NCBI GenBank assembly: GCA_019264575.1
Contig: JAHUZV010000009.1
Location: forward strand, 24,298-88,297
DNA length: 64,000 nt
Origin: Vulcanococcus sp.
GTDB lineage: Bacteria > Cyanobacteriota > Cyanobacteriia > PCC-6307 > Cyanobiaceae
Direction: 5' to 3'
Part shown: positions 1 to 64,000 of the stretch, piece by piece
Position numbering within the stretch: the stretch's first letter is position 1
How the letters are laid out: each line of letters opens with the position of its first letter
Program-made: the position numbers and the translations under genes
The notes under the pieces: model-generated
The model's input: only the letters and a program-made list of their open reading frames with translations
Databases searched by the model: none
Told to the model about the DNA's origin: nothing

Positions 1-280
1 CCTGGGCTGCTGCCAGGGTTTCCAGCCGTTCGGCCAGGGCGGCGAAGTTGCGTTGCACGCTCAATTGCCGCACGCGCTTGAGATCCCCGCGCCCGCCCAC
101 CTGCAGGTTGAGCAGGGCCAGGGGCACTGCAGCGGCCATGGAGCTCTTCGGTTTGCGGGCGCCTGGTGCCGCCAGCCGGATCAGGCCTTCGCCGGCGCTG
201 AGCACCGTGATCAGGCGATCGCTTTCACCGAGGGGTGTGCTGCGCAGCACCAGCCCCTCCAACCGCTGCTCGCCGCTCAC
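1..280 (-). CDS. recO: DNA repair protein RecO, N-terminal part (runs off the window)
   Basis: RecO mediates loading of RecA at gaps in the RecF pathway of recombinational repair. Only the first 93 codons are inside the window. The translated start reads MSGEQRLEGLVLRSTPLGES, followed by a stretch with LITVLSAGEGLIRLAAPGARK, the typical RecO N-terminal OB-fold. The start is a GTG at 280 that overlaps the deoC stop in a GTGA junction, so the two genes are probably translationally coupled. It is the third gene of an apparent hpf-deoC-recO unit. The zinc-binding and C-terminal helical parts lie outside the window. Confidence 0.85.
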   Translation of the reverse strand, partial: MSGEQRLEGLVLRSTPLGESDRLITVLSAGEGLIRLAAPGARKPKSSMAAAVPLALLNLQVGGRGDLKRVRQLSVQRNFAALAERLETLAAAQ

Positions 281-972
281 CGGCTGCTTTCAGCCGTTGC
301 TGTGCTGCCGCCCTCGCGCAGGGCCTGCATCAGGACCACCCCTCGGCTGCTGCCCAGGCGGCTCGCCCCGGCTTCCACCAAGGCGATCGCCTGCTCAAGG
401 TTGTTGATCCCGCCCGAAGCCTTCACGGCCGCGCGGCCGCGGGCCAGTTGGCGCAGTTGCGTCACCTGCTCAATGGTGGCTCCGGGGCCGAAGCCGCTGC
501 CGGTTTTGAGCATGGTGGCGCCCACATCGATGCTGGCCTCCACGGCTAGCTCCAGCGCTTCGCGCGTGAGCCGCCCCACCTCGAGGATCACCTTCACCGG
601 CAGACCCAGCTCCACGATCGGGGCCAGGTCGTTGCAGAAGGCGCGGCTGTCGCCATCGGCCAGGGCTCCGAAATCGGGCACCACATCCAGCTCCTCAGCG
701 CCGCTGGCTGCTGCCCACTCCGCCTCCGCGCGCTTGATCTCGGCTGGGATCGCGCCGAAGGGAAAACCCACCACACTCACCAGCTTTGGCCCGCGGCCGC
801 CACTGGGGCCCAACCGTTCTCGCGCCTCCGGCAGCCAGCGTGAAGCCAGGCAGACGCCGGCAAAGCCGAAATGGCGTGCTTCATCGCAGCAGCGCAGCAC
901 GGCTTCCACGCCCTGGTGGGGATCCAGGAGGGCGTGATCGATCAGCGGGGCGAGATCGGGGAGGTCGCGCAA
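277..972 (-). CDS. deoC: Deoxyribose-phosphate aldolase
   Basis: DeoC cleaves 2-deoxyribose-5-phosphate to acetaldehyde and glyceraldehyde-3-phosphate in deoxynucleoside catabolism. At 231 residues it has the normal length of this TIM-barrel family. The active site is intact: the ELDVV strand with Asp96, the Schiff-base lysine in MLKTGSG (about Lys156) and the proton-relay lysine in AVKASGG (about Lys184). The start is a TTG at 972. Upstream codons in this frame, back to the hpf stop, contain no ATG or GTG, so TTG is the best choice. It lies 51 bp after hpf and overlaps recO by 4 bp, which suggests one transcript. Confidence 0.93.
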   Translation of the reverse strand: MRDLPDLAPLIDHALLDPHQGVEAVLRCCDEARHFGFAGVCLASRWLPEARERLGPSGGRGPKLVSVVGFPFGAIPAEIKRAEAEWAAASGAEELDVVPDFGALADGDSRAFCNDLAPIVELGLPVKVILEVGRLTREALELAVEASIDVGATMLKTGSGFGPGATIEQVTQLRQLARGRAAVKASGGINNLEQAIALVEAGASRLGSSRGVVLMQALREGGSTATAESSR

Positions 973-1023
973 GCGGGCTGGGGGCTGGAGCCCCGCGATT
1001 CGGGCCCCAGTCTGGAGGTGCGT

Positions 1024-1611
1024 TCAGCCCTTGGCCTGGATCACGCCGAAGCCGCCGTGATTGCGCCGGTACACAACTTGGAGTTCCCCGCTGGTGGCGT
1101 CGCGGAACAGATAGAAGTCGTGGTCGATCAGCTCGAGCTGATGCAAGGCGTCGTCGATGCTCATCGGTGGCATCGCGAAATACTTGCGGCGCACACCACG
1201 GCTGGGCAGCGTGGCTTCCTTGCCCTCCAGTAGGGATTCGCCCACCACATCCTCGCCGGGCAGCTCCGCCATGCTGGGAGTGGTGGTGGCGTGGTGGCCG
1301 GGGCTGTGGTGGTGATCGTCGTGGCGATCTTTGTAGCGGCGCAGCTGGCGGGTGAGCTTGCCGGCCACCAGATCGATGCTGGCGTAAAGGTTTTCGCTGC
1401 GTTCCTGGGCGCGGATAACTGTGCCGTTGGCAAACACGGTCACCTCGGCGGTCTGCTGCGGCACGCGCGGGTTGCGGGCCACCGAGAGATGCACGTCCGC
1501 CTCCTTCACCATGCCGTCGAAATGCCCGATCGCTCGCTTGAGCTTGTCTTCGGTGTAGTCGCGGATGGCTGGAGTGACCTCCAGATTGCGGCCGTGGATC
1601 AACAGCTTCAT
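1024..1611 (-). CDS. hpf: Ribosome hibernation promoting factor, long form (LrtA)
   Basis: HPF binds the 30S subunit and dimerises or protects ribosomes in resting or dark-incubated cells. In cyanobacteria the long form is known as LrtA, the light-repressed transcript product. The 195-residue protein starts MKLLIHGRNLEVTPAIRDY. Its N-terminal S30AE domain covers about residues 1-100, a His-rich linker follows, and the C-terminal domain around RRKYFAMPPMS and the VVYRRNHGGFG stretch is the long-HPF dimerisation module. The frame remains open further upstream, but the ATG at 1611 has a good GGGAGG ribosome-binding site and matches the family start. It is divergent from lipB, with a 47-bp shared region. 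Confidence 0.95.
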   Translation of the reverse strand: MKLLIHGRNLEVTPAIRDYTEDKLKRAIGHFDGMVKEADVHLSVARNPRVPQQTAEVTVFANGTVIRAQERSENLYASIDLVAGKLTRQLRRYKDRHDDHHHSPGHHATTTPSMAELPGEDVVGESLLEGKEATLPSRGVRRKYFAMPPMSIDDALHQLELIDHDFYLFRDATSGELQVVYRRNHGGFGVIQAKG

Positions 1612-1658
1612 CCCTTGCCTCCCGGGCGATGGGCTCAGTTGAACGCTAGGAACGGTGC

Positions 1659-2342
1659 GTGATTTCCACCACAGCCGATGCAATCTGTTTCGAGCCGGCG
1701 GGGCTGATTCCCTTCCCCCTGGCTTGGAGCTGGCAGCAGCAGCTGCAGCAGCGGTTGCTGGCGGATCCAAGCGGCCCCGATGCCCTGCTGTTGCTGGAGC
1801 ACCAGCCCTGCTACACCTTGGGCCGCGGCGCCGATGAAGCCTTTCTGGGCTTTGATCCGGCCGATCCCCCGGCGCCCCTCTTCCGCATCGATCGCGGCGG
1901 TGAGGTGACCCACCACTGCCCGGGTCAGTTGGTGCTCTACCCGGTGCTGAACCTCCAGCGCCATGGCGCTGATCTGCATTGGTATCTGCGGGAGTTGGAG
2001 GGGGTGGTGATCGATTTGCTGGCTGAGCTGGGTTTGCGGGGGGAGCGCATTGAGGGGCTCACCGGCGTGTGGCTGGAGGGGCGCAAGCTGGCGGCGATCG
2101 GTGTGGGAGCCCGGCGCTGGATCAGTCAGCACGGCCTTGCGCTCAACGTGGAGGCCGATCTGGCCGGCTTTGCGCAGGTGGTGCCCTGCGGCATCGCCGA
2201 TCGGCCCGTGGGGCGTTTGCTGGATTGGCGGCCGGAGCTCACGGCAGCAGCGTTACGCCCGCGGCTGCTGCAGTGCTTCAGCGAGCGCTTTGGCCTGCAG
2301 CTGCGCCCCCCCACCCCCCAGGAGACCCTTCAGGGGTGGTAA
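1659..2342 (+). CDS. lipB: Octanoyl-[acyl carrier protein]:protein N-octanoyltransferase
   Basis: LipB moves octanoate from acyl carrier protein onto lipoyl domains, the first step of protein lipoylation. The 227-residue protein shows the family signature [14 protein letters not shown], the catalytic lysine in GRKLAAIGV and the catalytic cysteine in [16 protein letters not shown] in place of the proteobacterial HGPG is, from memory, usual in cyanobacterial and plastid LipB. The start is a GTG at 1659. The gene is 16 bp upstream of aas. A lipoylated substrate, the pyruvate dehydrogenase E2 subunit, is encoded 2.5 kb downstream. Confidence 0.93.
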
Positions 2343-2358
2343 GACCGGGGCCACTCAC

Positions 2359-4299
2359 ATGCTCCCGATGCCCACCGCTCAGATCCGCTGGAGCGGCAGC
2401 CGCCGCGATCAGCAGGCCCTGGCTCAACGGCCCGATTGGAGTGATCTCAGCGGCCTGGAGCAGCTCTGGCCGCGGCTAGCAGAACGCCACGGCGATGCCA
2501 CGGCCCTCGATGCCCCCCATGCCAAGCCGCCCGAGCAGCTCAGCTTTCGTGATCTGAGCGCCCGCATCGAGCAGGCGGCTGCGGGCTTTGCGGCCCTCGG
2601 CGTGAAGCCCGGGGATGTGGTGGCGCTGTTCTCGGAAAACAGCCCCCGCTGGCTAGTGGCTGATCAGGGCCTGATGCGGCTCGGGGCGGCCGATGCGGTG
2701 CGCGGTAGCGGTGCCCCGGTGGAGGAGCTCCGCTACATCGCCGCCGATTCCGGTGCCGTAGCCCTGGTGCTCGAATCGGCTGAGCTGCTCACCCGGCTCA
2801 AGCTCAGCAGCGAGCTGCTGGGGCAGCTGCGCTTTGTGGTGCTGCTGCAGGGGGATCGCGGTTCGGTGGTGCCGGTGCTGCCCTGCTTCACCTGGGAGGA
2901 ACTGATGGCTCAGGGCGCCAAGGCAGCCGTGCCCGCCTGGCCGGAGGGCGGCGAGCAGCGCCTGGCCACGGTGCTCTACACCTCAGGCACCACCGGCCAG
3001 CCCAAGGGCGTTCCCCTCAGCCACGCCAACCTGCTGCATCAGCTGCGTCATCTGGGTGTGGCTGTGGCACCGCAGCCGGGGGATCGGGTGCTGAGCGTGT
3101 TACCGATCTGGCATGCCTATGAGCGCAGCGCCGAATACTTCCTGCTCGCCTGCGGCTGCTCGCAGACCTACACAAACCTCAAGCAGCTGCGGCCGGATCT
3201 GCAACGGGTGCGGCCCCACTATCTGATCAGCGTGCCCCGCTTGTGGGAGGCGCTGCTGAGCGGCTTTGAAGATGCGCTGGCGGCCATGCCCACCGCCCGC
3301 CAGAAGCTGCTGCGCGGTGCCCTGGGCCTGAGCCGCTACCACTGCCTCTCCAGGCGGGTGGCCGCTGATCGCACCCTCGCTCCTGAATCGGTCGGGCGCC
3401 GTCTGCTTGCGGCAGGTGGCGCGCTTGTGAGCTGGCCGTTGCACGGCCTCGCCAGCCGCGTGCTCTGGCCCAAGGTGCGCCAGCAGCTGATCGGCGGCCG
3501 GTTGCGTACCGCCATCAGCGGTGGTGGCGCCCTGGCGATCCACGTGGATGGCTTCTTTGAGGCGGTGGGCATTGAGCTGCTGGTGGGCTACGGCCTCACC
3601 GAAACGAGCCCAGTGCTCACCTGCCGCCGGCGCTGGAATAACCGCCGCGGCAGTTCTGGCCAGCCCCTGCCGGGCACGGCGATCCGGATCGTGGATCCCG
3701 AGAGCGGAGCGCTGCTCCAGATCGGCGAGCGGGGCCGCGTGCTCGCGCAAGGGCCGCAGGTGATGGGGGGCTATCTGGGCAAACCCGAAGCCACCGCCAA
3801 GGTGCTGGATGCGGAAGGTTGGTTCGACACCGGCGATCTGGGCCAGCTGCTGGCCGATGGAACCCTGGTGCTCACCGGCCGCGCCAAAGACACGATCGTG
3901 CTCAGCAGCGGCGAAAACATTGAGCCAGGCCCCCTGGAGGAGTGCCTGGTGGCCTGCACCCTGGTGGAGCAGGTGATGCTCGTGGGGCAGGACCGCAAGG
4001 CCCTGGGCGCTCTGGTGGTGCCCAAGGCCGAAGCCCTGGCCAGCTGGGCCCGCGAAGAGGGGCTGCCCCTGCCCCAAGGCAGCGCCGCTGATCCGGCCCT
4101 GCTCAAGGCCCTCACCGGCCGGCTCAATCGCCGCCTTCAAGCCCGTCCCGGAGCCAGACCGGATGAGCGCCTGGCGGGTGTGGCCCTGGTGGAGCCGTTC
4201 ACGCTCGACAACGGCCTGCTCACCCAAACCCTCAAGCAGAAGCGCGATCGGATCGCTGTGCGGGACGCGGCCGCGATTGAGGCGATCTACGGCCGCTGA
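2359..4299 (+). CDS. aas: Long-chain acyl-[acyl carrier protein] synthetase / fatty acid-CoA ligase
   Basis: An AMP-forming enzyme that activates free fatty acids. In cyanobacteria the single enzyme of this type (slr1609-like Aas) makes acyl-ACP for recycling of membrane-released fatty acids. The ANL-superfamily motifs are in order: YTSGTTGQPKGV (A3 P-loop), GYGLTETSP (A5), DTGDLG (A7) and the hinge GRAKDTIVLSSGENIEP (A8). The length is 646 residues from the ATG at 2359; a second ATG at 2368 is an alternative. The open frame extends upstream through lipB, but that part is antisense-style shadow with no family similarity. Whether the acceptor is ACP or CoA cannot be decided from sequence alone. 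Confidence 0.9.
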   Translation: MLPMPTAQIRWSGSRRDQQALAQRPDWSDLSGLEQLWPRLAERHGDATALDAPHAKPPEQLSFRDLSARIEQAAAGFAALGVKPGDVVALFSENSPRWLVADQGLMRLGAADAVRGSGAPVEELRYIAADSGAVALVLESAELLTRLKLSSELLGQLRFVVLLQGDRGSVVPVLPCFTWEELMAQGAKAAVPAWPEGGEQRLATVLYTSGTTGQPKGVPLSHANLLHQLRHLGVAVAPQPGDRVLSVLPIWHAYERSAEYFLLACGCSQTYTNLKQLRPDLQRVRPHYLISVPRLWEALLSGFEDALAAMPTARQKLLRGALGLSRYHCLSRRVAADRTLAPESVGRRLLAAGGALVSWPLHGLASRVLWPKVRQQLIGGRLRTAISGGGALAIHVDGFFEAVGIELLVGYGLTETSPVLTCRRRWNNRRGSSGQPLPGTAIRIVDPESGALLQIGERGRVLAQGPQVMGGYLGKPEATAKVLDAEGWFDTGDLGQLLADGTLVLTGRAKDTIVLSSGENIEPGPLEECLVACTLVEQVMLVGQDRKALGALVVPKAEALASWAREEGLPLPQGSAADPALLKALTGRLNRRLQARPGARPDERLAGVALVEPFTLDNGLLTQTLKQKRDRIAVRDAAAIEAIYGR

Positions 4300-4351
4300 A
4301 GCGCTTGCTGGCAGCGGGGCGGCCGGAAACCCGCCCCGCTGCTGCGTTGCC

Positions 4352-4389
4352 GCAGCGCTCTGGCGCTGACAACCTGAGCGCTGGTTTTT
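4352..4389 (+). terminator. Possible weak terminator after aas
   Basis: The inverted repeat CAGCGCT (4352-4358) / AGCGCTG (4376-4382) has a long 17-nt loop and is followed by a T5 run at 4385-4389. The long loop and the position only a few bases before the ylqD start make this a weak candidate. Confidence 0.3.
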
Positions 4390-4396
4390 GAATCCC

Positions 4397-4840
4397 ATGG
4401 CCGACGGAAGCCTTTCGATCAAGCGTTCGATCACCGTGCGCGCCGTGGTCACGCCCCGTTGGAAGGAAGACGCCGAGCGCGAGATCAGCAACGCCATCGC
4501 CGGCAGCGACGCGCAGCTGGCCCAGCTGGAGCAGGAAGGTCAGCAGCTCGTGGATGCGATTCGCAGCCAAAGCGCCAATCCCCTTGATCCCCGTGTGCAG
4601 GATCAGGTGGCTTCGGTGCAGGAGCAGGTGGCTGCCAAGCGGGCAGAACTGGAGGAGCAGAAGCGTCAGCTGATCGAGCAGCAGCGCCAGGTGCGCGATC
4701 TGGAGATGGAGCAGATCGTGGATCAAGGCCAGCTCGAGAGCTTCTGCGATGTGCGCGTGGGCGACAACCTGGTGGAGAAGTTGTCGGTGGCTGTGGTGGT
4801 GCGCGATGGGGTGATCGAGGCGATCGAAGGCACCCTCTGA
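4397..4840 (+). CDS. YlqD family protein
   Basis: A 147-residue conserved cyanobacterial/Firmicutes protein of the YlqD family with no defined function. The N-terminus reads SIKRSITVRAVVTPRWKEDA. The middle (about residues 35-105) is a Gln/Glu-rich heptad region typical of a coiled coil, and the C-terminus is a small beta-rich segment (CDVRVGDNLVEKLSVAVVV). The ATG at 4397 was preferred over an in-frame TTG three codons upstream. It lies between aas and the pyruvate dehydrogenase E2 gene in the same direction. Confidence 0.8.
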   Translation: MADGSLSIKRSITVRAVVTPRWKEDAEREISNAIAGSDAQLAQLEQEGQQLVDAIRSQSANPLDPRVQDQVASVQEQVAAKRAELEEQKRQLIEQQRQVRDLEMEQIVDQGQLESFCDVRVGDNLVEKLSVAVVVRDGVIEAIEGTL

Positions 4841-4890
4841 GCCAGGAGGGGGCCACGTAAAATCCGCCCCAATTGCGCGGCAGACCTCCG

Positions 4891-6234
4891 TTGGCCACCC
4901 ACGAAATCTTTATGCCCGCCCTCTCCTCCACCATGACGGAGGGCAAGATCGTGGAGTGGCTCAAAAAGCCGGGCGACAAGGTTGAGCGCGGTGAGTCGGT
5001 GCTCGTGGTCGAGTCCGACAAAGCCGACATGGACGTGGAATCGTTCAACGAGGGCTATCTCGCTGCTGTGCTGATGCCGGCTGGTGGCACGGCGCCGGTC
5101 GGCGAAACCATTGGCCTGATCGTTGAAACCCAGGCGGAGATCGCCGACGTGCAGGCCAAGGCCCCCAGTGGCGGTGCCCCTGCCGCTGCTCCTGCCCCGG
5201 TCGCCGCTCCCGCCGCCGCTGCACCAGCTGCTCTCGCTGCACCGGCGCCCGCTCCCGCTCCTGTGGTCGCGGCCCCAGTTGCCGTTGCTGCTGCACCGGC
5301 GCCTGTGAGCAATGGCCGCGTGGTGGCCAGCCCCCGCGCCAAGAAATTGGCCAGCCAGCACGGTGTGGCCCTTGAAACACTGCGTGGCAGTGGCCCCCAC
5401 GGCCGCATTCAGGCCGAGGATGTGGAGCGCGCTCTCGGTCTCACCGTGGCCGTGCCCCGCGTGGCGGAGGGTGCAGGTCCTGCTGCTGTCGCGGCAGCCG
5501 GCAATGGCGACGCTGCTCCGGCACCGGCTCCTGCTGGTGATGCCTTCGGTCGCCCCGGCGAGAGCGTGAGCTTCAACACGCTGCAGAACGCGGTCAACCG
5601 CAACATGCTCGCCAGCCTGGAAGTGCCCTGCTTCCGCGTTGGCTACACGATCACCACCACCAAGCTCGACGCCTTCTACAAGCAGGTGAAGAGCAAGGGC
5701 GTCACCATGACGGCCCTGCTGGCCAAGGCCGTGGGCGTGGTGCTGGCCCGCCATCCTCAGGTCAATGCAGCCACCAGCCCTGATGGCGCTGCGATGGCCT
5801 ACCCCGCTGCAGTGAATGTTGCCGTGGCCGTGGCGATGGAAGACGGTGGTCTGATCACCCCCGTGCTCGCCAACGCCGACAAGACCGACATCTATTCCCT
5901 GGCCCGCAACTGGGCTGATCTGGTGAGCCGTGCCCGCAGCAAGCAGCTGCAGCCCGATGAGTACAGCACCGGCACCTTCACCCTCTCCAATCTGGGGATG
6001 TTCGGAGTGGATCGCTTCGACGCCATCCTGCCCCCCGGCACCGGCGCGATCCTGGCGGTGGCCGCCTCCCGCCCCACCGTGGTGGCTGGCAAGGATGGCT
6101 CCATGCGGGTCGCCAATCAGATGCAGGTGAACCTCACCTGTGATCACCGCGTGATCTACGGCGCCCACGCCGCCGCCTTCCTCAAGGACCTGGCCCAGCT
6201 GATCGAAACCAACCCCGAAAGCCTGGCGATCTGA
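4891..6234 (+). CDS. pdhC: Dihydrolipoamide acetyltransferase (E2) of the pyruvate dehydrogenase complex
   Basis: E2 is the core of the pyruvate dehydrogenase complex that makes acetyl-CoA. There is a single N-terminal lipoyl domain with the lipoylated lysine in ESDKADMDVESF. A long Ala/Pro linker follows (about residues 90-145), then the E3/E1-binding domain (SPRAKKLASQHGVAL...GSGPHGRI), a second linker, and the catalytic domain ending in the active-site motif CDHRVIYGAHAAAFL. DHRVIYG, with Tyr in place of the usual Asp, is the form I remember from cyanobacterial and plastid E2. I take the TTG at 4891 (product begins MATHEIFMPALSST); a TTG at 4873 is possible. The E1-alpha gene is 46 kb away at 50810. 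Confidence 0.93.
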   Translation: MATHEIFMPALSSTMTEGKIVEWLKKPGDKVERGESVLVVESDKADMDVESFNEGYLAAVLMPAGGTAPVGETIGLIVETQAEIADVQAKAPSGGAPAAAPAPVAAPAAAAPAALAAPAPAPAPVVAAPVAVAAAPAPVSNGRVVASPRAKKLASQHGVALETLRGSGPHGRIQAEDVERALGLTVAVPRVAEGAGPAAVAAAGNGDAAPAPAPAGDAFGRPGESVSFNTLQNAVNRNMLASLEVPCFRVGYTITTTKLDAFYKQVKSKGVTMTALLAKAVGVVLARHPQVNAATSPDGAAMAYPAAVNVAVAVAMEDGGLITPVLANADKTDIYSLARNWADLVSRARSKQLQPDEYSTGTFTLSNLGMFGVDRFDAILPPGTGAILAVAASRPTVVAGKDGSMRVANQMQVNLTCDHRVIYGAHAAAFLKDLAQLIETNPESLAI

Positions 6235-6252
6235 CCTAAAACACGCCTTTTT

Positions 6253-7365
6253 ATGGCGACAGATCCCGCTGATCTGCGGCTCTCGAGCTACGTCTTCGAT
6301 CTCCCGGAGACCTTCATCGCCCAACGGCCCGTGGAGCCTCGCCATGCCGCCAGGCTTCTGGCCGTGGAGCCAGGCCCTGCGGCGAGCTGCCGCCATCTGA
6401 CGGTGTGGGATCTGCAGCAGGAGTTGCAGCCTGGAGACCTGCTGGTGGTCAACAACACCCGGGTGCTGAAGGCCCGGCTGCAGGTGCGCCGCCCCAGCGG
6501 TGGTGCGGTGGAGCTGCTGGTGCTGGAGCCGGTGCAGGGCAGCGACTGGCTCTGTTTGGCCCGCCCGGCTAAACGGCTCAAACCCGGTGAAGTGCTGCAG
6601 CTGGAGCACGACGGTCAGGAGCCGTTGCCGTTGGAGGTTGTGGGTATCGATGAGGAAAGCGGTGGTCGCGTGGTGCGTTTCCCCGAGGCGTGCACCAGCC
6701 CCGAGGCGATCGAAGCCCTTCTTGCGCGTTACGGCTCGATCCCATTGCCCCCCTACATCCAGCAGCAGAACGACGACGACGACACGCGCTATCAGACCCG
6801 CTATGCCTCCCGGCCTGGAGCCGTTGCTGCCCCTACGGCGGGATTGCACTTCAGTGATGAGTTGATTGCCGCAATCCGCGGCCGCGGCGTTGTGATGGCG
6901 GAGGTGACTCTGCATGTGGGCCTGGGCACCTTCAGGCCTGTGGAAACCGAAGACCTCACCCAGCTGGAGCTGCACAGCGAATGGGTGGAGGTCTCGCCCG
7001 CTCTGGTGGAGGCTGTGGCTGCTTGCCATGCGCGTGGGGGGCGGGTGATCGCCGTGGGCACCACCTGCGTGCGCAGCCTGGAGGCAGTCGCTCAGCTGCA
7101 TGGCGGCGAACTCAAGCCCCACACCGGACCGGTGAATCTGGTGATCCAGCCGGGTTATCGCTTCGCGGTGGTGCAGGGCCTGCTCACCAACTTCCACTTA
7201 CCGAAGAGTTCACTGCTGCTGCTGGTGAGCGCCTTGATCGGTCGCCAGCGCTTGCTGGATCTCTATGAGCAGGCCAAGGCCGAGGGTTATCGCTTCTTCT
7301 CCTACGGCGATGCCATGTGGATTGCGCCGGCGGCGGTGATTGCTGAGGCCCAGCCGCCCAACTGA
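6253..7365 (+). CDS. queA: S-adenosylmethionine:tRNA ribosyltransferase-isomerase
   Basis: QueA transfers and isomerises the ribosyl part of SAM onto preQ1 at tRNA position 34 to give epoxyqueuosine. At 370 residues it has typical length. Family hallmarks are present: [15 protein letters not shown] at the N-terminus, [32 protein letters not shown], and the C-terminal [17 protein letters not shown] with the [10 protein letters not shown] end. The start ATG lies 18 bp after pdhC. A terminator-like hairpin beyond the gene is better oriented for the converging gene at 7442. Confidence 0.96.
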
Positions 7366-7382
7366 TCGCGCTTCAGCGCAAC

Positions 7383-7411
7383 AAAAAGCCGCCGGCAGCG
7401 AAGCCGGCGGC
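7383..7411 (-). terminator. Rho-independent terminator of the secreted orphan gene
   Basis: A perfect 9-bp GC-rich stem (GCCGCCGGC 7388-7396, GCCGGCGGC 7403-7411) with a 6-nt loop. On the minus strand it is followed by a T5 run. It serves the gene ending at 7442; queA converges from the other side, but the plus-strand side lacks a T run. Confidence 0.88.
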
Positions 7412-7441
7412 GGGGTTAGCGCATGTGGCTCAATGAGCTGA

Positions 7442-7966
7442 TCAGCTCTGGCCCCAGCACTGCTTGGGGTTGGCGGTGGTGAGCAGCATGCCGGTCATCG
7501 GCACGTTGGTGGTCTGCAGGGTGTAGCTGAACTCGCTGGGGCGCACACCGCTCGGCTTGGCGCACAGGAAGGTGGCGCCGTTGGTGTTGGTGGTGGTCTG
7601 AGTGCTGATGCCGTACAGCTGCAGCAGGTTCACCATGGAGGCGTCGTAATCCACTTCGCCGTCGCTGCTGCCCAGGAACAGCTGGGAGCGGCTGCTGCCA
7701 CAGCGGGCCTTGGAGGTGGTGACGTTGGGGTACAGCGCCTGGGAGGTGTAAGTCACATCACACAGCACACCCTGAGAGGTGTTGGTGGTGCCTTGGATCG
7801 ACAGGATCGCCACCGAGGTGGGGTTGGCCTGCTTCACGAACACCGATTTGGGGATGAAGTTCTTGAGATCAATCGCCTGGGCGTTGTTGGTGAGCAGAGC
7901 CGGGCCCGCTGCGATAGAAGCAGCCATGGCGGCGCACACAGCGCCAGCGCGAGAGAGACGTCGCAT
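7442..7966 (-). CDS. Secreted protein of unknown function with four cysteines
   Basis: I do not recognise this 174-residue protein. A clear signal peptide (MRRLSRAGAVCAAMAASIAA through NNAQA, about residues 1-31) predicts export. The mature part is Thr/Ser/Asn-rich and has four cysteines (in GVLCDV, ARCGSS, FLCAKP and KQCWGQ), which could form two disulfides. It is a stand-alone unit with its own plausible promoter (7996-8025) and strong terminator (7383-7411). The AT-rich leader contrasts with the GC-rich surroundings. It could be a periplasmic or pilus-associated minor protein, but nothing specific supports that. Confidence 0.8.
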   Translation of the reverse strand: MRRLSRAGAVCAAMAASIAAGPALLTNNAQAIDLKNFIPKSVFVKQANPTSVAILSIQGTTNTSQGVLCDVTYTSQALYPNVTTSKARCGSSRSQLFLGSSDGEVDYDASMVNLLQLYGISTQTTTNTNGATFLCAKPSGVRPSEFSYTLQTTNVPMTGMLLTTANPKQCWGQS

Positions 7967-7995
7967 GAATCATGCAAAAAGCGAATACATCTTGT

Positions 7996-8025
7996 CATAT
8001 AAGTGCCAATAATGAAGCGTGTAAA
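7996..8025 (-). promoter_or_regulatory. Putative sigma-70 promoter of the secreted orphan gene
   Basis: On the minus strand TTTACA (8025-8020) is followed after 18 bp by TATATG (8001-7996), or after 17 bp by TTATAT. The surrounding 150 bp are AT-rich. The predicted transcript would start about 20-25 nt before the ATG at 7966. Confidence 0.5.
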
Positions 8026-8119
8026 AATAATTGCTGGTGGTGGTATTGGTAAATCTTTTTGCTTGAATTGTGCTGCCCTTTGTGCTGTTTGCGGTGGCGT
8101 GGCGTGCAATCAGCGCATG

Positions 8120-8151
8120 AAAAAAAACCTCCGGCGGGGATCCGCTGGAGG
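8120..8151 (-). terminator. Rho-independent terminator of sodB
   Basis: A 10-bp stem (8128-8137 / 8142-8151, CCTCCGGCGG with CCGCTGGAGG, one G-T pair) with loop GGAT. On the minus strand it is followed by eight T residues (8127-8120). It lies 43 bp after the sodB stop. Confidence 0.92.
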
Positions 8152-8193
8152 CTTGGGATGCTCGGCAAATCGCCGTTGTGCCGGCTGAAACGA

Positions 8194-8793
8194 TCAGGCG
8201 GCGGCCAGGTTGGCGGCCACGAAGTCCCAGTTCACCAGCTTGTCGAGGAAGGTGGTGATGTAGTCGGGGCGGCGGTTCTGGTAGTCGAGGTAGTAGGCGT
8301 GCTCCCACACGTCCATGGTGAGCAGAGCTTTCTGGCCGTGGGCCAGGGGCAGATCGGCGTTGCCGGTCCTGGTCACCTTGAGGGTGCCGTTGTCGAGCAC
8401 CAGCCAGGCCCAGCCGCTGCCGAACTGGGTGGCGCCGGCGGCCTTGAACTCCTCAACGAACTTCTCGAAGCTGCCGAAGTCGGCGTTGATCTTGTCGAGC
8501 AGGGCGCCGCTGGGGCTGCCGCCGCCACCCGGCTTGATGCACTGCCAGTAGAAGCTGTGGTTCCACACCTGGGCGGCGTTGTTGAACACACCGGCCTTGC
8601 TGGCATCACCGGCCACGGCGGTGATGGTGTCTTCCAGGCTCTTGCTTTCCAGCTCGGTGCCGGCCACCAGGTTGTTGAGGTTGGTCACGTAAGCGTTGTG
8701 GTGCTTGCCGTGGTGGAACTCAAGGGTCTGGCGGGAAATGTGGGGCTCGAGCGCATCGAGGCCGTAGGGCAGCGCAGGCAGCGTGTGAGCCAT
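8194..8793 (-). CDS. sodB: Iron superoxide dismutase
   Basis: Converts superoxide to hydrogen peroxide and oxygen in the cytoplasm. The 199-residue protein begins [18 protein letters not shown]. The four metal ligands are visible: His27 (EFHHGKHH), His79 (WNHSFYW), Asp161 and His165 ([18 protein letters not shown]). The [14 protein letters not shown] segment and the Gln-containing active-site pattern favour the Fe form over the Mn form. It is monocistronic by layout, with a strong terminator at 8120-8151. Confidence 0.95.
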
Positions 8794-8904
8794 ATGACGT
8801 GGGATCGTGCTGGATGTGGCCCGGCCATGTGCCGGACGGCCGGCGCATCCTAACGATCGCTTCAGGTTTCGTAAGTCGCGAGAACCGCCCTCCCCAGGAG
8901 CTGA

Positions 8905-9525
8905 TCAGCCTTTGATCTGAAGCAGTTCCACCTCAAAGATCAAGGTGGCATTCGGGGGAATTACACCGCCGGCACCGCGCTCGCCATAGGCCAGATCGGG
9001 GGGAATCACGAGCTTGCGCTTGCCGCCCACTTGCATGCCGGCTACGCCTTCATCCCAACCTTTGATCACACGGCCTGCGCCCAGCGGGAAGGAGAAGGGG
9101 CCGCGGCCGTAGCTGCTGTCGAATTCCTTGCCGTTCTCCAGGGTGCCGCGGTAGTTGACCACCACGGTTTGGCCCGAGGTGGCTTCTGGGCCATCGCCCA
9201 CCACCAGATCCGTGATGCGCAGGCCCGAGGGGGTGATGCGCTCTTTGGGGGCTACCAGCTCGCCGCCGAGAGAAGCGGCACCGGAATCGGCGATTTGATC
9301 GGGGCTGCCGGCGTCGTTGGCCATGGTGAAAAGCGCGGGGTTGGGGTCTTCGGGGTCCAGCTCAAACTGGCCGCTCAAGCTGGCCGGGGCTGCGGCCGGA
9401 GCCGCCGCCACCACCACCTGCGCTGCCGGCTGGGCTTGCACCGTGGAGGGCGCTACCAGCTGGCTGACCAGCGCCAGCAGCAGGCAGGCCACGCACACAG
9501 CCGAGCTGATCAGGATGTCGCGCAT
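8905..9525 (-). CDS. FKBP-type peptidyl-prolyl cis-trans isomerase, exported
   Basis: A proline isomerase that assists folding outside the cytoplasm, in the lumen or periplasm. Residues 1-31 form a signal peptide or anchor ([20 protein letters not shown]). A low-complexity Ala/Asp linker follows (about 32-100). The C-terminal FKBP domain (about 100-206) has [19 protein letters not shown], the [20 protein letters not shown] core and [18 protein letters not shown]. Aromatic and acidic active-site residues are retained. It is followed by sodB on the same strand, 111 bp away. Confidence 0.9.
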
Positions 9526-9564
9526 GGCTTGAGAAGGGCTGAGACGGCGAATTCTGCCCCAGCT

Positions 9565-9933
9565 TCAGTCGGGAACGTCGCTGAAGCTGTCGGCGTCGTT
9601 GGTTCCCGAATCGCTGCGCAGCCGCCTGATTTGTTGCTCCAGCCGATCGATCCGGCCGCGCAGTTCATCCACTTCCCGCTGGCGCGCCAGGCCCAGGTCC
9701 TGCAGGAGGTGATCGAGATTGCGCTCCACCTGGCGCTCGGTCTGCTTCTCCAGTTCTGGGTTCTCGCCCCGCAGGCTGGCCAGAACATCGTCCACCAGGG
9801 CTGTCGCTTGGGCGGGGTCGAGGCGGCCGCTGCTCACCCAGGCCTGGGTCACGCTGCGCAGGCGGTCGGCCACCAGTGATGTGGTGCCGAGGCCCCGCAC
9901 CAGCAGCTGTTGAAGGGGATTGCTCGCGTCCAT
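9565..9933 (-). CDS. Phasin-like coiled-coil protein of unknown function
   Basis: A 122-residue conserved-looking cyanobacterial protein. Residues 1-60 are amphipathic helix (LVRGLGTTSLVADRLRSVTQ). Residues 60-105 form a charged heptad region (ERQVERNLDHLLQDLGLARQ and following Glu/Arg pairs) resembling the polyhydroxyalkanoate phasin/PhaF-type repeat. The end is Asp/Ser-rich. No catalytic motif is visible. It starts at an ATG, 54 bp from the divergent lnt start, so a shared promoter region lies at 9934-9987. Confidence 0.7.
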   Translation of the reverse strand: MDASNPLQQLLVRGLGTTSLVADRLRSVTQAWVSSGRLDPAQATALVDDVLASLRGENPELEKQTERQVERNLDHLLQDLGLARQREVDELRGRIDRLEQQIRRLRSDSGTNDADSFSDVPD

Positions 9934-9987
9934 GGGCCCGCCCGTGGTTCCTGCCCCAAACCATGGCGCTTCCTAACGTCGGTGGCC

Positions 9988-11454
9988 ATGGCAGGGAACC
10001 GGCCGTTGTGGACATGGAGCGGTGCGGCGGCGGCCGGGTTGCTGGCGGGTCTGGCCTTGCCGCCCTGGGGCTGTCCGCCGTTGCTGTGGCTGGCTTTGAT
10101 TCCTTTGTGGGCTTTGGGGCCAGGCCCCGCGGCCCTCTGGGGTGGCGTGGCGGTCTTGGTGAGCCATCGCTGGTTGCTGTGGCTGCATCCCCTCGATTGG
10201 GTGGGGGTACCGCTACCGCTGAGCCTGCCGCTGTGTGTGTTGCTCTGGGCCAGTCTTGGTGTGGTGGCGGCGGCTCTGGTGGGCGGCTGGCGGCTGCTGG
10301 TGCAGCGACTGGGGCCAGAGCGCCGCAGTACGGCGTGCCTGGCCGCGGCGCTCTGGGGGCTAGCGGAGGTGGTGCTGGCCAAGGGGCCGTTGTTCTGGAT
10401 CGGTCTGGGCAGCGCTGCGTTGCCGGGTGATCGCGCCTTGGCTGGCTTGGCCCAGTGGATCGGGGCTGGTGGGGTGGCGGCTCTGCAGCTGTTGCTGGCT
10501 TGGTGGCTCTGGCGCTGGCTGGTGGCCTGGGCTGCTCAACGCAGTGGCGTGTGGCGTTCGGCCAGCGCCTGGCTGCTGGTGGTGGTGCTTTTGCATGCCT
10601 GGGGATGGCGCCTGCTGCAGCTGCCAGAGCCAGTTGCCGGTGCTGCAAGCCGGCTGAACGTGCTGGTGCTCCAACCTGCGATTCCTACGCGGGAGAAATT
10701 CAGCTGGAGCCAACAACAGGCTCTCCTGCGCCGTTTGGCGGGGGCGCAACTGCAAGCTGAGCAGCAAGGGGCGGATCTGCTCGTGTTGCCCGAGGGGGCT
10801 TTGGCTGTGGGGCAGACCCTGCCGCACGCCGCCGAAGTGGAGGTGCTGAGCGGCGGTTTCCGTGAGATGGATGGCGAGTTGCGGAGCTCGGTGCTGCGCT
10901 TTGCGCCCGGGGAGCAGGTGCCCGTGCAGGCGATCGATAAACACCGGCTCGTGCCGCTCGGGGAGTGGATTCCAGGTGGCAGCTGGTTGAGCTGGGCGGG
11001 ATTGTCAGCAGTGGGCGGCGTGAGCTTCGGCGAACCGTCGCGGCTGTTGTCGCGCTCTGCAGGCGCTGTGGGCGTGGCTATTTGCTACGAGATCGCAGAT
11101 GGGGCTGCGCTCGCGGCGGCAACGCGTGATGGGGCCGGCTGGCTGTTGGCGAGCGCCAACCTCGATCCCTATCCCTCTCAGCTGCAGGGCCAGTTCGCGG
11201 CCTTGGCGCAATTGCGGGCGATCGAAACCGGGCGCTGGCTGGTGAGCGCAGCCAACACCGGCCCCAGCCTGCTGGTGGATCCTTCCGGCGCGGTGCGTCA
11301 ACGGTTGAACACCGGGATGGCCGCAACCCTGCCGGTGCAATTGCAGGTGCGAGTTGCTCGAACGGGCTACAGCCGCACGGGCGAGCTGCCGCTAATCCTG
11401 CTGGCCGCCGGCGCAGCCGCAGCACGCCTCAGGTCTCGGGTGCGACAATCTTGA
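9988..11454 (+). CDS. lnt: Apolipoprotein N-acyltransferase
   Basis: Adds the third acyl chain to lipoproteins in the cytoplasmic membrane. The 488-residue protein has several N-terminal membrane helices (about residues 1-200; for example GLLAGLALPPWGCPPLLWLA) and a C-terminal nitrilase-like domain. The Glu-Lys-Cys triad is visible in LVLPEGAL, AIDKHRLVPLGEW and VAICYEIADG. The ATG at 9988 (MAGNRPLWTW) was chosen over an upstream in-frame start because it lacks the soluble N-terminal extension. A secreted HExxH protein gene begins 7 bp after the stop. Confidence 0.93.
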   Translation: MAGNRPLWTWSGAAAAGLLAGLALPPWGCPPLLWLALIPLWALGPGPAALWGGVAVLVSHRWLLWLHPLDWVGVPLPLSLPLCVLLWASLGVVAAALVGGWRLLVQRLGPERRSTACLAAALWGLAEVVLAKGPLFWIGLGSAALPGDRALAGLAQWIGAGGVAALQLLLAWWLWRWLVAWAAQRSGVWRSASAWLLVVVLLHAWGWRLLQLPEPVAGAASRLNVLVLQPAIPTREKFSWSQQQALLRRLAGAQLQAEQQGADLLVLPEGALAVGQTLPHAAEVEVLSGGFREMDGELRSSVLRFAPGEQVPVQAIDKHRLVPLGEWIPGGSWLSWAGLSAVGGVSFGEPSRLLSRSAGAVGVAICYEIADGAALAAATRDGAGWLLASANLDPYPSQLQGQFAALAQLRAIETGRWLVSAANTGPSLLVDPSGAVRQRLNTGMAATLPVQLQVRVARTGYSRTGELPLILLAAGAAAARLRSRVRQS

Positions 11455-11461
11455 GACTTTC

Positions 11462-12019
11462 TTGAGATTGCCTGTGCATTCCTTGCGCTGGGGTGTGGCT
11501 GCGGCTCTGGCGCTGGGAATAGCTGCGTTGCCACACCCTCCGCTCAGGGCTGAGGGTTTACCGCTGCAGGCCGAGGCGGAGCTGTTCGAGAGTTTGCGGG
11601 CCCTGGGGGTGACTATGCAGCAGGGCGGCGTCTGCGGTGCTCCTGGTCAGCTCGCCACCTACAACATGGGTGCCAATCTGCTTTGCCTGGGCGATGCCCT
11701 GCAGGCCAGGCCCAAGGAGCGCTCCAAGGTGCTCCATCACGAGCTGGTGCACGTGGTGCAGGACTGTCTGGATGGCCTTGACACACCTACATCGCTGGCC
11801 CTCAGCGAGGGGCTGCGCCGGGCTGGTGATCTCACCGAGCGCCAATTGAATGGTTTCTTCCTGCAGCACCTGCGCAACCAGGGCAATCTCAAGCACGTGG
11901 TGGCCACCACAGCTCCGCTGCCCCAGGACAGCCGTCAGCGGGAAATCGAGGCGTATGCCTTGCAGGCTGATCCCGCCCTGGTGCAGCATCTGCTGCGGCA
12001 AAGCTGCCGCAGGCCTTGA
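11462..12019 (+). CDS. Secreted putative zinc metallopeptidase-like protein (HExxH)
   Basis: I do not recognise a named family. The 185-residue protein has a signal peptide (about residues 1-30, ending LPHPPLRA). A zinc-binding HELVH motif follows (His93-Glu94-x-x-His97, in KVLHHELVHVVQDC), with a downstream REIEAYALQAD whose Glu could be the third ligand. Cysteines near 58, 75, 102 and at the C-terminus suggest disulfides in an oxidising compartment. The start is uncertain: TTG 11462, TTG 11468 or GTG 11474. It is squeezed between lnt (7 bp) and the MFS gene (TGATG overlap), so it is probably co-transcribed with both. Peptidase activity is an inference. Confidence 0.75.
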   Translation: MRLPVHSLRWGVAAALALGIAALPHPPLRAEGLPLQAEAELFESLRALGVTMQQGGVCGAPGQLATYNMGANLLCLGDALQARPKERSKVLHHELVHVVQDCLDGLDTPTSLALSEGLRRAGDLTERQLNGFFLQHLRNQGNLKHVVATTAPLPQDSRQREIEAYALQADPALVQHLLRQSCRRP

Positions 12020-13347
12020 TGCCCCTTGATGCTGAGGATTCACAGGGATCCCCGATTGGCCGGCTGCTGAGCAGTGCCCGTTCGCTTTGGCAGCTGCGCG
12101 TTTTCCGTCGCTTCTGGGTCGCGAATTTGGTGTCGAACCTCGGCACCAGCGCTTTTGTGATGGCCCTGTCGTGGCTCACGGTGAAGACCTACGGCGCCAG
12201 TGGCATCGCCGCCTTGGCCCTGGGCTATGGCGTGCCCCAGTTTTTGCTGAATGTGGTGGGTGGTGCTGCTGCCGATCGCATCAGCCGGCGCCGGCTATTT
12301 CAGCTCACCGAAACCGGCTTTTTGCTCGTAGCGCTGACGCTGTGGTTGGTGTCGATTGGTGGCACCGTGCCGCTCTGGCTGCTGGTGGCGGTGAATGCCT
12401 GCAATGGCGCTATTTCAGCGTTTGATTCACCCGCTCGCACAGCCCTGATCAGCGAGATGGTGCCGCAGCACCAATGGATGGAAGCCCAGCAGCTCTACAG
12501 CGCCTCATCCAATATCACCAATATTTTCGGCCCTGCGCTCGGTGGGGTGCTGCTGAGCATCGGCACCAGCAATCGCAGCCATGAAGAGGTGGCGTTCTTC
12601 TTCAATGTGCTCAGCTTTCTGCCCCTGTTAATCCTGATTCCCTTTCTGCCTTCGCCGCGTGCGGCAACCCACGCTGCACGCAGCAAGGGGGAATCTTTTC
12701 TGCGCAGTGTTGCTGAAGGCCTGCAGTTTGTGCGCGGCCAGTGGAGTTTGCGGTCGCTGTTGCAGCTGCTGGCGGTGGTGATGCTGCTGGGAATGCCGTT
12801 TCAAACCCTGCTGCCGATCTTTGTGCATGGTCACCCCTCCATGGGCGGGGGGCAAAGCCATGGCTATTACGCCGCGTTGCTTTCAGCCGTGGCACTGGGA
12901 GGGTTTGTGGGGGCGTTGCTGGGGATGGCCTCCAGCAGCGGCCGCCGGCCAGGTGGCTCGTTGTTGGCTGCAGCTGTGGGGCTTGGCCTGTCGATCGTGC
13001 TGCTGGCCTCCAGTGCCGTGATCCATTGGGCTTCGCTGGCGGCGTTCTTTGCTGGAGCCTGCGGCGTGTTGGCCGTGAATCTCGATACGGCTTTGGTGGA
13101 GGGGTTCACGCCGGTTGCCCTGCAGGGGCGGGTGTCGGCGATTGCCAGCTTGAGCAAGGGGTTGCAGTCGTTCAGCGCGGCAGCGGCCAGTGGGCTGATG
13201 CATGGGGTCGCGCTGCTCACGGGTGTGCCTGGATCGGGCTACTGGCCGGTGCAGGTGTCGATGGGGGTGGTGCTGATGCTGGTGGTGTTGCTGTTGCGTG
13301 GGCCGCTGCTGGCCCTTGAGGCACGCGCCGCCTCCGCCAGCGCCTAG
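12019..13347 (+). CDS. MFS transporter (exporter-like)
   Basis: A 442-residue major facilitator with about 12 hydrophobic segments. The family pattern after TM2 reads GGAAADRISRRRLFQ, and RTALISEMVPQHQWMEAQQL follows TM4, as in the EntS/MFS_3-like drug or siderophore exporters. The start ATG overlaps the preceding stop (TGATG at 12017-12021), so translational coupling with the secreted HExxH gene is likely. The substrate cannot be read from the sequence. A hairpin at 13377-13394 lies beyond the gene but its T-run faces the converging micro-ORF. Confidence 0.85.
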   Translation: MPLDAEDSQGSPIGRLLSSARSLWQLRVFRRFWVANLVSNLGTSAFVMALSWLTVKTYGASGIAALALGYGVPQFLLNVVGGAAADRISRRRLFQLTETGFLLVALTLWLVSIGGTVPLWLLVAVNACNGAISAFDSPARTALISEMVPQHQWMEAQQLYSASSNITNIFGPALGGVLLSIGTSNRSHEEVAFFFNVLSFLPLLILIPFLPSPRAATHAARSKGESFLRSVAEGLQFVRGQWSLRSLLQLLAVVMLLGMPFQTLLPIFVHGHPSMGGGQSHGYYAALLSAVALGGFVGALLGMASSSGRRPGGSLLAAAVGLGLSIVLLASSAVIHWASLAAFFAGACGVLAVNLDTALVEGFTPVALQGRVSAIASLSKGLQSFSAAAASGLMHGVALLTGVPGSGYWPVQVSMGVVLMLVVLLLRGPLLALEARAASASA

Positions 13348-13369
13348 GTCAAGCCCAGTGCGAGGGCGC

Positions 13370-13394
13370 AAAAAAAGGCGCCCCTGGGGGCGCC
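13370..13394 (-). terminator. Rho-independent terminator of the 33-residue ORF
   Basis: A perfect GGCGCCC/GGGCGCC-type stem (13377-13394) followed on the minus strand by seven T residues (13376-13370). It lies only 26 bp after the stop codon of the micro-ORF at 13420. Confidence 0.9.
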
Positions 13395-13419
13395 GGATGG
13401 ATGAACTGGCCTCCCCGGA

Positions 13420-13521
13420 TCAGAAGATCTGGGCGCGAGGGTTGCTCACGGTGGCGAGCTGAGCCTGGTGCAGGCGCTGGGCCTTCAGGATCTGCGCGCG
13501 GATGAGGGCGAGGGTGTTCAT
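13420..13521 (-). CDS. Putative 33-residue micro-protein
   Basis: A short frame from ATG (13521) to TGA (13420). The product begins MNTLALIRAQILKAQRLHQA and ends NPRAQIF. It is basic, with an amphipathic helix (Ala/Leu/Gln/Arg repeat) and no membrane segment. Support comes from a GAGG-like ribosome-binding site about 10 nt upstream, a very strong intrinsic terminator directly after the stop, and a 140-bp upstream region with direct and inverted repeats. I do not recognise the family. It could also be a small regulatory RNA with a fortuitous frame. Confidence 0.6.
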   Translation of the reverse strand: MNTLALIRAQILKAQRLHQAQLATVSNPRAQIF

Positions 13522-13592
13522 GGCGGTGGCCTCAAGCTGGCAGCCCCGTTCCCTGCTGCCAAGGCGTGCGTCCCACAAGGGGATGAACGTGC

Positions 13593-13627
13593 CAAAAGTG
13601 TAGCAACGGCTACCAGCTCAAAAGTGT
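13593..13627. promoter_or_regulatory. Candidate regulatory region between divergent genes
   Basis: The 9-mer CAAAAGTGT occurs twice in direct orientation (13593-13601 and 13619-13627, 26 bp apart) with an inverted repeat GTAGC-N4-GCTAC (13600-13613) between. It lies between the divergent 33-residue ORF and the gene at 13668. No regulator is implied by a known consensus. Confidence 0.3.
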
Positions 13628-13667
13628 TCGTGGTGTACCGAGTTCTTGTACTTGGGAGCACCTTGTG

Positions 13668-14156
13668 ATGTCTCGGTCTGACGGCGGGGATTTCAGTCCA
13701 CGCGCTCGACTGCTGCTGCGTGTGCTCACCGTGCTGCGCTGGCCCCTGGCGTTGGTGATCTCCTCGGGCGTCTTGGGCTGGGTCATCGCCACAGACGATG
13801 AAACCGTGCTGAAAGGTCCGATCCGTGTTCAGTTGTCGTTGGATCGCCCTTTGCCGGTGAACGCCACGGTGTCTGGCATTGATGCCCCCATCCGCACTCA
13901 GCCTCTGCAGGCCACGGTGCAGTTGCCGCAGGGTGTTCAGCTGGCGGCGCCCGTTGCTGTGGCGATTCCCCAGTTGCAAAAGCCCCTACGTGCCGACATC
14001 GCCGGCGCCGTGAACACCACGGTGGTTGGCCCTGTGGAGGTGAACGGCGCCGTGCAGGCGCAGGTGTGCGGCAGTGTTGACGCCAGCGTGGATGGCGAGG
14101 TGGATGCAGCCATCACCAAGCCGATCCAGCATGAGCGGATCCGGATCGGGCTTTGA
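13668..14156 (+). CDS. Single-pass membrane protein with repeated beta motifs, unknown function
   Basis: A 162-residue protein not recognised. An N-terminal basic stretch precedes one membrane helix (about residues 16-41, LTVLRWPLALVISSGVLGWV). After it comes an Asp/Val-rich extracytoplasmic region with repeating short patterns of the type V-x-G-x-V (VNATVSGIDAPI, ADIAGAVNTTVVGPVEVNGA, GSVDASVDGEVDAAI), suggesting a repetitive beta structure. ATG 13668 and GTG 13665 are both possible; a GGGAG sequence lies about 10 nt upstream. The hairpin at 14211-14235 could act on this transcript as well as on the tRNA. Confidence 0.75.
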   Translation: MSRSDGGDFSPRARLLLRVLTVLRWPLALVISSGVLGWVIATDDETVLKGPIRVQLSLDRPLPVNATVSGIDAPIRTQPLQATVQLPQGVQLAAPVAVAIPQLQKPLRADIAGAVNTTVVGPVEVNGAVQAQVCGSVDASVDGEVDAAITKPIQHERIRIGL

Positions 14157-14204
14157 TGCCGAGAAGCTCCTGGGGCGCCTGAGTGCAACCAGGGTCTTCC
14201 GACA

Positions 14205-14235
14205 TCAAAAAAGCTCAGGCCATTGGCCTGAGCTT
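14205..14235 (-). terminator. Terminator after tRNA-Ala (possibly bidirectional)
   Basis: A near-perfect inverted repeat AAGCTCAGGCC / GGCCTGAGCTT (14211-14235) is followed on the minus strand by a T run (14210-14207). It starts about 7 nt after the tRNA 3' end. Confidence 0.88.
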
Positions 14236-14241
14236 TCGAAA

Positions 14242-14314
14242 TGGAGCCTAGGAGATTCGAACTCCTGACCCCTTGCATGCCATGCAAGTGCTCTACCAGC
14301 TGAGCTAAGGCCCC
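14242..14314 (-). tRNA. tRNA-Ala (anticodon GGC)
   Basis: A complete 73-nt cloverleaf on the minus strand. The acceptor GGGGCCT pairs with AGGCTCC, including the alanine identity pair G3-U70. The D arm is GCTC/GAGC, the anticodon stem CTTGC/GCAAG closes loop ATGGCAT with anticodon GGC, and the T arm is AGGAG-TTCGAAT-CTCCT. A discriminator A73 is present and CCA is not encoded. It is followed by a terminator and lies downstream of lexA in the same direction. Confidence 0.97.
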
Positions 14315-14419
14315 GATTGGATCAAAAGGCTGATCGGGGCTGGACGCCCGAACTGGCCTTGCGGCCCGCCGTTTCGATGCAAAGAGCTTACACCGCAGGG
14401 GTGCTGGGCTGATTGCCGC

Positions 14420-15037
14420 TCAAACCTGGCGCCACACCGCCACCAGTTTTCCCTGCACTGTCACCTGTTCGGCATCGAGCACGATGGGCTCATAGGCCGG
14501 GTTGGCCGCTTCCAGTCGCACCTGGCGACCATCGCGGTGGAAGTGCTTGAGGGTGGTGCCGCTGCCAGGTACCAGCGCGCTCACAATCGTTCCTTCCCGC
14601 AGGCGGCTGGGCTCCGGCACCGGTTCCATCAGCACCACATCGCCATCAGCAATGTGGGCATCCACCATGGAGTCGCCGTTCACGGTCAGGGCAAACAGGC
14701 CGCGGGTCTCCAGTACGGGCACTAAATCGATCCGTTCGCTCACATCGTCGAAGGTTTCCACCAGTCCGCCGGCGGCCACGGCGCCCAACACGGGGATGCC
14801 GGGGCTGAGATTGCCGAGCAGTTGCAGGGTGCGGGCTTGGCCTTCCTGCCAGGTGATCCAACCCTTCTGCTGCAGATGGCGCAGACGGCTTTGCACCGGA
14901 GCTGGGGAGCGCAGCCCCATCGCTTCCATCATTTGGCGGATGGAGGGGCTATGGCGGTGCTGCCCGATAAAGCTCGCCAGCCAGTCGTACAGCTCTTGCT
15001 GGGCAGGCGTGAGCGATTCAGGTGATCCTGTGGGCAC
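14420..15037 (-). CDS. lexA: SOS repressor LexA
   Basis: Represses DNA-damage genes and is inactivated by RecA-stimulated self-cleavage. The 205-residue protein has an N-terminal winged helix (about residues 10-65, with PSIRQMMEAMGLRSPAPVQS as recognition region). The scissile Ala-Gly bond is at VAAGGL (about 89-90) and the Ser-Lys dyad at NGDSMVDAHI (Ser123) and TTLKHFHRDG (Lys164). All cleavage residues are present, so it should be a self-cleaving LexA, unlike the altered protein of Synechocystis. The start is a GTG at 15037. A LexA box 20 bp upstream indicates autoregulation. Confidence 0.95.
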   Translation of the reverse strand: MPTGSPESLTPAQQELYDWLASFIGQHRHSPSIRQMMEAMGLRSPAPVQSRLRHLQQKGWITWQEGQARTLQLLGNLSPGIPVLGAVAAGGLVETFDDVSERIDLVPVLETRGLFALTVNGDSMVDAHIADGDVVLMEPVPEPSRLREGTIVSALVPGSGTTLKHFHRDGRQVRLEAANPAYEPIVLDAEQVTVQGKLVAVWRQV

Positions 15038-15057
15038 CGGAGGAGCGAGAAGCTGTC

Positions 15058-15071
15058 AATACATTTGTACC
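15058..15071. promoter_or_regulatory. LexA box upstream of lexA
   Basis: AATACATTTGTACC matches the cyanobacterial LexA-box form RGTAC-N3-D-GTWC-B at 13 of 14 positions, the second base being A instead of G. It sits 20-34 bp upstream of the lexA start. The consensus is recalled from the literature; the match was read directly. Confidence 0.7.
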
Positions 15072-15102
15072 TCTCGGGCTGCGGCCTGGCAAGCCGTGTG
15101 GC

Positions 15103-16335
15103 TCAGGGCAGGGTCGGTGCAACCGGCGGGGGTGGAGGTGGCGGCGGTGGCGGCAGTGCCGTGCTGGGCGTTGATGGGGGTGTGATCGCGGCGGGGTTGC
15201 TTTGCGGAGCCAGCAGCTGCTTCAGCCCTGTGCTCCGTTCACTCGCCGGTTCAGGTCCAAGGCTCCAGAGGCTTTCCAGATAAAAGAAACCCGTGCCGAG
15301 GCCCTGCTCGCGATTGGCCTCGACTTTCTCGCGGATCAGCGAGAGCGCTGTGGGGCGATTGCGCTGGCCGCTCAGTACGGCAATCGCTGTGGGGATGCGA
15401 TCGCGAGCCTCGATCACCTCTGGCCGGCTCAGCTGGGGGAGATAGCTGGCGAGATCCGGTCTGTAGATCTGGATCAGTAGCTCATCGGCAATGCCGGTCT
15501 GCACCCAACGGCGCCAATCCTGCAGCTGCTGTTTGTAGGCGAAGTCGTAGTAGTTCGGCGAGATGGAAACAATGGCGCCGGGCCTTGCCGCGCGAATGGC
15601 CTGGCTGAGGCGTTGCATGAAGGTCGTGAGTCGATCAGCCCGCCATTTCACCCAGGCCGGATCATCTGGGTTGGCCGGTGGTTCCTTGCCGGTGTCTTTG
15701 CGATAGAGCTCCACGGTGAATGGGTCGTAGCCAAACTCCCGCGGCAGGCTCATGTGGTCATCGAACTGGATTCCCTCCGCTCCGTACTGGTTCACCACCT
15801 CCAGCACCAGATCGGTGATCAGTTGCTGCACCTCGGGGCGGAAGGGATTGAGCCACACCACCTCGCCGGCGGCGCTGATGGAGGTGAGGCCGCCATCGCG
15901 TTTCTGCGTCAGCCAGCTCCGATGCTGTTTGGCGATCTCGGAATCCGGCGGAGCCATCAAGCCGAATTCAAACCATGGCAGCACCACCAGTCCGCGGCTG
16001 CGTCCCGCATTGATCAGTTCGCCGATCACGTCCTGCCCCTGCAGGCCGCGGTAAGTGAAGCTCTGAAAGCCGCGGCTCTCGCTCAGCTGGCTCGGGTAGT
16101 AGGCCATGCCGCCGTTCCACACCACCACGTAGAGCCGGTTGAACTGCAGCTCGGCGAGTTGATCCACGGTGGCCTGCATGCGCTCGCGATCACGCAGCAC
16201 GGGCATGTCGTTGGCGGTGAGCCAAACCCCTCGCAGTTCCTGCTGCTGACCCTGCACCGGTTGGCCCCAGGGCAGCAGCCAGGCGCTGAGCAGCGCTGCA
16301 GCAAGAGCCAGCCGCCTTGATTGCCAGTGCGCCAT
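15103..16335 (-). CDS. Exported glycoside hydrolase of the GHL10 (family 10-like) type
   Basis: A secreted or lipid-free periplasmic putative glycosidase, 410 residues. A signal peptide lies at about residues 1-30 (LALAAALLSAWLLPWGQPVQG). The GHL10 domain follows (about 33-350): ELRGVWLTANDMPVL, FNRLYVVVWNGG, VVLPWFEFGLMAPP, EGIQFDDHMSLPREFGYDPF and IVSISPNYYDFAYKQQLQDW. Asp residues in IQFDDHMS are likely catalytic. The C-terminus is a low-complexity tail ending in a run of ten prolines. The ATG at 16335 was preferred over an in-frame GTG at 16344. Substrate unknown; GHL10 enzymes in bacteria are often linked to cell-wall or exopolysaccharide turnover. Confidence 0.85.
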   Translation of the reverse strand: MAHWQSRRLALAAALLSAWLLPWGQPVQGQQQELRGVWLTANDMPVLRDRERMQATVDQLAELQFNRLYVVVWNGGMAYYPSQLSESRGFQSFTYRGLQGQDVIGELINAGRSRGLVVLPWFEFGLMAPPDSEIAKQHRSWLTQKRDGGLTSISAAGEVVWLNPFRPEVQQLITDLVLEVVNQYGAEGIQFDDHMSLPREFGYDPFTVELYRKDTGKEPPANPDDPAWVKWRADRLTTFMQRLSQAIRAARPGAIVSISPNYYDFAYKQQLQDWRRWVQTGIADELLIQIYRPDLASYLPQLSRPEVIEARDRIPTAIAVLSGQRNRPTALSLIREKVEANREQGLGTGFFYLESLWSLGPEPASERSTGLKQLLAPQSNPAAITPPSTPSTALPPPPPPPPPPVAPTLP

Positions 16336-16388
16336 CCCCCCCACGCTAAGGAGGGTGGCTGGCGCCTTCGGTGCCTTATGGCACGCGC

Positions 16389-17339
16389 TCAGGTTCCGCC
16401 GAGCAGGGCAGCCAGAAGGGCCTGCTGGGCATGCAGGCGGTTTTCGGCCTGATCAAAGATGCGGCTGCTGCTGCCCTCCATGGCGCCAGCGCTGATCTCC
16501 AGGCCGCGATAAGCGGGAAGGCAGTGCAGCACGATCGCCCGCGGATCGGCTTCAGCCACGAGCTCTTCGTTGAGGCACCAGCCGCTGAAGGCGGCTTCGC
16601 GGGCGGCTTTCTCATCCTCTTGGCCCATGGAGGCCCACACATCGGTGTAGAGGGCATGGGCACCGCGCACGACAGCCACCGGCTCATGCACCACCTCGAT
16701 GCTGCAGCGGGTTCCTGCGAGTTGGCGGGATTGCTCGAGCACCCCGGCATCCGGTTCATAGCCCTGCGGGCAGCCCACCCGCACATTCACCCCCAGCAGG
16801 GCACCACAGAGCATCAGCGAGTGGGCCACGTTGTTGCCATCGCCCACGTAGGCGAGGGTGAGCCCAGCGAGTTCGCCAAAGGCTTCCTGCAGGGTGAGGT
16901 AATCGGCCAGGGCCTGGCAGGGGTGCTCGAGATCGGTGAGGGCGTTGATCACCGGAATCGAAGCCCAATGGGCGTAGTCGGCTAGCTCTTCCTGGGCAAA
17001 GGTGCGGATCGCCAGGGCATCCACATAGCGGCTGAGCACGCGGGCGGTGTCTGCCACCGGCTCCCCGCGGCCCACCTGGCTCACCTGAGGATTGAGATCG
17101 ATGGTTTGCCCGCCCAGCCGTGCCATTGCCACGGTGAAGCTCACCCGGGTGCGGGTGGAGGCCTTGCTGAAGATCAGGCCGAGGCTGCGGCCAGCGAGAT
17201 CGATGCGGGTGCGGCCTGCTTTGAGATCAGCCGCGAGCTGCAGCAGCGCGGCGGTCTGCTCGGCCGTGGTGTCGGTGGAGGAGAGAAAGTCGCGCCCTTT
17301 CAGCTCCGCCAAGGCTGGGTAGCCGCTGCTGGCAGCCAT
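16389..17339 (-). CDS. argF: Ornithine carbamoyltransferase
   Basis: Makes citrulline from ornithine and carbamoyl phosphate in arginine biosynthesis. The 316-residue protein has the carbamoyl-phosphate site SKASTRTRVSF, LSRYVDALAIRTF, the HPCQALADYLT motif, the ornithine-binding DVWASMGQE and the active-site HCLPAYRGLEI. All are intact and length is normal. It begins MAASSGYPALAELKGRDFLS. It lies downstream of ftsH in the same direction, separated by a terminator hairpin. Confidence 0.96.
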   Translation of the reverse strand: MAASSGYPALAELKGRDFLSSTDTTAEQTAALLQLAADLKAGRTRIDLAGRSLGLIFSKASTRTRVSFTVAMARLGGQTIDLNPQVSQVGRGEPVADTARVLSRYVDALAIRTFAQEELADYAHWASIPVINALTDLEHPCQALADYLTLQEAFGELAGLTLAYVGDGNNVAHSLMLCGALLGVNVRVGCPQGYEPDAGVLEQSRQLAGTRCSIEVVHEPVAVVRGAHALYTDVWASMGQEDEKAAREAAFSGWCLNEELVAEADPRAIVLHCLPAYRGLEISAGAMEGSSSRIFDQAENRLHAQQALLAALLGGT

Positions 17340-17414
17340 CGGCCTTTCTTCAAAGAACCCTTATCCGGGATCACGGGCCCCTTCGTCAAGGGTTTGGCCC
17401 TGTGGTGCCATATG

Positions 17415-17461
17415 AAAAGCGCCCAGAACTGGATATCCGTGGATATCGAGCTCTGGGCGCT
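17415..17461 (-). terminator. Terminator-like hairpin after ftsH with an internal GGATATC motif
   Basis: The arms AGCGCCCAGA (17418-17427) and TCTGGGCGCT (17452-17461) pair perfectly. On the minus strand the hairpin is followed by TTTTC. The 24-nt apical part holds GGATATCCGTGGATATC (17431-17447), which is itself able to fold and which recurs near 44759. Confidence 0.75.
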
Positions 17462-17499
17462 GCGGTGAAGCTGTCCTGCCAGCGGGGAGGCGAGGCTGA

Positions 17500-19380
17500 T
17501 CAGGCGATCGCCACAGCCTCCTCGGGCATCACGCTGCTGGCCAGGAGATCCTTGAGGTCGTCGCCCTCGATCACCTCCTTCTCGAGGATCTGCTGGGAGA
17601 TGCTCTCCAGCAGCTCACGGTTGTGGTTGAGGATCGAGAGGGCTCGGTCGTGGGCGCGATCCACCAGGGTGCGCACCTCCTTGTCGATCGCCTGAGCTGT
17701 GGCATCGCTCACCACGCGGCGCGGGTTGTTGCCGCCCCCGAGGAACCGGCTACCGCCCTGCTTGTCGTAGGCGAGAGGGCCGAGCACATCACTCATGCCG
17801 TAGGTGCCCACCATCTGCTCGGCAATGTCGGTGGCGCGCTGTAGGTCGTTGGCGGCGCCGGTGGTGACGGCACCAAACACGATCTCCTCAGCGCTGCGGC
17901 CGCCCAGCAGCGTGGCGATCTGACCTTCCAGGTCCTCCTTGGAATTGAGGAAGCGCTCTTCAGTGGGCAGCTGCAGGGTGTAACCCAGGGCGGCCATGCC
18001 GCGGGGCACGATCGAGATCTTCGCCACCTTGCTGCCGCCGGGCATCAGGTGACCAACAATCGCGTGGCCCACTTCGTGATACGCCACCACCTTCTTTTCA
18101 TCGGGCTGCAGCACGCGGCTCTTTTTCTCGAGGCCGGCCACCACGCGTTCAATCGCTTCGTTGAGGTCGCCCTGCTCCACAGAGGTGCGCTTGCTCCGTG
18201 CTGCCAGCAGCGCTCCCTCATTCACCAGGTTGGCCAGGTCGGCACCGGCGAAGCCACTGGTGGCCTGGGCGATCTTGTCGAGATCCACCCCCGGGGCCAG
18301 CTTCACCTTGCGGGCATAGATGTCGAGGATCGTCTTGCGGCCGGAGAGGTCGGGGCGATCCACCAGCACCTGACGGTCGAAGCGACCGGGGCGCAGCAGA
18401 GCGGCATCCAGGGTTTCGGGCTGGTTAGTGGCCGCCAGCACGATCACCGGTTTGTCTTTGGCGGCAAAGCCGTCCATCTCGGTGAGCAGCTGGTTGAGGG
18501 TCTGCTCGCGCTCGTCGTTACCGCCAACGACACCCATGGAGCCAGCACGGCTCTTGCCGATGGCATCGAGTTCGTCGATGAAGATGATGCAGGGGGCCTT
18601 CTTCTTGGCCTCTTCAAACAGATCGCGGACGCGGGCTGCACCGGCGCCCACGAACAGCTCCACAAACTCCGAGCCGCTGATGATGAAGAAGGGCACGCCG
18701 GCTTCACCGGCAACTGCTTTGGAGAGCAGTGTTTTGCCGGTGCCAGGAGGGCCCACCAGCAGAACGCCTTTGGGAATGCGGGCGCCAATGGCGGTGTAGC
18801 GCTCGGGGGTCTTGAGGAAATCAACGATCTCGGTGAGTTCCTGCTTGGCCTCATCCACGCCGGCCACATCGGCAAAAGTGACGCGCGATTCCTCATCGGG
18901 CACGTACACCTTCGCCTTGCTCTTGGTGAAGCTCAGCGCACCTTGGGCCCCACCCATGGAGCGGCGGGCGAAGAACTGCAGCACCAGGATGAAGATCAGC
19001 GGCGGCACGATCCAGCTCAGGGCCGTGGTGATGAAGCTGGGCTTCTGAGGCGGTGCCGCGGCGAATTCAACGCCGTGCTCTTCCAGCCGCTTCGGCAGAT
19101 CCATGTCGAAGATCGGCGTGGTGGCCAGCACGCTCGGGGCGCCTTCCGCCGGGGCCTCCTTCAGCTCGTAGCGGATTTGCTCTTGGGTGATGTAGGCGCG
19201 GCGCACGTTGCCGTCGTCCACCTGGCTCACGAACAGCGAGTAGGGGACGCGCGGCACCTGCTGCATGCCTTGATTGGGCAGGAAGCTGCTCACCAGCAGC
19301 AGCACCCCAAAACCGATCAGCACCAGGTTCACGATGCCGAAGCGACGATTCGGAGGCGTGTCGTCCTTACGGATAGGCAT
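17500..19380 (-). CDS. ftsH: ATP-dependent zinc metalloprotease FtsH
   Basis: Membrane AAA protease for quality control; in cyanobacteria FtsH paralogues remove damaged photosystem II D1 protein and regulate other factors. The 626-residue protein has TM1 at about residues 18-36, an extracytoplasmic domain, TM2 at about 118-137, Walker A GPPGTGKT, Walker [14 protein letters not shown], the second region of homology ([20 protein letters not shown]) and the zinc site HEVGH. HEVGH for HEAGH is a mild variant. Which FtsH paralogue (1-4) this is cannot be fixed without alignment. Monocistronic by layout. Confidence 0.95.
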
Positions 19381-19465
19381 GCGCAGGCAGCCGGAATGGC
19401 TTCCAAACTAGGGGTCACCCACGGACCCGGTGGTGGGTGAGAACCGAACGGGAGCCGCTCTGGTC

Positions 19466-20131
19466 GTGTGTGGTCGCTATTCCCTTACTGCACGCCTTGA
19501 TCAACTGCTGCCGCGCTTGCAGGGTGCGTTGCCGCTGGGTTTGGAGCAGTACTACGCCCCGCGTGGGCTAATCGCCCCGGGTGAACCGGTGCTGGCGCTG
19601 CGCCAGGAGCACGGGGCACTGCAGCCGGCCCTGATGCTCTGGGGCCTGCTGCCGGAATGGAGCAAAGACCCGTTGGCGGGCCCAAGACCCTTCAATGCCC
19701 GCGCTGAAACCGTGGCGGAGAAGGCCAGCTTTCGCGGCGCTTGGCGCCACCGGCGTTGCCTGCTGCCCGCCGATGCGTTTTTCGAGAAGGGCCACCGCAT
19801 CCACCGCCGTGATGGTGATCTGTTCTGGTTGGCCGGCATCTGGGATCGCTGGATCGGCCCGGATGGCAGCGAGGTGGAGAGCTGTTGCGTGCTCACCACC
19901 TCGCCCAATGCCCTGGTGGCTCCACTGCACAACCGGATGCCCGTGATCGTGCCGGATGGCCTCGAGCAGGCCTGGCTGGAAACCAAGGATGGCCCTGGCC
20001 TGCGGGCCCTCGAGCCGCTGCTGCAGGGCTGGGATCCGGGATGGTGGACCGCCGAGCCGCCGGCGCAGCGTGCCAAGCGATCCCAGTTCAGCTCAGAGCA
20101 GTTGCCGTTGTTTCCCAGCCCTCCACAATGA
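19466..20131 (+). CDS. yedK: SOS response-associated peptidase / abasic-site crosslink protein (YedK/HMCES family)
   Basis: These proteins form a thiazolidine crosslink between Cys2 and abasic sites in single-stranded DNA, shielding them. The start is set by biology: Cys must be residue 2, so the GTG at 19466 giving M-C-G-R-Y-S-L is correct and the longer frame from 19430 is not. Other conserved residues are present: the Asn in FNARAETV, the Glu of FFEKGHR and the His of PLHNRMPVIV. The length is 221 residues. The stop overlaps the K+ channel start (ATGA). No LexA box was seen in front of it although lexA is 4.4 kb away. Confidence 0.92.
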   Translation: MCGRYSLTARLDQLLPRLQGALPLGLEQYYAPRGLIAPGEPVLALRQEHGALQPALMLWGLLPEWSKDPLAGPRPFNARAETVAEKASFRGAWRHRRCLLPADAFFEKGHRIHRRDGDLFWLAGIWDRWIGPDGSEVESCCVLTTSPNALVAPLHNRMPVIVPDGLEQAWLETKDGPGLRALEPLLQGWDPGWWTAEPPAQRAKRSQFSSEQLPLFPSPPQ

Positions 20132-20901
20132 CGCCATCTGGGTCAGCGTTGATCGTGCAAGCAGCGCACACGCGTCGCCGTCATCACGGTTATGTGAGCC
20201 TGCTGATCACCTGCCTCGGGGTGTTGGTCTGCTTGATGCTGCCCCGTGGCTTGCGGCAGCTCGCGGCGATCGGCTACTTGGCACTGCCGCTGGTGTTGAT
20301 CAGTTCCCTGGGGATGCCGATCGATGAGGGGCGCTGGCCGACGCTCCGCAGGCATGGGTTCCGGTTGCTCGGCTTCGTCACTTGGGTGGCGTCGTTGGTT
20401 TGGTACCTCACGCCGCTCTCGCAAACGAGCACCGGAGTGCCGCTGTTGGTGCTTTGGAGCGTGCTGGTGATGTGGAGCTGTGAACGCCTCATCCGCAATC
20501 TGGCAAAGGAACGCCAGATCAATCGGGAGGTGTTGCTCGGCGCCCTGGCCGGTTACCTGCTGCTCGGGTTGGGGGCTGGGCTGTTGTTTAGTGCCCTGGA
20601 AACGGTGGTGCCTGGCAGCTTCATCACCACCCGCACCAGCCCGGGGCCTGTGCTGCGCCCCCATGGAAGCGGGCTCAACCCTGCCAATCCGGTGTGGGCG
20701 TTGGACTTCGTCGAGCTCAACTATTTCGCGTTCGTCACCCTCACAACCACGGGCTACGGCGACATTCACCCCGTCACGGCTCAGTCACAGATGGTGTGCG
20801 TGATGGTGGCGATCGCCGGCACGATCTATCTGGCGATGGTGATGGGTTTGTTGATCAGCCGCTACACCGCTCGCGGCGTGGAGGACGATCTGGAGCTCTA
20901 G
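20128..20901 (+). CDS. Two-pore-domain-type potassium channel subunit
   Basis: A 257-residue membrane protein with several hydrophobic segments. A re-entrant pore loop carries the K+ selectivity filter TLTTTGYGDIHP, followed by a last helix (VCVMVAIAGTIYLAMVMGLL), the Ion_trans_2 architecture. Four preceding hydrophobic segments make a voltage-sensor-like or scaffold region without obvious S4 arginine repeat. No RCK domain is attached. The ATG at 20128 overlaps the yedK stop. The 3' end overlaps the ribD stop from the other strand by 4 bp. Confidence 0.9.
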   Translation: MTPSGSALIVQAAHTRRRHHGYVSLLITCLGVLVCLMLPRGLRQLAAIGYLALPLVLISSLGMPIDEGRWPTLRRHGFRLLGFVTWVASLVWYLTPLSQTSTGVPLLVLWSVLVMWSCERLIRNLAKERQINREVLLGALAGYLLLGLGAGLLFSALETVVPGSFITTRTSPGPVLRPHGSGLNPANPVWALDFVELNYFAFVTLTTTGYGDIHPVTAQSQMVCVMVAIAGTIYLAMVMGLLISRYTARGVEDDLEL

Positions 20902-21977
20902 AGCTCCAACTCCCAGAGCCAGTCGGCCCCAAGTTGCTGCAGCTGCAGCGTTTGCCAGGGCTGCGCTTGGTTCACATCTACCAACTCCAGATCACCCAAG
21001 GGGGTGCGAGCCGGTTCGCCGCCCAGCAGCTTGGGGGCCAGCACCGCTGCGAGCTGCTGCACGCAGCCTTGGCGCAGCGCTGCCGCCGCCAGCTCTGGCC
21101 CGCACTCCCACAGCACTTGATTGCAGCCGCGCTGCCCCAGGCGCTCCATCAGCTCCAGCGGTTCACAGCGCTCGAGCACTAGGCGCTCTACTCCGGCGGC
21201 ATCCAGTTGTAAGCGGCGGCTGGCGGGGGCGTCGTAGCCATGCGCCACCAGGGTTGGCGCGGTGTCCTGGTTCCAGAGTTGGGCTTCGGTGGGTAAATCC
21301 AGCGTGCGGCTGATCACCACCCGCAGGGGCTCGGGGGTGCGCTGGCCGCGGCTGGTGAGCAGCGGATTGTCGGCGCGCACCGTGCCGCCCCCCACGATCA
21401 CCGCATCGCAGCGGCTCCGCAGTTGATGCACCCAGCCCCGTGCTGCTGGCCCCGAGATCCACTGGCTGGAGCCGTTGGGCAGGGCTGTGCGGCCATCGAG
21501 GCTCATCGCCCACTTGAGCAGCCCCAGCGGGCGGCTGTGTTCCACCCGGTGGATGAAGGCGCGGTTGAGCTGGCGGGCTTCGGCCTCGCACACCCCCACG
21601 ATCACGTCGATGCCTGCGCTCTGCAGCTGGGCGATGCCACCTCCGGCCACCCGCGGGTCGGGATCGCGCATCGCCACCACCACGCGCGCCACACCCGCGG
21701 CGACCAAGGCCTCACTGCAGGGAGGGGTGCGGCCGTGATGGCAGCACGGCTCAAGCGTGACGACTGCGGTGCCGCCACGGGCGCGCTCACCGGCCTGACG
21801 CAGCGCGTGCACCTCCGCGTGGGGCGATCCGGCCCGCTGATGAAAGCCCTCGCCCACCAGTTGGCCGTTGGCATCCAGCACCACACAACCCACCAGGGGA
21901 TTGGGACTGGTGCGGCCGTTGCCAAGGGCGGCCAGTTGCAGCGCCCGCTGCATCCAAGGGCGCCAGGGGGCGCTCAT
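20898..21977 (-). CDS. ribD: Bifunctional riboflavin biosynthesis deaminase/reductase
   Basis: Catalyses deamination and then side-chain reduction of the pyrimidine intermediate in riboflavin synthesis. The N-terminal deaminase domain (about 1-145) has the zinc motifs SPHAEVHAL and EPCCHHGRTPPCSE. The C-terminal reductase domain (about 150-359) has KWAMSLDGRTALPNG, ISGPAARGWVHQLR and VIVGGGTVRADNPLLT. The ATG at 21977 overlaps the stop of the DUF3122 gene (ATGA), which decides the start over a GTG 30 bp upstream. FAD synthesis gene ribF is 13 kb away. Confidence 0.95.
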   Translation of the reverse strand: MSAPWRPWMQRALQLAALGNGRTSPNPLVGCVVLDANGQLVGEGFHQRAGSPHAEVHALRQAGERARGGTAVVTLEPCCHHGRTPPCSEALVAAGVARVVVAMRDPDPRVAGGGIAQLQSAGIDVIVGVCEAEARQLNRAFIHRVEHSRPLGLLKWAMSLDGRTALPNGSSQWISGPAARGWVHQLRSRCDAVIVGGGTVRADNPLLTSRGQRTPEPLRVVISRTLDLPTEAQLWNQDTAPTLVAHGYDAPASRRLQLDAAGVERLVLERCEPLELMERLGQRGCNQVLWECGPELAAAALRQGCVQQLAAVLAPKLLGGEPARTPLGDLELVDVNQAQPWQTLQLQQLGADWLWELEL

Positions 21978-22477
21978 CCCTCGCGCCAGCTGGGCAGGCT
22001 GCGCCATTCACCCACCACAAAGGGCGGCACCGGCAGCTCGACAAAAACCCCCGGTAGCTCCAGCCGCAGCGGCCGGTTCTGGTGCAAATCGGCCAGCAGG
22101 GGGCTGAGGTTGAACTCGGCAGCGGCATCCCGGCCGTCGGCCACCAGCTTGGGATTGGCGGTGGTGATGTCGTCGAGCGTCCAGGTGCCCCGGCCGGAAT
22201 GCACGATCAACGAGGTGGGGTGATCGAGGCGCACCTTGCCGGGATAGCCCACGATCCGCAGAGTCACCGGCCCGCCAGGAGGGCCAGTGCGGTAGGCCAC
22301 GGCCTGCCAGCTCTGGTAGTCGAGATCCCGCAGGCTCTCGAGGCTGCGCACCACCTCCTGGCCGTTTTCATCCGGGTGGGCATGCACCTGGGCCCAGGCC
22401 GGCTGCAGCGGAGTGAACAGCAGCAGGGCTCCGGCCAAACAGGCCAGCAGCCCCCGAACGAGTGAACCTGATGCCAT
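21974..22477 (-). CDS. DUF3122 family exported protein
   Basis: A 167-residue cyanobacteria-specific protein of unknown function. A signal peptide spans about residues 1-29 (LVRGLLACLAGALLLFTPLQ to AWAQ). The mature domain contains ESLRDLDYQSWQAVAYR, PVTLRIVGYPGKVRLDHPTS and GTWTLDDITTANPKL, as in DUF3122. It is predicted periplasmic or lumenal. The ATG at 22477 is favoured because it starts the signal peptide. It overlaps ribD by 4 bp and follows the GH116 gene by 41 bp. Confidence 0.83.
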   Translation of the reverse strand: MASGSLVRGLLACLAGALLLFTPLQPAWAQVHAHPDENGQEVVRSLESLRDLDYQSWQAVAYRTGPPGGPVTLRIVGYPGKVRLDHPTSLIVHSGRGTWTLDDITTANPKLVADGRDAAAEFNLSPLLADLHQNRPLRLELPGVFVELPVPPFVVGEWRSLPSWREG

Positions 22478-22518
22478 AGAGCTGCAGATCTGGCGTTCAG
22501 CGTATGGAACGGAGCGGG

Positions 22519-25029
22519 TCAGCTTCGCTCTGCACCCGGAATTGGCAGCCAGTTGGTGTGGGTGGCCCACACTCCCCAGATGGCCATCGCCCGCAGGTAG
22601 TGGCAGGCGCGGAAGGTGTTCACCGCCGTGATCGCTTCGGGGGTGCGGAACTGCAGACCGCCGCCATACACCTGATCCACCACCGCCGAGGTGATCGCCA
22701 GGGCGGTGGGGGTGTCACCCATGAGGCGGTAGTAGCTGGCGATGCCGAAGTTGATGCCGGTCCACACCTCGAGTGGGTGGGTGCCGTTGGGATCGAGGGG
22801 GGTGCCGTCGCGCCGCAGGCCATTGGCCACGCCGAGCTTGCCGCCTTCAAAGGCTTCAAAGCAGGCTTCCTTCACCGCCTTGAGCGTGCTGCGGCTGTTG
22901 GTTTCGCTCACCACGGCGGGCAGCCCCAGCAGGCGGGCATAGAAATCACCGCAGAGCTGATCGGCCATCACCACAGGGGTGCCGCTCTCGGCGTCAATGT
23001 CGTAGTACTCGCCGTTCCAGAGCAGCGTGTCGAAATTGGCGCGCGATTGCTCCAGCCAGCTGCTGAAGGTGCGCTGTTCGCTGGCGGTGTCGAGTCCGGT
23101 GCTGAGCTGGAGTTGTTGGGCAATCGCCAAGGCGGCTTCCAGGGCGGCGATCCAGAGGGCGCCGCAGTAGGCGCTCACTCCCTTGAGCGGCCAGTCGTCG
23201 AAGGTTTGATCGGGCGCGCCGCCGTTGTCGGGCAGGCCGTCGTTGTTGGCGTCAAAGGTTTTCAGGTAGTGGAGTGCTTCCACGGCCGCCGGCCAGCACT
23301 CCGCCAGGAAGTTGATGTCTTCGCCGTTGGGCGCCAGCTTGAAGGTGCGCCACACCTGCAGCACGTAGTCGCTGGCCAGGTCTTTCCAGAGGTTGCAGTC
23401 TTGGTAAGCGGTGTAGTTGGTGGCATCCCAGGGCCGCTCGTTCGGTGCGCCTAGGTCGTGGGGGGTGGCGCCTTTCACCTTGCGGGCCGCTTCCACCCGC
23501 CCTTTGCCCTGGGTGAAATACCAACCAATCGGCCGTGGCGTGGCATCGGCGGCGGGAATGGCTCGGGCAAAGCTGCGCAGCACGGCCTTATCGAGCTCGG
23601 GCCAGAGTTGCAGCAGCGCCAGTGAGCCGTAGAGGCGCACATCGAGGCTTTCGTACCAGGCGTAGTCGAGGCACTCGAGCACGCCGAAGCGGCCATAGGG
23701 ATCCTCTCTCGATGCCGCGCTCCAGAGGCTGCCGCCACTGCAGAGGTCGTAGAGCTCGTTGAACAGGGCCATCCGCAGCGCTTCGGGTAGATCGCTGCGC
23801 TCGAGCACCGGCTGCTGCCAAGCCTCGATCTGATCACGCCAGCTGCGCCAGTCGCGCAGGCCCTCGGCGGCGATGGCGGCGGCCTTGTTGGCGCTGGCGC
23901 CAAAGAAATCGGTGTAGCGGCGCGGGGCGCTGGTGCCTGTGGCGAAAGCCGTGACGGGCAGATCCCAGCTGATCACCACCGGGATCTCGATGCTCTGGCC
24001 GGGCTCCAGCCGGCACTGCACCGCCATGGCTGCACTGGCGGGATCGGCGGCACCGCTGCGGCGGTCGTTGTTGCTGTCGGGGATGGAGCCATCGCGGCTG
24101 AAGGTGCCCCAGATCTCGCTGCCATCGCCGTGGGGATTCCAGCGGCTGCAGCGCTGGATGCGCACCCCGGGTTGCTGCGTGGTGGCAATGCACCACTGGC
24201 CTTCACCTTCTGCAACCGGTTGGGAGACGTCTCCTTCCAGCAGCACGCCTTTGAGGGAGCCATCGTCGACCCAGCGGTTGCGATGCCCTTCGCTCTTGCC
24301 GATCGCCGGGGCGTAGTTGTGCTCCGGGCTGCCGTCATCACGGAAGTACACCTCGGCGGAGGAATCGGTGTTGGTGAACCAGCCGGTGGTGTTGCGCCAG
24401 CTGAGCAGCAGCGAGAGATCGAGGGGTTTGCGGGTGGGGTTGCGCAGGGTCCACACAAACACCGCCAGCGGGTAGCTGGTCTGCTGGTAGTTGCCCGGCA
24501 GGATCGGGCTGAAGGCCTGACAGCTCACCTCCGCGTCGTAGACGCCCTGGTAGTGACTCCAGCTGAGGGGATAGCGAGCTGCATAGGTGCCCGTGGTGCG
24601 ATCGGGGCTGCTGGCGGGATACCAGTTCCAGCTCGGCAGGGGCTCAGCAGCCTCAGGGCGGGAGGCATCGCGCTCCGGCTTCACCGCCAGGGCATGGGCG
24701 CGGCTCTGCTTGCCGTTGCTCTCAAACAGCGCGAACTGGCAGTCGGGCAACACGCCGAACCAGTGCTCGCCGCCATCGAGATGCCAGAGGTTGAAGTTGC
24801 CATCCGGAGCTCGCCCGATGCAGCCGGCGCCAAAGCCCCCCAGGGGCATGCCGTGGTTGGGGCCGTCGTCGAGGTTGCTGGCGTAGCGAACGGTGTAGGG
24901 CTTCTGCCAGCCCAGACCCATGGGGCGGCTCCAGCTGGCCTGTGGTGGCTGCCAGGTGGATGTGGTGGCGCGGCCCAGCCCCTTGCGACGCAGCAGAGAT
25001 TTCAGGGCAGACAGGCCGAAGCGCGCCAT
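22519..25029 (-). CDS. GH116 family glycoside hydrolase (GBA2-like)
   Basis: A predicted cytosolic beta-glucosidase/glucosylceramidase-like enzyme, 836 residues, of the family containing human GBA2. The N-terminal beta domain has LGWQKPYTVRYASNL, PNHGMPLGGFGAGCIGR and ALFESNGKQ. The catalytic (alpha/alpha)6 domain (about 400-830) shows SLWSAASREDPYGRFGVLEC, YGSLALLQLWPELDKAVLR, the DNNGLPDNGG-type segment with PDQTFDDWPLKGVSAYCG (general-acid Asp region), LLWNGEYYD and the WTGINFGIASYYRLMG end. No signal peptide is evident. The natural substrate in cyanobacteria is unclear; glucosylglycerol-type or glycolipid substrates are possible. Confidence 0.9.
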   Translation of the reverse strand: MARFGLSALKSLLRRKGLGRATTSTWQPPQASWSRPMGLGWQKPYTVRYASNLDDGPNHGMPLGGFGAGCIGRAPDGNFNLWHLDGGEHWFGVLPDCQFALFESNGKQSRAHALAVKPERDASRPEAAEPLPSWNWYPASSPDRTTGTYAARYPLSWSHYQGVYDAEVSCQAFSPILPGNYQQTSYPLAVFVWTLRNPTRKPLDLSLLLSWRNTTGWFTNTDSSAEVYFRDDGSPEHNYAPAIGKSEGHRNRWVDDGSLKGVLLEGDVSQPVAEGEGQWCIATTQQPGVRIQRCSRWNPHGDGSEIWGTFSRDGSIPDSNNDRRSGAADPASAAMAVQCRLEPGQSIEIPVVISWDLPVTAFATGTSAPRRYTDFFGASANKAAAIAAEGLRDWRSWRDQIEAWQQPVLERSDLPEALRMALFNELYDLCSGGSLWSAASREDPYGRFGVLECLDYAWYESLDVRLYGSLALLQLWPELDKAVLRSFARAIPAADATPRPIGWYFTQGKGRVEAARKVKGATPHDLGAPNERPWDATNYTAYQDCNLWKDLASDYVLQVWRTFKLAPNGEDINFLAECWPAAVEALHYLKTFDANNDGLPDNGGAPDQTFDDWPLKGVSAYCGALWIAALEAALAIAQQLQLSTGLDTASEQRTFSSWLEQSRANFDTLLWNGEYYDIDAESGTPVVMADQLCGDFYARLLGLPAVVSETNSRSTLKAVKEACFEAFEGGKLGVANGLRRDGTPLDPNGTHPLEVWTGINFGIASYYRLMGDTPTALAITSAVVDQVYGGGLQFRTPEAITAVNTFRACHYLRAMAIWGVWATHTNWLPIPGAERS

Positions 25030-25056
25030 GGGGCAGCAGAAGGTGCCGCCAGCTTG

Positions 25057-25308
25057 TCAGAGCTTGCTGGTTGGCGCCTCTCCCCCCACTTCCTGATCCA
25101 CCAGGGCATCGAGGGTGACAGCTGAGCGCACCAGCGCTTGGTAGCGCTGCACCACGCGCCGGTTGCGCTCGAGCCAGCCGGCGGGGTTGCCTTGGGCGGC
25201 GGCCAGGCTGCCGGTGTGATCGCCATTGAGCAGATCGAGTTCGCTCTGTTGGTGGATCAGGGCCACCACCAGTTCGTGGATGCGCTGGCGGCGATCGGCG
25301 TAAGACAT
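25057..25308 (-). CDS. Conserved-looking 83-residue protein, unknown function
   Basis: Not recognised. A soluble, helical protein beginning MSYADRRQRIHELVVALIHQ, with Glu/Asp/Arg-rich faces and the segment NPAGWLERNRRVVQRYQALV. There are no cysteines or membrane helices. It starts 5 bp after the AI-2E-family permease stop and ends 27 bp before the GH116 start, so it is in the same run of genes as the GRRM locus. Confidence 0.72.
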   Translation of the reverse strand: MSYADRRQRIHELVVALIHQQSELDLLNGDHTGSLAAAQGNPAGWLERNRRVVQRYQALVRSAVTLDALVDQEVGGEAPTSKL

Positions 25309-25313
25309 CAACT

Positions 25314-26357
25314 TCAGGGGGAGGGTTGTGCGCTGGTGCCCACCCAGAGGCGCACAAAGTGATAGCCCAGCGACAACACCACCGGCCCGAGAAACAGGCC
25401 TGCCACCCCTGCTTTGAGCGTGCCTCCCACCACGCCCACCAGGATCACCAGCATCGGCACCGGTAGCCCACGGGCCATCAGCAGCGGTTTGAGCAGGTGC
25501 TCCAGGAGGGTGGCGGCCAGCAGCCAGAGCGTGAGCAGCAACGCCATCAGCGGTGGCAGATGGCTCCAGGCCATCACCAGGGCTACCGCTACCACTGGCA
25601 GCGGCCCGATCTGCATCAGGCACAGGATCAGCGCCAGCAGGGTGAGCACCCCAGACCAGGGCACATCGGCAGCGATCAGCCCCAAACCGATCAACAGCGA
25701 TTGCAGGAAGGCCACGCCCACCACCCCCCGCGACACGTTGCGCACGGTGGTAGCCGTGATCAGCTGCACCGTGTCGGCATGCTCCGGCGCCAACCGATGC
25801 AGCAGCCGCCGCAGCCGCAGCAGCAATCCATCGGAGTACACCAACATCGCAGCCGCCACCACCAGGCTCACCAGCAGCCGGAGGAAGCCCAGCCCCTTGG
25901 CCAGGGTGGTTTCAAGCACCCGGGTCATCACGGTGGTGAGCGTGTCGGAGTGGCTGCGCAGCAGGCCATGCAGATCGCTGATCAAGCCGTGCCAGAGCGG
26001 CTTGATCGCTGGCCCCAGCACAGGGAGGCCCAGCAGCAGCGGTGGCGGTTGGGGCAGGGCCTGTTTGCCCTGGCGCACCAGCTCCACCAGCTCACTCACG
26101 TTGCTCAGCAGCGCCGCTGCCAGGGCGCCCACCGGGCCGATCAGCACCAGCAGTCCCACCAGCATGATCAGCCCCGCTGACCACCAGCGCCCCAGCCGCA
26201 GGTGGTGCTGCAGCCACAGCTGCAGCGGTTTGAGAATCACGGCCAGCAGTCCGGCCCACAGCACGATCTCGGCGAAGGGCTGCAGGATCAGGGCGCAGGC
26301 CATGCCCAGCCCAACCAGCACCAGCAGCCGGATCAGGGCATCGGGATTGAGCGGCAT
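25314..26357 (-). CDS. AI-2E family transporter (PerM/TqsA-like permease)
   Basis: A 347-residue polytopic membrane protein with about 7-8 hydrophobic segments. The arrangement is that of the UPF0118/AI-2E exporter family: two N-terminal hairpins, a long soluble helical stretch around residues 85-150, then C-terminal TMs with the family-typical GLPVPMLVILVGVVGGTLKAG and LFLGPVVLSLGYHFVRLWVG. The start at 26357 is one base after the grrM stop, so it is very likely co-translated with the maturase gene. The substrate is unknown; family members move AI-2, Na+/H+ or other small molecules. Confidence 0.87.
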   Translation of the reverse strand: MPLNPDALIRLLVLVGLGMACALILQPFAEIVLWAGLLAVILKPLQLWLQHHLRLGRWWSAGLIMLVGLLVLIGPVGALAAALLSNVSELVELVRQGKQALPQPPPLLLGLPVLGPAIKPLWHGLISDLHGLLRSHSDTLTTVMTRVLETTLAKGLGFLRLLVSLVVAAAMLVYSDGLLLRLRRLLHRLAPEHADTVQLITATTVRNVSRGVVGVAFLQSLLIGLGLIAADVPWSGVLTLLALILCLMQIGPLPVVAVALVMAWSHLPPLMALLLTLWLLAATLLEHLLKPLLMARGLPVPMLVILVGVVGGTLKAGVAGLFLGPVVLSLGYHFVRLWVGTSAQPSP

Positions 26358-26358
26358 C

Positions 26359-27552
26359 TCAGTTGGCGGCTGGTGGAGCGGCCTCGAAGCGATCGAGCAG
26401 CACCTGCACCGGGATCTGGGTGCGGAAGCGACAGGCGCTGGTTTCGCTGCAATCGAGGGTGCCGTGCTCCCAGAACTTGTTGCTGCCCATGCCGCCACCG
26501 CAGAGGCCGTAGTAATCACAAGTGCTCTGGCAGCGCGCCATGCCGGAGCTCACATCGCTCCAGAGCTGTTGAAAGCGGGGGCTGCGGGCCGCCTCCAGCA
26601 GGCTGGTGGTGCGGATGTTGCCCAGATTGAAGCTGCCGTAGCGCTCGCTGCTCACCGACAGCAGCTCGGGATCGAAGGTGGAGAAGTTGCCCTGCCAATC
26701 CACGCTGAGGATGGAATAGGGGCGGTTGAGTTCGTTCTGATTGAGGCGGCGGTTGCGCTGGATCAGATCGATGACCTGCTGGAACTCCCGCAGCACCAGC
26801 GGGTGCCCATCAACCTCGCTCAGCTGCCAGAAGCGCGTGAGGAACTGGCGGTAGCGCTCTTCCTGCTCACGCCCCTGCATCGAGGAACTGGTGTGCACTC
26901 CCTCTTGCTCCTCCACGTTGAAGCCCACCGAAGTGATGCCGTTATCGCGGAAGAAGCGATACATCGCCTCCGGTTGCTCCATCGCGGCGGCGGTCACCAC
27001 GGCGATCACATGGCAGGGGATGCCGTTGCGCTTGAGCGCTTCGATCCCTCGCATCGTGAGGTGATGGGAGGGGTTGCCGTTGCGAAAGCGGCGATGGGCG
27101 TCGTGGATGGCGGCCGGGCCATCCACGCTCACGCCCACCACGATGCCGTTGCGCTGGAAGCAGTCGCACCAGGCGTCGTTGATCAGCGTGCCGTTGGTTT
27201 GCACGTGCTGCTCGATCACCACGGCACCGCTGGTGAACTCCTGCACGCAGCGCTCGATGATCACCGTGGCTTCGTCGTAGTAGCTGCAGGGGAGCGTGAG
27301 CGGCTCACCGGCGTGCCACACCAGCGACAGCTGAGGCCCGCAAAAGGGGCTCTCCAGGATCCGCTGCAACAGCAGAGGCAGCAGATCCAGATCGAACACC
27401 CGACGCTTCTGGCGATCCGGCAGGTAGCAGTAATCGCAGTCGAGATTGCAGAGCGAGGTGGATTGCACCACCACTAGCCCGATCGGGCCGAACCGGCTTA
27501 GCTCGAGATCGGCAAGAGCGGCGCCGGCCGGGGAAATCTCGCCGCTGATCAC
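26359..27552 (-). CDS. grrM: GrrM-type radical SAM/SPASM cyclophane-forming peptide maturase
   Basis: A 397-residue radical SAM enzyme predicted to crosslink aromatic side chains in the adjacent glycine-rich precursor. Residues 28-45 read VVQSTSLCNLDCDYCYLP, giving the CxxxCxxC cluster (Cys35, 39, 42). SLVWHAGEPL and HVQTNGTLIN are the GGE-like and strand motifs, and VGVSVDGPAAIHD is typical of the family. The C-terminal SPASM region has Cys in ARCQSTCDYYGLCGGGMG and DCSETSACRF for auxiliary clusters. The GTG start (27552) overlaps the grrA stop (GTGA), indicating translational coupling. Identification rests on family knowledge of GRRM (glycine-rich repeat modification) plus the exact gene neighbourhood. 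Confidence 0.92.
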   Translation of the reverse strand: MISGEISPAGAALADLELSRFGPIGLVVVQSTSLCNLDCDYCYLPDRQKRRVFDLDLLPLLLQRILESPFCGPQLSLVWHAGEPLTLPCSYYDEATVIIERCVQEFTSGAVVIEQHVQTNGTLINDAWCDCFQRNGIVVGVSVDGPAAIHDAHRRFRNGNPSHHLTMRGIEALKRNGIPCHVIAVVTAAAMEQPEAMYRFFRDNGITSVGFNVEEQEGVHTSSSMQGREQEERYRQFLTRFWQLSEVDGHPLVLREFQQVIDLIQRNRRLNQNELNRPYSILSVDWQGNFSTFDPELLSVSSERYGSFNLGNIRTTSLLEAARSPRFQQLWSDVSSGMARCQSTCDYYGLCGGGMGSNKFWEHGTLDCSETSACRFRTQIPVQVLLDRFEAAPPAAN

Positions 27553-27920
27553 CAGTTGATGAAGCTGCCGGGCAGCACGTTGCCCCAGCCGCCGTTACCC
27601 CAACCGCCATTGGGCCAGCCCAGGTTCACGTTCACGCCGCCGCCGTAATAGCGGCCGCCGTTCCCCCAGCCACCGCCGTTGCGCCAACCGCCGCCATTGC
27701 CCCAGGCGCGGCCACCACCATTGCCCCAGTAGCGAGCCAGCAGCTCGCCGTTGCCAGCGCTCAGTTGAGGTTGCCAGGCGCCATCGCGCAGGGCCTGGAT
27801 GCGGCTTTCGAGTGGATTGCTCAGATCAGGCGCCTGATACACAGCTGCCTGAGCCGTTTCAGTGAACACGGCAGCAGCGGCGGTGAGGGTGAGTAGCTGC
27901 AGAAGGGAACGGGGTGCCAT
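27549..27920 (-). CDS. grrA: GrrA-type glycine-rich RiPP precursor
   Basis: A 123-residue secreted precursor peptide. A signal peptide spans residues 1-25 (LLQLLTLTAAAAVFTETAQA). A short leader (26-62, containing NPLESRIQALRDG) is followed by a Gly/Asn/Trp-rich core from about residue 63 to the end. The core holds eight aromatic-x-Asn triads: WGN at 65, 73, 85, 107 and 112, WRN at 79, WPN at 102 and FIN at 120, separated by GG or GGG. Such triads are the sites at which GrrM/OscB-type maturases form three-residue cyclophanes. There are no cysteines, so the architecture is not disulfide-based. The gene lies 39 bp after grrP and overlaps grrM. Confidence 0.93.
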   Translation of the reverse strand: MAPRSLLQLLTLTAAAAVFTETAQAAVYQAPDLSNPLESRIQALRDGAWQPQLSAGNGELLARYWGNGGGRAWGNGGGWRNGGGWGNGGRYYGGGVNVNLGWPNGGWGNGGWGNVLPGSFINW

Positions 27921-27959
27921 GGCAGTGGTGGGTGCGGTGAATTCAGACGTGCTGGAGGC

Positions 27960-28841
27960 TCAGGACAGGTTCAGCAGCGCGGCGGTGAGCAGCACGTTGG
28001 TGAAGTAGGCCTTGATCAGGTCTTGACTGAGATTCACGCTGCTGCCAGGGCCCACCCACTGGTTGATGCGCTGCAGCGCTGAGGGATCGTCGTTGATGTA
28101 GGCCTGCATCAACTTGGCGATCGCCAGGTTGCTGAGGTTGAGCAAACCGGAGTTGTTCTCGGGCACCACGCAGCCCACGGCCGAGCGGTTGTAGGGCACC
28201 GAGGGAGCCACGTTGCCGGAGGGATCCACCGCGGCGCGGTTGGCGAGCAGCCAGAGGCTGTCGCCCGCGAGGAACTGAATCTCACCGTTCTTCAGGGCTT
28301 CAAGCGCTGCGGCGGGGTTTTCAAACAGCGCCAGCTCGCCGCCGGTGACGGTCTTCTCGATCGCGTGGGCCGAGAGGCTGTTCTTCACCGCGCCGATGGT
28401 TTTGCCCTTCAGAGCAGCGGGGGTGCCGTCGTTGCCGGCCGGGGTGATCAGGCGGGTGCCGCTGAGGGCGAAGGGCAGGGAGTAGTCGACAAACATCGAG
28501 CGGCCCCAGCTGAAGCCCGCGCCGCAAGAGAGGTCGACAGCGCCGCTGGCGATGGCGGCAAGGCCTTCATTGATCGAATTCACCGGTTGCGGCACCAGCT
28601 GCACGGGCTTGCCGGTGTACTCGCTCACTTCTTTCTGGATCTCCTTGGCAAACTCCATGCCAAGGCCCATGTAGCCATTGCCCTGTTGGGTGGAGTAAGG
28701 GAGGTCGCCGTTGAGCACGACGGTGTTCAGCCTGCCGGTGCGGCTCACCCGCTCGAGCACGGTTTCGGCTTGGACCGGTTGCAGAACCCCCAGGGTGAGG
28801 CTGAGCAGAGCTCCGGTGAGTGCGGTCAGTCGAACAGCCAT
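27960..28841 (-). CDS. grrP: GrrP-type orphan periplasmic solute-binding-like protein
   Basis: A 293-residue family 3 solute-binding fold with no ABC permease or ATPase nearby. A signal peptide spans about residues 1-25 (MAVRLTALTGALLSLTLGVL to QAE). The SBP_bac_3 pattern is seen in SRTGRLNTVVLNGDLPYS, GMEFAKEIQKEVSEYTGKPV, LVPQPVNSINEGLAAIASGA and VDLSCGAGFSWGRSMFVDYS. Orphan proteins of this type are a fixed part of GRRM loci. It may bind the mature crosslinked peptide or a ligand related to its function; that is inference. The ATG at 28841 starts the signal peptide; the 86-bp gap to divergent cobL should hold the operon promoter. Confidence 0.9.
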   Translation of the reverse strand: MAVRLTALTGALLSLTLGVLQPVQAETVLERVSRTGRLNTVVLNGDLPYSTQQGNGYMGLGMEFAKEIQKEVSEYTGKPVQLVPQPVNSINEGLAAIASGAVDLSCGAGFSWGRSMFVDYSLPFALSGTRLITPAGNDGTPAALKGKTIGAVKNSLSAHAIEKTVTGGELALFENPAAALEALKNGEIQFLAGDSLWLLANRAAVDPSGNVAPSVPYNRSAVGCVVPENNSGLLNLSNLAIAKLMQAYINDDPSALQRINQWVGPGSSVNLSQDLIKAYFTNVLLTAALLNLS

Positions 28842-28927
28842 CGCGTGGGGCGCAGACTCAGACAGTTGGCCGGAGAGTAAGGCAGTTTCCGCTCCTCTGC
28901 AGAACGCCTGGCACTCACAATGGCGAG

Positions 28928-30172
28928 ATGATTGAGGTGATCGGCACCGACGCCGGCGCACCGGCCAGCCTGCCGCCGGCTCATCAAGAGCTGCTGCGCC
29001 AGGCCGCCCTGGTGGCAGCACCCCGCCGTCTGCACGCCGCCCTGCAGAGCTGGGCTGGCGATGGTGGGCCTGTGCTGATTGCCAGCGATCAGCCGGAGCC
29101 ACTGCTCGAGCAGTTGCGGGGCCTCGATGCCGGACAACCGGCGGTGGTGCTGGCCAGTGGCGATCCGCTCTGGTTTGGGATTGGGCGGCTGCTGCTGGAG
29201 GGGCTTCCGGCGGATCAGCTGCGTTTTCATCCGGCCCCCAGCTCACTCCAGCTGGCCTTCGCGCGCATCGGTCGGCCCTGGCAGGACGCCAGCTGGCTCA
29301 GCCTGCACGGCCGCGATCCAGAACCGCTCGCGGCGCGGCTGCAGCAGCGGCAAGGCGCCTTGGCGGTGCTCACCGATCCCAGCCGCGGTGGGGCTGAAAC
29401 GGTGCGCCGGTGCCTGCGGGCCGCGGGGCTCGAGCAGGCCTATTGCTTCTGGCTGTGTGAGCGCCTCGGCCACAGCGCCGAGCGCGTGCAGCGCCTGGCG
29501 CCCGAAGATCCCCTTCCCGCCGATCTCGATCCGCTGCACCTGGTGGTGCTGGTGGCCGAGCCGCCGGCGCTCCCGGAACGCCTGCCCCTGTTTGGTCTGC
29601 CAGATGGGGTGTTTCTGCAGCACCCGGATCGCCCGGGGCTGATGACCAAGCGCGAAGTGCGCATTCAGCTGCTGGCCGATCTCGATCTGCCCCAGGAGGG
29701 TGTGCTCTGGGATATCGGTGCCGGCGTGGGTTCGGTGGGGCTGGAGGCATTGCGGCTGCGGCCGGCCCTGCAGCTCTGGGCCTTGGAGCAGCGCGGCGGC
29801 TCGGCGGCCTTGATCGAGGCCAACGCGGAGCGGCTGGGCGTGAAGCCCGCGCGGGTGCTGGAGGGCCGCGCTCCCGAAGCCCTGGCTGAGCTGCCCGATC
29901 CTGATCGTGTGCTCATCGGCGGCGGCGGCCGCGATCGCTGTGCCTTGTTAGATGCCGTGCTTGAGCGGCTGCGTCCAGGCGGTGTGGTGGTGATTCCGCT
30001 CGCCACCGTGGAAGCGCTCGCCGAGCTGCGGCCGCCGCTGGAGCAGGCCGGCTTCGCCGTGGCCGTGGCTCAGCATCAGGCCTGGCGCGGGGCACCCCTG
30101 GCGGATGGCACGCGCTTGGCGCCGCTCAATCCCGTGCTGGTGCTGCGGGGCGAGCGGCCGGCTGCGGGTTGA
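28928..30172 (+). CDS. cobL: Precorrin-6Y C5,15-methyltransferase (decarboxylating), CbiE-CbiT fusion
   Basis: Methylates C5 and C15 and decarboxylates the corrin ring side chain in cobamide synthesis. The 414-residue fusion has an N-terminal CbiE-like tetrapyrrole methylase domain (about 1-205: MIEVIGTDAGAP, AVVLASGDPLWFGIGRLLL, LAFARIGRPW). The C-terminal CbiT class I methyltransferase domain (about 220-414) has GLMTKREVRIQLLADL, the SAM motif LWDIGAGVGSVGLEAL and DRVLIGGGG. The ATG at 28928 is the first in frame after a shadow stretch. The last 47 bp overlap the converging DUF192 gene. cobQ of the same pathway is at 58020. Confidence 0.94.
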   Translation: MIEVIGTDAGAPASLPPAHQELLRQAALVAAPRRLHAALQSWAGDGGPVLIASDQPEPLLEQLRGLDAGQPAVVLASGDPLWFGIGRLLLEGLPADQLRFHPAPSSLQLAFARIGRPWQDASWLSLHGRDPEPLAARLQQRQGALAVLTDPSRGGAETVRRCLRAAGLEQAYCFWLCERLGHSAERVQRLAPEDPLPADLDPLHLVVLVAEPPALPERLPLFGLPDGVFLQHPDRPGLMTKREVRIQLLADLDLPQEGVLWDIGAGVGSVGLEALRLRPALQLWALEQRGGSAALIEANAERLGVKPARVLEGRAPEALAELPDPDRVLIGGGGRDRCALLDAVLERLRPGGVVVIPLATVEALAELRPPLEQAGFAVAVAQHQAWRGAPLADGTRLAPLNPVLVLRGERPAAG

Positions 30173-30602
30173 AGGGGCGTATCACCGCTGCACTGCCCAC
30201 CTGCAGGTCCAGGCGGCTGGCTTCGCCGGCGGCCAGTTCCACCACGCCATCCGCTGGCTCGTCGGGCCCGTAGCTGCGGCAGGGCAGACGCGGACAGGGA
30301 GTGGTGTTGGCTTCGATCGCGATCACCCGCTTGTCGCGGATGAACAGCATGTCGAGTGGGGAGGGGGTGCGGTGCATCCAGAACTTGAGCACCTGGGGCT
30401 GGTCATAGGGGAACCACATGCCCCGCAACGGCGCCAGGGGCGGGCGGCCCATCAATCCCCAGCTCTGCTGCTGCGGGGTGCGCGCCACCTCCAGCTCAAT
30501 GCAGGGGCCGCTGCTCACCACCGGGCGCAGGGTGGTGGCCTTCAGGCACCACTGCGCTTCGATCGGCAGCTGTTGCGGCGGCGGGGGCGGAGGCGTGTTC
30601 AT
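30126..30602 (-). CDS. DUF192 family protein
   Basis: A 158-residue DUF192 protein. The family core is clear: LEVARTPQQQSWGLMGRPPL, GMWFPYDQP, FWMHRTPSPLDMLFI, VIAIEANTTPC and YGPDEPADGVVELAAGEASR. The N-terminus starts with a run of six prolines, and no signal peptide or lipobox is present, unlike many exported DUF192 proteins. Function is unknown. The 3' end overlaps cobL on the other strand, and it follows the response-regulator gene by 15 bp in the same direction. Confidence 0.88.
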   Translation of the reverse strand: MNTPPPPPPQQLPIEAQWCLKATTLRPVVSSGPCIELEVARTPQQQSWGLMGRPPLAPLRGMWFPYDQPQVLKFWMHRTPSPLDMLFIRDKRVIAIEANTTPCPRLPCRSYGPDEPADGVVELAAGEASRLDLQVGSAAVIRPFNPQPAARPAAPARD

Positions 30603-30617
30603 CGGCGGGGCGGGTGG

Positions 30618-31271
30618 TTAGCGAGGCGGCGGGCCATCGCTGAGGCAATACCCCTGCCCCCGCACGGTGTGAATCAGCCGCTTTTCACCCTGCTCCTCGA
30701 GCTTTTGGCGCAAGTAGCGCACGTATACCTCGATCACATTGCTGGCGGCGCCGCGCTGGTCGTGCCACACCTGGCGCAGGATCTGATCGCGGCTGAGCAC
30801 CTGGCCGCTGTGCTCCATCAGCAGTAGCAGTAAGGAGTATTCCCGCGCTGTGAGCGGCACCATCCGTTGGCCGCGGCGCACCTCATGGCGGCTGGGAATC
30901 AGGCTCAGATCGCCCAGGCTGAGGCGATCTTCCGGCGGGCGCCCCTTTTCAAGCAGCTTGCGGTGCAAGCGCAGACGCATCAATAGATCGCTAGCTCCGG
31001 CTGACGACAACCAGAAATCGGTGGCCCCGGAGCGCAGTAGGCGTGAGCGGGCCGCCACGCTGTCGGTGCCGATGTCGAGCAGCACTGGCATGGCTCCGAT
31101 CCGCTGCAGCAGCTGCGGCAACTGATTAGCGAGCTCGGCGCCAAGCACCGCCAGATCGCAGCGGGCTGCGATCCCCGCCTCACCGATGTGGCAGGTGTAG
31201 CCGGAGGCTTCCAGCCGCGGTGCCAGGGCCTCGGCTTCCTGGCCGAGCAGCAGCAGGCTTCCGCCGCTCAT
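30618..31271 (-). CDS. OmpR-family response regulator with a degenerate receiver domain
   Basis: A 217-residue two-domain regulator. The C-terminal winged helix (about 115-215) is intact: [63 protein letters not shown]. The N-terminal domain has the size and spacing of a receiver but lacks its chemistry. The beta1 acidic pair is absent (LLLLGQEAE), the phosphoacceptor Asp is replaced by Gly (DLAVLGAEL, Gly44), and the conserved Lys near the end is Ser (DFWLSSAG). It therefore cannot be phosphorylated in the standard way. The start at 31271 overlaps the nadK stop (ATGA), tying its translation to NAD kinase. Confidence 0.88.
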
Positions 31272-32179
31272 GAAGGGGCGCCGGGTTTGGCTACGTGCGG
31301 CAGGCCCCAACCCAGCTTGTTGCGCAGCACCTGGAAGAACTCGTGATCGGCCAAACGCACGAAGCGCACGGGGTGTTCGCTGCGGCGGATCAGCACCCGA
31401 TCCTCCGGCCACACGTAGCAACCGGCGCTGCCATCCACCACCATCATCAGCCGCTCCGGCGTGGCGGGAAACACCGTGACCGGTTCCTGATCGCTGAACA
31501 CCAGCGCCCGTGACGCCAGCGAGTGGGGCGCGATTGGCGTGAGCTGCAGCACCGGGCAATCGGGGGTGATCACGGGGCCGCCGGCACTCAGGGCATAGGC
31601 GGTGGAGCCGGTGGGCGTGGAGAGGATCACGCCATCGGCGGCGATATCCACCGGGGCATGGCGGCCCACGGCGATCTCGAAGTGGCACATCGAGGTGAGC
31701 GGCTCGCGGTGCAAAGCCATCTCGTTGAGGCAGAGCACCTCCCAACGGCGCTGCTCACCTCGCATCACGCTCACCACCAGGGTGGTGCGCTCCTCCACGG
31801 TCCACTTGCCGGCGATCACCTGCTCGAGGGCCTGCTCGAGTTCTGGGAGATAGGTTTCCGCCAGAAAGCCCAGATGGCCGGTGTTGATCGTGAGGATCGG
31901 CACATCGATCGGTGCCGTCATCCGCGCGGCGGAGAGCACCGTTCCGTCGCCCCCCAGCACCATGGCCATCGCCATGGACGCTTCAAAGTTGGCCGGCACG
32001 CAGGCGGCATGCCCCTTGGCACGCAGGTGCTGATCCGGGTTGGCAAAGCCCACCATCCCCGCGGAGCTGCTAGCCCTCAGCACCTCATACCCCGCGCCGC
32101 GCAGGCGCGTTTCGATGGCGTCGGCGGTGGCGAGAGCCAGGTCCTTGCCGTCGTTAACGATGAGGCCGACGCAGGGCAC
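31268..32179 (-). CDS. nadK: NAD kinase
   Basis: Phosphorylates NAD+ to NADP+. The 303-residue protein shows [16 protein letters not shown], the [11 protein letters not shown] motif, [20 protein letters not shown] and the catalytic-site stretch [21 protein letters not shown] ~35-residue insertion-like segment ([20 protein letters not shown]) before GGDGT is typical of one of the two cyanobacterial NAD kinases. The start is a GTG at 32179. It is coupled by a 4-bp overlap to the receiver-dead response regulator downstream and follows pheS by 78 bp. Confidence 0.95.
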
Positions 32180-32257
32180 TGACAGGGAACGAGGGCTGAC
32201 GATCAGCTGATTTTATGGGTGCCCTTCATATCCGCTGATCGCAAGCGGAGCTCCGCT

Positions 32258-33265
32258 TCAGAACTGCTCCAGGAAGCGCAGGTCGGAGGTGAACAGGCGG
32301 CGGATGTCGTCGATGCCGTGGCGCACCATGCAGAAGCGCTCCACACCCAGGCCGGCAGCGAAGCCGCTGTAGCGCTCAGGATCAATGCCCAGGCCTTCGA
32401 GCACCGCCGGATCAACCATCCCGCAGCCCATCACCTCCAGCCAGCGGCCGCGCCACTGCACATCCACCTCGGCGGAAGGCTCGGTGAAGGGGAAGTAGCT
32501 GGCGCGGAAGCGCACCGGCAGATCGCCGAAGAAGCGCTGCAGGAAGGTGGTCACGGTGCCGCGCAGGTGGCTGAAATCGAGGCCTTCATCGATGGCGAGC
32601 ACCTCCACCTGGTGGAACACCGGTGAGTGGGTGGCATCCACCGCATCGCGGCGATACACCCGACCGGGCGCCACGATCCGCACCGGCGGCGGGTTCTTCT
32701 CCAGGTGGCGGATCTGCACCGGTGAGGTGTGGGTGCGCAGCAGCTCGTGCTCGCTCAAATAGAAGGTGTCCTGCATGTCGCGCGCCGGGTGGTGCGGCGG
32801 GATGTTCAGGGCAGTGAAGTTGTAGTGGTCGGTTTCGATCTCCGGGCCTTCCTCCACGCGGTAACCGAGGCCAGAAAAGATGTCCACGATCTCTTCGATC
32901 GTGCTGATCAGGGGATGGCGGTGGCCGGCCGGGGTGTAGGTGGCCGGCATGGTCACATCGAGGGTTTCGCTGGCGATGCGCTCAGCCATCGCCGCCGCTT
33001 TCACAGCGCTGAGGCGCTCACCCAGCAGCCCCTGTACCTGCTCCTTAAGCACGTTGGCCCGCTGGCCCACCAGCGGGCGCTCATCGCCAGGCAATTTGCC
33101 CATGGCGCCGAGCACGGCCGAGAGCTTGCCCTTCTTGCCCAGCAGCCCCACGCGCAGGTCTTCGAGCTCGCTGGCGGAGCCGGCGGCGCCGATGGCCTTG
33201 GCGGCTTCAGCCTCCAGCTGATCGAGCTGGTCGGTGAGCTGCTGCAGGCTGATGGTGGCGCTCAC
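32258..33265 (-). CDS. pheS: Phenylalanyl-tRNA synthetase alpha subunit
   Basis: Catalytic subunit of the (alpha-beta)2 Phe-tRNA synthetase. At 335 residues it has normal length. An N-terminal coiled coil (about 1-85) with [19 protein letters not shown] precedes the class II core. Motifs are: [39 protein letters not shown] (motif 2 region), [31 protein letters not shown] and the C-terminal motif 3 [20 protein letters not shown]. The start is a GTG at 33265, divergent from surE with a 68-bp gap. The beta-subunit gene is not in the window. Confidence 0.97.
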
Positions 33266-33333
33266 GGCTGTGTTCCGGTAGCTCGTGACTTTAAGAAGAC
33301 GGCCTCTAGCCTCCAGGCAGTCACCCCAACCCC

Positions 33334-34122
33334 TTGCGGATCCTGATCAGCAACGACGACGGCGTGTTCGCCGCCGGCATCCGCACCCTGGCCGCTGAAG
33401 CTGCAGCCCGCGGCCATCAGGTGACGGTGGTGTGCCCTGATCAGGAGCGCTCCGCCACCGGCCACGGCCTCACCCTGCAAACACCTTTGCGGGCCGAGCG
33501 GGCCGATGAACTGTTCGCCCCCGGCATCACGGCTTGGGCCTGCAGCGGCACCCCCAGCGATTGCGTGAAGCTGGCGCTGTTCGCCCTGCTGGAGGAATGG
33601 CCCGATCTGGTGCTCTCCGGCATCAACCACGGCCCCAACCTCGGCACCGACACGCTGTATTCCGGCACGGTGAGTGCCGCCATGGAAGGCACGATTGAGG
33701 GGCTGCCAGCCCTGGCGGTGAGCAGCGCTGATTTCAAGTGGCGCAGCTTTGAACCCGCTGCCGCCATCGCCCTCGATGTGGCTGAAGCCGTGATGCAGCA
33801 GGGCTGGCCCGCCTCCACCCTTCTCAACCTGAACGTGCCGCCCTTAGCGGCGGAAGCGATCGGCCCCTTGCGCTGGTGCCGCAAGGCCGTGCGCCGTTAC
33901 ACCGATCAGTTCGACAAGCGCGTGGATCCCCGCGGCCGCACCTATTACTGGCTCGCCGGTGAGGTAGCCAATGACTTGGAGGCTGAGGTGGCCGGCCCAG
34001 CCGACTGGCCGATTGATGTGGCCCATGTGGCCGCTGGCGGTGTGTCGCTCACGCCGCTGCAGCCCGAGCTGTTCTGGCGAGGGGAGGCCGCGGCGCTGCC
34101 TCAGCTGCCGCTGGGCCGGTAA
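33334..34122 (+). CDS. surE: 5'/3'-nucleotidase SurE
   Basis: A metal-dependent nucleoside monophosphatase linked to stationary-phase survival. The 262-residue protein begins [16 protein letters not shown] with the conserved Asp-Asp metal site. SerGly and Asn metal residues are seen in [16 protein letters not shown] and [25 protein letters not shown]. The start is a TTG at 33334, the only codon consistent with the family's N-terminal beta strand. The 3' end overlaps the converging DUF3611 gene by 22 bp. Confidence 0.95.
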
Positions 34123-34679
34123 ATCCGCTGCAGCATCCAGATGCTGATCCAAAGCCCGATCACGTGGGCAAACAGCACCTGCGTGTTGCTCAGCACCGAC
34201 AGCATCTCGAGCGAGGTGATCGGGTAGTTGGTGATGCGCCCGCCCGGGGTGGTCATCGCTCCGCCGAAGGCGAAACCCGCTTGCATCGAGGCCTGCACAA
34301 ATAGGCTCCCGGCAAGCGACTGGTAGCCCACGGTGCCCAGGGTGAGGCCCACCAGGTCGGCCAGCACGCTGCGTTTAATCAGCCGAGCGGTTTCGCCTTT
34401 GCTGGGGTGCACCGGCCCGTTGAGGGCCCGTCCGCAGCGCACGATCAGGCCGCTCTGCCAGATCGACCAAAGCAGCACCACAAAGGCCAGGCTCGTGAGC
34501 GACAGGCCAGGGCCCAGACCCAGGGCTTTGTCGGCGCGGGCAGCAATCTGGCCACCGATGTTGTTGAAGAGCAGCACCCCCAGCACCACCACCCCGAGCA
34601 CCACCTGGGACCAGAGCCGAATCCAGCCCATCCGCCGTAGGGCGGCGGAGATCAGTTGCAGGTCGAGGCGATCGGCCAT
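34101..34679 (-). CDS. DUF3611 family membrane protein
   Basis: A 192-residue cyanobacterial/plastid integral membrane protein with about four to five hydrophobic segments ([77 protein letters not shown]). It matches DUF3611 by these patterns and by the R-x-GKALN-type loop [20 protein letters not shown]. Function unknown. The ATG at 34679 begins [20 protein letters not shown]. It is divergent from ribF and overlaps surE at its 3' end. Confidence 0.82.
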
Positions 34680-34770
34680 GGGAAGGAGCGAGGGCGCCGG
34701 AGATGGCCCAAACCTGCCATGGGAGGATGCCTGGGGCGAGGGCCTGGATGCGCTTGTTGGTGAACCGGCC

Positions 34771-35772
34771 TTGATTCCTCTGCGCAGTCCTGAGCAAGCC
34801 GCACGGCCCACAGCCATTGCGCTGGGCAGTTTTGATGGGCTGCACCGGGGGCACCGACGGGTGATTGCTGCGGTGGTGGAGCGGGCAGCAGCGGCGCAAC
34901 TCGTGCCCACGGTGGTGAGCTTCTGGCCCCATCCGCGGGAGGTGCTCTATGGCGAGGCGCGGCTGCGGCTGGATCTTCCCGCCGAAAAGATCCATCTGCT
35001 CGAACCGCTCGGTATTGAGCAGTTGGTGTTGGTGCCCTTCACGCCGGAACTGGCCGCCCTCAGCCCGGAGCAGTTCGTAGAGCAGGTGCTGGTGGAGCAG
35101 CTGCAGGCCCAGCTGGTGGCTGTGGGCGAAAACTTCCGCTTTGGCGCCGGCCGCAGCGGAGATATCCATGCCTTGCGCGAGCTCTGCGCTGAGCGGGGGA
35201 TTGAGCTCGTTGTGCAGCCGATCCTCAGCGATGGCACCGGTCGGTTGAGCAGTAGCCGGATCCGCCGGGCGCTCGAGGGCGGACAGCTGCAGGAGCCGGC
35301 GGCGTTGTTGGATCGCCCCTATCGCTTTGGCGGCCGGGTGGTGCGGGGGCGCGGGCTGGGCCGCGAGCTGGGTTGGCCCACCGCCAACCTCCAGGTGGAT
35401 GGCCGCAAGTTTTTGCCCCAGCAGGGGGTGTATGCCGCCTGGGTGTGGCTGCAGGGAGAACAGCTGCCCGGCGAACGGCTGGCGGCGGTGATGAATCTGG
35501 GGCCGCAGCCCACGGTGGATCCCACTGCTCCATCGGCGGTGGAGGTGCACTTGCTTGGGCGGCGCCTGGATCTGGAGGGAGCGGAGCTGCTGGTGGAACC
35601 GGTGGCGCTGCTGCGCCAACAGCAGCGTTTCGAAAGCCTGGAAGCGCTGGTGGCACAAATCAGCCGCGATGCGGCACAGGCTGAGCAGCTGCTGGGCTCA
35701 GCCGGCGGGGTAGGCGTTGGCCAGGCCCCAGCTGATGAAGGCAGCAATCGCCCCCAGCAGCAGAATCCCTGA
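34771..35772 (+). CDS. ribF: Bifunctional riboflavin kinase / FAD synthetase
   Basis: Converts riboflavin to FMN and FAD. The N-terminal nucleotidyltransferase domain (about 1-165) has the signature ALGSFDGLHRGHRRVI, then VVSFWPHPREVL and GENFRFGAGRSGD with the ISSSxIR-like LSSSRIRRAL. The C-terminal flavokinase domain (about 170-305) has GRVVRGRGLGRELGWPTANL and VMNLGPQPTV. TTG 34771 (MIPLRSPEQA) was preferred to an ATG at 34678 that would collide with the divergent DUF3611 start; the ATG remains possible. The last 24 codons (after QAEQLL) are not family-like and run antisense through the micro-gene at 35698. Confidence 0.9.
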   Translation: MIPLRSPEQAARPTAIALGSFDGLHRGHRRVIAAVVERAAAAQLVPTVVSFWPHPREVLYGEARLRLDLPAEKIHLLEPLGIEQLVLVPFTPELAALSPEQFVEQVLVEQLQAQLVAVGENFRFGAGRSGDIHALRELCAERGIELVVQPILSDGTGRLSSSRIRRALEGGQLQEPAALLDRPYRFGGRVVRGRGLGRELGWPTANLQVDGRKFLPQQGVYAAWVWLQGEQLPGERLAAVMNLGPQPTVDPTAPSAVEVHLLGRRLDLEGAELLVEPVALLRQQQRFESLEALVAQISRDAAQAEQLLGSAGGVGVGQAPADEGSNRPQQQNP

Positions 35773-35814
35773 GATCAGCACCAGCATTGGGCTGTCGGAT
35801 CCGCCCTGCGCCAT
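35698..35814 (-). CDS. Putative 38-residue single-pass membrane protein
   Basis: The frame ATG (35814) to TGA (35698) encodes a polar N-terminus (MAQGGSDSP), one strong hydrophobic helix (LVLISGILLLGAIAAFISWG) and a short tail (LANAYPAG). Length and design are like the small one-helix subunits of photosystems and cytochrome b6f, but I cannot match it to PsbX, PsbM, Psb30, PetN or PetL. It overlaps the atypical ribF 3' tail by 75 bp in antisense. The ribosome-binding site is weak (AGGG close to the start). Coding looks real because the helix is clean and codon use is normal. Confidence 0.6.
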   Translation of the reverse strand: MAQGGSDSPMLVLISGILLLGAIAAFISWGLANAYPAG

Positions 35815-35874
35815 GGCCCTGTGATGGCATGTGTGCGCACACCCTAAGCAGCCCCTCTTGCCTCAGTTCTGTTC

Positions 35875-36939
35875 ATGACGGCCCCTGCACAACCCCAGCC
35901 GGTGTTGCGCCTGCTCGACGCCAACCTCGATCGCGCCCGCGAAGGCTTGCGGGTGGTGGAGGACTGGTGCCGCTTCGGGCTGGATCGTGCCGATCTGGTG
36001 GCGCGGCTCAAGGATCTGCGCCAGCGGCTGGGGCTGCTCCATGCCGAGCGCTACAAGCAGGCGCGGCATACGGCTGGCGACGTGGCGGCCGGCATGGCCC
36101 ATCCCGCCCAGGCCCAGCGGCAGGAGCCCGCGGCGGTGGTGGCGGCCAACTGCGGCCGGGTGCAGGAGGCGCTGCGGGTGCTCGAGGAATTCGGCCGCGC
36201 TGAGGATCCAACCCTGGCCGCCGAAGCGGCCGCGATCCGCTACGCCCTTTACGACCTGGAGGTGGAGTTGCTGCGGGCCTGCCCATCGGCCCATCAACGC
36301 CGGGAGCAGTTGCAGAGCTGCCGCCTGTATCTGATCACCAGCCCATCCCCGCAGCTTGAGGCTGTGGTGGAAGCGGCGCTTGAGGGCGGTGTGCGCCTGG
36401 TGCAGTACCGCGCCAAGGAGGGCAGCCTGGGGGCAGATGGTGAGCCGATCACCGATACGGAGCGGTTGGCGCAGGCCCAGGCGCTGCGCCAGCTCTGCAG
36501 CCGCAAGGGGGCTCTGTTTCTGGTGAACGATCGGATCGATCTGGCTCTGGCGGTGGATGCCGATGGCGTGCATCTGGGGCAAGGCGATCTGCCGCCGGCG
36601 CTGGCGCGGCGTTTGCTCGGCCCCGAGAAGTTGATTGGCCGCAGCACTCACGCCCTCAGCCAGCTGCGTGAGGCGGTGGCCGATGGCTGCGACTACGTGG
36701 GTGTGGGCCCAGTGCAGGCCACGCCCACCAAGCCCGGCCGCGAGCCCGTGGGCCTGGAGTACGTGCGCCAGGCCGCGGCAGAAAGCCCGATCCCCTGCTT
36801 CGCCATCGGCGGCATCGATGCCAGCAACCTGCCGGATGTGCAGGCCGTGGGCTGCAGCCGGGTGGCAGTGGTTCGAGCGATCACAGCGGCCCCGGATCCT
36901 GCGGCGGCCAGCCGAGAGCTCCTGGAGATGTTGAACTGA
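35875..36939 (+). CDS. thiE: Thiamine-phosphate synthase with N-terminal extra domain
   Basis: Joins HMP-PP and thiazole phosphate into thiamine phosphate. The C-terminal ThiE TIM barrel (about residues 145-354) shows [73 protein letters not shown] and [12 protein letters not shown]. The N-terminal domain (about 1-135: [51 protein letters not shown]) is the cyanobacterial extension also described as ThiD2-like. It is followed after 4 bp by thiS, so synthesis of the thiazole sulfur carrier and the coupling enzyme are co-transcribed. Confidence 0.94.
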
Positions 36940-36943
36940 GCCG

Positions 36944-37171
36944 ATGAGCGAATCCACCACATCCACGATCGAAGTGCGCCTCAATGGCGATCCGATGGCC
37001 TGCCCTGAAGGCCTGTCGCTGCTGCAACTGCTCGAGCTGCGCGGCTACAAACCACAGCTGGTGGTGGTGGAGTTCAACGGTGAGATCCTGCCCAGAGCTT
37101 CTTGGGCGGATCAGCCCGTACGGGAAGCCGATGCGGTGGAAGTGGTCACCATCGTGGGAGGTGGTTCTTAG
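36944..37171 (+). CDS. thiS: Sulfur carrier protein ThiS
   Basis: A 75-residue ubiquitin-like sulfur carrier for thiazole synthesis. It ends in the required diglycine region ([11 protein letters not shown]; the terminal Ser after Gly-Gly-Gly is unusual since the thiocarboxylate is normally on a C-terminal Gly-Gly). The body reads [20 protein letters not shown] and [20 protein letters not shown], typical ThiS. The first ~10 residues ([10 protein letters not shown]) are an extra tail. It lies 4 bp after thiE. Confidence 0.92.
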
Positions 37172-37192
37172 ATTTCATGGCAATTCCTGGGG

Positions 37193-38158
37193 TTGGTTTT
37201 GCCTCAACAGCACTCCACGCCGCTGCTGCGTCGTTTGTTTCGTCGCCTGATGCTTCCTGCGTTGCTCAGTGCGGCCCTGGCGCTGGTGGTGCTGGCCCCT
37301 CAGCCTGCTGAGGCCGCCAGCGGCGGCCGCATCGGTGGTGGCAGCTTCCGCTCGGCACCCATGCCCCGCAGCTACGGCGGCGGTGGTTACAGCGGTGGCG
37401 GCTACCAGCGGGGCTTTGGCGGTGGCATCGGGTTTCCGTTCATCGTTCCCTTCTTCTTCGGCGGTGGTGGCCTGTTCGGCTTCCTGGTGCTGATGGCGGT
37501 GGTGGGCCTGGTGCTGAACGCCTTCCGCGGCGGCGGTGGTGGCGGCCAGGCGTTGCCGGCGGGGATGCGCGGCGGCGATCTCGACAGCTATCGGCCCGAC
37601 GGCCCGGTGGCCATTGCCCAGCTGCAAGTGGGTCTCTTGGCCTCCGCCCGTGAGCTGCAGCGCGATCTGCGCAGCCTGGCCGCCAGCTCTGATACCAGCA
37701 CCAGCAGTGGTTTGCAGCGTGTGCTCCAAGACAGCACCCTGGCGTTGCTGCGTCATCCCGATCTGTGGGTGTACGCCAACGCTGAGGTAGGTCAGGTGCC
37801 GTTCCAGGCGGCCGAATCCACCTTCAACCGCCTCTCGATGACCGAGCGCAGCAAGCTCGCCGGCGAGATCACCACCAATGTGAGCGGTTCCCGCGGCGTG
37901 GCTTCCGCTGCCAGCGCCGGTGATGCCGATGCCACCAGTGACTACATCGCGGTAACCCTGCTGGTGGCCAGCCGCAGCCGCATCACCCTCAAGCCGGTGA
38001 ATGGCAGTGAGGATCTGCGCGAGGCGCTGCGGGTGGTGGGTTCGGTGCCTTCGGATCAGTTGCTGGCGCTTGAGGTGATCTGGCAGCCCGAGGGCGTGGG
38101 CGAAGTGTTGAGCGCCGATGAGCTGATCACCGCCTACCCCGATCTGAAGCATCTCTAA
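37193..38158 (+). CDS. DUF1517 family membrane-anchored protein
   Basis: A cyanobacterial/plastid DUF1517 protein of 321 residues. The N-terminal signal sequence or anchor ends at EAASGGR. A Gly/Ser/Arg-rich segment with GGGGYSGGGYQRGFGGG follows, then one strong membrane segment (FLVLMAVVGLVLNAF) and a soluble domain (about 125-321) containing DLRSLAASSDTSTSSGLQRV, LWVYANAEVGQVPFQAAEST and VGSVPSDQLLALEVIWQPE. The start is uncertain: TTG 37193 gives a basic n-region before the signal core, ATG 37250 starts directly in the core. Function unknown. The Gly-rich part lacks W-x-N triads, so it is not a GrrA. Confidence 0.85.
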   Translation: MVLPQQHSTPLLRRLFRRLMLPALLSAALALVVLAPQPAEAASGGRIGGGSFRSAPMPRSYGGGGYSGGGYQRGFGGGIGFPFIVPFFFGGGGLFGFLVLMAVVGLVLNAFRGGGGGGQALPAGMRGGDLDSYRPDGPVAIAQLQVGLLASARELQRDLRSLAASSDTSTSSGLQRVLQDSTLALLRHPDLWVYANAEVGQVPFQAAESTFNRLSMTERSKLAGEITTNVSGSRGVASAASAGDADATSDYIAVTLLVASRSRITLKPVNGSEDLREALRVVGSVPSDQLLALEVIWQPEGVGEVLSADELITAYPDLKHL

Positions 38159-38160
38159 GG

Positions 38161-38191
38161 CGCGATCTTCGCTTTTTCTGAAGATTTCGCG
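38161..38191. other. Imperfect inverted repeat after the DUF1517 gene
   Basis: CGCGA-TCTTC and GAAGA-TTTCGCG arms enclose a T-rich loop directly after the stop codon. It could stabilise the 3' end, but no T run follows on the plus strand, so I do not call it an intrinsic terminator. Confidence 0.3.
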
Positions 38192-38282
38192 AATTACAGA
38201 AACTCTTCCGCTGGATTTGTGTTGTAAGTCCAGTCGGCGGCGGCCTCGATGTTTAGGTTGATAGCCACTTCAATCCGCTTGC

Positions 38283-38453
38283 GTGTCCGGCTCCGTTCGC
38301 CATTCAGAAACCCGTGCCATGAAATGGCAGGCCAATGGCGAGTTGGCCGGTAGCGATCTGCACGCCCTGCTGAGCCGTCTGCATCAGGTAGAAACCGAGG
38401 AGCGCTCCCGCGAGCTGCAGCAGTGCCTGGGCCGCCGCGCTCAAGAGGCCTGA
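38283..38453 (+). CDS. Putative small protein (56 residues)
   Basis: The frame from GTG 38283 (or ATG 38319, 44 residues) to TGA 38451-38453 lies in an otherwise gene-free stretch. The product reads MKWQANGELAGSDLHALLSR from the ATG and ends in a charged helix (VETEERSRELQQCLGRRAQE). It looks like a compact helical hairpin with a single Cys. It is not recognised, has no convincing ribosome-binding site, and is supported only by composition and lack of an alternative. Confidence 0.45.
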   Translation: MSGSVRHSETRAMKWQANGELAGSDLHALLSRLHQVETEERSRELQQCLGRRAQEA

Positions 38454-38560
38454 TCCTCTGCCTTGAGCGGCTCAACCCTGAAGCCGATCTTCAGGTTGGC
38501 CTCGTTGGGTTGCCGATGTAGCCGCAACGGCGCACAGTGCGGCTCATCTGAACGGTTCGG

Positions 38561-38719
38561 ATGGCACCGCGCTCTCCGCACTGGGTGAACAGCCCCGTGC
38601 TGCTCGAAGCCTTGGAGCGCTACGAGCAACGCCGGCTGCCCCGCTCGATGCAGCTTTGGGTGGAGGCGATGCTCGAGCTCAAAGCTCCGGCGCGGGAGCC
38701 ATTGCGCGGCCACTGCTGA
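38561..38719 (+). CDS. Putative small protein (52 residues) overlapping larB
   Basis: ATG 38561 to TGA 38719 encodes MAPRSPHWVNSPVLLEALER followed by a basic, amphipathic helix (RRLPRSMQLWVEAMLELK) and a terminal Cys. The last 41 bp overlap the larB 3' end on the opposite strand. Not recognised and weakly supported; it could be a chance frame. Confidence 0.38.
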   Translation: MAPRSPHWVNSPVLLEALERYEQRRLPRSMQLWVEAMLELKAPAREPLRGHC

Positions 38720-39410
38720 GGCCACCGGGCCCACTGTTGAGGATGCGTAGGGCGGCCATCGCGGCGCCGTAGCCGTTGTCGATGTTCACCACGCTCAAGC
38801 CTGGAGCGCAGCTGGCCAGCATCCCGTGCAGGGCCGCCTGGCCGCCGGCGCTCACCCCGTAGCCCACGCTCACTGGCACCCCAATCACCGGCTGCGGCAC
38901 CAGCCCGGCCAACACCGTGGGCAGGGCCCCTTCCATTCCGGCGCAGGCGATCAGCACCTGAGCCTGCTCCAGTCGCTCCAGCTGCGCCAGCAGCCGATGC
39001 AGCCCTGCTACGCCTACATCCAGCAACGTTTCGCAGCGCACCCCATGCCAGTGCAGGGCCAGCTGCGCTTCGCTGGCCACCGGCAGATCACTGGTGCCGC
39101 CGCTGAGTACCAGCACCTCACCGAGCTCTGGCTGCGGCGGGGCGGGATTGCCGAGGCTGAGGCAGCGGGCCTCGGCATGAAACTGCAGCTGCTCGAGAAG
39201 CGCGGCACCTGAGGGGTTTGCCTCGATCAGCTCTGCCACGGCTTGCGCTTTGGCGGCATCCACGCGGGTGGCCAGCGCCAGTTCCCCCGCGCTCTGCAGC
39301 CGCAGCAGGATCGATGCGATCTGCTCGGCGGTTTTGTGCTCGCCCCAGATGGCCTCCACCATGCCGATCCGCTGGCGGCGCTGCAGGTCGAGCCGAGCGG
39401 TTTCGGTCAT
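38679..39410 (-). CDS. larB: Nickel-pincer cofactor biosynthesis protein LarB (NCAIR mutase-like)
   Basis: A 243-residue PurE-related protein. LarB carboxylates and hydrolyses nicotinic acid adenine dinucleotide in nickel-pincer nucleotide synthesis. The C-terminal AIR carboxylase-like domain has VLVLSGGTSDLPVASEAQLA, VGVAGLHRLLAQLERL, VLIACAGMEGALPTVLAGL, VIGVPVSVGYG and the PGLSVVNIDNGYGAAMAALR end. The N-terminal part (RQRIGMVEAIWGEHKTAEQI) is the LarB-specific helical region. larC, larE or larA are not in the window. The start overlaps the TIGR03792 stop (ATGA). Confidence 0.9.
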   Translation of the reverse strand: MTETARLDLQRRQRIGMVEAIWGEHKTAEQIASILLRLQSAGELALATRVDAAKAQAVAELIEANPSGAALLEQLQFHAEARCLSLGNPAPPQPELGEVLVLSGGTSDLPVASEAQLALHWHGVRCETLLDVGVAGLHRLLAQLERLEQAQVLIACAGMEGALPTVLAGLVPQPVIGVPVSVGYGVSAGGQAALHGMLASCAPGLSVVNIDNGYGAAMAALRILNSGPGGLSSGRAMAPAPEL

Positions 39411-39844
39411 GCCGCTGGCTGCAGCTCGCCTTCAAACACCAGCGGGAACGGATTGCCTTGGCGGGTGCCGGTGGCTTGGCGGGCCAGTTGTTCGAAGCGC
39501 TCCTGCACCGCTTCCACCTCCGCCAGTGGGATCGCTTTCCACTGCTCGCGGCTGGCCCAGCGGATCAGCAGGGTGCCCTCTTCTCGCTCCGCATCCCAGA
39601 GCAAATCACGCCCGAGATAACCCTCTTGCTCAGCCAGCCAGGGTTCCCAGCTGCCCCGTTCGGCTTCCAGCCAGGCTTGGCGGGCTTCAGCCGGCACCTT
39701 CACGCGTAGGTGCTCCACCACCGCCACTTCAAAGCTGCCGCCGGGCTGTTGCTGCTCAGCGATCGCCACATCGGGATGGCCGGCCAGCAACATCAGCAGG
39801 AATAGAGCGTGGGCCAAAACCCTAGCCAGCGTGCGCCGGCTCAT
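39407..39844 (-). CDS. TIGR03792 family exported protein
   Basis: A 145-residue cyanobacterial protein of the TIGR03792 type. A signal peptide spans about residues 1-29 ([20 protein letters not shown] to IAE). The domain has [39 protein letters not shown] and [17 protein letters not shown], resembling an antibiotic-biosynthesis-monooxygenase-like ferredoxin fold. Function unknown. It overlaps both ispF (start) and larB (stop) by 4 bp, so the three genes form one unit. Confidence 0.85.
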
Positions 39845-40326
39845 GGCTTCTGCAGCAGGGCCACCGCCTGGCAGGAGATGCCCTCCTCGCGGCCCTCGGG
39901 GCCCAGCTTTTCGTTGGTGGTGGCCTTCACGCCCACTTGATCAGGTTCGAGCCCCATGCGGGCGGCAATGGCAGCGCGCATCGCTGCGATGTGGGGTTTG
40001 AGCTTGGGCCGCTCAGCGATCACCACCGAATCCACATTGATCACGCTCCAGCCCCGCTCGGCCACCAGCGCCACCACCTGCTCCAGTAGCACCAGGCTGT
40101 CGGCCCCCTTCCACTGCGGATCATCGGGCGGGAAGTATTTGCCGATGTCGCCCAGGGAGAGGGCGCCCAGCAGTGCATCCATGATCGCGTGCACCAGCAC
40201 ATCGGCATCGCTGTGGCCATCAAGGCCCAGGCCGGCCGGATGCTCCAGCTGTTGGCCCCCCAGGATCAGCGGCCGGCCCGGCACCAAGCGGTGGATGTCG
40301 TAACCGTTGCCGATGCGGAGCTGCAT
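39841..40326 (-). CDS. ispF: 2-C-methyl-D-erythritol 2,4-cyclodiphosphate synthase
   Basis: Fifth step of the MEP pathway to isoprenoids (chlorophyll phytyl tail, carotenoids, quinones). At 161 residues it has normal length. Motifs are: [20 protein letters not shown] with the Asp-x-His zinc site, [39 protein letters not shown] and [20 protein letters not shown]. All metal and diphosphate-binding residues are present. It heads the ispF-TIGR03792-larB unit. Confidence 0.97.
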
Positions 40327-40394
40327 GGAGATGGGGCGGTGACGCTCTGGATGTCTGGCCCGACCCTATCTCTGCCTGCCTTTAGAGCAGTTGC

Positions 40395-40826
40395 TCACTC
40401 CGCGCTGAGCACCTGCAGCCGGTTGCCATCGCGCCCCATCACCAGTACTGCGGCGCCGGGCGGGAGGGTGCGCTGGGGATCGAGGTTGGTCGCCGCCCAG
40501 CTTTGGCCCTGCCAGCGCACTCGCCCGCTGGGTTCGTTGCTGCTGAAGCCGCTGATCACGGTGGCCTGCTCGCTGGCTCCACTGGCCGGAATCGATCGCT
40601 CTCGTCGCCGCGACCAGCGCTGCAGCAGCATTAGCCCCCCCGCCGTGGCTGCAACGAACAGCAGCAGCTGGCCAGCTAGCGCCAGCGCCGGCAGCAGCGC
40701 CGTGAGCACCGACAACGCCAAGGCCGAAAGTGCCGCTGCCAGCAGCCCATCGAATTCAGCCCCGAGCCATTCCGCTGCCAACAGAGCCAGGCCCAGCAGA
40801 AACCAGATCAGTGGAGCTGGAACCAT
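40395..40826 (-). CDS. NfeD-like membrane protein
   Basis: A 143-residue short NfeD: two or three N-terminal hydrophobic segments (LIWFLLGLALLAAEWLG, LLAAALSALALSVLTALLPA, GQLLLFVAATAGGLMLL) and a C-terminal OB-like domain (GRVRWQGQSWAATNLDPQRT, LPPGAAVLVMGRDGNRLQVL). NfeD proteins pair with SPFH/stomatin proteins, and an SPFH gene lies divergently 58 bp away, which supports a joint membrane-organising role. The ATG at 40826 was chosen; the longer open frame is shadow of the SPFH gene. Confidence 0.88.
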   Translation of the reverse strand: MVPAPLIWFLLGLALLAAEWLGAEFDGLLAAALSALALSVLTALLPALALAGQLLLFVAATAGGLMLLQRWSRRRERSIPASGASEQATVISGFSSNEPSGRVRWQGQSWAATNLDPQRTLPPGAAVLVMGRDGNRLQVLSAE

Positions 40827-40884
40827 GGCTGGTGGAGCAACCCGCTCATGCTGCCTAGCTTGAGGCCAGCGCGCCTCTCTGCCT

Positions 40885-41799
40885 GTGGAAACCCTCTTCG
40901 GCCTGCCGGCTCTGGCGGTGATTGCCTTTCTGGGCATCAACGGGGTGAAGGTCACCAGCGGCGGCCAGTCGCGGCTGGTGGAGCGGCTCGGCAAGTACGA
41001 CCGCCAGCTGCAGCCGGGGCTCTCGTTTGTGTTGCCGGTGGTGGAGCGGGTGGTGAGCCATGAATCGCTGAAGGAGCGGGTGCTCGATATCCCGCCGCAG
41101 CAATGCATCACCCGCGACAACGTGGCGATCGAGGTGGATGCCGTGGTCTATTGGCAGCTGCTGGAGCACTCCCGCGCCTATTACGCCGTTGACAACCTGC
41201 AGGCGGCGATGGTGAACCTGGTGCTCACGCAGATCCGAGCCGAGATGGGCAAGCTCGATCTCGATCAAACCTTCACCACCCGCCAGGAGGTGAATGAGGC
41301 GCTGCTGCGCGAGCTCGATCAGGCCACCGATCCCTGGGGCGTGAAGGTGACCCGCGTGGAGCTGCGCGATATCCAGCCCTCCCGTGGCGTGCAGCAGGCG
41401 ATGGAGCAGCAGATGACGGCCGAGCGTGAAAAGCGCGCTGCAATCCTGCGCTCCGAGGGTGAGAAGGAATCACAGCTGAATGCAGCCCGCGGCCGGGCTG
41501 AGGCGTTGGTGCTTGATGCCAAGGCCAAGCAGGAAGCCCTGGTGCTGGAGGCCCAAGCCCAGGCCCAGCAGCAAACCCTCCTGGCCCAAGCCCGCGCCGA
41601 TGCCGCCACACGCTTGGCCGAGGCGATGCAGGCCAACCCTCAGGCGGCTGAAGCGATCCGCTTACTTCTCGCCCGCGATTGGATGGCTATGGGGGAGCAG
41701 ATGGCCAACGCCCCTGCCGGAAGTGTGCTGATGGTGGATCCTCAGAGCCCTGCTTCTCTGCTTACGGCGCTGCGGGATCTGCAGAAGCCGCAGGGCTGA
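40885..41799 (+). CDS. SPFH/Band 7 (stomatin-like) protein
   Basis: A 304-residue membrane-anchored SPFH protein. An N-terminal hydrophobic hairpin (ALAVIAFLGINGVKV) is followed by the PHB domain (about 30-190: LVERLGKYDRQLQPGLSFVL, QCITRDNVAIEVDAVVYWQL, DQATDPWGVKVTRVELRDIQ). A long Ala/Glu/Gln coiled coil follows (about 175-250, EREKRAAILRSEGEKESQLN, AQAQAQQQTLLAQARADAAT). The start is a GTG at 40885. It is divergent from the NfeD-like partner. A perfect inverted repeat lies downstream. Confidence 0.93.
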   Translation: METLFGLPALAVIAFLGINGVKVTSGGQSRLVERLGKYDRQLQPGLSFVLPVVERVVSHESLKERVLDIPPQQCITRDNVAIEVDAVVYWQLLEHSRAYYAVDNLQAAMVNLVLTQIRAEMGKLDLDQTFTTRQEVNEALLRELDQATDPWGVKVTRVELRDIQPSRGVQQAMEQQMTAEREKRAAILRSEGEKESQLNAARGRAEALVLDAKAKQEALVLEAQAQAQQQTLLAQARADAATRLAEAMQANPQAAEAIRLLLARDWMAMGEQMANAPAGSVLMVDPQSPASLLTALRDLQKPQG

Positions 41800-41895
41800 G
41801 GCCCAGCCACGCACCGGCTTCCTGGGCTGGCAAGACCTGAACGACCTGCAGGAAGTAGGGATTGGAGGCCCGCCCCAACAGGGCGTAATCCACAG

Positions 41896-41930
41896 GTGCA
41901 AATCGTTCGATCAGGTCGAACGATTTGCAC
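41896..41930. repeat. Perfect 15-bp inverted repeat between converging genes
   Basis: GTGCAAATCGTTCGA (41896-41910) and TCGAACGATTTGCAC (41916-41930) are exact reverse complements separated by TCAGG. It lies between the SPFH gene (+) and trmD (-). No T run of useful length follows directly on either strand, so it is either a factor-dependent or bidirectional 3' structure or a protein-binding palindrome. Confidence 0.85.
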
Positions 41931-41951
41931 GATCTGATCGCTTTTGCTGGT

Positions 41952-42650
41952 CTACTGCTGCTGTTGCTGCGCCTGCCAGCGGGCGTAGAGATCGGGGCGG
42001 CGCTGCTGGGTTCGCTCCTGTTGTTGTTGGGATCGCCAGCGGGCGATGGCGCCGTGGTCGCCGCTCCGGAGCACCTCGGGCACGGTCATGCCGTGGAAGT
42101 CGGCGGGACGGGTGTAGTGGGGGTGCTCCAGCAGGAGGGCGCTGTGGCTTTCCTCTTCGAGGCAGGCTTCGGTGCCCACGGTGCCGGGCAGCAGCCGAAC
42201 CACGCCGTTGATGATCGTCATCGCCGGCAGTTCGCCGCCGGTGAGCACGAAATCGCCGATCGACACCTCTTCATCGGCCAGGGCGCGGATGCGCTCATCG
42301 AAGCCTTCGTAGTGGCCGCAGAGAAACACGAGCTGGTCGTAGTCCGCTGCCCAGCGGCGCAGATCGGCCTGCTCCAGCGGTTTCCCCTGGGGGCTCATCA
42401 GCAGCACCCGCCGCCGTGGCAGCACCGGGATGCTCTCCACCGCTGCGTAGACAGGCTCGGGTTTGAGCACCATGCCGGCGCCGCCGCCGTAGGGCTCATC
42501 GTCCACCTTGCGGTAGCGATCGGTGGCGAACTCGCGCGGGTTGTGCACGTGCAGTGCAGCCCGCCCGGCAGCGAAGGCACGGCCGATCACCCCCAGGCCC
42601 TGCAGCGGCGCGAACGCCTCCGGGGCCAGGCTCACCACATCAAGGCGCAT
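41952..42650 (-). CDS. trmD: tRNA (guanine-N1)-methyltransferase
   Basis: Methylates G37 of tRNAs reading CNN codons and prevents frameshifting. The 232-residue protein shows the TrmD knot: MRLDVVSLAPEAFAPL, VDDEPYGGGAGMVLKPEPVY, VLLMSPQGKPLEQADLRRWA, LVFLCGHYEGFDERI, EVSIGDFVLTGGELPAMTII and the C-terminal YTRPADFHGMTVPEVL with a Gln-rich tail. It follows the lyase gene by 4 bp and era by about 490 bp in the same direction. Confidence 0.97.
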   Translation of the reverse strand: MRLDVVSLAPEAFAPLQGLGVIGRAFAAGRAALHVHNPREFATDRYRKVDDEPYGGGAGMVLKPEPVYAAVESIPVLPRRRVLLMSPQGKPLEQADLRRWAADYDQLVFLCGHYEGFDERIRALADEEVSIGDFVLTGGELPAMTIINGVVRLLPGTVGTEACLEEESHSALLLEHPHYTRPADFHGMTVPEVLRSGDHGAIARWRSQQQQERTQQRRPDLYARWQAQQQQQ

Positions 42651-42654
42651 CGGA

Positions 42655-43125
42655 TCAGGCGGCGGCGGCCGGCTTGCTCACCCGCCGAATCTCAGAGCTG
42701 AAGCTGGCCCGGCCGGGCAGACCGTCGGCCGGCTGCTCAATCGTGGAGCGCAGGCGCAGGTTGGGCTTGTTGAACCAGATGCGCTCGCGCAGCTCAGTGC
42801 CGTTGTGCTCGCTCACCAGCTCGAGGCTGCCGTCGGGCCAGAGGGTCCAGCGGCCCTGCTGATCACCCGCGCTGAAGCTGCCATCCGCTGCAAACAGGAG
42901 CTGCCGCGGCGGCTGATCTTTTGGCCCCACGCTCAAACCGCCCGGCGAACCATCGAGGTAACGCACCACCAGCTCACCGCGCTCGCTGCTGTGCCATTCA
43001 TCCCCTTCGCCCGCTTCGGCCTGCGTTCCCAGCAGGAAGCGCGAGCGCAGGCTCATCCACTCGCCTTCGCAAAAGCGCAGGAAGGCTTCGATCGTGGCGG
43101 GGGGGAAGGTGGCGGGTTCGCTCAT
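42655..43125 (-). CDS. CpcS/CpeS-type phycobiliprotein lyase
   Basis: A 156-residue lipocalin-like bilin lyase that attaches phycocyanobilin or a related bilin to phycobiliprotein cysteines. The family pattern is visible: FLRFCEGEWMSLRSRFLLG near the N-terminus, ELVVRYLDGSPGGLSVGP, FAADGSFSAGDQQGRWTLWP, SLELVSEHNGTELRERIWF and NLRLRSTIEQPADGLPGRAS. The substrate site cannot be assigned; CpcS, CpeS and CpeU share this fold. It sits between era and trmD. Confidence 0.85.
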   Translation of the reverse strand: MSEPATFPPATIEAFLRFCEGEWMSLRSRFLLGTQAEAGEGDEWHSSERGELVVRYLDGSPGGLSVGPKDQPPRQLLFAADGSFSAGDQQGRWTLWPDGSLELVSEHNGTELRERIWFNKPNLRLRSTIEQPADGLPGRASFSSEIRRVSKPAAAA

Positions 43126-43137
43126 CGCTGGATTCTC

Positions 43138-44130
43138 TCAGCTGTCGCCGCGGTAGCCCAGTTCCGCCAGGCGCGACGCGCTGCGGCGCCAGTTGGGCAC
43201 CACCTTCACGAAGAGCTCTAGATACACCGGCCCGTTGATCAGCTTTTGCATCTGCTGGCGGGCGCCGCTGCCGATCTCCCGCAGCATCCGCCCGCCTTTG
43301 CCGATCAGGATTCCCTTCTGGCTGTTGCGCTCCACCAACACCGTGGCCAGCACGGCTGTGCGCGGCCCATCGTCCACGATGCGCTCGATCTGCACGGCCA
43401 CGGAGTGGGGCACCTCTTCACGGGTGTGTTGCAGCACCTGCTCGCGAATCAACTCCGCCAAGAGCAGCTGTTCCGGCTGATCGCTCACCGCATCGGGCGG
43501 GTAGAGGTGCGGTCCTTCAGGTAGGGCCGCTGAGAGGGCTTCCACCAGGCCATTGGTGCCATCGCCGGTGAGGGCGCTCACTGGGTGCAGGGGCCAGTCG
43601 GAAATCAGCTCGCGGTAGCTCGCCTCCAGGTCGGCGGCCTGGGCTGGATCTACCAAGTCGTGCTTGTTGAGCGCTACGTGCACAGGCGCCCGGGCGTGGG
43701 CCAACAGATCCACGATGAAGCCATCCCCGCGGCCAGCTGGTTGGCTGCCATCCACCAGCAGCAGCACCAGATCCACCTCGCCGATGGCACCGCGGGCGGT
43801 TTGCACCAGGCGCTCCCCGAGCAGATGGTGTGGTTTGTGGATGCCGGGGGTGTCCACCAGCACCAGCTGGGCGGAGGGGGTGGTGAGGATGGCGCGCAGG
43901 CGGTTGCGCGTGGTCTGCGCGATGGGGGAGGTGATCGCCACCTTCTCGCCCACCAATTGATTGAGCAGGGTGGATTTGCCCACATTGGGTCGCCCCACCA
44001 GGGCCACAAAGCCAGAGCGGAAGCCTTCAGGGCTATCGCCCAGCTGGAAGCCACTGGCCATTGCTTCGGCCGGCAGGTCGCTCAGATCTGGAAACGGCGG
44101 CAGCGGGTCGGTGGGGTGGCTTGGTTCCAT
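43138..44130 (-). CDS. era: GTPase Era
   Basis: Ribosome-assembly GTPase that binds the 3' end of 16S rRNA. The 330-residue protein has an N-terminal extension (about 1-35) rich in Pro/Asp. The G motifs follow: VGRPNVGKSTLLNQLVGEKV (G1), DTPGIHKPHHLLGE (G3), NKHDLVD (G4) and SALTGDG (G5). The C-terminal KH domain has SQKGILIGKGGRMLREIGSG and VYLELFVKVVPNWRRS. The start is the ATG at 44130. It heads the era-lyase-trmD run. Confidence 0.97.
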   Translation of the reverse strand: MEPSHPTDPLPPFPDLSDLPAEAMASGFQLGDSPEGFRSGFVALVGRPNVGKSTLLNQLVGEKVAITSPIAQTTRNRLRAILTTPSAQLVLVDTPGIHKPHHLLGERLVQTARGAIGEVDLVLLLVDGSQPAGRGDGFIVDLLAHARAPVHVALNKHDLVDPAQAADLEASYRELISDWPLHPVSALTGDGTNGLVEALSAALPEGPHLYPPDAVSDQPEQLLLAELIREQVLQHTREEVPHSVAVQIERIVDDGPRTAVLATVLVERNSQKGILIGKGGRMLREIGSGARQQMQKLINGPVYLELFVKVVPNWRRSASRLAELGYRGDS

Positions 44131-44174
44131 AACGTCACCATGGCAGCCCGCCGTTCATTTGGGTCCCCGCGCTG

Positions 44175-44711
44175 ATGACCGAGAACACCGACAGCACACC
44201 GCTTCAGCCCACCTTCCAGCAGGCCATGGAGATCACGGCCCAGTGGCTCGCGCTCTGGGAGAACGGCGAGCTCAGTGACGAGGTGCTCAGCGATCGCGTG
44301 GCTGAACTGGTGGCAAGCCGCGATGGGGCCCGCGGCTTTTTTGTGGTGTCGCTGGCAGGCGACTCGCCACTGATGGATCGCCTGCCGGATCCGGTGGTGT
44401 TGGCGCTGCGCCAGGCCGGTGATGGCGTGGTGGATCTGAGCGCACGCAATCTGGCGATGAGCACGGCGATGGCCCTGCACCATCAGCGCAATGGCGATGC
44501 CGGTCAGCAGGGCGGATCCGAGCGGGTGCAACTGCGCTGCACCGAGCTGCTGCGTCTGCTCGAGCCGGTTGCCGTGAAGGAGCGTCTTGAAACGCTGCTG
44601 GAGGCGACCGATGGCCGCGGTGAGGATGTGGCCTTCCTGGATCGATGGGGCTACGACGCCGATCAGCGCGCCGCCATCGCTGAGGCGGTGCTGGCCGTGG
44701 CTGAGGGCTGA
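44175..44711 (+). CDS. Conserved cyanobacterial protein of unknown function
   Basis: A 178-residue soluble, acidic, helical protein. Segments: FQQAMEITAQWLALWENGEL, VLSDRVAELVASRDGARGFF, DRLPDPVVLALRQAGDGVVD and LLEPVAVKERLETLLEATDG. No cysteine cluster, membrane helix or nucleotide motif. It is divergent from era with a 44-bp gap. I believe it belongs to a family found in most picocyanobacteria, but I have no function for it. Confidence 0.8.
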   Translation: MTENTDSTPLQPTFQQAMEITAQWLALWENGELSDEVLSDRVAELVASRDGARGFFVVSLAGDSPLMDRLPDPVVLALRQAGDGVVDLSARNLAMSTAMALHHQRNGDAGQQGGSERVQLRCTELLRLLEPVAVKERLETLLEATDGRGEDVAFLDRWGYDADQRAAIAEAVLAVAEG

Positions 44712-44758
44712 CTGCGCCCGTCTTTTCTTGTTCTGTCTGGCGTCCAGTGTCCGGCTTG

Positions 44759-44776
44759 GGATATCTACGGATATCC
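44759..44776. repeat. GGATATC-type 17-bp motif, second copy
   Basis: On the minus strand this reads GGATATCCGTAGATATC, differing at one base from GGATATCCGTGGATATC at 17431-17447. It also folds as GGATATC-TACG-GATATCC. Both copies are intergenic and close to intrinsic terminators. Confidence 0.6.
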
Positions 44777-44799
44777 GCAGCTCGACGCTGTTACGGCAC

Positions 44800-44827
44800 A
44801 AAAAAAGCACCCCTGATGGGGTGCTTT
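44800..44827 (-). terminator. Rho-independent terminator of the Bax inhibitor-like gene
   Basis: A perfect stem AAAGCACCCC (44804-44813) / GGGGTGCTTT (44818-44827) with loop TGAT. It is followed on the minus strand by a T run. The plus-strand side has only the TTT of the stem. Confidence 0.93.
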
Positions 44828-44858
44828 GAGCTGATAACGGAAGGCTCTGGCGACTGGA

Positions 44859-45593
44859 TCAGTCGCGGCGGCCGCCGCCGTTGAGGGCGATCACCAGGCG
44901 CAGGATGAAGATGAACAGGTTGATGTAGGTGAGGTACATGCCCAGAGCGCCGGCCAGGTACTGGTCGTCGCTGTAGGTGCGGGGCATCGTGTAGAAGTCA
45001 ACGAAGGCGGCGCCCACGAAGATCACGGTGCCGAAGCCTGCGATCAGCAGTTCCATGCCGCCCATGCCGAAGCCGGGCACAAAGATGCCGCCCACGATCT
45101 GCACGAGCATGGCGATCACCAGGCCGATGATGCCCAGGCCCACCACGCCGCTCAGGGCCTGACCGACGCTGTCGCTCATGCGACGGCCCATCACCGAGGC
45201 CGCCACAAAGGTGATGCCCGTGGCGAGAGCTGCGGTGCCGATGGCGCCGATGCCTGCGGTGCCGATGGCCATCGCCACCAGGCCGCTGAGGGTGTAGCCG
45301 GTGATCAGGCTGTAGGCAGCCAGCAGCGGCAGAGCCGTGCTGTTGTTGCCCTTCATGGCCACGTTCTGGGCCGCGAAGAAGAGGATGAAGTTGCCGATCA
45401 AAGCCACCCAGAACAGGGGCATGAACAGTGCCGGGTTGCTGGCCATCAGGGCCAGGCCACCCATCACGCCACCGGCGGTGAGCACCATGCCGCCGCCCAC
45501 GTAGGGCAGGGCCTTGTTGACCACATTGGGGCCTACCAGCGCGCTCGATTGAGCCTCGCGGATGGCCTCCTGGAAATTGCTGCTGGCCGGCAT
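44859..45593 (-). CDS. Bax inhibitor-1/YccA family membrane protein
   Basis: A 244-residue protein with seven hydrophobic segments (for example MVLTAGGVMGGLALMASNPA, LFMPLFWVALIGNFILFFAA, LITGYTLSGLVAMAIGTAGI). The C-terminal VDFYTMPRTYSDDQYLAGAL and LTYINLFIFILRLVIALNGG fit the BI-1 signature. Bacterial members act as pH-gated Ca2+ leak channels (BsYetJ) or interact with FtsH (E. coli YccA); which applies here is unknown. Own terminator at 44800-44827; phoH lies 73 bp upstream in the same direction. Confidence 0.9.
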   Translation of the reverse strand: MPASSNFQEAIREAQSSALVGPNVVNKALPYVGGGMVLTAGGVMGGLALMASNPALFMPLFWVALIGNFILFFAAQNVAMKGNNSTALPLLAAYSLITGYTLSGLVAMAIGTAGIGAIGTAALATGITFVAASVMGRRMSDSVGQALSGVVGLGIIGLVIAMLVQIVGGIFVPGFGMGGMELLIAGFGTVIFVGAAFVDFYTMPRTYSDDQYLAGALGMYLTYINLFIFILRLVIALNGGGRRD

Positions 45594-45666
45594 GGCACAG
45601 GAAGAAGACTGAACTCATCCTGCCAGCGCTGTCTAGGTTGCGCGGGCTTTGTGAGTGTGGATCCCC

Positions 45667-46662
45667 CTATTCGCGGCGCCGCGAGCTGTTGCGGGTCTCG
45701 TCGCGGGCGGCGTAGGCATGCACCAGGCGCTGCACCAAGGGGTGACGCACCACATCGGCAGCGGTGAGCCGGCAGATGGCGACGCCTTCCACGCCCTCCA
45801 GCACCTGAGCTGCTTCGATCAGGCCGCTGAGTTGATTGGGGGGGAGGTCGATCTGGGTGGGGTCGCCAGTCACCACCATGCGGGAGCCCTCACCGAGGCG
45901 GGTGAGCACCATGCGCATCTGGGCGGTGGTGGTGTTCTGGGCCTCATCGAGGATCACGAAGGCATCGGCCAGGGTGCGGCCGCGCATGTAGGCCAGCGGT
46001 GCCACCTCGATCACGTTCTTCTCGATTAGAGCGGCGGTGCGCTCTTGGCCCAGCAGGGTGTGCAGGGCGTCGTAGAGGGGGCGCAGATAGGGATCCACCT
46101 TCTGCTGCAGATCGCCGGGCAAAAAGCCGAGGCGCTCGCCGGCTTCCACGGCGGGGCGGGTGAGGATCAGGCGCTCGACGCGGCGCTCCTGCAGGGCACG
46201 CACGGCTTGCACCGCGGCCAGGAAGGTTTTGCCGGTGCCAGCAGGGCCTAGGGCCAGGGTGAGGTCGTGGCGCTCGATCGCCTCCACGTAGGCCTTTTGC
46301 TTGAGCGTGCGCGGGCGCAGCAGTTTTCCGCTCTGGCTACGGGCCAGCACCTGCTTGCCCAGTTGCTGGTGCTCTTCGCCCCGGCCGGTATCGAGGGCGG
46401 TGAGCGCGGTTTGCACATCCACCTGGGTGATGGCCTGGCCCTCCTGCCAGAGGGGGCGCAGCAGCTCCACCAGGCCAGCGGCCCGCTCCAGCTGGGTGGG
46501 CCGGCCGCGCAGGTGCAATGACAAACCCCGCAACACCAGCGAAGCACCAGTCAGGGCTTCGAGGCGATGCAGGGTGGTTTCAGCCTCCCCAGCCAGAGCC
46601 ATGGCGGCGTCCTGGTCGGGAAGGTCGATCGTGAAGGTGGTGAGGGTGTCAGCCCCGGACAT
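45667..46662 (-). CDS. phoH: PhoH family ATPase
   Basis: A 331-residue PhoH-like protein with a P-loop helicase-type core, associated with RNA metabolism. Motifs: ALGPAGTGKTFLAAVQAVRA (Walker A), RLILTRPAVEAGERLGFLPG, AFVILDEAQNTTTAQMRMVL (Walker B) and SRMVVTGDPTQIDLPPNQLS. A KH-like N-terminal part precedes it. It lies 12 bp after rpsP, in the ffh-rpsP-phoH run. Confidence 0.95.
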   Translation of the reverse strand: MSGADTLTTFTIDLPDQDAAMALAGEAETTLHRLEALTGASLVLRGLSLHLRGRPTQLERAAGLVELLRPLWQEGQAITQVDVQTALTALDTGRGEEHQQLGKQVLARSQSGKLLRPRTLKQKAYVEAIERHDLTLALGPAGTGKTFLAAVQAVRALQERRVERLILTRPAVEAGERLGFLPGDLQQKVDPYLRPLYDALHTLLGQERTAALIEKNVIEVAPLAYMRGRTLADAFVILDEAQNTTTAQMRMVLTRLGEGSRMVVTGDPTQIDLPPNQLSGLIEAAQVLEGVEGVAICRLTAADVVRHPLVQRLVHAYAARDETRNSSRRRE

Positions 46663-46674
46663 GGGGGCTCAGCC

Positions 46675-47085
46675 TCAGGCTTCCGCTGCTTCTTCGGCGG
46701 GAGCTTCTGCGGCAGCGGCAGCAGCCTCAGCGGCGGCGGCAGCTTCAGCAGCCTTGGCTTCGGCAGCTTCCTTGGCGGCCTGCTTAGCAGCGGCTTCGCG
46801 GGCAGCAGCTTGCTTCTTCTGGCCGATCACCACGGAAGGACGCACCTTCTTCTCCACCAGCCCGCCGCGCTCGAGCAGGGTGAGCACGCTTTCGGTGGGT
46901 TGAGCGCCCTGAGCCAGACGAGCCCGGATGGCCTCGGTGTCGAGACGGGTCTCCTTGGTGCGGGGGTTGTAGAAGCCCAGCTCCTCGAGGGGGCGACCAT
47001 CGCGGCGGGAGGTGCTGTTGCAGGCCACGAGGCGGAAGCTCGCTTCCCGCTTCTTACCGAACCGCTTCAGGCGGAGCTTGATCAT
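46675..47085 (-). CDS. rpsP: 30S ribosomal protein bS16 with long Ala-rich tail
   Basis: Small-subunit protein S16. The first ~85 residues are canonical ([56 protein letters not shown]). Residues ~95-136 are an extra Ala/Glu/Lys helix with no counterpart in E. coli S16, which has about 82 residues. Similar tails occur in picocyanobacterial S16. The ATG at 47085 is the second of two overlapping candidates and matches the family start. It is between ffh and phoH. Confidence 0.97.
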
Positions 47086-47181
47086 CGTGGCCTTGCCTTG
47101 CTGACTGGATAAGGGGTGCGTGATCCGTTGGGGGCGGAATCGCGCGCCAAACGACCACAATACTCTTCGGGGTGAACCTCC

Positions 47182-48654
47182 TCAGAGCTCTCCGAAACCC
47201 TTGCGCTTCTTGGCCGGCTTCGGCGCTTTGGGCATGCCGCCGCCGCCGCGAGCAGGGCCGCCCATTCCCGGCATCCCACCACCCATTCCAGGCATCCCCA
47301 TCCCCGGGAAGCCGCCCATCCCTGGGAAGCCACCCATTCCCGGCATGCCGCCGCCGCGGGTCATCTGCTGCATGAAACCGCGCATCTGCTGGAAGTTCTG
47401 CAGCACCTTGTCCACATCCGCCGGGGTGTGACCGCTGCCGCTGGCGATGCGGCGCCGGCGCGAGGGGTTGGCGGCCAGCAGATCGGGGTCGCGGCGCTCG
47501 GCTTCCGTCATCGAGCTGATCATTGCCTCGATCTTCTTGAGCTGCTCTTCGCCCTGCTTGAGCATGCCGTCGTCGATCTTGTTCATGCCGGGGATCAGCT
47601 TCATCAAGCCCCCCAGCGAGCCCATGCGCTTGATCAGGCGCATCTGCTGCACGAAGTCCGAGAAGTCGAAGGTGGCTTCCTGGAGCTTCTGCTGCATCTT
47701 GGCCACATCGGCCAGCTCCACCTCCTTCTGGGCCTTCTCCACCAGGGTGAGCACATCACCCATGCCGAGGATGCGGCTGGCCATCCGCTCGGGGTGGAAG
47801 GGCTGCAGCGCCTCCACCTTCTCGCCGGTGCCGATGAACTTGATCGGCGCGCCGCTCACCTTGCGGATCGAGAGGGCGGCGCCACCGCGGGAGTCGCCGT
47901 CGAGCTTGGTGAGCACGGCGCCGGTGATGCCCACCTGCTCATGGAAGGCGCGGGTGAGTTCGGCCGCTTCCTGGCCGATCATCGAATCCACCACCAGCAG
48001 CACCTCATCGGGGCTGCAGGCTTCGCGGATCCGCACCATCTCCTCCATCATCGATTGATCGATCTGGAGGCGGCCGGCGGTGTCCACCAGCACCGTGTCG
48101 AAGCCTTCGGCCTTGGCCTTCTCGATGCCAGCGGCAGCGATGTCTTCCGGTTTGGCTTCGGTGCCGAGGCTGAACACCTCCACGCCGATCTGGCCGCCGA
48201 GGGTCTTGAGCTGATCGATCGCCGCCGGGCGATACACGTCGGCACCCACCAGCAGTGCTTTGCGGCCCTGTTCTTTGAGGTGCAGGCCGAGCTTGGCGGT
48301 GGCGGTGGTTTTACCGGCGCCCTGCAGGCCGGCCATCAGCACCACGGAGGGTTCGCCCGCCTTGCCGCCGGCAGCGAGGGGCGCGTTCTCGCCGCCCATG
48401 GTGTCCACGAGCTGCTCGTGCACCACCTGGATGAACTTCTGATCCGGGCTGATGCCGCGCACCACCTCGGCGCCGAGAGCCTTCTTGCGAACTTCGTCCA
48501 CGAAGTCCTTCACCACCGGCAGGCTCACATCGGCCTCCAGCAGGGCACGGCGCACCTCTTTCAGGGCGCCATCCACGTTGGTTTCGCTGATCGAGCCCTG
48601 GCCGCGCAGGTTCTTGACCGCGTCTTCAAACCGCTGGGAAAGCTCGTCGAACAT
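47182..48654 (-). CDS. ffh: Signal recognition particle protein Ffh
   Basis: Binds signal sequences and 4.5S RNA and delivers ribosomes to FtsY. The 490-residue protein has the N domain (about 1-85) and the GTPase G domain: GLQGAGKTTATAKLG, DVYRPAAIDQLKTL, DTAGRLQIDQSMMEE, TKLDGDSRGGAALSI, FIGTGEKVEALQPFHPERMA. The M domain includes MRLIKRMGSLGGLMKLIPGM. The C-terminus carries an unusual Met/Gly/Pro repeat tail (GGFPGMGGFPGMGMPGMGGG) ending in a basic KAPKPAKKRKGFGEL. Confidence 0.97.
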   Translation of the reverse strand: MFDELSQRFEDAVKNLRGQGSISETNVDGALKEVRRALLEADVSLPVVKDFVDEVRKKALGAEVVRGISPDQKFIQVVHEQLVDTMGGENAPLAAGGKAGEPSVVLMAGLQGAGKTTATAKLGLHLKEQGRKALLVGADVYRPAAIDQLKTLGGQIGVEVFSLGTEAKPEDIAAAGIEKAKAEGFDTVLVDTAGRLQIDQSMMEEMVRIREACSPDEVLLVVDSMIGQEAAELTRAFHEQVGITGAVLTKLDGDSRGGAALSIRKVSGAPIKFIGTGEKVEALQPFHPERMASRILGMGDVLTLVEKAQKEVELADVAKMQQKLQEATFDFSDFVQQMRLIKRMGSLGGLMKLIPGMNKIDDGMLKQGEEQLKKIEAMISSMTEAERRDPDLLAANPSRRRRIASGSGHTPADVDKVLQNFQQMRGFMQQMTRGGGMPGMGGFPGMGGFPGMGMPGMGGGMPGMGGPARGGGGMPKAPKPAKKRKGFGEL

Positions 48655-48723
48655 CAGGTGCGCAGGCGGCTGGGGGCGTGCGGCGAGAGCCGCTAGTGGC
48701 GCGATCGTAAAAAGCCGCCGCCC

Positions 48724-50679
48724 TTAGCCCGGCTTGAAGGCCGCCAGCAGCCAGCGTTCGCCGTCGCGGGCAAACACATACGTATTGGTGAGGCTGGTGG
48801 AGGGGGTCTGGCTGAGCACGGCGCCACTGCTGCTGCGGCGCTCGTCGCTGTAGCGCAGGGTCACCTGAGCGGCGATGCGGTTGGGGCTGCGCTCGCTCAC
48901 GCTGAAGCTCTCCACGCTCGCTTTCACCGTTTCGGTGGCGCCAGCGCTGCGGTTGGCTTGCTCCTGGCGTTGCAGGAGCGCCACCTGGGAGCTGCGGGCG
49001 AGATCGCTGAGGGGCAGCGGCGCCCTGCCTCCGGCCAGCACGGTGGCCTTGGCTTCCAACCACGCTTCGAGCAATTCCTGCAGCTGCGTTTCGCTCGGAT
49101 CGGCGGCGGTGAGGGGGAAGCTCGGAGCCACGGGTGCCGGCGGCGTTGGCGGCGCTGCTGGCGGTTGGGCTTGCTCGGCCGGCTGCACCGGTATGGGCTG
49201 CGCGGGTTCGGTGCGGGGCCGCAGCAGCAGCCAACCGCCCAGGGCGATCACCAGCACGGCACCCCCGGCGGCGGGCAGGGTCCAGCGGGGAAGGTCCGCC
49301 AGGGCGGGCATGGCTGGGAGCTGAAGGTTCGGCAGGCGCCATTGGGGGCCATCCCAGAGGTCGTCGTCCTCGTCGGCGTCCGCCGCAGTGGTGTCGAGAT
49401 CTGCGGCCGGGGGCTCGAGGCTGAAATCTGGCCAGGCGGGCAGCTCCTGGGGTGTGTCGGCGGCGGCTGGCGCGGGCTCGGGGCCCGCGCTGCTGCTGAG
49501 TCGGCCGCGGATGCGGTCTTGTTGCTCCACGTAGGCCTGCACATCGCGATCGGCGAACCAGGCCTCGAGGTCGGCATCGGCATCGATGTCGCGGAAGCCG
49601 GGCAGCACTTCGCGGCTCAACCAGTCGCGGCAGTAGGCGCACAGGCGCGCCAGGGGATCGTCGCTTTGCTCATGGGCCCATTGGCGCAGGGCCTCATCGG
49701 CTCCGGCGTCGAACAGGGTCTGGGCTTGCTCCACCTGGCCGAGCAGCAGCTGCTGGCAGGCCAGGAACACCTCCATGCCGGGCTGGCCGCCCGCTTGCAG
49801 GCGCTGGAAGCCGGCTTGGATGCGCTCCGGTTTGCGCTGCACGAAGCCAGCGGCGGTGAGTGCGAAGCTGGCGAGGAAATCAGCGGTGGCAGAGCCGGCC
49901 TCCGCCCAGCGGCTGAACAGATCCACCTGCTCCTGCACCGTGAGGAATAGGCGGATCTGTTTAAAGAAGGGTTGGAATTCGGTCTGGGGGAAGTCGGGGT
50001 CGAGCTCGCCTTCGAGGCCACCGCGCTGCAGCACTAACTGCTCCAGCAGCCGGATCCCTTCCTGGCGCGCGCTGAGCGCCGAGAGATCGCGGCTGATCAG
50101 ATCGAGCACCCGGTAGGGCAGCAGCAGCTTGAGCTCGCGCTCGAGCTGGCGGCGCTGGTCGGGCAGCTGGCCCATGCGCTGCAGCAGCTGCAGGCCTTGC
50201 TGCAGGGTGCGGGCCGCGGCTTCGTAGCGGCGTTGGTTGCGGAAATCAGCGGCGGCGGCCTGGCAGGCCAAACCGGCCAGCAGGGTGAGATCGGCTTCGC
50301 GGCTGCTGCCCAGGGCCGGCGCTTGGGGTGGTTGCAGGCCGCGGCTGGCGGCTTCAAAGGCTTCCTGGGCTTGACCGGCTTCCATCAGCAGCAGCAGGCC
50401 GCCCACCTCGCGGGAGGGTGGGATTTCAAGGGCGGCAATCGAGCCTTCACCCGTGTCGGCGATGGCGGTGAGCTCGCGCTCATAGCTCTGGCGGCGGTCC
50501 TCATCGCTGAGCAGCTCAGCGCTTGCTTGCAGCAGTTCGGCCCGCGCCTGCAGCGTGTCGATGGTGAAGCCCTGGTCCGGCGCGCGATCCAAGCGTTGCT
50601 GCAGCGTGCGCAGCACGGTTTCACTGTCGGTGGTGGCGCTCACCCCGAGCAGATGGAAATGGTCGATCGGCAGTTCCAA
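48724..50679 (-). CDS. zipN: ZipN/Ftn2 (ARC6-like) cell-division protein
   Basis: Cyanobacterial FtsZ tether and divisome organiser, homologue of plastid ARC6. The 651-residue protein has an N-terminal degenerate J-like domain (about 1-75: IDHFHLLGVSATTDSETVLR, ASAELLSDEDRRQSYERELT, no HPD motif). A long helical repeat region follows (about 80-380). A single membrane segment at about 460-480 (AAGGAVLVIALGGWLLL) and a Pro/Ala-rich linker precede the C-terminal IMS/DUF4101 domain (about 540-651: LQELLEAWLEAKATVLAGG, NRIAAQVTLRYSDERR, NTYVFARDGERWLLAAFKP). Divergent from pdhA with a 130-bp gap. Confidence 0.93.
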   Translation of the reverse strand: MELPIDHFHLLGVSATTDSETVLRTLQQRLDRAPDQGFTIDTLQARAELLQASAELLSDEDRRQSYERELTAIADTGEGSIAALEIPPSREVGGLLLLMEAGQAQEAFEAASRGLQPPQAPALGSSREADLTLLAGLACQAAAADFRNQRRYEAAARTLQQGLQLLQRMGQLPDQRRQLERELKLLLPYRVLDLISRDLSALSARQEGIRLLEQLVLQRGGLEGELDPDFPQTEFQPFFKQIRLFLTVQEQVDLFSRWAEAGSATADFLASFALTAAGFVQRKPERIQAGFQRLQAGGQPGMEVFLACQQLLLGQVEQAQTLFDAGADEALRQWAHEQSDDPLARLCAYCRDWLSREVLPGFRDIDADADLEAWFADRDVQAYVEQQDRIRGRLSSSAGPEPAPAAADTPQELPAWPDFSLEPPAADLDTTAADADEDDDLWDGPQWRLPNLQLPAMPALADLPRWTLPAAGGAVLVIALGGWLLLRPRTEPAQPIPVQPAEQAQPPAAPPTPPAPVAPSFPLTAADPSETQLQELLEAWLEAKATVLAGGRAPLPLSDLARSSQVALLQRQEQANRSAGATETVKASVESFSVSERSPNRIAAQVTLRYSDERRSSSGAVLSQTPSTSLTNTYVFARDGERWLLAAFKPG

Positions 50680-50809
50680 TCCGCCCGGTTCGCTTGGGCG
50701 TGACTGTAGTCAGGGTCTGAGGTTTTGGCCTCATCCCGCACACCGTTCGGTGATGGACCCCGTACAGTCGCCTCAGCATCAGTAGTGGCCGGAAAGCCGG
50801 AAACCGCGC

Positions 50810-51919
50810 ATGACACAGGCAGATCTCGGCCAGAGCGTCGCCAGCAACGGAGCTCCGGCCTGCTCCGCCGATGTGAATGCGGTCGGCCTGCATGCCGAGC
50901 GTCTGCTCAATCTCTATCCCTCCACTCCTGCGGTGGTGAGCCGGGATGAGGGCCTGATGCTCTACCGCGACATGACCCTGGGTCGGCGCTTCGAAGACAA
51001 GTGCGCCGAGATGTATTACCGGGGCAAGATGTTCGGCTTCGTGCACCTCTACAACGGCCAAGAGGCCGTGAGCACGGGTGTGATCAAGGCGATGAAGATG
51101 CAGCACGACTGGTTCTGCAGCACCTATCGCGATCACGTGCATGCCCTCAGTTGCGGCGTGCCCGCCCGCGAGGTGATGAGCGAGCTGTTCGGCAAGGAAA
51201 CCGGTTGCAGCAAGGGCCGCGGCGGTTCGATGCACCTGTTTTCTAAGGAGCATCACCTGCTGGGTGGCTATGCCTTTATTGGTGAGGGCATCCCGGTGGC
51301 TCTCGGTGCTGCGTTCACCAGCCGCTACAAGCGCGATGCCCTGGGCGATGCCAGCAGCGATGCGGTGACCGCTGCCTTCTTCGGCGATGGCACCTGCAAC
51401 ATCGGGCAGTTCTACGAGTGCCTGAACATGGCGGCGCTGTGGAAGCTGCCGATCATTTTTGTGGTGGAGAACAACAAGTGGGCCATCGGCATGGACCACA
51501 ACCGCGCCACCAGCGACCCCGAGATCTGGCGCAAAGCGGCGGCCTTTGGCATGGCCGGTGAAGAAGTGGATGGCATGGATGTGCTGGCCGTGCGCGGTGC
51601 CGCCCAACGCGCCATCGAGCGAGCCCGCGCGGGCGAAGGCCCCACCCTGCTGGAGTGCCTTACCTATCGCTTCCGCGGCCACTCCCTGGCCGACCCCGAT
51701 GAGCTGCGCGCCGAGGCTGAGAAGGAGTTCTGGGCGCAGCGCGATCCGATCAAGCGCCTTGCTGTTCACCTGATCGAGCACAACCTGGCCAACGCCGAGG
51801 AGCTCAAGGGCATCGACAAAGAGATCGACGCCGTAGTGGCCGACTGTGTGGAGTTCGCCCTGGCGGCCCCCGAGCCCAAGCCCGAAGAGCTCACCCGTTA
51901 CATCTGGGCGGAAGACTGA
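50810..51919 (+). CDS. pdhA: Pyruvate dehydrogenase E1 component, alpha subunit
   Basis: The thiamine diphosphate-binding subunit that decarboxylates pyruvate. The 369-residue protein shows [60 protein letters not shown], the [10 protein letters not shown] stretch, the ThDP motif [20 protein letters not shown] and the phosphorylation-loop-like [15 protein letters not shown]. The family and plastid-type N-terminus agree with the ATG at 50810. pdhB is not in the window; E2 is at 4891. It converges with the HDAC-like gene. Confidence 0.96.
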
Positions 51920-51928
51920 GCCTCGCTC

Positions 51929-52861
51929 TCAGAGCGCGTGCAACCGGGCCTGCTCTGCAGCAGCCCGGAACACCAGAGCGTGCCGTTCCACCAGCGGCTT
52001 GAGATCGTCGTACCCACCGCCGATCACCGTGGCCACTGGAATCGAGCGCCGCAGGCAGGCATCGAGCACCAGCCGATCGCGGTTGAGCAACCCCTCATTG
52101 CTGAGGTTGAGCCGCCCTAAGCGGTCGTGGCGGTGGGGATCCACGCCGGCGTTGTAAAGCACTAGACCTGGCTTCACCTGATCGAGCAGGTTGGGAATCA
52201 GATCGCCAATGGCAACGAGGTAGTCGTCATCACCGAGGCCATCGTCGAGCGGTAGGTCGACGTTGCTGGTCTGTTTGCGCAGCGGGAAGTTGCTCTGGCA
52301 GTGGGCGGAGAAGGTGAACACCCGCGGCTCCTCGGCAAAGATCGCGGCGGTGGCATCACCCTGATGCACGTCGAGATCGATCACCATCAGTTGCTGCACC
52401 AGCCCCTCAGCCAGCAGCACCCGGGCGGCCACAGCGCAGTCGTTGAAGATGCAGAAGCCGCTGCCGTGATCGGGGTAGGCGTGATGGGTGCCGCCGGCCA
52501 AGTGGCAGGCCAGGCCGTGCTGCAGCGCCAGCCGCGCCGTGAGCACGGTGCCGCCCACCGCCAGCCAGGTGCGCTGCACCAGTGGAATTGTGGCCGGCAG
52601 GCCGATGCGCCGCTGCTCGGCATGGGTGAGCTCTCCGCGGGCAAAGGCCTGGTGGTAGCGCGGCTCATGCACCAGTTCGAGCCAGCGACGCGGTGCTGGC
52701 AGTGGCTCGGCAAAATGCTCAGCTCTCGCCAGCCCCTGCTCCTGCAACAGCTGGTGCAGCAAGCGAAATTTCCCCATCGGAAAGCGATGGCTGCTGGGCA
52801 GCGGCGTCGAATAAGACGGGTGGTAGACGAAGGGGGGCCTCACTGGATTTGCCAACACCAC
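51929..52861 (-). CDS. Histone deacetylase family hydrolase (acetoin/acetylpolyamine type)
   Basis: A 310-residue zinc-dependent deacetylase-like protein. Motifs: PFVYHPSYSTPLPSSHRFPM, LAGGTHHAYPDHGSGFCIFN (His-His and Gly loop), VMVIDLDVHQGDATAAIF-type Asp-x-His zinc ligands, LVLYNAGVDPHRHDRLGRLN (third ligand Asp) and VIGGGYDDL. Bacterial members deacetylate polyamines, acetoin or proteins; the substrate here is unknown. Two adjacent GTG codons at 52859-52861 and 52856-52858 are equally good starts. Confidence 0.9.
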   Translation of the reverse strand: MVLANPVRPPFVYHPSYSTPLPSSHRFPMGKFRLLHQLLQEQGLARAEHFAEPLPAPRRWLELVHEPRYHQAFARGELTHAEQRRIGLPATIPLVQRTWLAVGGTVLTARLALQHGLACHLAGGTHHAYPDHGSGFCIFNDCAVAARVLLAEGLVQQLMVIDLDVHQGDATAAIFAEEPRVFTFSAHCQSNFPLRKQTSNVDLPLDDGLGDDDYLVAIGDLIPNLLDQVKPGLVLYNAGVDPHRHDRLGRLNLSNEGLLNRDRLVLDACLRRSIPVATVIGGGYDDLKPLVERHALVFRAAAEQARLHAL

Positions 52862-53174
52862 TGGTTCTTCACGCGCTGTGGAGGCAAAGGTGGAATGGAG
52901 GGTGTCAGTTTGGCGGTTTCACGCCATCTGCAGCATCGCGTCGTAAGTGGCGCCGCGAAACCTCTGATGTGCCTTGCACCGAGCACGAGGTTCTAACTCC
53001 CTCCAGTGAGCCACGCAGATTGATTCAGGGATTCTGACCAGCTGAAGCGGAGGCTTGCCCAGAGAGCTGGTTCGGTCCTGACGACACAAGCTGCTTTGAT
53101 GTGGCCTGCTTGAAAACTGTGGCTCTTGATCAAAACCGCAGCTAGTTTTGTAGCAGCCCTTGGCATGCGTCCGG
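52862..53174. other. 313-bp intergenic region, no gene found
   Basis: It lies between the divergent HDAC-like and peroxiredoxin genes. Base composition is noticeably less GC-rich than around it. I see a short inverted repeat CAAAAC / GTTTTG around 53133-53152 and TTGAAA/TTGATC hexamers that could belong to a promoter for the peroxiredoxin gene, but no convincing RNA gene, terminator or small protein. Confidence 0.5.
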
Positions 53175-53702
53175 ATGTTGGTTGATGTCTTGCCAGATGT
53201 GATTTTTCACACGCGGGTCAGAGATGACTCGATTCCTGGCGACAACCCTTTTCGCTGGCAGGACCGTAGTACGGCAGATCTCTTCGCTGGTCGTCGCAGT
53301 ATCCTGTTTTCGCTTCCCGCAGCGTTTTCTCCCACCTGTTCGGATCATCACGTTCCCCGTTATGAGGAGCTGGCTGAGACGTTCTTGTCACTGGGGATCA
53401 ATCAGATTGTCTGTGTGGCGGTTAATGACGCCTTTGTCATGTTCCAGTGGGGGAAAAAAGTGGGTGTGAAAAACGTGTTTCTCCTCCCTGATGGCAATGG
53501 TGTGTTCACCCGTCACATGGGCATGTTGATTGATCGCTCCGAGTTCGGTATGGGCATGCGCTCCTGGCGCTACTCGCTGCTGCTCGATGGTCTCCGGATT
53601 GAAAAGGCCTTCGTGGAGAAGGGGTTAACCGACCATGCACCCACCGATCCGTTGGAGGTGTCGGATGCCGACACAATGCTGGCTTACCTCAAGGGGCGAT
53701 AG
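53175..53702 (+). CDS. Type II peroxiredoxin (Prx5-like)
   Basis: A thiol peroxidase reducing hydrogen and organic peroxides with glutathione or thioredoxin as donor. The 175-residue protein begins MLVDVLPDVIFHTRVRD and has the peroxidatic site SLPAAFSPTCSDHHVPRYEE with Cys55, then QIVCVAVNDAFVMFQWGKKV and FLLPDGNGVFTRHMGMLIDR. Cys at VCVA is the only other cysteine. GIN-x-I-x-C-VAVND is typical of PrxII. The ATG at 53175 was preferred over a TTG 15 bp upstream. Codon use is less GC-biased than its neighbours, consistent with more recent acquisition or different constraint. Confidence 0.92.
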   Translation: MLVDVLPDVIFHTRVRDDSIPGDNPFRWQDRSTADLFAGRRSILFSLPAAFSPTCSDHHVPRYEELAETFLSLGINQIVCVAVNDAFVMFQWGKKVGVKNVFLLPDGNGVFTRHMGMLIDRSEFGMGMRSWRYSLLLDGLRIEKAFVEKGLTDHAPTDPLEVSDADTMLAYLKGR

Positions 53703-53823
53703 CCAAAGATCAGTTCAGCCCATGGATACTTGCGCTCCCTGGCCAATCCGCAGATTTGCTTCTGGTGGGCGTGTCCGGTAGCCGGTTGACCCGGCAGCGA
53801 TCGGCGGCATCCGGGCAGGTGGA

Positions 53824-54753
53824 TCACAGGCTGCTGGGCATTCTGCGGGTGAGGTGCCGCAGCTTGCGCAGGGCCTTGAGTTCCACCTGGCGCACCCGCT
53901 CGCGCGATACGTCGAGCATGCGGCCGATCTCGGCCAGGGTGTGCCGCTCTTCGCCCTCAAGGCCAAAGCGCAGTTCGAGCACCTGCCGCTCCTGCTCGGT
54001 GAGGTGGCTGAGCCAGCGGCCCAGCTGCTCGTGATGCATGCCGCGCTCCACCTGGTCGAGCGGCTCGGCGTGGCTGTTGTCGGCGATCAAGTCGCCCAGG
54101 AAGCTGCGGCCTTCTTCGCCGTTCACCGGTGCATCCAGGCTGGAGGTGGTGAGGGCCTGGCGTAGCAGCGAATCGAGCTCGTCGATGGGCATGTCCATCG
54201 CTTCGGCGATCTCCTTGCGGCTGGGCATGGCGCCGAGCTTGTGGGCCAGATCCAGGCTCACCTTGCGGATGGCGGTGAGCCGCTCCGAGAGGTGCACCGG
54301 CAGGCGGATCGTGCGGGCCTGGCAGGCGATGGCGCGCGTCATGCTCTGGCGGATCCACCAGAAGGCATAGGTGGAGAACTTGTAGCCCCGCGTGGGATCG
54401 AACTTCTCAACGGCACGCTCAAGGCCTAACGAACCTTCCTGAATCAGATCGAGCAGTTCTAGACCTTTGCCTTGATATTTCTTGGCAACGCTCACCACCA
54501 AGCGCAGGTTGGCTTTCATCATCCGTTCCTTCGAACGGCGGCCCACACGGATTGTTTTCTTCTGCTGATCGCTATAACCGCTCTCGGGTTCCTCTTCGGT
54601 GAGGCGCATCATCGCCTGCACCTGATTGCCGAGCTCAATTTCTTCTGCTGGAGTTAAAAGAGGAACGCGGCCGATGGTGGAGAGATACCAGCTGATCGGG
54701 TCACTGCCTCGGCGGCGACTGGCGCCCCCCGGGGAAAGTCCGGATGCCGTCAT
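53824..54753 (-). CDS. Group 2 sigma-70 factor (SigA-related, alternative)
   Basis: A 309-residue non-essential-type primary-like sigma factor. Region 1.2 is DPISWYLSTIGRVPLLTPAE. Region 2 is RLVVSVAKKYQGKGLELLDL and RGYKFSTYAFWWIRQSMTRA with 2.4 intact. Region 3 is LAHKLGAMPSRKEIAEAMDM and region 4 is LELRFGLEGEERHTLAEIGR with DVSRERVRQVELKALRKLR. Lack of the long N-terminal region 1.1 separates it from the principal SigA. Cyanobacterial group 2 factors respond to light, dark, carbon or nitrogen changes; which one this is cannot be told. Its own upstream region (54754-54883) is AT-rich. Confidence 0.92.
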   Translation of the reverse strand: MTASGLSPGGASRRRGSDPISWYLSTIGRVPLLTPAEEIELGNQVQAMMRLTEEEPESGYSDQQKKTIRVGRRSKERMMKANLRLVVSVAKKYQGKGLELLDLIQEGSLGLERAVEKFDPTRGYKFSTYAFWWIRQSMTRAIACQARTIRLPVHLSERLTAIRKVSLDLAHKLGAMPSRKEIAEAMDMPIDELDSLLRQALTTSSLDAPVNGEEGRSFLGDLIADNSHAEPLDQVERGMHHEQLGRWLSHLTEQERQVLELRFGLEGEERHTLAEIGRMLDVSRERVRQVELKALRKLRHLTRRMPSSL

Positions 54754-54883
54754 GAACCCTGTTCTGGAAGTTGGGCAAATCTCCTATGGGTTTTGTTAAA
54801 GGCGGTGTGATTGCAGATGCGCTTCAGCTTTCAGCAGCAAAACCACACACTTGTATTGAGACTCACGTGTTGGCCCGCAGTTG

Positions 54884-56485
54884 TTAATTCCTTTGCTTGG
54901 CGTGGTTTGTGTTGAGCTCCTGGCTTTGCAGTGCATGGGCCACAGCCATGGGATCAGCACCCCCCTGGCCGCGCTGCTGCACTGCTTGAAGCCCCGCATG
55001 GGCATGGGCCAGGGCGCTGGTTGCGAGCAAGGCGGCATCTGCGCCGCCCCGGGCGGCTAAGCCGCCGGCATAGCCCGCTAGCACATCACCCAAACCCGCC
55101 CGCGCGGCAGCACTGCAGGCCTCTCGCAGCTGCCAGCGCCGGCCATCGCCTGCGGCGATCACGGTGCGGGCTCCTTTGAGCAGCACGCTGCAGGGCTGGC
55201 TGCCGCTGCACTGCTGGGCTGCGGCCTGGGCAGCCAGAAGGGCCGGGGCCTCGGCCAGCTCGGGGAAGAGGCGGGCAAATTCACCTCGGTGCGGTGTGAT
55301 CCAGGTGGGGCCCTGGCGGCCTTTCAGCCAAGCCGTAGCTCCCAGACGCGCCAGCCGATTGAGCCCATCAGCATCGAGCAGCAGCAGGCCGGGGAAGCGC
55401 TGCAGCTGCTGCCAGATGCCTGCCTCGGCCGCCGCTTCCGCCTCCGTGGTGGCACCAAGCCCTGGTCCCAGCACCACCGAATCCAGCCGCTCCAGGGCTG
55501 CCGCGTTCAGATCGGAGAGATCGAGGCTGCCGCTGGGGTGACAAGCCAGTGCTGCGCTCACCACCACATGGGGCTGCACGCTCCAGATCTGATCGGCCAG
55601 CGGCTGCGGCAGGGCGGCCCTCAGGCTGCCTGCGCCGCTGGCGCTAGCACCCTGCAAACACAGCTGAGCCGCCCCGCGATACGCCGCGCTGCCGGCGATC
55701 ACGAGCAGCCGGCCCCGCTGGTATTTGGAGGCGGCCGCCGGCAGTTGCGGCCAGGGGGCACCGGCCAGATCGCTCGGCCTCAGCGCCAGGGGCTGATCGG
55801 CCGGTAGTTCGCTGAGCAACGCGGCAGGCAGCCCAAGATCGATGCGCTCCAGCCGGCCCACCCAGGCCAGGGCGGCATCCTGCAGAAAGCCCTGTTTGAG
55901 CAGGCCGATGCTCAGGCTGAGGGCGGCGCAGGCGGCCACGCGGCCCAGGGGCTGGCCGCTGTCGGCGCAGAGACCGGTGGGCCCATCAATGGCGATCAGC
56001 CGGTTCGGCTGCTGCTGTTGGCGCTGCTCCAGCAGCGTTTCCAGGGCTTCGCCTGGCGGACGGCTCTGGCCGATGCCGAACAGGGCATCGATCCACACCG
56101 CCGGATCGGCTGGATCCGGCGGGTGATCCAGGGCGGGAATGCCGAGCCAGCGGGCATGGCGCAGGTGGGCTTCGGTGAGCGGTTTGTGGCGCTCAAACGG
56201 GCTCCAGATCCGCACGGCGATCCCTGCCAGCTGCAGCTCGCGTGCCACCACCAGCCCATCGCCCCCGTTGTGGCCCGGCCCCACCAGCACCAGGGCGCCA
56301 TGGTGTTGGAGCTGCGGCGACCAATCGGGCTGCTCTAGCCGCCGCGCCACGGCCAGCGCTGCCTTCTCCATCAAGGCTTCCACCGGCAGGCCGCTGGCAA
56401 ACAGCTGCTGCTCCAGCGTTGCCATCTGCGCGCTGCTCACCAGCAGATGCTCGGCATCGCGCGGGGGCCAGACGGGCTGAGGCAA
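54884..56485 (-). CDS. nnr: Bifunctional NAD(P)H-hydrate epimerase / ADP-dependent dehydratase
   Basis: Repairs hydrated NADH and NADPH. The N-terminal epimerase (YjeF_N, about 1-215) shows SSAQMATLEQQLFASGLPVE, LVLVGPGHNGGDGLVVAREL, VWIDALFGIGQSRPP and the AIDGPTGLCADSG stretch. The C-terminal ribokinase-like dehydratase (about 230-533) has YQRGRLLVIAGSAAYRGAAQ, SVVLGPGLGATTEAEAAAE, LLLDADGLNRL, WITPHRGEFARLFP and AGLGDVLAGYAGGLAARGG. The start is a TTG at 56485. It is upstream of the sigma factor gene in the same direction but 130 bp apart. Confidence 0.93.
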   Translation of the reverse strand: MPQPVWPPRDAEHLLVSSAQMATLEQQLFASGLPVEALMEKAALAVARRLEQPDWSPQLQHHGALVLVGPGHNGGDGLVVARELQLAGIAVRIWSPFERHKPLTEAHLRHARWLGIPALDHPPDPADPAVWIDALFGIGQSRPPGEALETLLEQRQQQQPNRLIAIDGPTGLCADSGQPLGRVAACAALSLSIGLLKQGFLQDAALAWVGRLERIDLGLPAALLSELPADQPLALRPSDLAGAPWPQLPAAASKYQRGRLLVIAGSAAYRGAAQLCLQGASASGAGSLRAALPQPLADQIWSVQPHVVVSAALACHPSGSLDLSDLNAAALERLDSVVLGPGLGATTEAEAAAEAGIWQQLQRFPGLLLLDADGLNRLARLGATAWLKGRQGPTWITPHRGEFARLFPELAEAPALLAAQAAAQQCSGSQPCSVLLKGARTVIAAGDGRRWQLREACSAAARAGLGDVLAGYAGGLAARGGADAALLATSALAHAHAGLQAVQQRGQGGADPMAVAHALQSQELNTNHAKQRN

Positions 56486-56561
56486 GACAGACCGGCAGGT
56501 GACAGTTCCATGATGGAGCGATCACGCCGATCGGGCTGCAGGGCCTGGTCGTTTTGTTGGC

Positions 56562-57746
56562 TTGGCCCGTTTTTCCGCGATACCCGCCGCCGCGTCTCCT
56601 TCGGTCGCGGCCACCCCGGCCGGTGCGGCTGCGCTGGAGCGGCTGCAGGCCTGGCCCGGTGAGCACCGGGTGGTGGTGGGGCTCTCGGGAGGCGTGGATA
56701 GTTCGCTCACCGCGGCCTTGCTCGTGGAAGCCGGCTGGCAGGTGGAGGGGCTCACCCTCTGGTTGATGAGCGGCAAGGGCGCCTGCTGCGCTGAGGGGTT
56801 GGTGGATGCCGCTGGGATCTGTGAGCAGCTCGGCGTGGAGCACCACGTGGTGGATTTCCGCGAGCATTTCAAAGAGCAGATCGTTGATTTCCTGGTGCAG
56901 GGCTACGGCGATGGCATCACGCCGTTGCCGTGCTCGCGCTGCAACCGGGAGGTGAAGTTCGGCCCGATGCTGCGCTGGGCTGCCGAGGAGCGCGGCATCG
57001 AGCGGATTGCCACCGGCCACTACGCGCGGGTGCGCCACGGAGAGCAGAGCGACAACGGCCGCCATCAACTGCTGCGCGGCCTCGATGCGCGCAAAGACCA
57101 GAGCTATTTCCTCTACGACCTGCCCCAGCAGGCGCTCGGGCGGCTGGTGTTTCCCCTCGGTGAACTCACCAAGCCCGATACCCGCGCCGAAGCCGAGCGC
57201 CATGGCTTGCGCACCGCTCAGAAGCCCGAAAGCCAAGACCTCTGCCTCGCCGATCACCACGGCTCGATGAAGGCATTCCTCGATGCCTACCTACCGCCGC
57301 GGGCCGGAGAGATCGTGCTCAATGACGGGCGTGTGGTGGGCCAGCACGATGGCATTGAGCATTTCACCATTGGTCAGCGGAAAGGGCTGGGGGTGGCCTG
57401 GAGCGAGCCGCTGCATGTGGTGCGCCTCGATGGCGCCATGAATCAAGTGGTGGTGGCTCCGCGCCGTGATGCCGCTCGCGGCGATTGCGTGGTGGGAGCG
57501 GTGAACTGGGTGTCGATCGCTCCACCTGAAGAGCCGATCGATGTGGAGGTGCAGGTGCGCTACCGGAGCGGTGCTGTGCCGGCTCGGCTCACGCCCTTGC
57601 AAGCCACTGAGGCCGATGTGGCTGCAGATCGCCCCTATCGCTGTCGGCTGGAGTTTGAGGAGGAGCAGTTTTCGATCACGCCCGGACAGGCGGCGGTGTT
57701 TTATGCCGGGGAGATGGTGCTCGGTGGTGGGTTGATTCAGGCTTGA
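56562..57746 (+). CDS. mnmA: tRNA-specific 2-thiouridylase
   Basis: Thiolates U34 of Glu, Lys and Gln tRNAs. The 394-residue protein has the PP-loop [54 protein letters not shown] with the first catalytic Cys, [28 protein letters not shown] and the second Cys in [15 protein letters not shown]. An N-terminal tail of ~30 residues precedes the PP-loop. The start is a TTG at 56562; other in-frame starts would be downstream. It is divergent from nnr and followed by an intrinsic terminator. Confidence 0.95.
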
Positions 57747-57748
57747 GC

Positions 57749-57776
57749 CAATCGTTGTGCCGGGACGATTGTTTTT
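57749..57776 (+). terminator. Rho-independent terminator of mnmA
   Basis: Stem CAATCGT (57749-57755) / ACGATTG (57765-57771), loop TGTGCCGGG, then TTTTT (57772-57776). It begins 2 bp after the mnmA stop and just before the converging ferredoxin gene. Confidence 0.88.
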
Positions 57777-57780
57777 CTCA

Positions 57781-58023
57781 TTACCAATAAGGATCCGTCG
57801 CTAGTTCCACATTGAGCTGGCCGCTTTTGCTGGGGGGAACGGTGGCGATACAGGCGCGGATGGTTGTGCCGTTCACGTCGATCTCGCAGGCGCCGCAGCT
57901 CCCCCCCAGGCAGCCCGTTGGGATTGAGAACCCCGCGTCTCGCGCGGCGGCGAGCCAATCGCACCCAGCTGTGCACGCGGTGCTTTTCCCATGGGGCCAG
58001 TGGATCAACACCTGTTTGCTCAT
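57781..58023 (-). CDS. 2Fe-2S ferredoxin-like protein
   Basis: An 80-residue plant-type 2Fe-2S domain protein. The cluster cysteines are in [11 protein letters not shown] (Cys38, 43, 46) and RACIATVP (Cys58), i.e. C-x4-C-x2-C-x11-C. An extra Cys17/Cys21 pair lies N-terminal. It lacks the acidic surface of photosynthetic PetF and is shorter, so it is probably a dedicated electron carrier. Its start overlaps the cobQ stop (ATGA), suggesting a link to cobamide synthesis, for example reduction of cobalt; that is inference. Confidence 0.9.
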
Positions 58024-59531
58024 GGCTGGTTCAGCAATGGCTCCAAGTTCACGTGCTGCTCGAAGGCATCGGCGAGGCGATCGAGCAACGCATCGCGCTG
58101 ACGGCTGTGGTGCGGTTGCTGTTCGCTCAGCATCGGCAACCCTTTGCGTGTCCGCAGCTGGTTGAGCCAGCGCCTCCGCCACGGACCGCTCTCAAAGACG
58201 CCATGGAGATAGGTGCCGGCCACGCTCTCTTGCACCCAGCCCAGTCCGTCATCGGCGCAGAGCGATTGGCAGGGCTCGAGGCTGGTGGTGCTGCCGCGGT
58301 GCAGCTCGAAGCCTTCGATCTGCAGAGAGTCGCTTTCTGACGTGCGGTTGTTGAAGGCCGGCCACAGGGCTTGGCTGGCGCGCTGCCGCAGGGCTTTTTC
58401 GCCGCCGAACACGGTGCGCAGAGGTAGCAGGTTGAGCCCGGCTGCGCTTGAGGCGGCTCCGCTTCCTCCCTCGAGCCCTTCGGGGTCATGCAGTTCACGG
58501 CCAAGCAGCTGCATGCCGCCGCAGACGCCGAACACGTGCCCACCGCTGGCCGCAAACCGCTGCAGTTCCCCGCAGAACGCAGCGCTTTGCTGCAAAGCCT
58601 CCAGATCGCGCAGCGTTTGCTTGCTGCCGGGCACCACCACGGCATCGGGTTGTCCCAACGGCTCGCCCGGCGCTACCCAGCGCAGCTGAACCGATGGTTC
58701 GGCTTCCAGCGGATCGAGATCGGAGAAGTTGCTCAGCGACGGCAGCTTCAACACCGCGATCTCCAGTTCGGCGCCGCGTTTGCGGCCCCGGCGCTCCAGC
58801 AGATCGAGCGAGTCTTCCGGGGGGAACAGCTCATCGAGCCAGGGCATCACGCCGAGAACGGGAATGCCGGTGTTGGCCTCCAGCCAGCGGCGCCCCTCAT
58901 CAAACAGTTCGCGGCGGCCGCGGAAGCGGTTGATCAGGAGCCCGCGGATTAGCGGACGCTCCACCGGTCGCAGCAGCGCCAAGGTGCCCACCAGCTGGGC
59001 GAACACGCCGCCGCGCTCGATATCCGCCACCAGGATGCAGCGGGCCCGAAGGTATTGCGCCAGGCGCAGGTTGGTGAGATCGCGCGGCTGAAGGTTCACT
59101 TCCACTGGGCTGCCGGCCCCCTCCAGCACCAGCCGCCCGCCGCGATGGTCCGCCTTCAGCTCCCCAAGGCCCTGGCGGATTGCTGCCCAGCCGGGACGGA
59201 ACCAGTCGCGGTAGTAGTGCTCGGCGCGGCAGCTGCCCACTGATTGCCCCAGGTGGATCACCTCACTGGTGCTGTCGCCCTGGGGCTTGAGCAGCACCGG
59301 GTTCATCGCGCACTGGGGCTCGAGCCCCGCGGCCCAGGCCTGGAGCGCCTGGGAGTAGGCCATCTCGCCGCCCGCCTGATCCACCCAGGCGTTGTTGCTC
59401 ATGTTCTGCCCCTTGAAGGGCAGAGGGGTTTCACCCCGGCGGCGCAGCACGCGGCAGAGGGCGGCCGTCATCAACGACTTGCCGGCACCGCTGCTGGTGC
59501 CGAGCACCATCAAGGGGGTGGGGTTGTTCAC
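58020..59531 (-). CDS. cobQ: Cobyric acid synthase
   Basis: Amidates four side chains of adenosylcobyrinic acid a,c-diamide. The 503-residue protein has the N-terminal ATP-binding domain ([74 protein letters not shown]) and the C-terminal class I glutaminase-like domain ([33 protein letters not shown] with catalytic Cys, [11 protein letters not shown] with His). The start is a GTG at 59531 overlapping the Doc frame stop (GTGA). Downstream it overlaps the ferredoxin gene. cobL is at 28928. Confidence 0.96.
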
Positions 59532-59925
59532 GTTGGGCCGGTGCTGTTGGTTTCAAACCAGGCCTGAAAGTCAGCCAATGGCAGTTCGGCGGCGGCCAGG
59601 CGACAGATCATCAAAACCACCTCTTCATTGGAGGCGTGGAAGCGGAAGCCGTTAAGACCCAAAAACACAATGGCAACAACAAAGCCCCTGCGCTTGTTGC
59701 CATCGGCAAAAGGATGGGCTCGGATGAGTGCTTCTGCATAGGCTGCCGCCAACTGGGGAATGGTGCTGAGTTCCTCAACTTCCCAGCGTTGTCTGGGGCG
59801 AGCCAGGTCCGCCTCGCCGTTGCACTGCGAATGCCTTGCAGCCCCACGTGCTCCAGGATCAGCTCGTGATGAATGGCGCGCACGGCTAGAGCTGGGACCC
59901 AGCAGGGCTCATGGCCTGCGCTCAT
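59528..59925 (-). pseudogene. Frameshifted Doc/Fic-type (death-on-curing) toxin
   Basis: Two overlapping frames together make one Doc protein. From the ATG at 59925 the N-terminal part reads IHHELILEHVGLQGIR, the Doc start region. In the other frame the protein continues ADLARPRQRWEVEELSTIPQ and AAAYAEALIRAHPFADGNKR, which holds the Fic/Doc active site HPFADGNKR, then VVAIVFLGLNGFRF. A single missing base around 59800-59812 joins them. Unless it is a sequence error or programmed frameshift, no full-length toxin is made. The ATG overlaps the antitoxin stop (ATGA) and the 3' frame ends in the cobQ start. Confidence 0.85.
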
Positions 59926-60149
59926 TGGGCGAGTTCGCGCAAGGCAGGCTGGAATTGTTTGGCGGCTTCTGATGCCAAGGCGAGAGCCTGCTGAACCGTG
60001 GGGGCAAACGGCGTTAGGAGGATGCCGTCTTCGGTTTCAATGGCCTGGATGCGATCACCTGGCTTCAGGTGGAATCTGCGTGCCAGTTCCTTGGGGATCG
60101 TGGCGCTCACAGAGCCACCGGATTGCCGCAGGCTGACCTCTGGGGCCAT
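59922..60149 (-). CDS. AbrB/MazE/SpoVT-type antitoxin
   Basis: A 75-residue swapped-hairpin DNA-binding protein: MAPEVSLRQSGGSVSATIPK, ELARRFHLKPGDRIQAIETE, DGILLTPFAP. The C-terminal tail (ALALASEAAKQFQPALRELA) would bind the toxin. In this pair type the antitoxin neutralises Doc and represses its own operon. The frame is open to an ATG at 60263, but the domain starts near the ATG at 60149, which I prefer. It is intact, although the toxin frame is broken. Confidence 0.87.
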   Translation of the reverse strand: MAPEVSLRQSGGSVSATIPKELARRFHLKPGDRIQAIETEDGILLTPFAPTVQQALALASEAAKQFQPALRELAQ

Positions 60150-60216
60150 GGCTCGATGGGAAGGGAGCACAGAAACGCTACCCACTGATTGTTTGGGCTG
60201 CTTCGCTCTGGGCTCA

Positions 60217-60600
60217 TCAGCCGCTTTCGGGGCTGCTGGCGTTGGCTGGCCTGAGTTCTTCAAGCAGGAGCGCCAGGGTCTCGTTCAGTTGGAGTCGGCT
60301 TGTGGGGGTGTCGGCGAGCTGAAATCGGATTGCTGCGATAAGGCGTCGAATCTCGCGTTGGCGTGCTCGAGCCACCTTGTTTCTTGTTCGATCTCGAAGA
60401 CGGGTCGCCAGTTCAGCATCGCCAAACAGCGCCGCCAGAGCGGCAATGTGGAGAGATACTCCGATCTGCTCATCCAATGAAAGGGTTGAGAGGTGGAGGA
60501 GGGCTCCATGGCCGCAGTTGGTGAGGAAGGAAATGGCGATCAGCAGAGCCCCCGCAAAGAACGTGGCTGCTGCTTGACGATCGAGAGTTGGGCTTTTCAT
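60217..60600 (-). CDS. Hypothetical protein with one N-terminal hydrophobic segment
   Basis: 127 residues, not recognised. A hydrophobic stretch lies near the N-terminus (ATFFAGALLIAISFLTNCGH), followed by helices LDEQIGVSLHIAALAALFGD and an Arg-rich region (ATRLRDRTRNKVARARQREI), then a Leu-rich C-terminus (LNETLALLLEELRPANASSP). It overlaps the possible upstream extension of the antitoxin gene and runs in the same direction. Codon use and composition suggest a real accessory gene, but support is modest. Confidence 0.55.
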   Translation of the reverse strand: MKSPTLDRQAAATFFAGALLIAISFLTNCGHGALLHLSTLSLDEQIGVSLHIAALAALFGDAELATRLRDRTRNKVARARQREIRRLIAAIRFQLADTPTSRLQLNETLALLLEELRPANASSPESG

Positions 60601-60685
60601 CAGGCTAACGGCGCCAATCGGCTCCGTTTCTTGATGATCAACCCCTCACAGACCTCTCTACATCCGTGAAATCACGGCACCGCTC

Positions 60686-61066
60686 TCAAAACCGTGGCCA
60701 GTGCTGCACCAGCCAATGCAGCAGGCGCCGGGGGACGCTGGCCCTGGCGATTTCTCCATCCCAACGGCTCAGCACCTCGCGGCCCAGGGGGGTGAGGCGC
60801 ACCCGCTCGGTGAGGCCCTGACCGTCCACTTCGCGGCGCAGCACCCCGAGCTGGATCAGCCAGATCAGGTGGTCTTCGGTGCGGTTGGCGCTGAGGCGGC
60901 GGCGCGTGATGCGGCGCCAGTCGGCCCGGGCGGCCAGTTGGCTGCTGCTGAGGGCGCCCCGCTCCAGCTCTTGATAGAAGGCCAGCCGAAACGGCAGGCA
61001 GCGCACCGCCTGGCGGGCGCGGTGGATGGCCTGATGGGTCTGGCTGTCGGCGGAGGGGGCGATCAC
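60686..61066 (-). CDS. Npun_F0494 family protein
   Basis: A 126-residue cyanobacterial protein of unknown function. Characteristic segments: [74 protein letters not shown]. The helix-turn-helix-like arrangement (LTPLGREVL as the wing-adjacent helix) suggests a winged-helix fold. The start is a GTG at 61066, divergent from maf by 44 bp. Confidence 0.83.
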
Positions 61067-61110
61067 GCGCGGGGCTCTTTGAGTGTCATTCTCCTGCTCA
61101 GGACTGCTGC

Positions 61111-61689
61111 GTGACTTCCGTGCTGCTGCTCGCCTCGGCCTCCCCAGCCCGCCGCCGTTTGCTGGAGCAGGCGGCCATTCCCCATCGCGTGCAAGTGAGC
61201 GGTGTGGATGAAGACGCCATCACGGATCCGAATCCAGCGCAGTTGGTGCAGTTGCTGGCACGGGCTAAGGCTCATGCGGTGTGGAACGGCTGCACCGATG
61301 CAGAGATCACCGCGGTGTTGGGCTGCGATTCCGTGCTCGCTTTTGAGGGGGAGGTGTTTGGCAAGCCGGCGGATGCGGAGGAGGCGATTGCGCGTTGGCG
61401 GCGGATGGCGGGTGGCTGGGGGGAGTTGCATACCGGCCATTGCTTGTTGTCCGTGGTGGGCGAACTGGAGTGCCTCACCACGGTCACCACACGAGTGCAG
61501 TTCGCTCCCCTCAGGGATGCTGAAATTGCCGCCTATGTGGCCACCGGTGAACCGTTGCATTGTGCAGGCGGTTTTGCGCTTGAAGGGCGCGGTGGTGCGG
61601 TTGTGGAACGGATCGACGGTTGTTTTTCCAACGTGATCGGCCTCAGCTTGCCTCTGCTGAGGCGATGGCTGGTCTGTCCTGATGGATGA
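61111..61689 (+). CDS. maf: Maf family nucleotide pyrophosphatase
   Basis: House-cleaning nucleoside triphosphate pyrophosphatase that removes non-canonical or dTTP/UTP nucleotides. The 192-residue protein starts [20 protein letters not shown] (Maf motif S-x-S-P-x-R-R). It continues with VSGVDEDAI, the [20 protein letters not shown] region and [20 protein letters not shown], all typical. The start is a GTG at 61111. It converges with the glycine-rich gene. Confidence 0.94.
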
Positions 61690-61722
61690 ACGAGTCCAAG
61701 TTGATCATTGAGGGTTATTCTC

Positions 61723-64000
61723 TCATGGTTCACCAATTTGAACGGGGATGATTGCAGGCTGACCGCTATTTGTGCCAACCCGAATTTCTGCTCTGAACGG
61801 AAGTGATCCGCTAGGCGGTTGATTGGCCGTGAACGTTCGTGTTGTGGGCTGATAGGTGAGCCATTGGGGTAGTGACCCTCCGCCAGGTGTGGATGCACTG
61901 GTTGGCGCTACGAGGTTCACATTTGGATTGGCTTGGATTAACAACTGAGAAGGAACTTGGTAGGAGAAGCTGCCGGCTGCGTTCTGTGCAGCGCCGAGCT
62001 CAACAACTCCATTTCTGAAGACAGAGGTAGTTGATGGAGCCGGTTGCTGGGCAGCGTTGGCATTGGTGGCAGTGAGTTGTGCCCGCTCAGCTGCTGGATT
62101 TGGAGTCGCTGTAGTTGGTTGTTGCCCTGTAGTCGTGGCAGCGTTTTCAGCGCTGGTTGTCTGGCCTGGATTCGGCCCAGGCGGATTGGGTCCAGGTGGG
62201 TTGGGACCCGGAGGATTCGGCCCAGGCGGATTGCCACCACCACCGGAGGGCCCTAAGCCTTGTCCAGCGCCTTGCCCGGGGCCATTGCCATCACCGGGAC
62301 CACCGGCGCCTTGTCCAGTGCCGGGGACGGTATTGGCGGAGCCACCGGAGTTAGCGCCACCGCCACCACCGCCACCGCCGCCAGCGCCTGAAGAGCCGCC
62401 GCCGGAGTTGCCCCCACCGGAATTGCTGGCGAGCTGATTGGAGCCGCCGCCGCCGCCGGCACCGCCACCGGAGCCACCGCCGGAATTACCACCACCGGAG
62501 GGCCCTAAGCCTTGTCCAGCGCCTTGCCCGGGGCCATTGCCATCACCGGGACCACCGGCGCCTTGTCCAGTGCCGGGGACGGTATTGGCGGAGCCACCGG
62601 AGTTAGCGCCACCGCCACTTGTGCTGGGACCAGTTGCAATTGCACCCGTTAAGGCGGAGCTACTTGTTCCAATTTCAAAAGCAAAACTCTGAGGAATTGC
62701 TTGTCCTGAAGAAGCAACTGGATTGATGCTGTTGCTATTCCCTTGGCCCGTAGAGCTTGTGGCGCTGACTAACTGGTTGGAAGCACCGCTAGTGCCATTA
62801 CTGCCCACTGAGGAGCCTTGACTTCCGCCTCCAGAGGAGGGCCCTAAGCCCTGTCCTGCTCCTTGCCCTGGGCCACTGCCATTACCCGGTCCACCGGCGC
62901 CTTGACCGGTACCGGAGACAGTATTGGCGGAGCCACTGGAGTTAGCGCCACCGCTACCTCCACCAGCAACGGGTGAATTCTTGGCGACCTGAACGCTGTT
63001 GTTTGGGCCCCCTGCAATTCCCCCAGAGGAAGGCCCTAGACCTTGGCCGGCACCCTGCCCGGGGCCACTCCCATTGCCCGGGCCGCCGGCACCTTGTCCT
63101 GTGCCGGAGACGGTATTGGCGGAACCACCGGAGTTGGCCCCACCGCCACCTCCGCCAGAACTGGCTGAATTGTTGGTGACTTGAGCGGTGTTGCTTGGTC
63201 CGCTGGAGTTGCCACCTGACTTCCCATTTCCGGAGCTAGCTGCAGCCTGGCCCGAACCTTGGCCGGACCCTGGCCCATTGGCAGGAGCCCCTGAGGGTTG
63301 TCCGCTCGCGCTAGCTGTGTTTGTAGTCCCTGTGGAGCTGGTGCCACCGCTGCCACTTCCTGAAGTGCCGGCTCCACCAGCGCCCATGGAGCCACCTCTT
63401 CCGTATTGGCTACTTGTTTGTGAGGAGGTTGCATTGATTGCTGCATTCGCAGCACTGATCCCCCGAGAAATATTTTTCGGAACTGGAATCGGCGCTGGAG
63501 TAGGAGCCGGGGTAGGAGCTGGAGTAGGTGTAGGGCAATTACCACCTACATCGCATGTGAGTGTTCCGCCGACGTTGAATGTCGGTGTACCAGATGCTCT
63601 TGATCTGGAAGTGCCAAGCAAATTCGTGTTGCCACTTGTTGTGATATTCCCGTTAAGTGTGTTCGATCCTGTGCCTTGCAACGCGAGGCTGGCTAGGGAT
63701 GCGCTATTGCCAATGGCGGCAAGTGTGATTGCTCCAGATCCTGCGTTGAGAGTCAGATTCTGGGCCCCATTGATTGCAGCTTGAGCGGTAATTCCACTGC
63801 TGTTAGAATTGAGTGAAACATCACCACCAGAGAGGGTGACAGCACCTGTAAAGGTGAGTCCGTCGTAACCACTCCAGGTGAGTCCGTCCAGCGTTGATGT
63901 ACCTGCGAAGGACGATGCTGTATCGCCGTCTGTGAGGGTGACGTTGTCATCAAAGCGAGTGGAACCGCTACCACTTGAAGAGACGATGCCACTGGCACCT
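61723..64000 (-). CDS. Large glycine-rich repeat surface-type protein (5' end outside the window)
   Basis: About 759 C-terminal residues are visible; the frame is open to the window edge, so the N-terminus is missing. The first ~130 residues are Ser/Thr/Asn/Gly-rich beta-strand repeats (DDNVTLTDGDTASSFAGT, LTFTGAVTLSGGDVSLN) like filamentous-hemagglutinin/adhesin strands. A Pro-rich linker (PTPAPTPAPTPAP) follows. Then come at least four copies of a ~40-residue unit built on ANTVxGTGQGAGGPG and GPGQGAGQGLGPS, and a linker of NPPGP repeats. The last ~85 residues (LPQWLTYQPTTRTFTANQPP) resemble a cadherin-like/He_PIG domain. Base composition outside the Gly repeats is lower in GC than the window. 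Probably secreted or cell-surface; function unknown. Confidence 0.85.
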   Translation of the reverse strand, partial: GASGIVSSSGSGSTRFDDNVTLTDGDTASSFAGTSTLDGLTWSGYDGLTFTGAVTLSGGDVSLNSNSSGITAQAAINGAQNLTLNAGSGAITLAAIGNSASLASLALQGTGSNTLNGNITTSGNTNLLGTSRSRASGTPTFNVGGTLTCDVGGNCPTPTPAPTPAPTPAPIPVPKNISRGISAANAAINATSSQTSSQYGRGGSMGAGGAGTSGSGSGGTSSTGTTNTASASGQPSGAPANGPGSGQGSGQAAASSGNGKSGGNSSGPSNTAQVTNNSASSGGGGGGANSGGSANTVSGTGQGAGGPGNGSGPGQGAGQGLGPSSGGIAGGPNNSVQVAKNSPVAGGGSGGANSSGSANTVSGTGQGAGGPGNGSGPGQGAGQGLGPSSGGGSQGSSVGSNGTSGASNQLVSATSSTGQGNSNSINPVASSGQAIPQSFAFEIGTSSSALTGAIATGPSTSGGGANSGGSANTVPGTGQGAGGPGDGNGPGQGAGQGLGPSGGGNSGGGSGGGAGGGGGSNQLASNSGGGNSGGGSSGAGGGGGGGGGANSGGSANTVPGTGQGAGGPGDGNGPGQGAGQGLGPSGGGGNPPGPNPPGPNPPGPNPPGPNPGQTTSAENAATTTGQQPTTATPNPAAERAQLTATNANAAQQPAPSTTSVFRNGVVELGAAQNAAGSFSYQVPSQLLIQANPNVNLVAPTSASTPGGGSLPQWLTYQPTTRTFTANQPPSGSLPFRAEIRVGTNSGQPAIIPVQIGEP
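62236..62366. repeat. 131-bp perfect direct repeat, copy 1
   Basis: Identical to 62488-62618 over 131 bp. It encodes the GGxNSGGSANTV...GQGLGPSGG unit of the glycine-rich protein. Diverged copies lie at about 62832-62957 and 63023-63150. Confidence 0.9.
62488..62618. repeat. 131-bp perfect direct repeat, copy 2
   Basis: Exact copy of 62236-62366 at an offset of 252 bp. The identity, including third codon positions, indicates recent duplication or gene conversion. Confidence 0.9.

Follow-up and report, generated by a model that had tools for sequence, protein, structure and literature searches.

A complete Grr cassette in Vulcanococcus sp. and the association of its binding protein with the precursor peptide across cyanobacteria

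Locus organization and gene identities

The window, by which we mean the whole stretch of 64,000 nucleotides of Vulcanococcus sp. DNA that was analysed, carries three adjoining genes on the minus strand. The grrP gene (27960-28841) codes for a secreted family 3 solute-binding-like protein of 293 amino acids counted from the ATG at 28841, grrA (27549-27920) codes for a precursor of 123 amino acids, and grrM/oscB (26359-27552) codes for a radical SAM/SPASM peptide maturase of 397 amino acids. The GTG start codon of grrM (27552-27550) overlaps the TGA stop codon of grrA (27551-27549) within the four bases GTGA. The gene coordinates, the strand and this overlap had been given in a preliminary description of the DNA, and all of them hold. 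A profile search that the same description had named as able to refute the Grr identity places all three products above the curated NCBIfam cut-offs: GrrM matches TIGR04261 with 608.5 bits (E 4e-183; cut-off 310), GrrA matches TIGR04260 with 68.9 bits (cut-off 31), and GrrP matches TIGR04262 with 312.2 bits (cut-off 190). Matches to Pfam models are consistent with a radical SAM protein (GrrM) and a family 3 binding protein (GrrP). Each protein has a single match in its own genome (2.67 Mb in 27 contigs), and the nearest genus-named relative in our scan, Vulcanococcus sp. Clear-D1, carries a GrrM that is 97% identical. The locus is an authentic and complete Grr cassette, of a type already catalogued, and it is predicted to yield a secreted, Gly- and Trp-rich peptide stapled by carbon-carbon rings.

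One spacer base past the grrM stop codon, at 26357, lies the ATG of a gene for an AI-2E family permease (25314-26357, minus strand; PF01594, 101.4 bits for a frame run from two codons upstream of the ATG), which is probably co-transcribed with grrM in the window. A relative of this permease occurs in only 4 of 81 records that carry GrrM (the window, L003, L004 and L005), which places it outside the family-wide system; it is also present in the cassettes of genomes G292, G303 and G305. We rejected the permease as an exporter or other part of the system because it accompanies the cassettes of only the window's closest relatives. A consensus scan for promoters and terminators over 25250-29000 found none, with 0.3 and 1.6 expected.

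Elsewhere in the window, a Glutamine-II riboswitch (13538-13592, minus strand; 39.4 bits, gathering score 33) is located directly upstream of a short ORF (about 13521 to 13420, minus strand). The ORF starts MNTLALIRAQILKAQRLHQAQLA, is about 33 amino acids long, and possibly codes for a glutamine-controlled small protein.

The GrrA precursor

Residues 1-25 of GrrA resemble a Sec signal, with a cleavage site between AQA and AV as judged by eye. They are followed by a conserved PLESRIQAL leader segment, then by a Gly/Trp/Asn-rich core that ends in FINW, with a free C-terminal Trp. The core carries eight aromatic-x-Asn triads, seven WxN and one FxN, at residues 65, 73, 79, 85, 102, 107, 112 and 120. 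Among 20,000 shuffles of residues 61-123 the mean number of such triads is 1.86 and the maximum is 7, and none reaches eight. The spacing extends to the family: Asn or Asp stands at +2 for 783 of 895 core Trp and Phe residues in 91 of 92 GrrA sequences (one of fewer than 100 amino acids was omitted), a count in which the core began at the first triad and one triad per sequence is therefore scored by construction. The last residue of the 92 sequences is Trp in 75, Arg in 8, Tyr in 7, and Phe and Leu in one each. With its Trp-rich GrrA of eight triads and its compact cassette present in one copy, the window locus is a tractable test case.

Two of the six genomes that have GrrM and lack GrrA carry Trp-x-Asp-rich stretches adjoining GrrM instead of a Gly-rich core, and no GrrP match was found in the stretches fetched from them. 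The one in G162 (L102, 5422-5844, minus strand) carries a Grr-like leader and has the appearance of a variant precursor, and the one in G010 (L101, 4847-4963, minus strand) is only an open fragment of 38 residues at a contig end. Solitary GrrA-like genes, with no GrrM or GrrP within 5 kb, were observed at L098 (3188-3739, minus strand) and L099 (2769-3212, minus strand); their products are perhaps modified in trans.

The GrrM maturase

The radical SAM domain of GrrM matches PF04055 with 57.4 bits, and its SPASM region matches PF13186 with 18.8 bits, which is under the gathering score of 21.5. In an alignment of 41 of the 80 GrrM sequences, from which mostly near-copies were omitted, the CxxxCxxC cysteines (C16, C20 and C23) and five others (C110, C322, C326, C332 and C355), the latter candidate ligands of auxiliary clusters, are invariant in 41 of 41, with positions numbered along the aligned segment. 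The structure model has a pLDDT of 90.8. NCBIfam names TIGR04261 as GrrM/OscB. According to a review (PMC11002830), OscB (IPR026357) links residue i to residue i+2 through a C7(Trp)-Cbeta(Asn/Asp) or a C4(Phe)-Cbeta(Asn) bond, as established by 2D NMR after co-expression in E. coli. The preliminary description had regarded the product structure as not established, which is too strong in view of the OscB cross-links. On the native Grr product, its trimming, its location and the role of GrrP, we found nothing in the open-access literature.

Presence, absence and mobility of the cassette

Within the genus, 16 of 25 genomes carry a GrrM. Three of the nine GrrM-less genomes are closed (G126, G297 and G306), and in each of them the window flanks meet, with 32-34 bases between them compared with about 3.6 kb in the window. 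These empty sites align by blastn up to window positions 25298 (G126), 25298 (G297) and 25296 (G306) and again from 28928; together with the gene positions, this defines the missing stretch as 25299-28927. The window cassette may have been gained, or it may have been lost by G126, G297 and G306. The cassette occupies the same site in G298, G305, G292 and G303. Six other genomes of the genus (G291, G307, G308, G309, G311 and G313) carry a GrrM that is 47-51% identical, and in the five that were tested (all except G311) it is not located at the window's site. In the fragmented assembly G300, one contig shows an empty site, and another carries, near a piece of the flanking gene, a cassette that is 84% identical (L110 on contig C4, and contig C65). 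This genome is perhaps a mixed assembly, or perhaps carries a recent second copy.

We considered and set aside three possible signs of mobility. Phage carriage is not supported by any close relative, the best of five phage records being 27% identical over 85% of GrrM. Plasmid carriage fares no better, with a best identity of 39% to a Nostoc GrrM among the matches listed (10 of 31 plasmid records). The base composition gives no clear foreign signal, with GC contents of 0.635-0.675 in 1-kb windows over the cassette versus 0.655-0.712 in the flanks. In three plasmid loci (Nostoc, one Phaeobacter and Streptomyces), no binding protein is listed beside grrM in a gene table that is incomplete. On plasmid pADI95-16a of Streptomyces sp. 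ADI95-16, a grrM-annotated gene (L121, 4001-5095, plus strand) lies among genes of lantibiotic and thiopeptide type, and the region is possibly a hybrid RiPP cluster.

Association of GrrP with GrrA

Linkage was scored in 291 genomes of the class, where genes within 5 kb on a contig were counted as near. Matches below 190 bits for GrrP (except in G005) or below 31 bits for GrrA were omitted, as was a GrrA piece in G069 that belongs to its neighbour. Of 41 GrrA matches, 30 have both GrrM and GrrP nearby, six have GrrP only, three have GrrM only and two have neither, which places GrrP near 36 of the 41. In one genome with GrrA near GrrM and no nearby GrrP (G259), a GrrP is found on another contig. 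Conversely, 13 of 41 GrrM matches have no nearby GrrA, and none of the 13 has a nearby GrrP, with the caveat that several lie on short contigs whose neighbouring genes may be cut off.

The same pattern is observed for whole genomes. GrrM scores over its cut-off in 36 of the 291, and GrrP does so in 31 of 32 genomes with GrrA, the 32nd (G005) having only short partial matches to GrrP and GrrM. By comparison, GrrP is over its cut-off in none of the six genomes that have GrrM and lack GrrA; unlinked GrrP-like proteins in G010 (182 bits) and G159 (153 bits) fall under the cut-off of 190 and were counted as GrrP-less. The chance of such a split among the 36 GrrM genomes is 5e-7 if genomes are treated as independent, which they are not. 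Five genomes (G262, G065, G231, G266 and G271) carry a grrP-grrA pair apart from GrrM, the pair in G271 being 1.7 kb from a contig end.

Among 81 records (80 fetched loci and the window, some of the loci cut by contig ends), GrrM is present in 81, GrrA in 76 and GrrP in 70. None of the five records without GrrA has GrrP, and GrrA occurs without GrrP in six of 76 (L026, L027, L033, L034, L064 and L073). GrrP is encoded on the opposite strand in six of the 81 records, and the link between the two genes is therefore more than membership in a single operon. Across the 291 cyanobacterial genomes, GrrP goes with the precursor GrrA rather than with the enzyme GrrM. We think it about as likely as not that GrrP acts in the periplasm as the partner of exported, stapled GrrA.

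The GrrP fold and its binding pocket

GrrP reaches the gathering score of SBP_bac_3 and has the family 3 solute-binding fold, which is a GltI-like amino acid-binding fold. In an alignment of 58 of the 77 listed GrrP sequences, with mostly near-copies omitted, the pocket residues R95 and D175 are present in 54 and 50 sequences, respectively, and C87 and C205 are present in all 58. R95 is absent from four sequences and D175 from eight, where Gly takes its place in the seven members of a marine Synechococcus-like group and Glu in the eighth sequence. These losses suggest that no single ligand fits all GrrP proteins.

Both the fold and the retained Arg and Asp are what would be expected if GrrP were an ordinary amino acid-binding protein, with some free amino acid to sense or scavenge and no more than a regulatory or accompanying part beside the peptide. 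GrrP siblings also exist outside Grr loci: of the 291 genomes, 21 pass 190 bits for TIGR04262 and have neither GrrA nor GrrM over the cut-off. Eight proteins were opened among the matches to the GrrP model away from Grr genes (L111-L118), and since these orphans pass the cut-off, the model alone over-calls GrrP. We rejected an invariant Trp of GrrP, in a T-W-x-R motif, as a mark specific to GrrA because the motif is carried by all eight siblings; a Trp common to siblings outside Grr loci gives no sign of adaptation to GrrA. An ordinary binder is harder to reconcile with a GrrP that tracks the precursor gene, with the replacement of the pocket Asp in the marine group and with the gene content of the locus, where a search with models found no ABC permease for GrrP in the cassette or among seven neighbouring genes (a distant permease is possible). 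We regard this explanation as a serious one, of somewhat less than even probability.

Tandem loci and co-inheritance

Nine of the 80 loci have the tandem layout P-A-P-A-M, and seven further loci have two GrrA and at most one GrrP. The preliminary description had said that such loci have exactly these three genes, which is true of the commonest layout but is not a rule, given the tandem and incomplete loci among relatives. Within tandem loci, the difference between the two GrrP proteins (P1 and P2) is 56-57%, and that between the leaders of the two precursors (A1 and A2) is 58-63%. P1 and A1 are both nearest to the single pair of L055 or L029, and P2 and A2 to that of L060 or L050, in the seven of nine tandem loci that could be scored after rows with ambiguous residues were removed (L012 and L013 dropped out); agreement is poorer for lower-ranked neighbours. 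The GrrP tree splits P1 from P2 with support of 100/100, other rows not being counted. The window GrrP belongs to a deep subclade of this tree, 16 of 69 rows that split from the other 53 with support of 100/100. The tandem loci hold two grrP-grrA pairs, each inherited as a unit, beside one maturase gene.

Distance correlations over 69 complete triples are 0.906 for GrrP with GrrA and 0.834 for GrrM with GrrA (partial correlations 0.714 and 0.410). This measure fails as a signal specific to GrrP and GrrA on the 55 single loci, where the partial correlations are 0.430 and 0.508 and GrrP is no closer to GrrA than GrrM is. Because the two genes are mostly adjacent, their co-duplication and correlated distances could reflect linkage only. 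GrrP might then be a hitch-hiker kept beside GrrA by adjacency, with the functional link absent, and the lack of GrrP from six of the GrrA records, three of them at contig ends (L026, L033 and L064), would be in line with this. We find it unlikely in view of the pairs that persist without GrrM in five genomes and of the retention of GrrP in nearly every genome with GrrA.

A proposed role for GrrP

The reading that we prefer, in which GrrP is the periplasmic partner of GrrA, can be set out as follows. GrrA would be synthesised with a Sec signal, and before export the radical SAM cluster of GrrM would join C7 of Trp (or C4 of Phe) to the beta carbon of Asn at +2, to give up to eight three-residue cyclophanes on GrrA and a mass change of about -16.1 Da. 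The calculated monoisotopic mass of residues 26-123 is 10251.91 when unmodified and 10235.78 with all eight triads closed, each closure taking away 2.016 Da. The Sec machinery would export the stapled, otherwise Gly-flexible GrrA, with residues 1-25 removed. GrrP, which has its own secretion signal, would be the cognate partner in the periplasm, where it would most likely hold or deliver the mature peptide or one residue, for example the free C-terminal aromatic, rather than feed an ABC importer. We consider the maturation and secretion of a GrrM-stapled, Sec-exported GrrA to be likely, and we infer within it the order of modification and export and the number of modified triads. The gene identities, motifs and co-inheritance behind this proposal were computed here, and the cross-link is taken from the OscB literature (PMC11002830).

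Glycine-rich secreted proteins are common, and the native product is here predicted from the genes. That GrrA is such a protein and not a RiPP, with the radical SAM enzyme acting on some other substrate, is nevertheless very improbable in light of the +2 spacing rule, the overlap of grrA and grrM, and the OscB precedent (PMC11002830).

More tentatively, GrrP and GrrA might be the two parts of one secreted unit. An amino acid-receptor fold would in that case have become a periplasmic carrier or receptor dedicated to a peptide stapled by cyclophanes, perhaps gripping the free C-terminal aromatic carboxylate of that peptide, and the maturase would provide a shared service. If true, a solute-binding protein would here serve a RiPP as its cognate partner. 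Grr cassettes occur across the cyanobacteria, yet in the open-access literature we came upon no function of their peptide. The pattern of GrrP with GrrA offers a testable lead, namely to study GrrP together with stapled GrrA. What goes beyond prior knowledge is this pairing, seen also in the tandem loci, the mostly retained pocket Arg and Asp of a GltI-like GrrP and the empty sites in three closed genomes.

Comparison with known systems

The window cassette shares with the catalogued GrrP-GrrA-GrrM systems and OscA/OscB triceptides matches over the cut-off to all three models, the gene order and the triads, and differs from them in its Trp-rich core of seven WxN triads and one FxN triad. AmcB (NF041718), YhhB, FxsB and XyeB, which are cyclophane-forming by model name, have the radical SAM/SPASM superfamily in common with GrrM. 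However, GrrM scores below the cut-offs of their models, with 296.6 bits for AmcB (cut-off 425), 148.4 for YhhB (445), 114.1 for FxsB (370) and 58.7 for XyeB (450). The closest comparison for GrrP is with the glutamate/aspartate-binding protein GltI/DEBP (2ia4, 2vha), whose pocket segment CGSTTNNVER aligns with CGAGFSWGR in the window protein, and GrrP is encoded in a cassette in which no transporter partner is seen.
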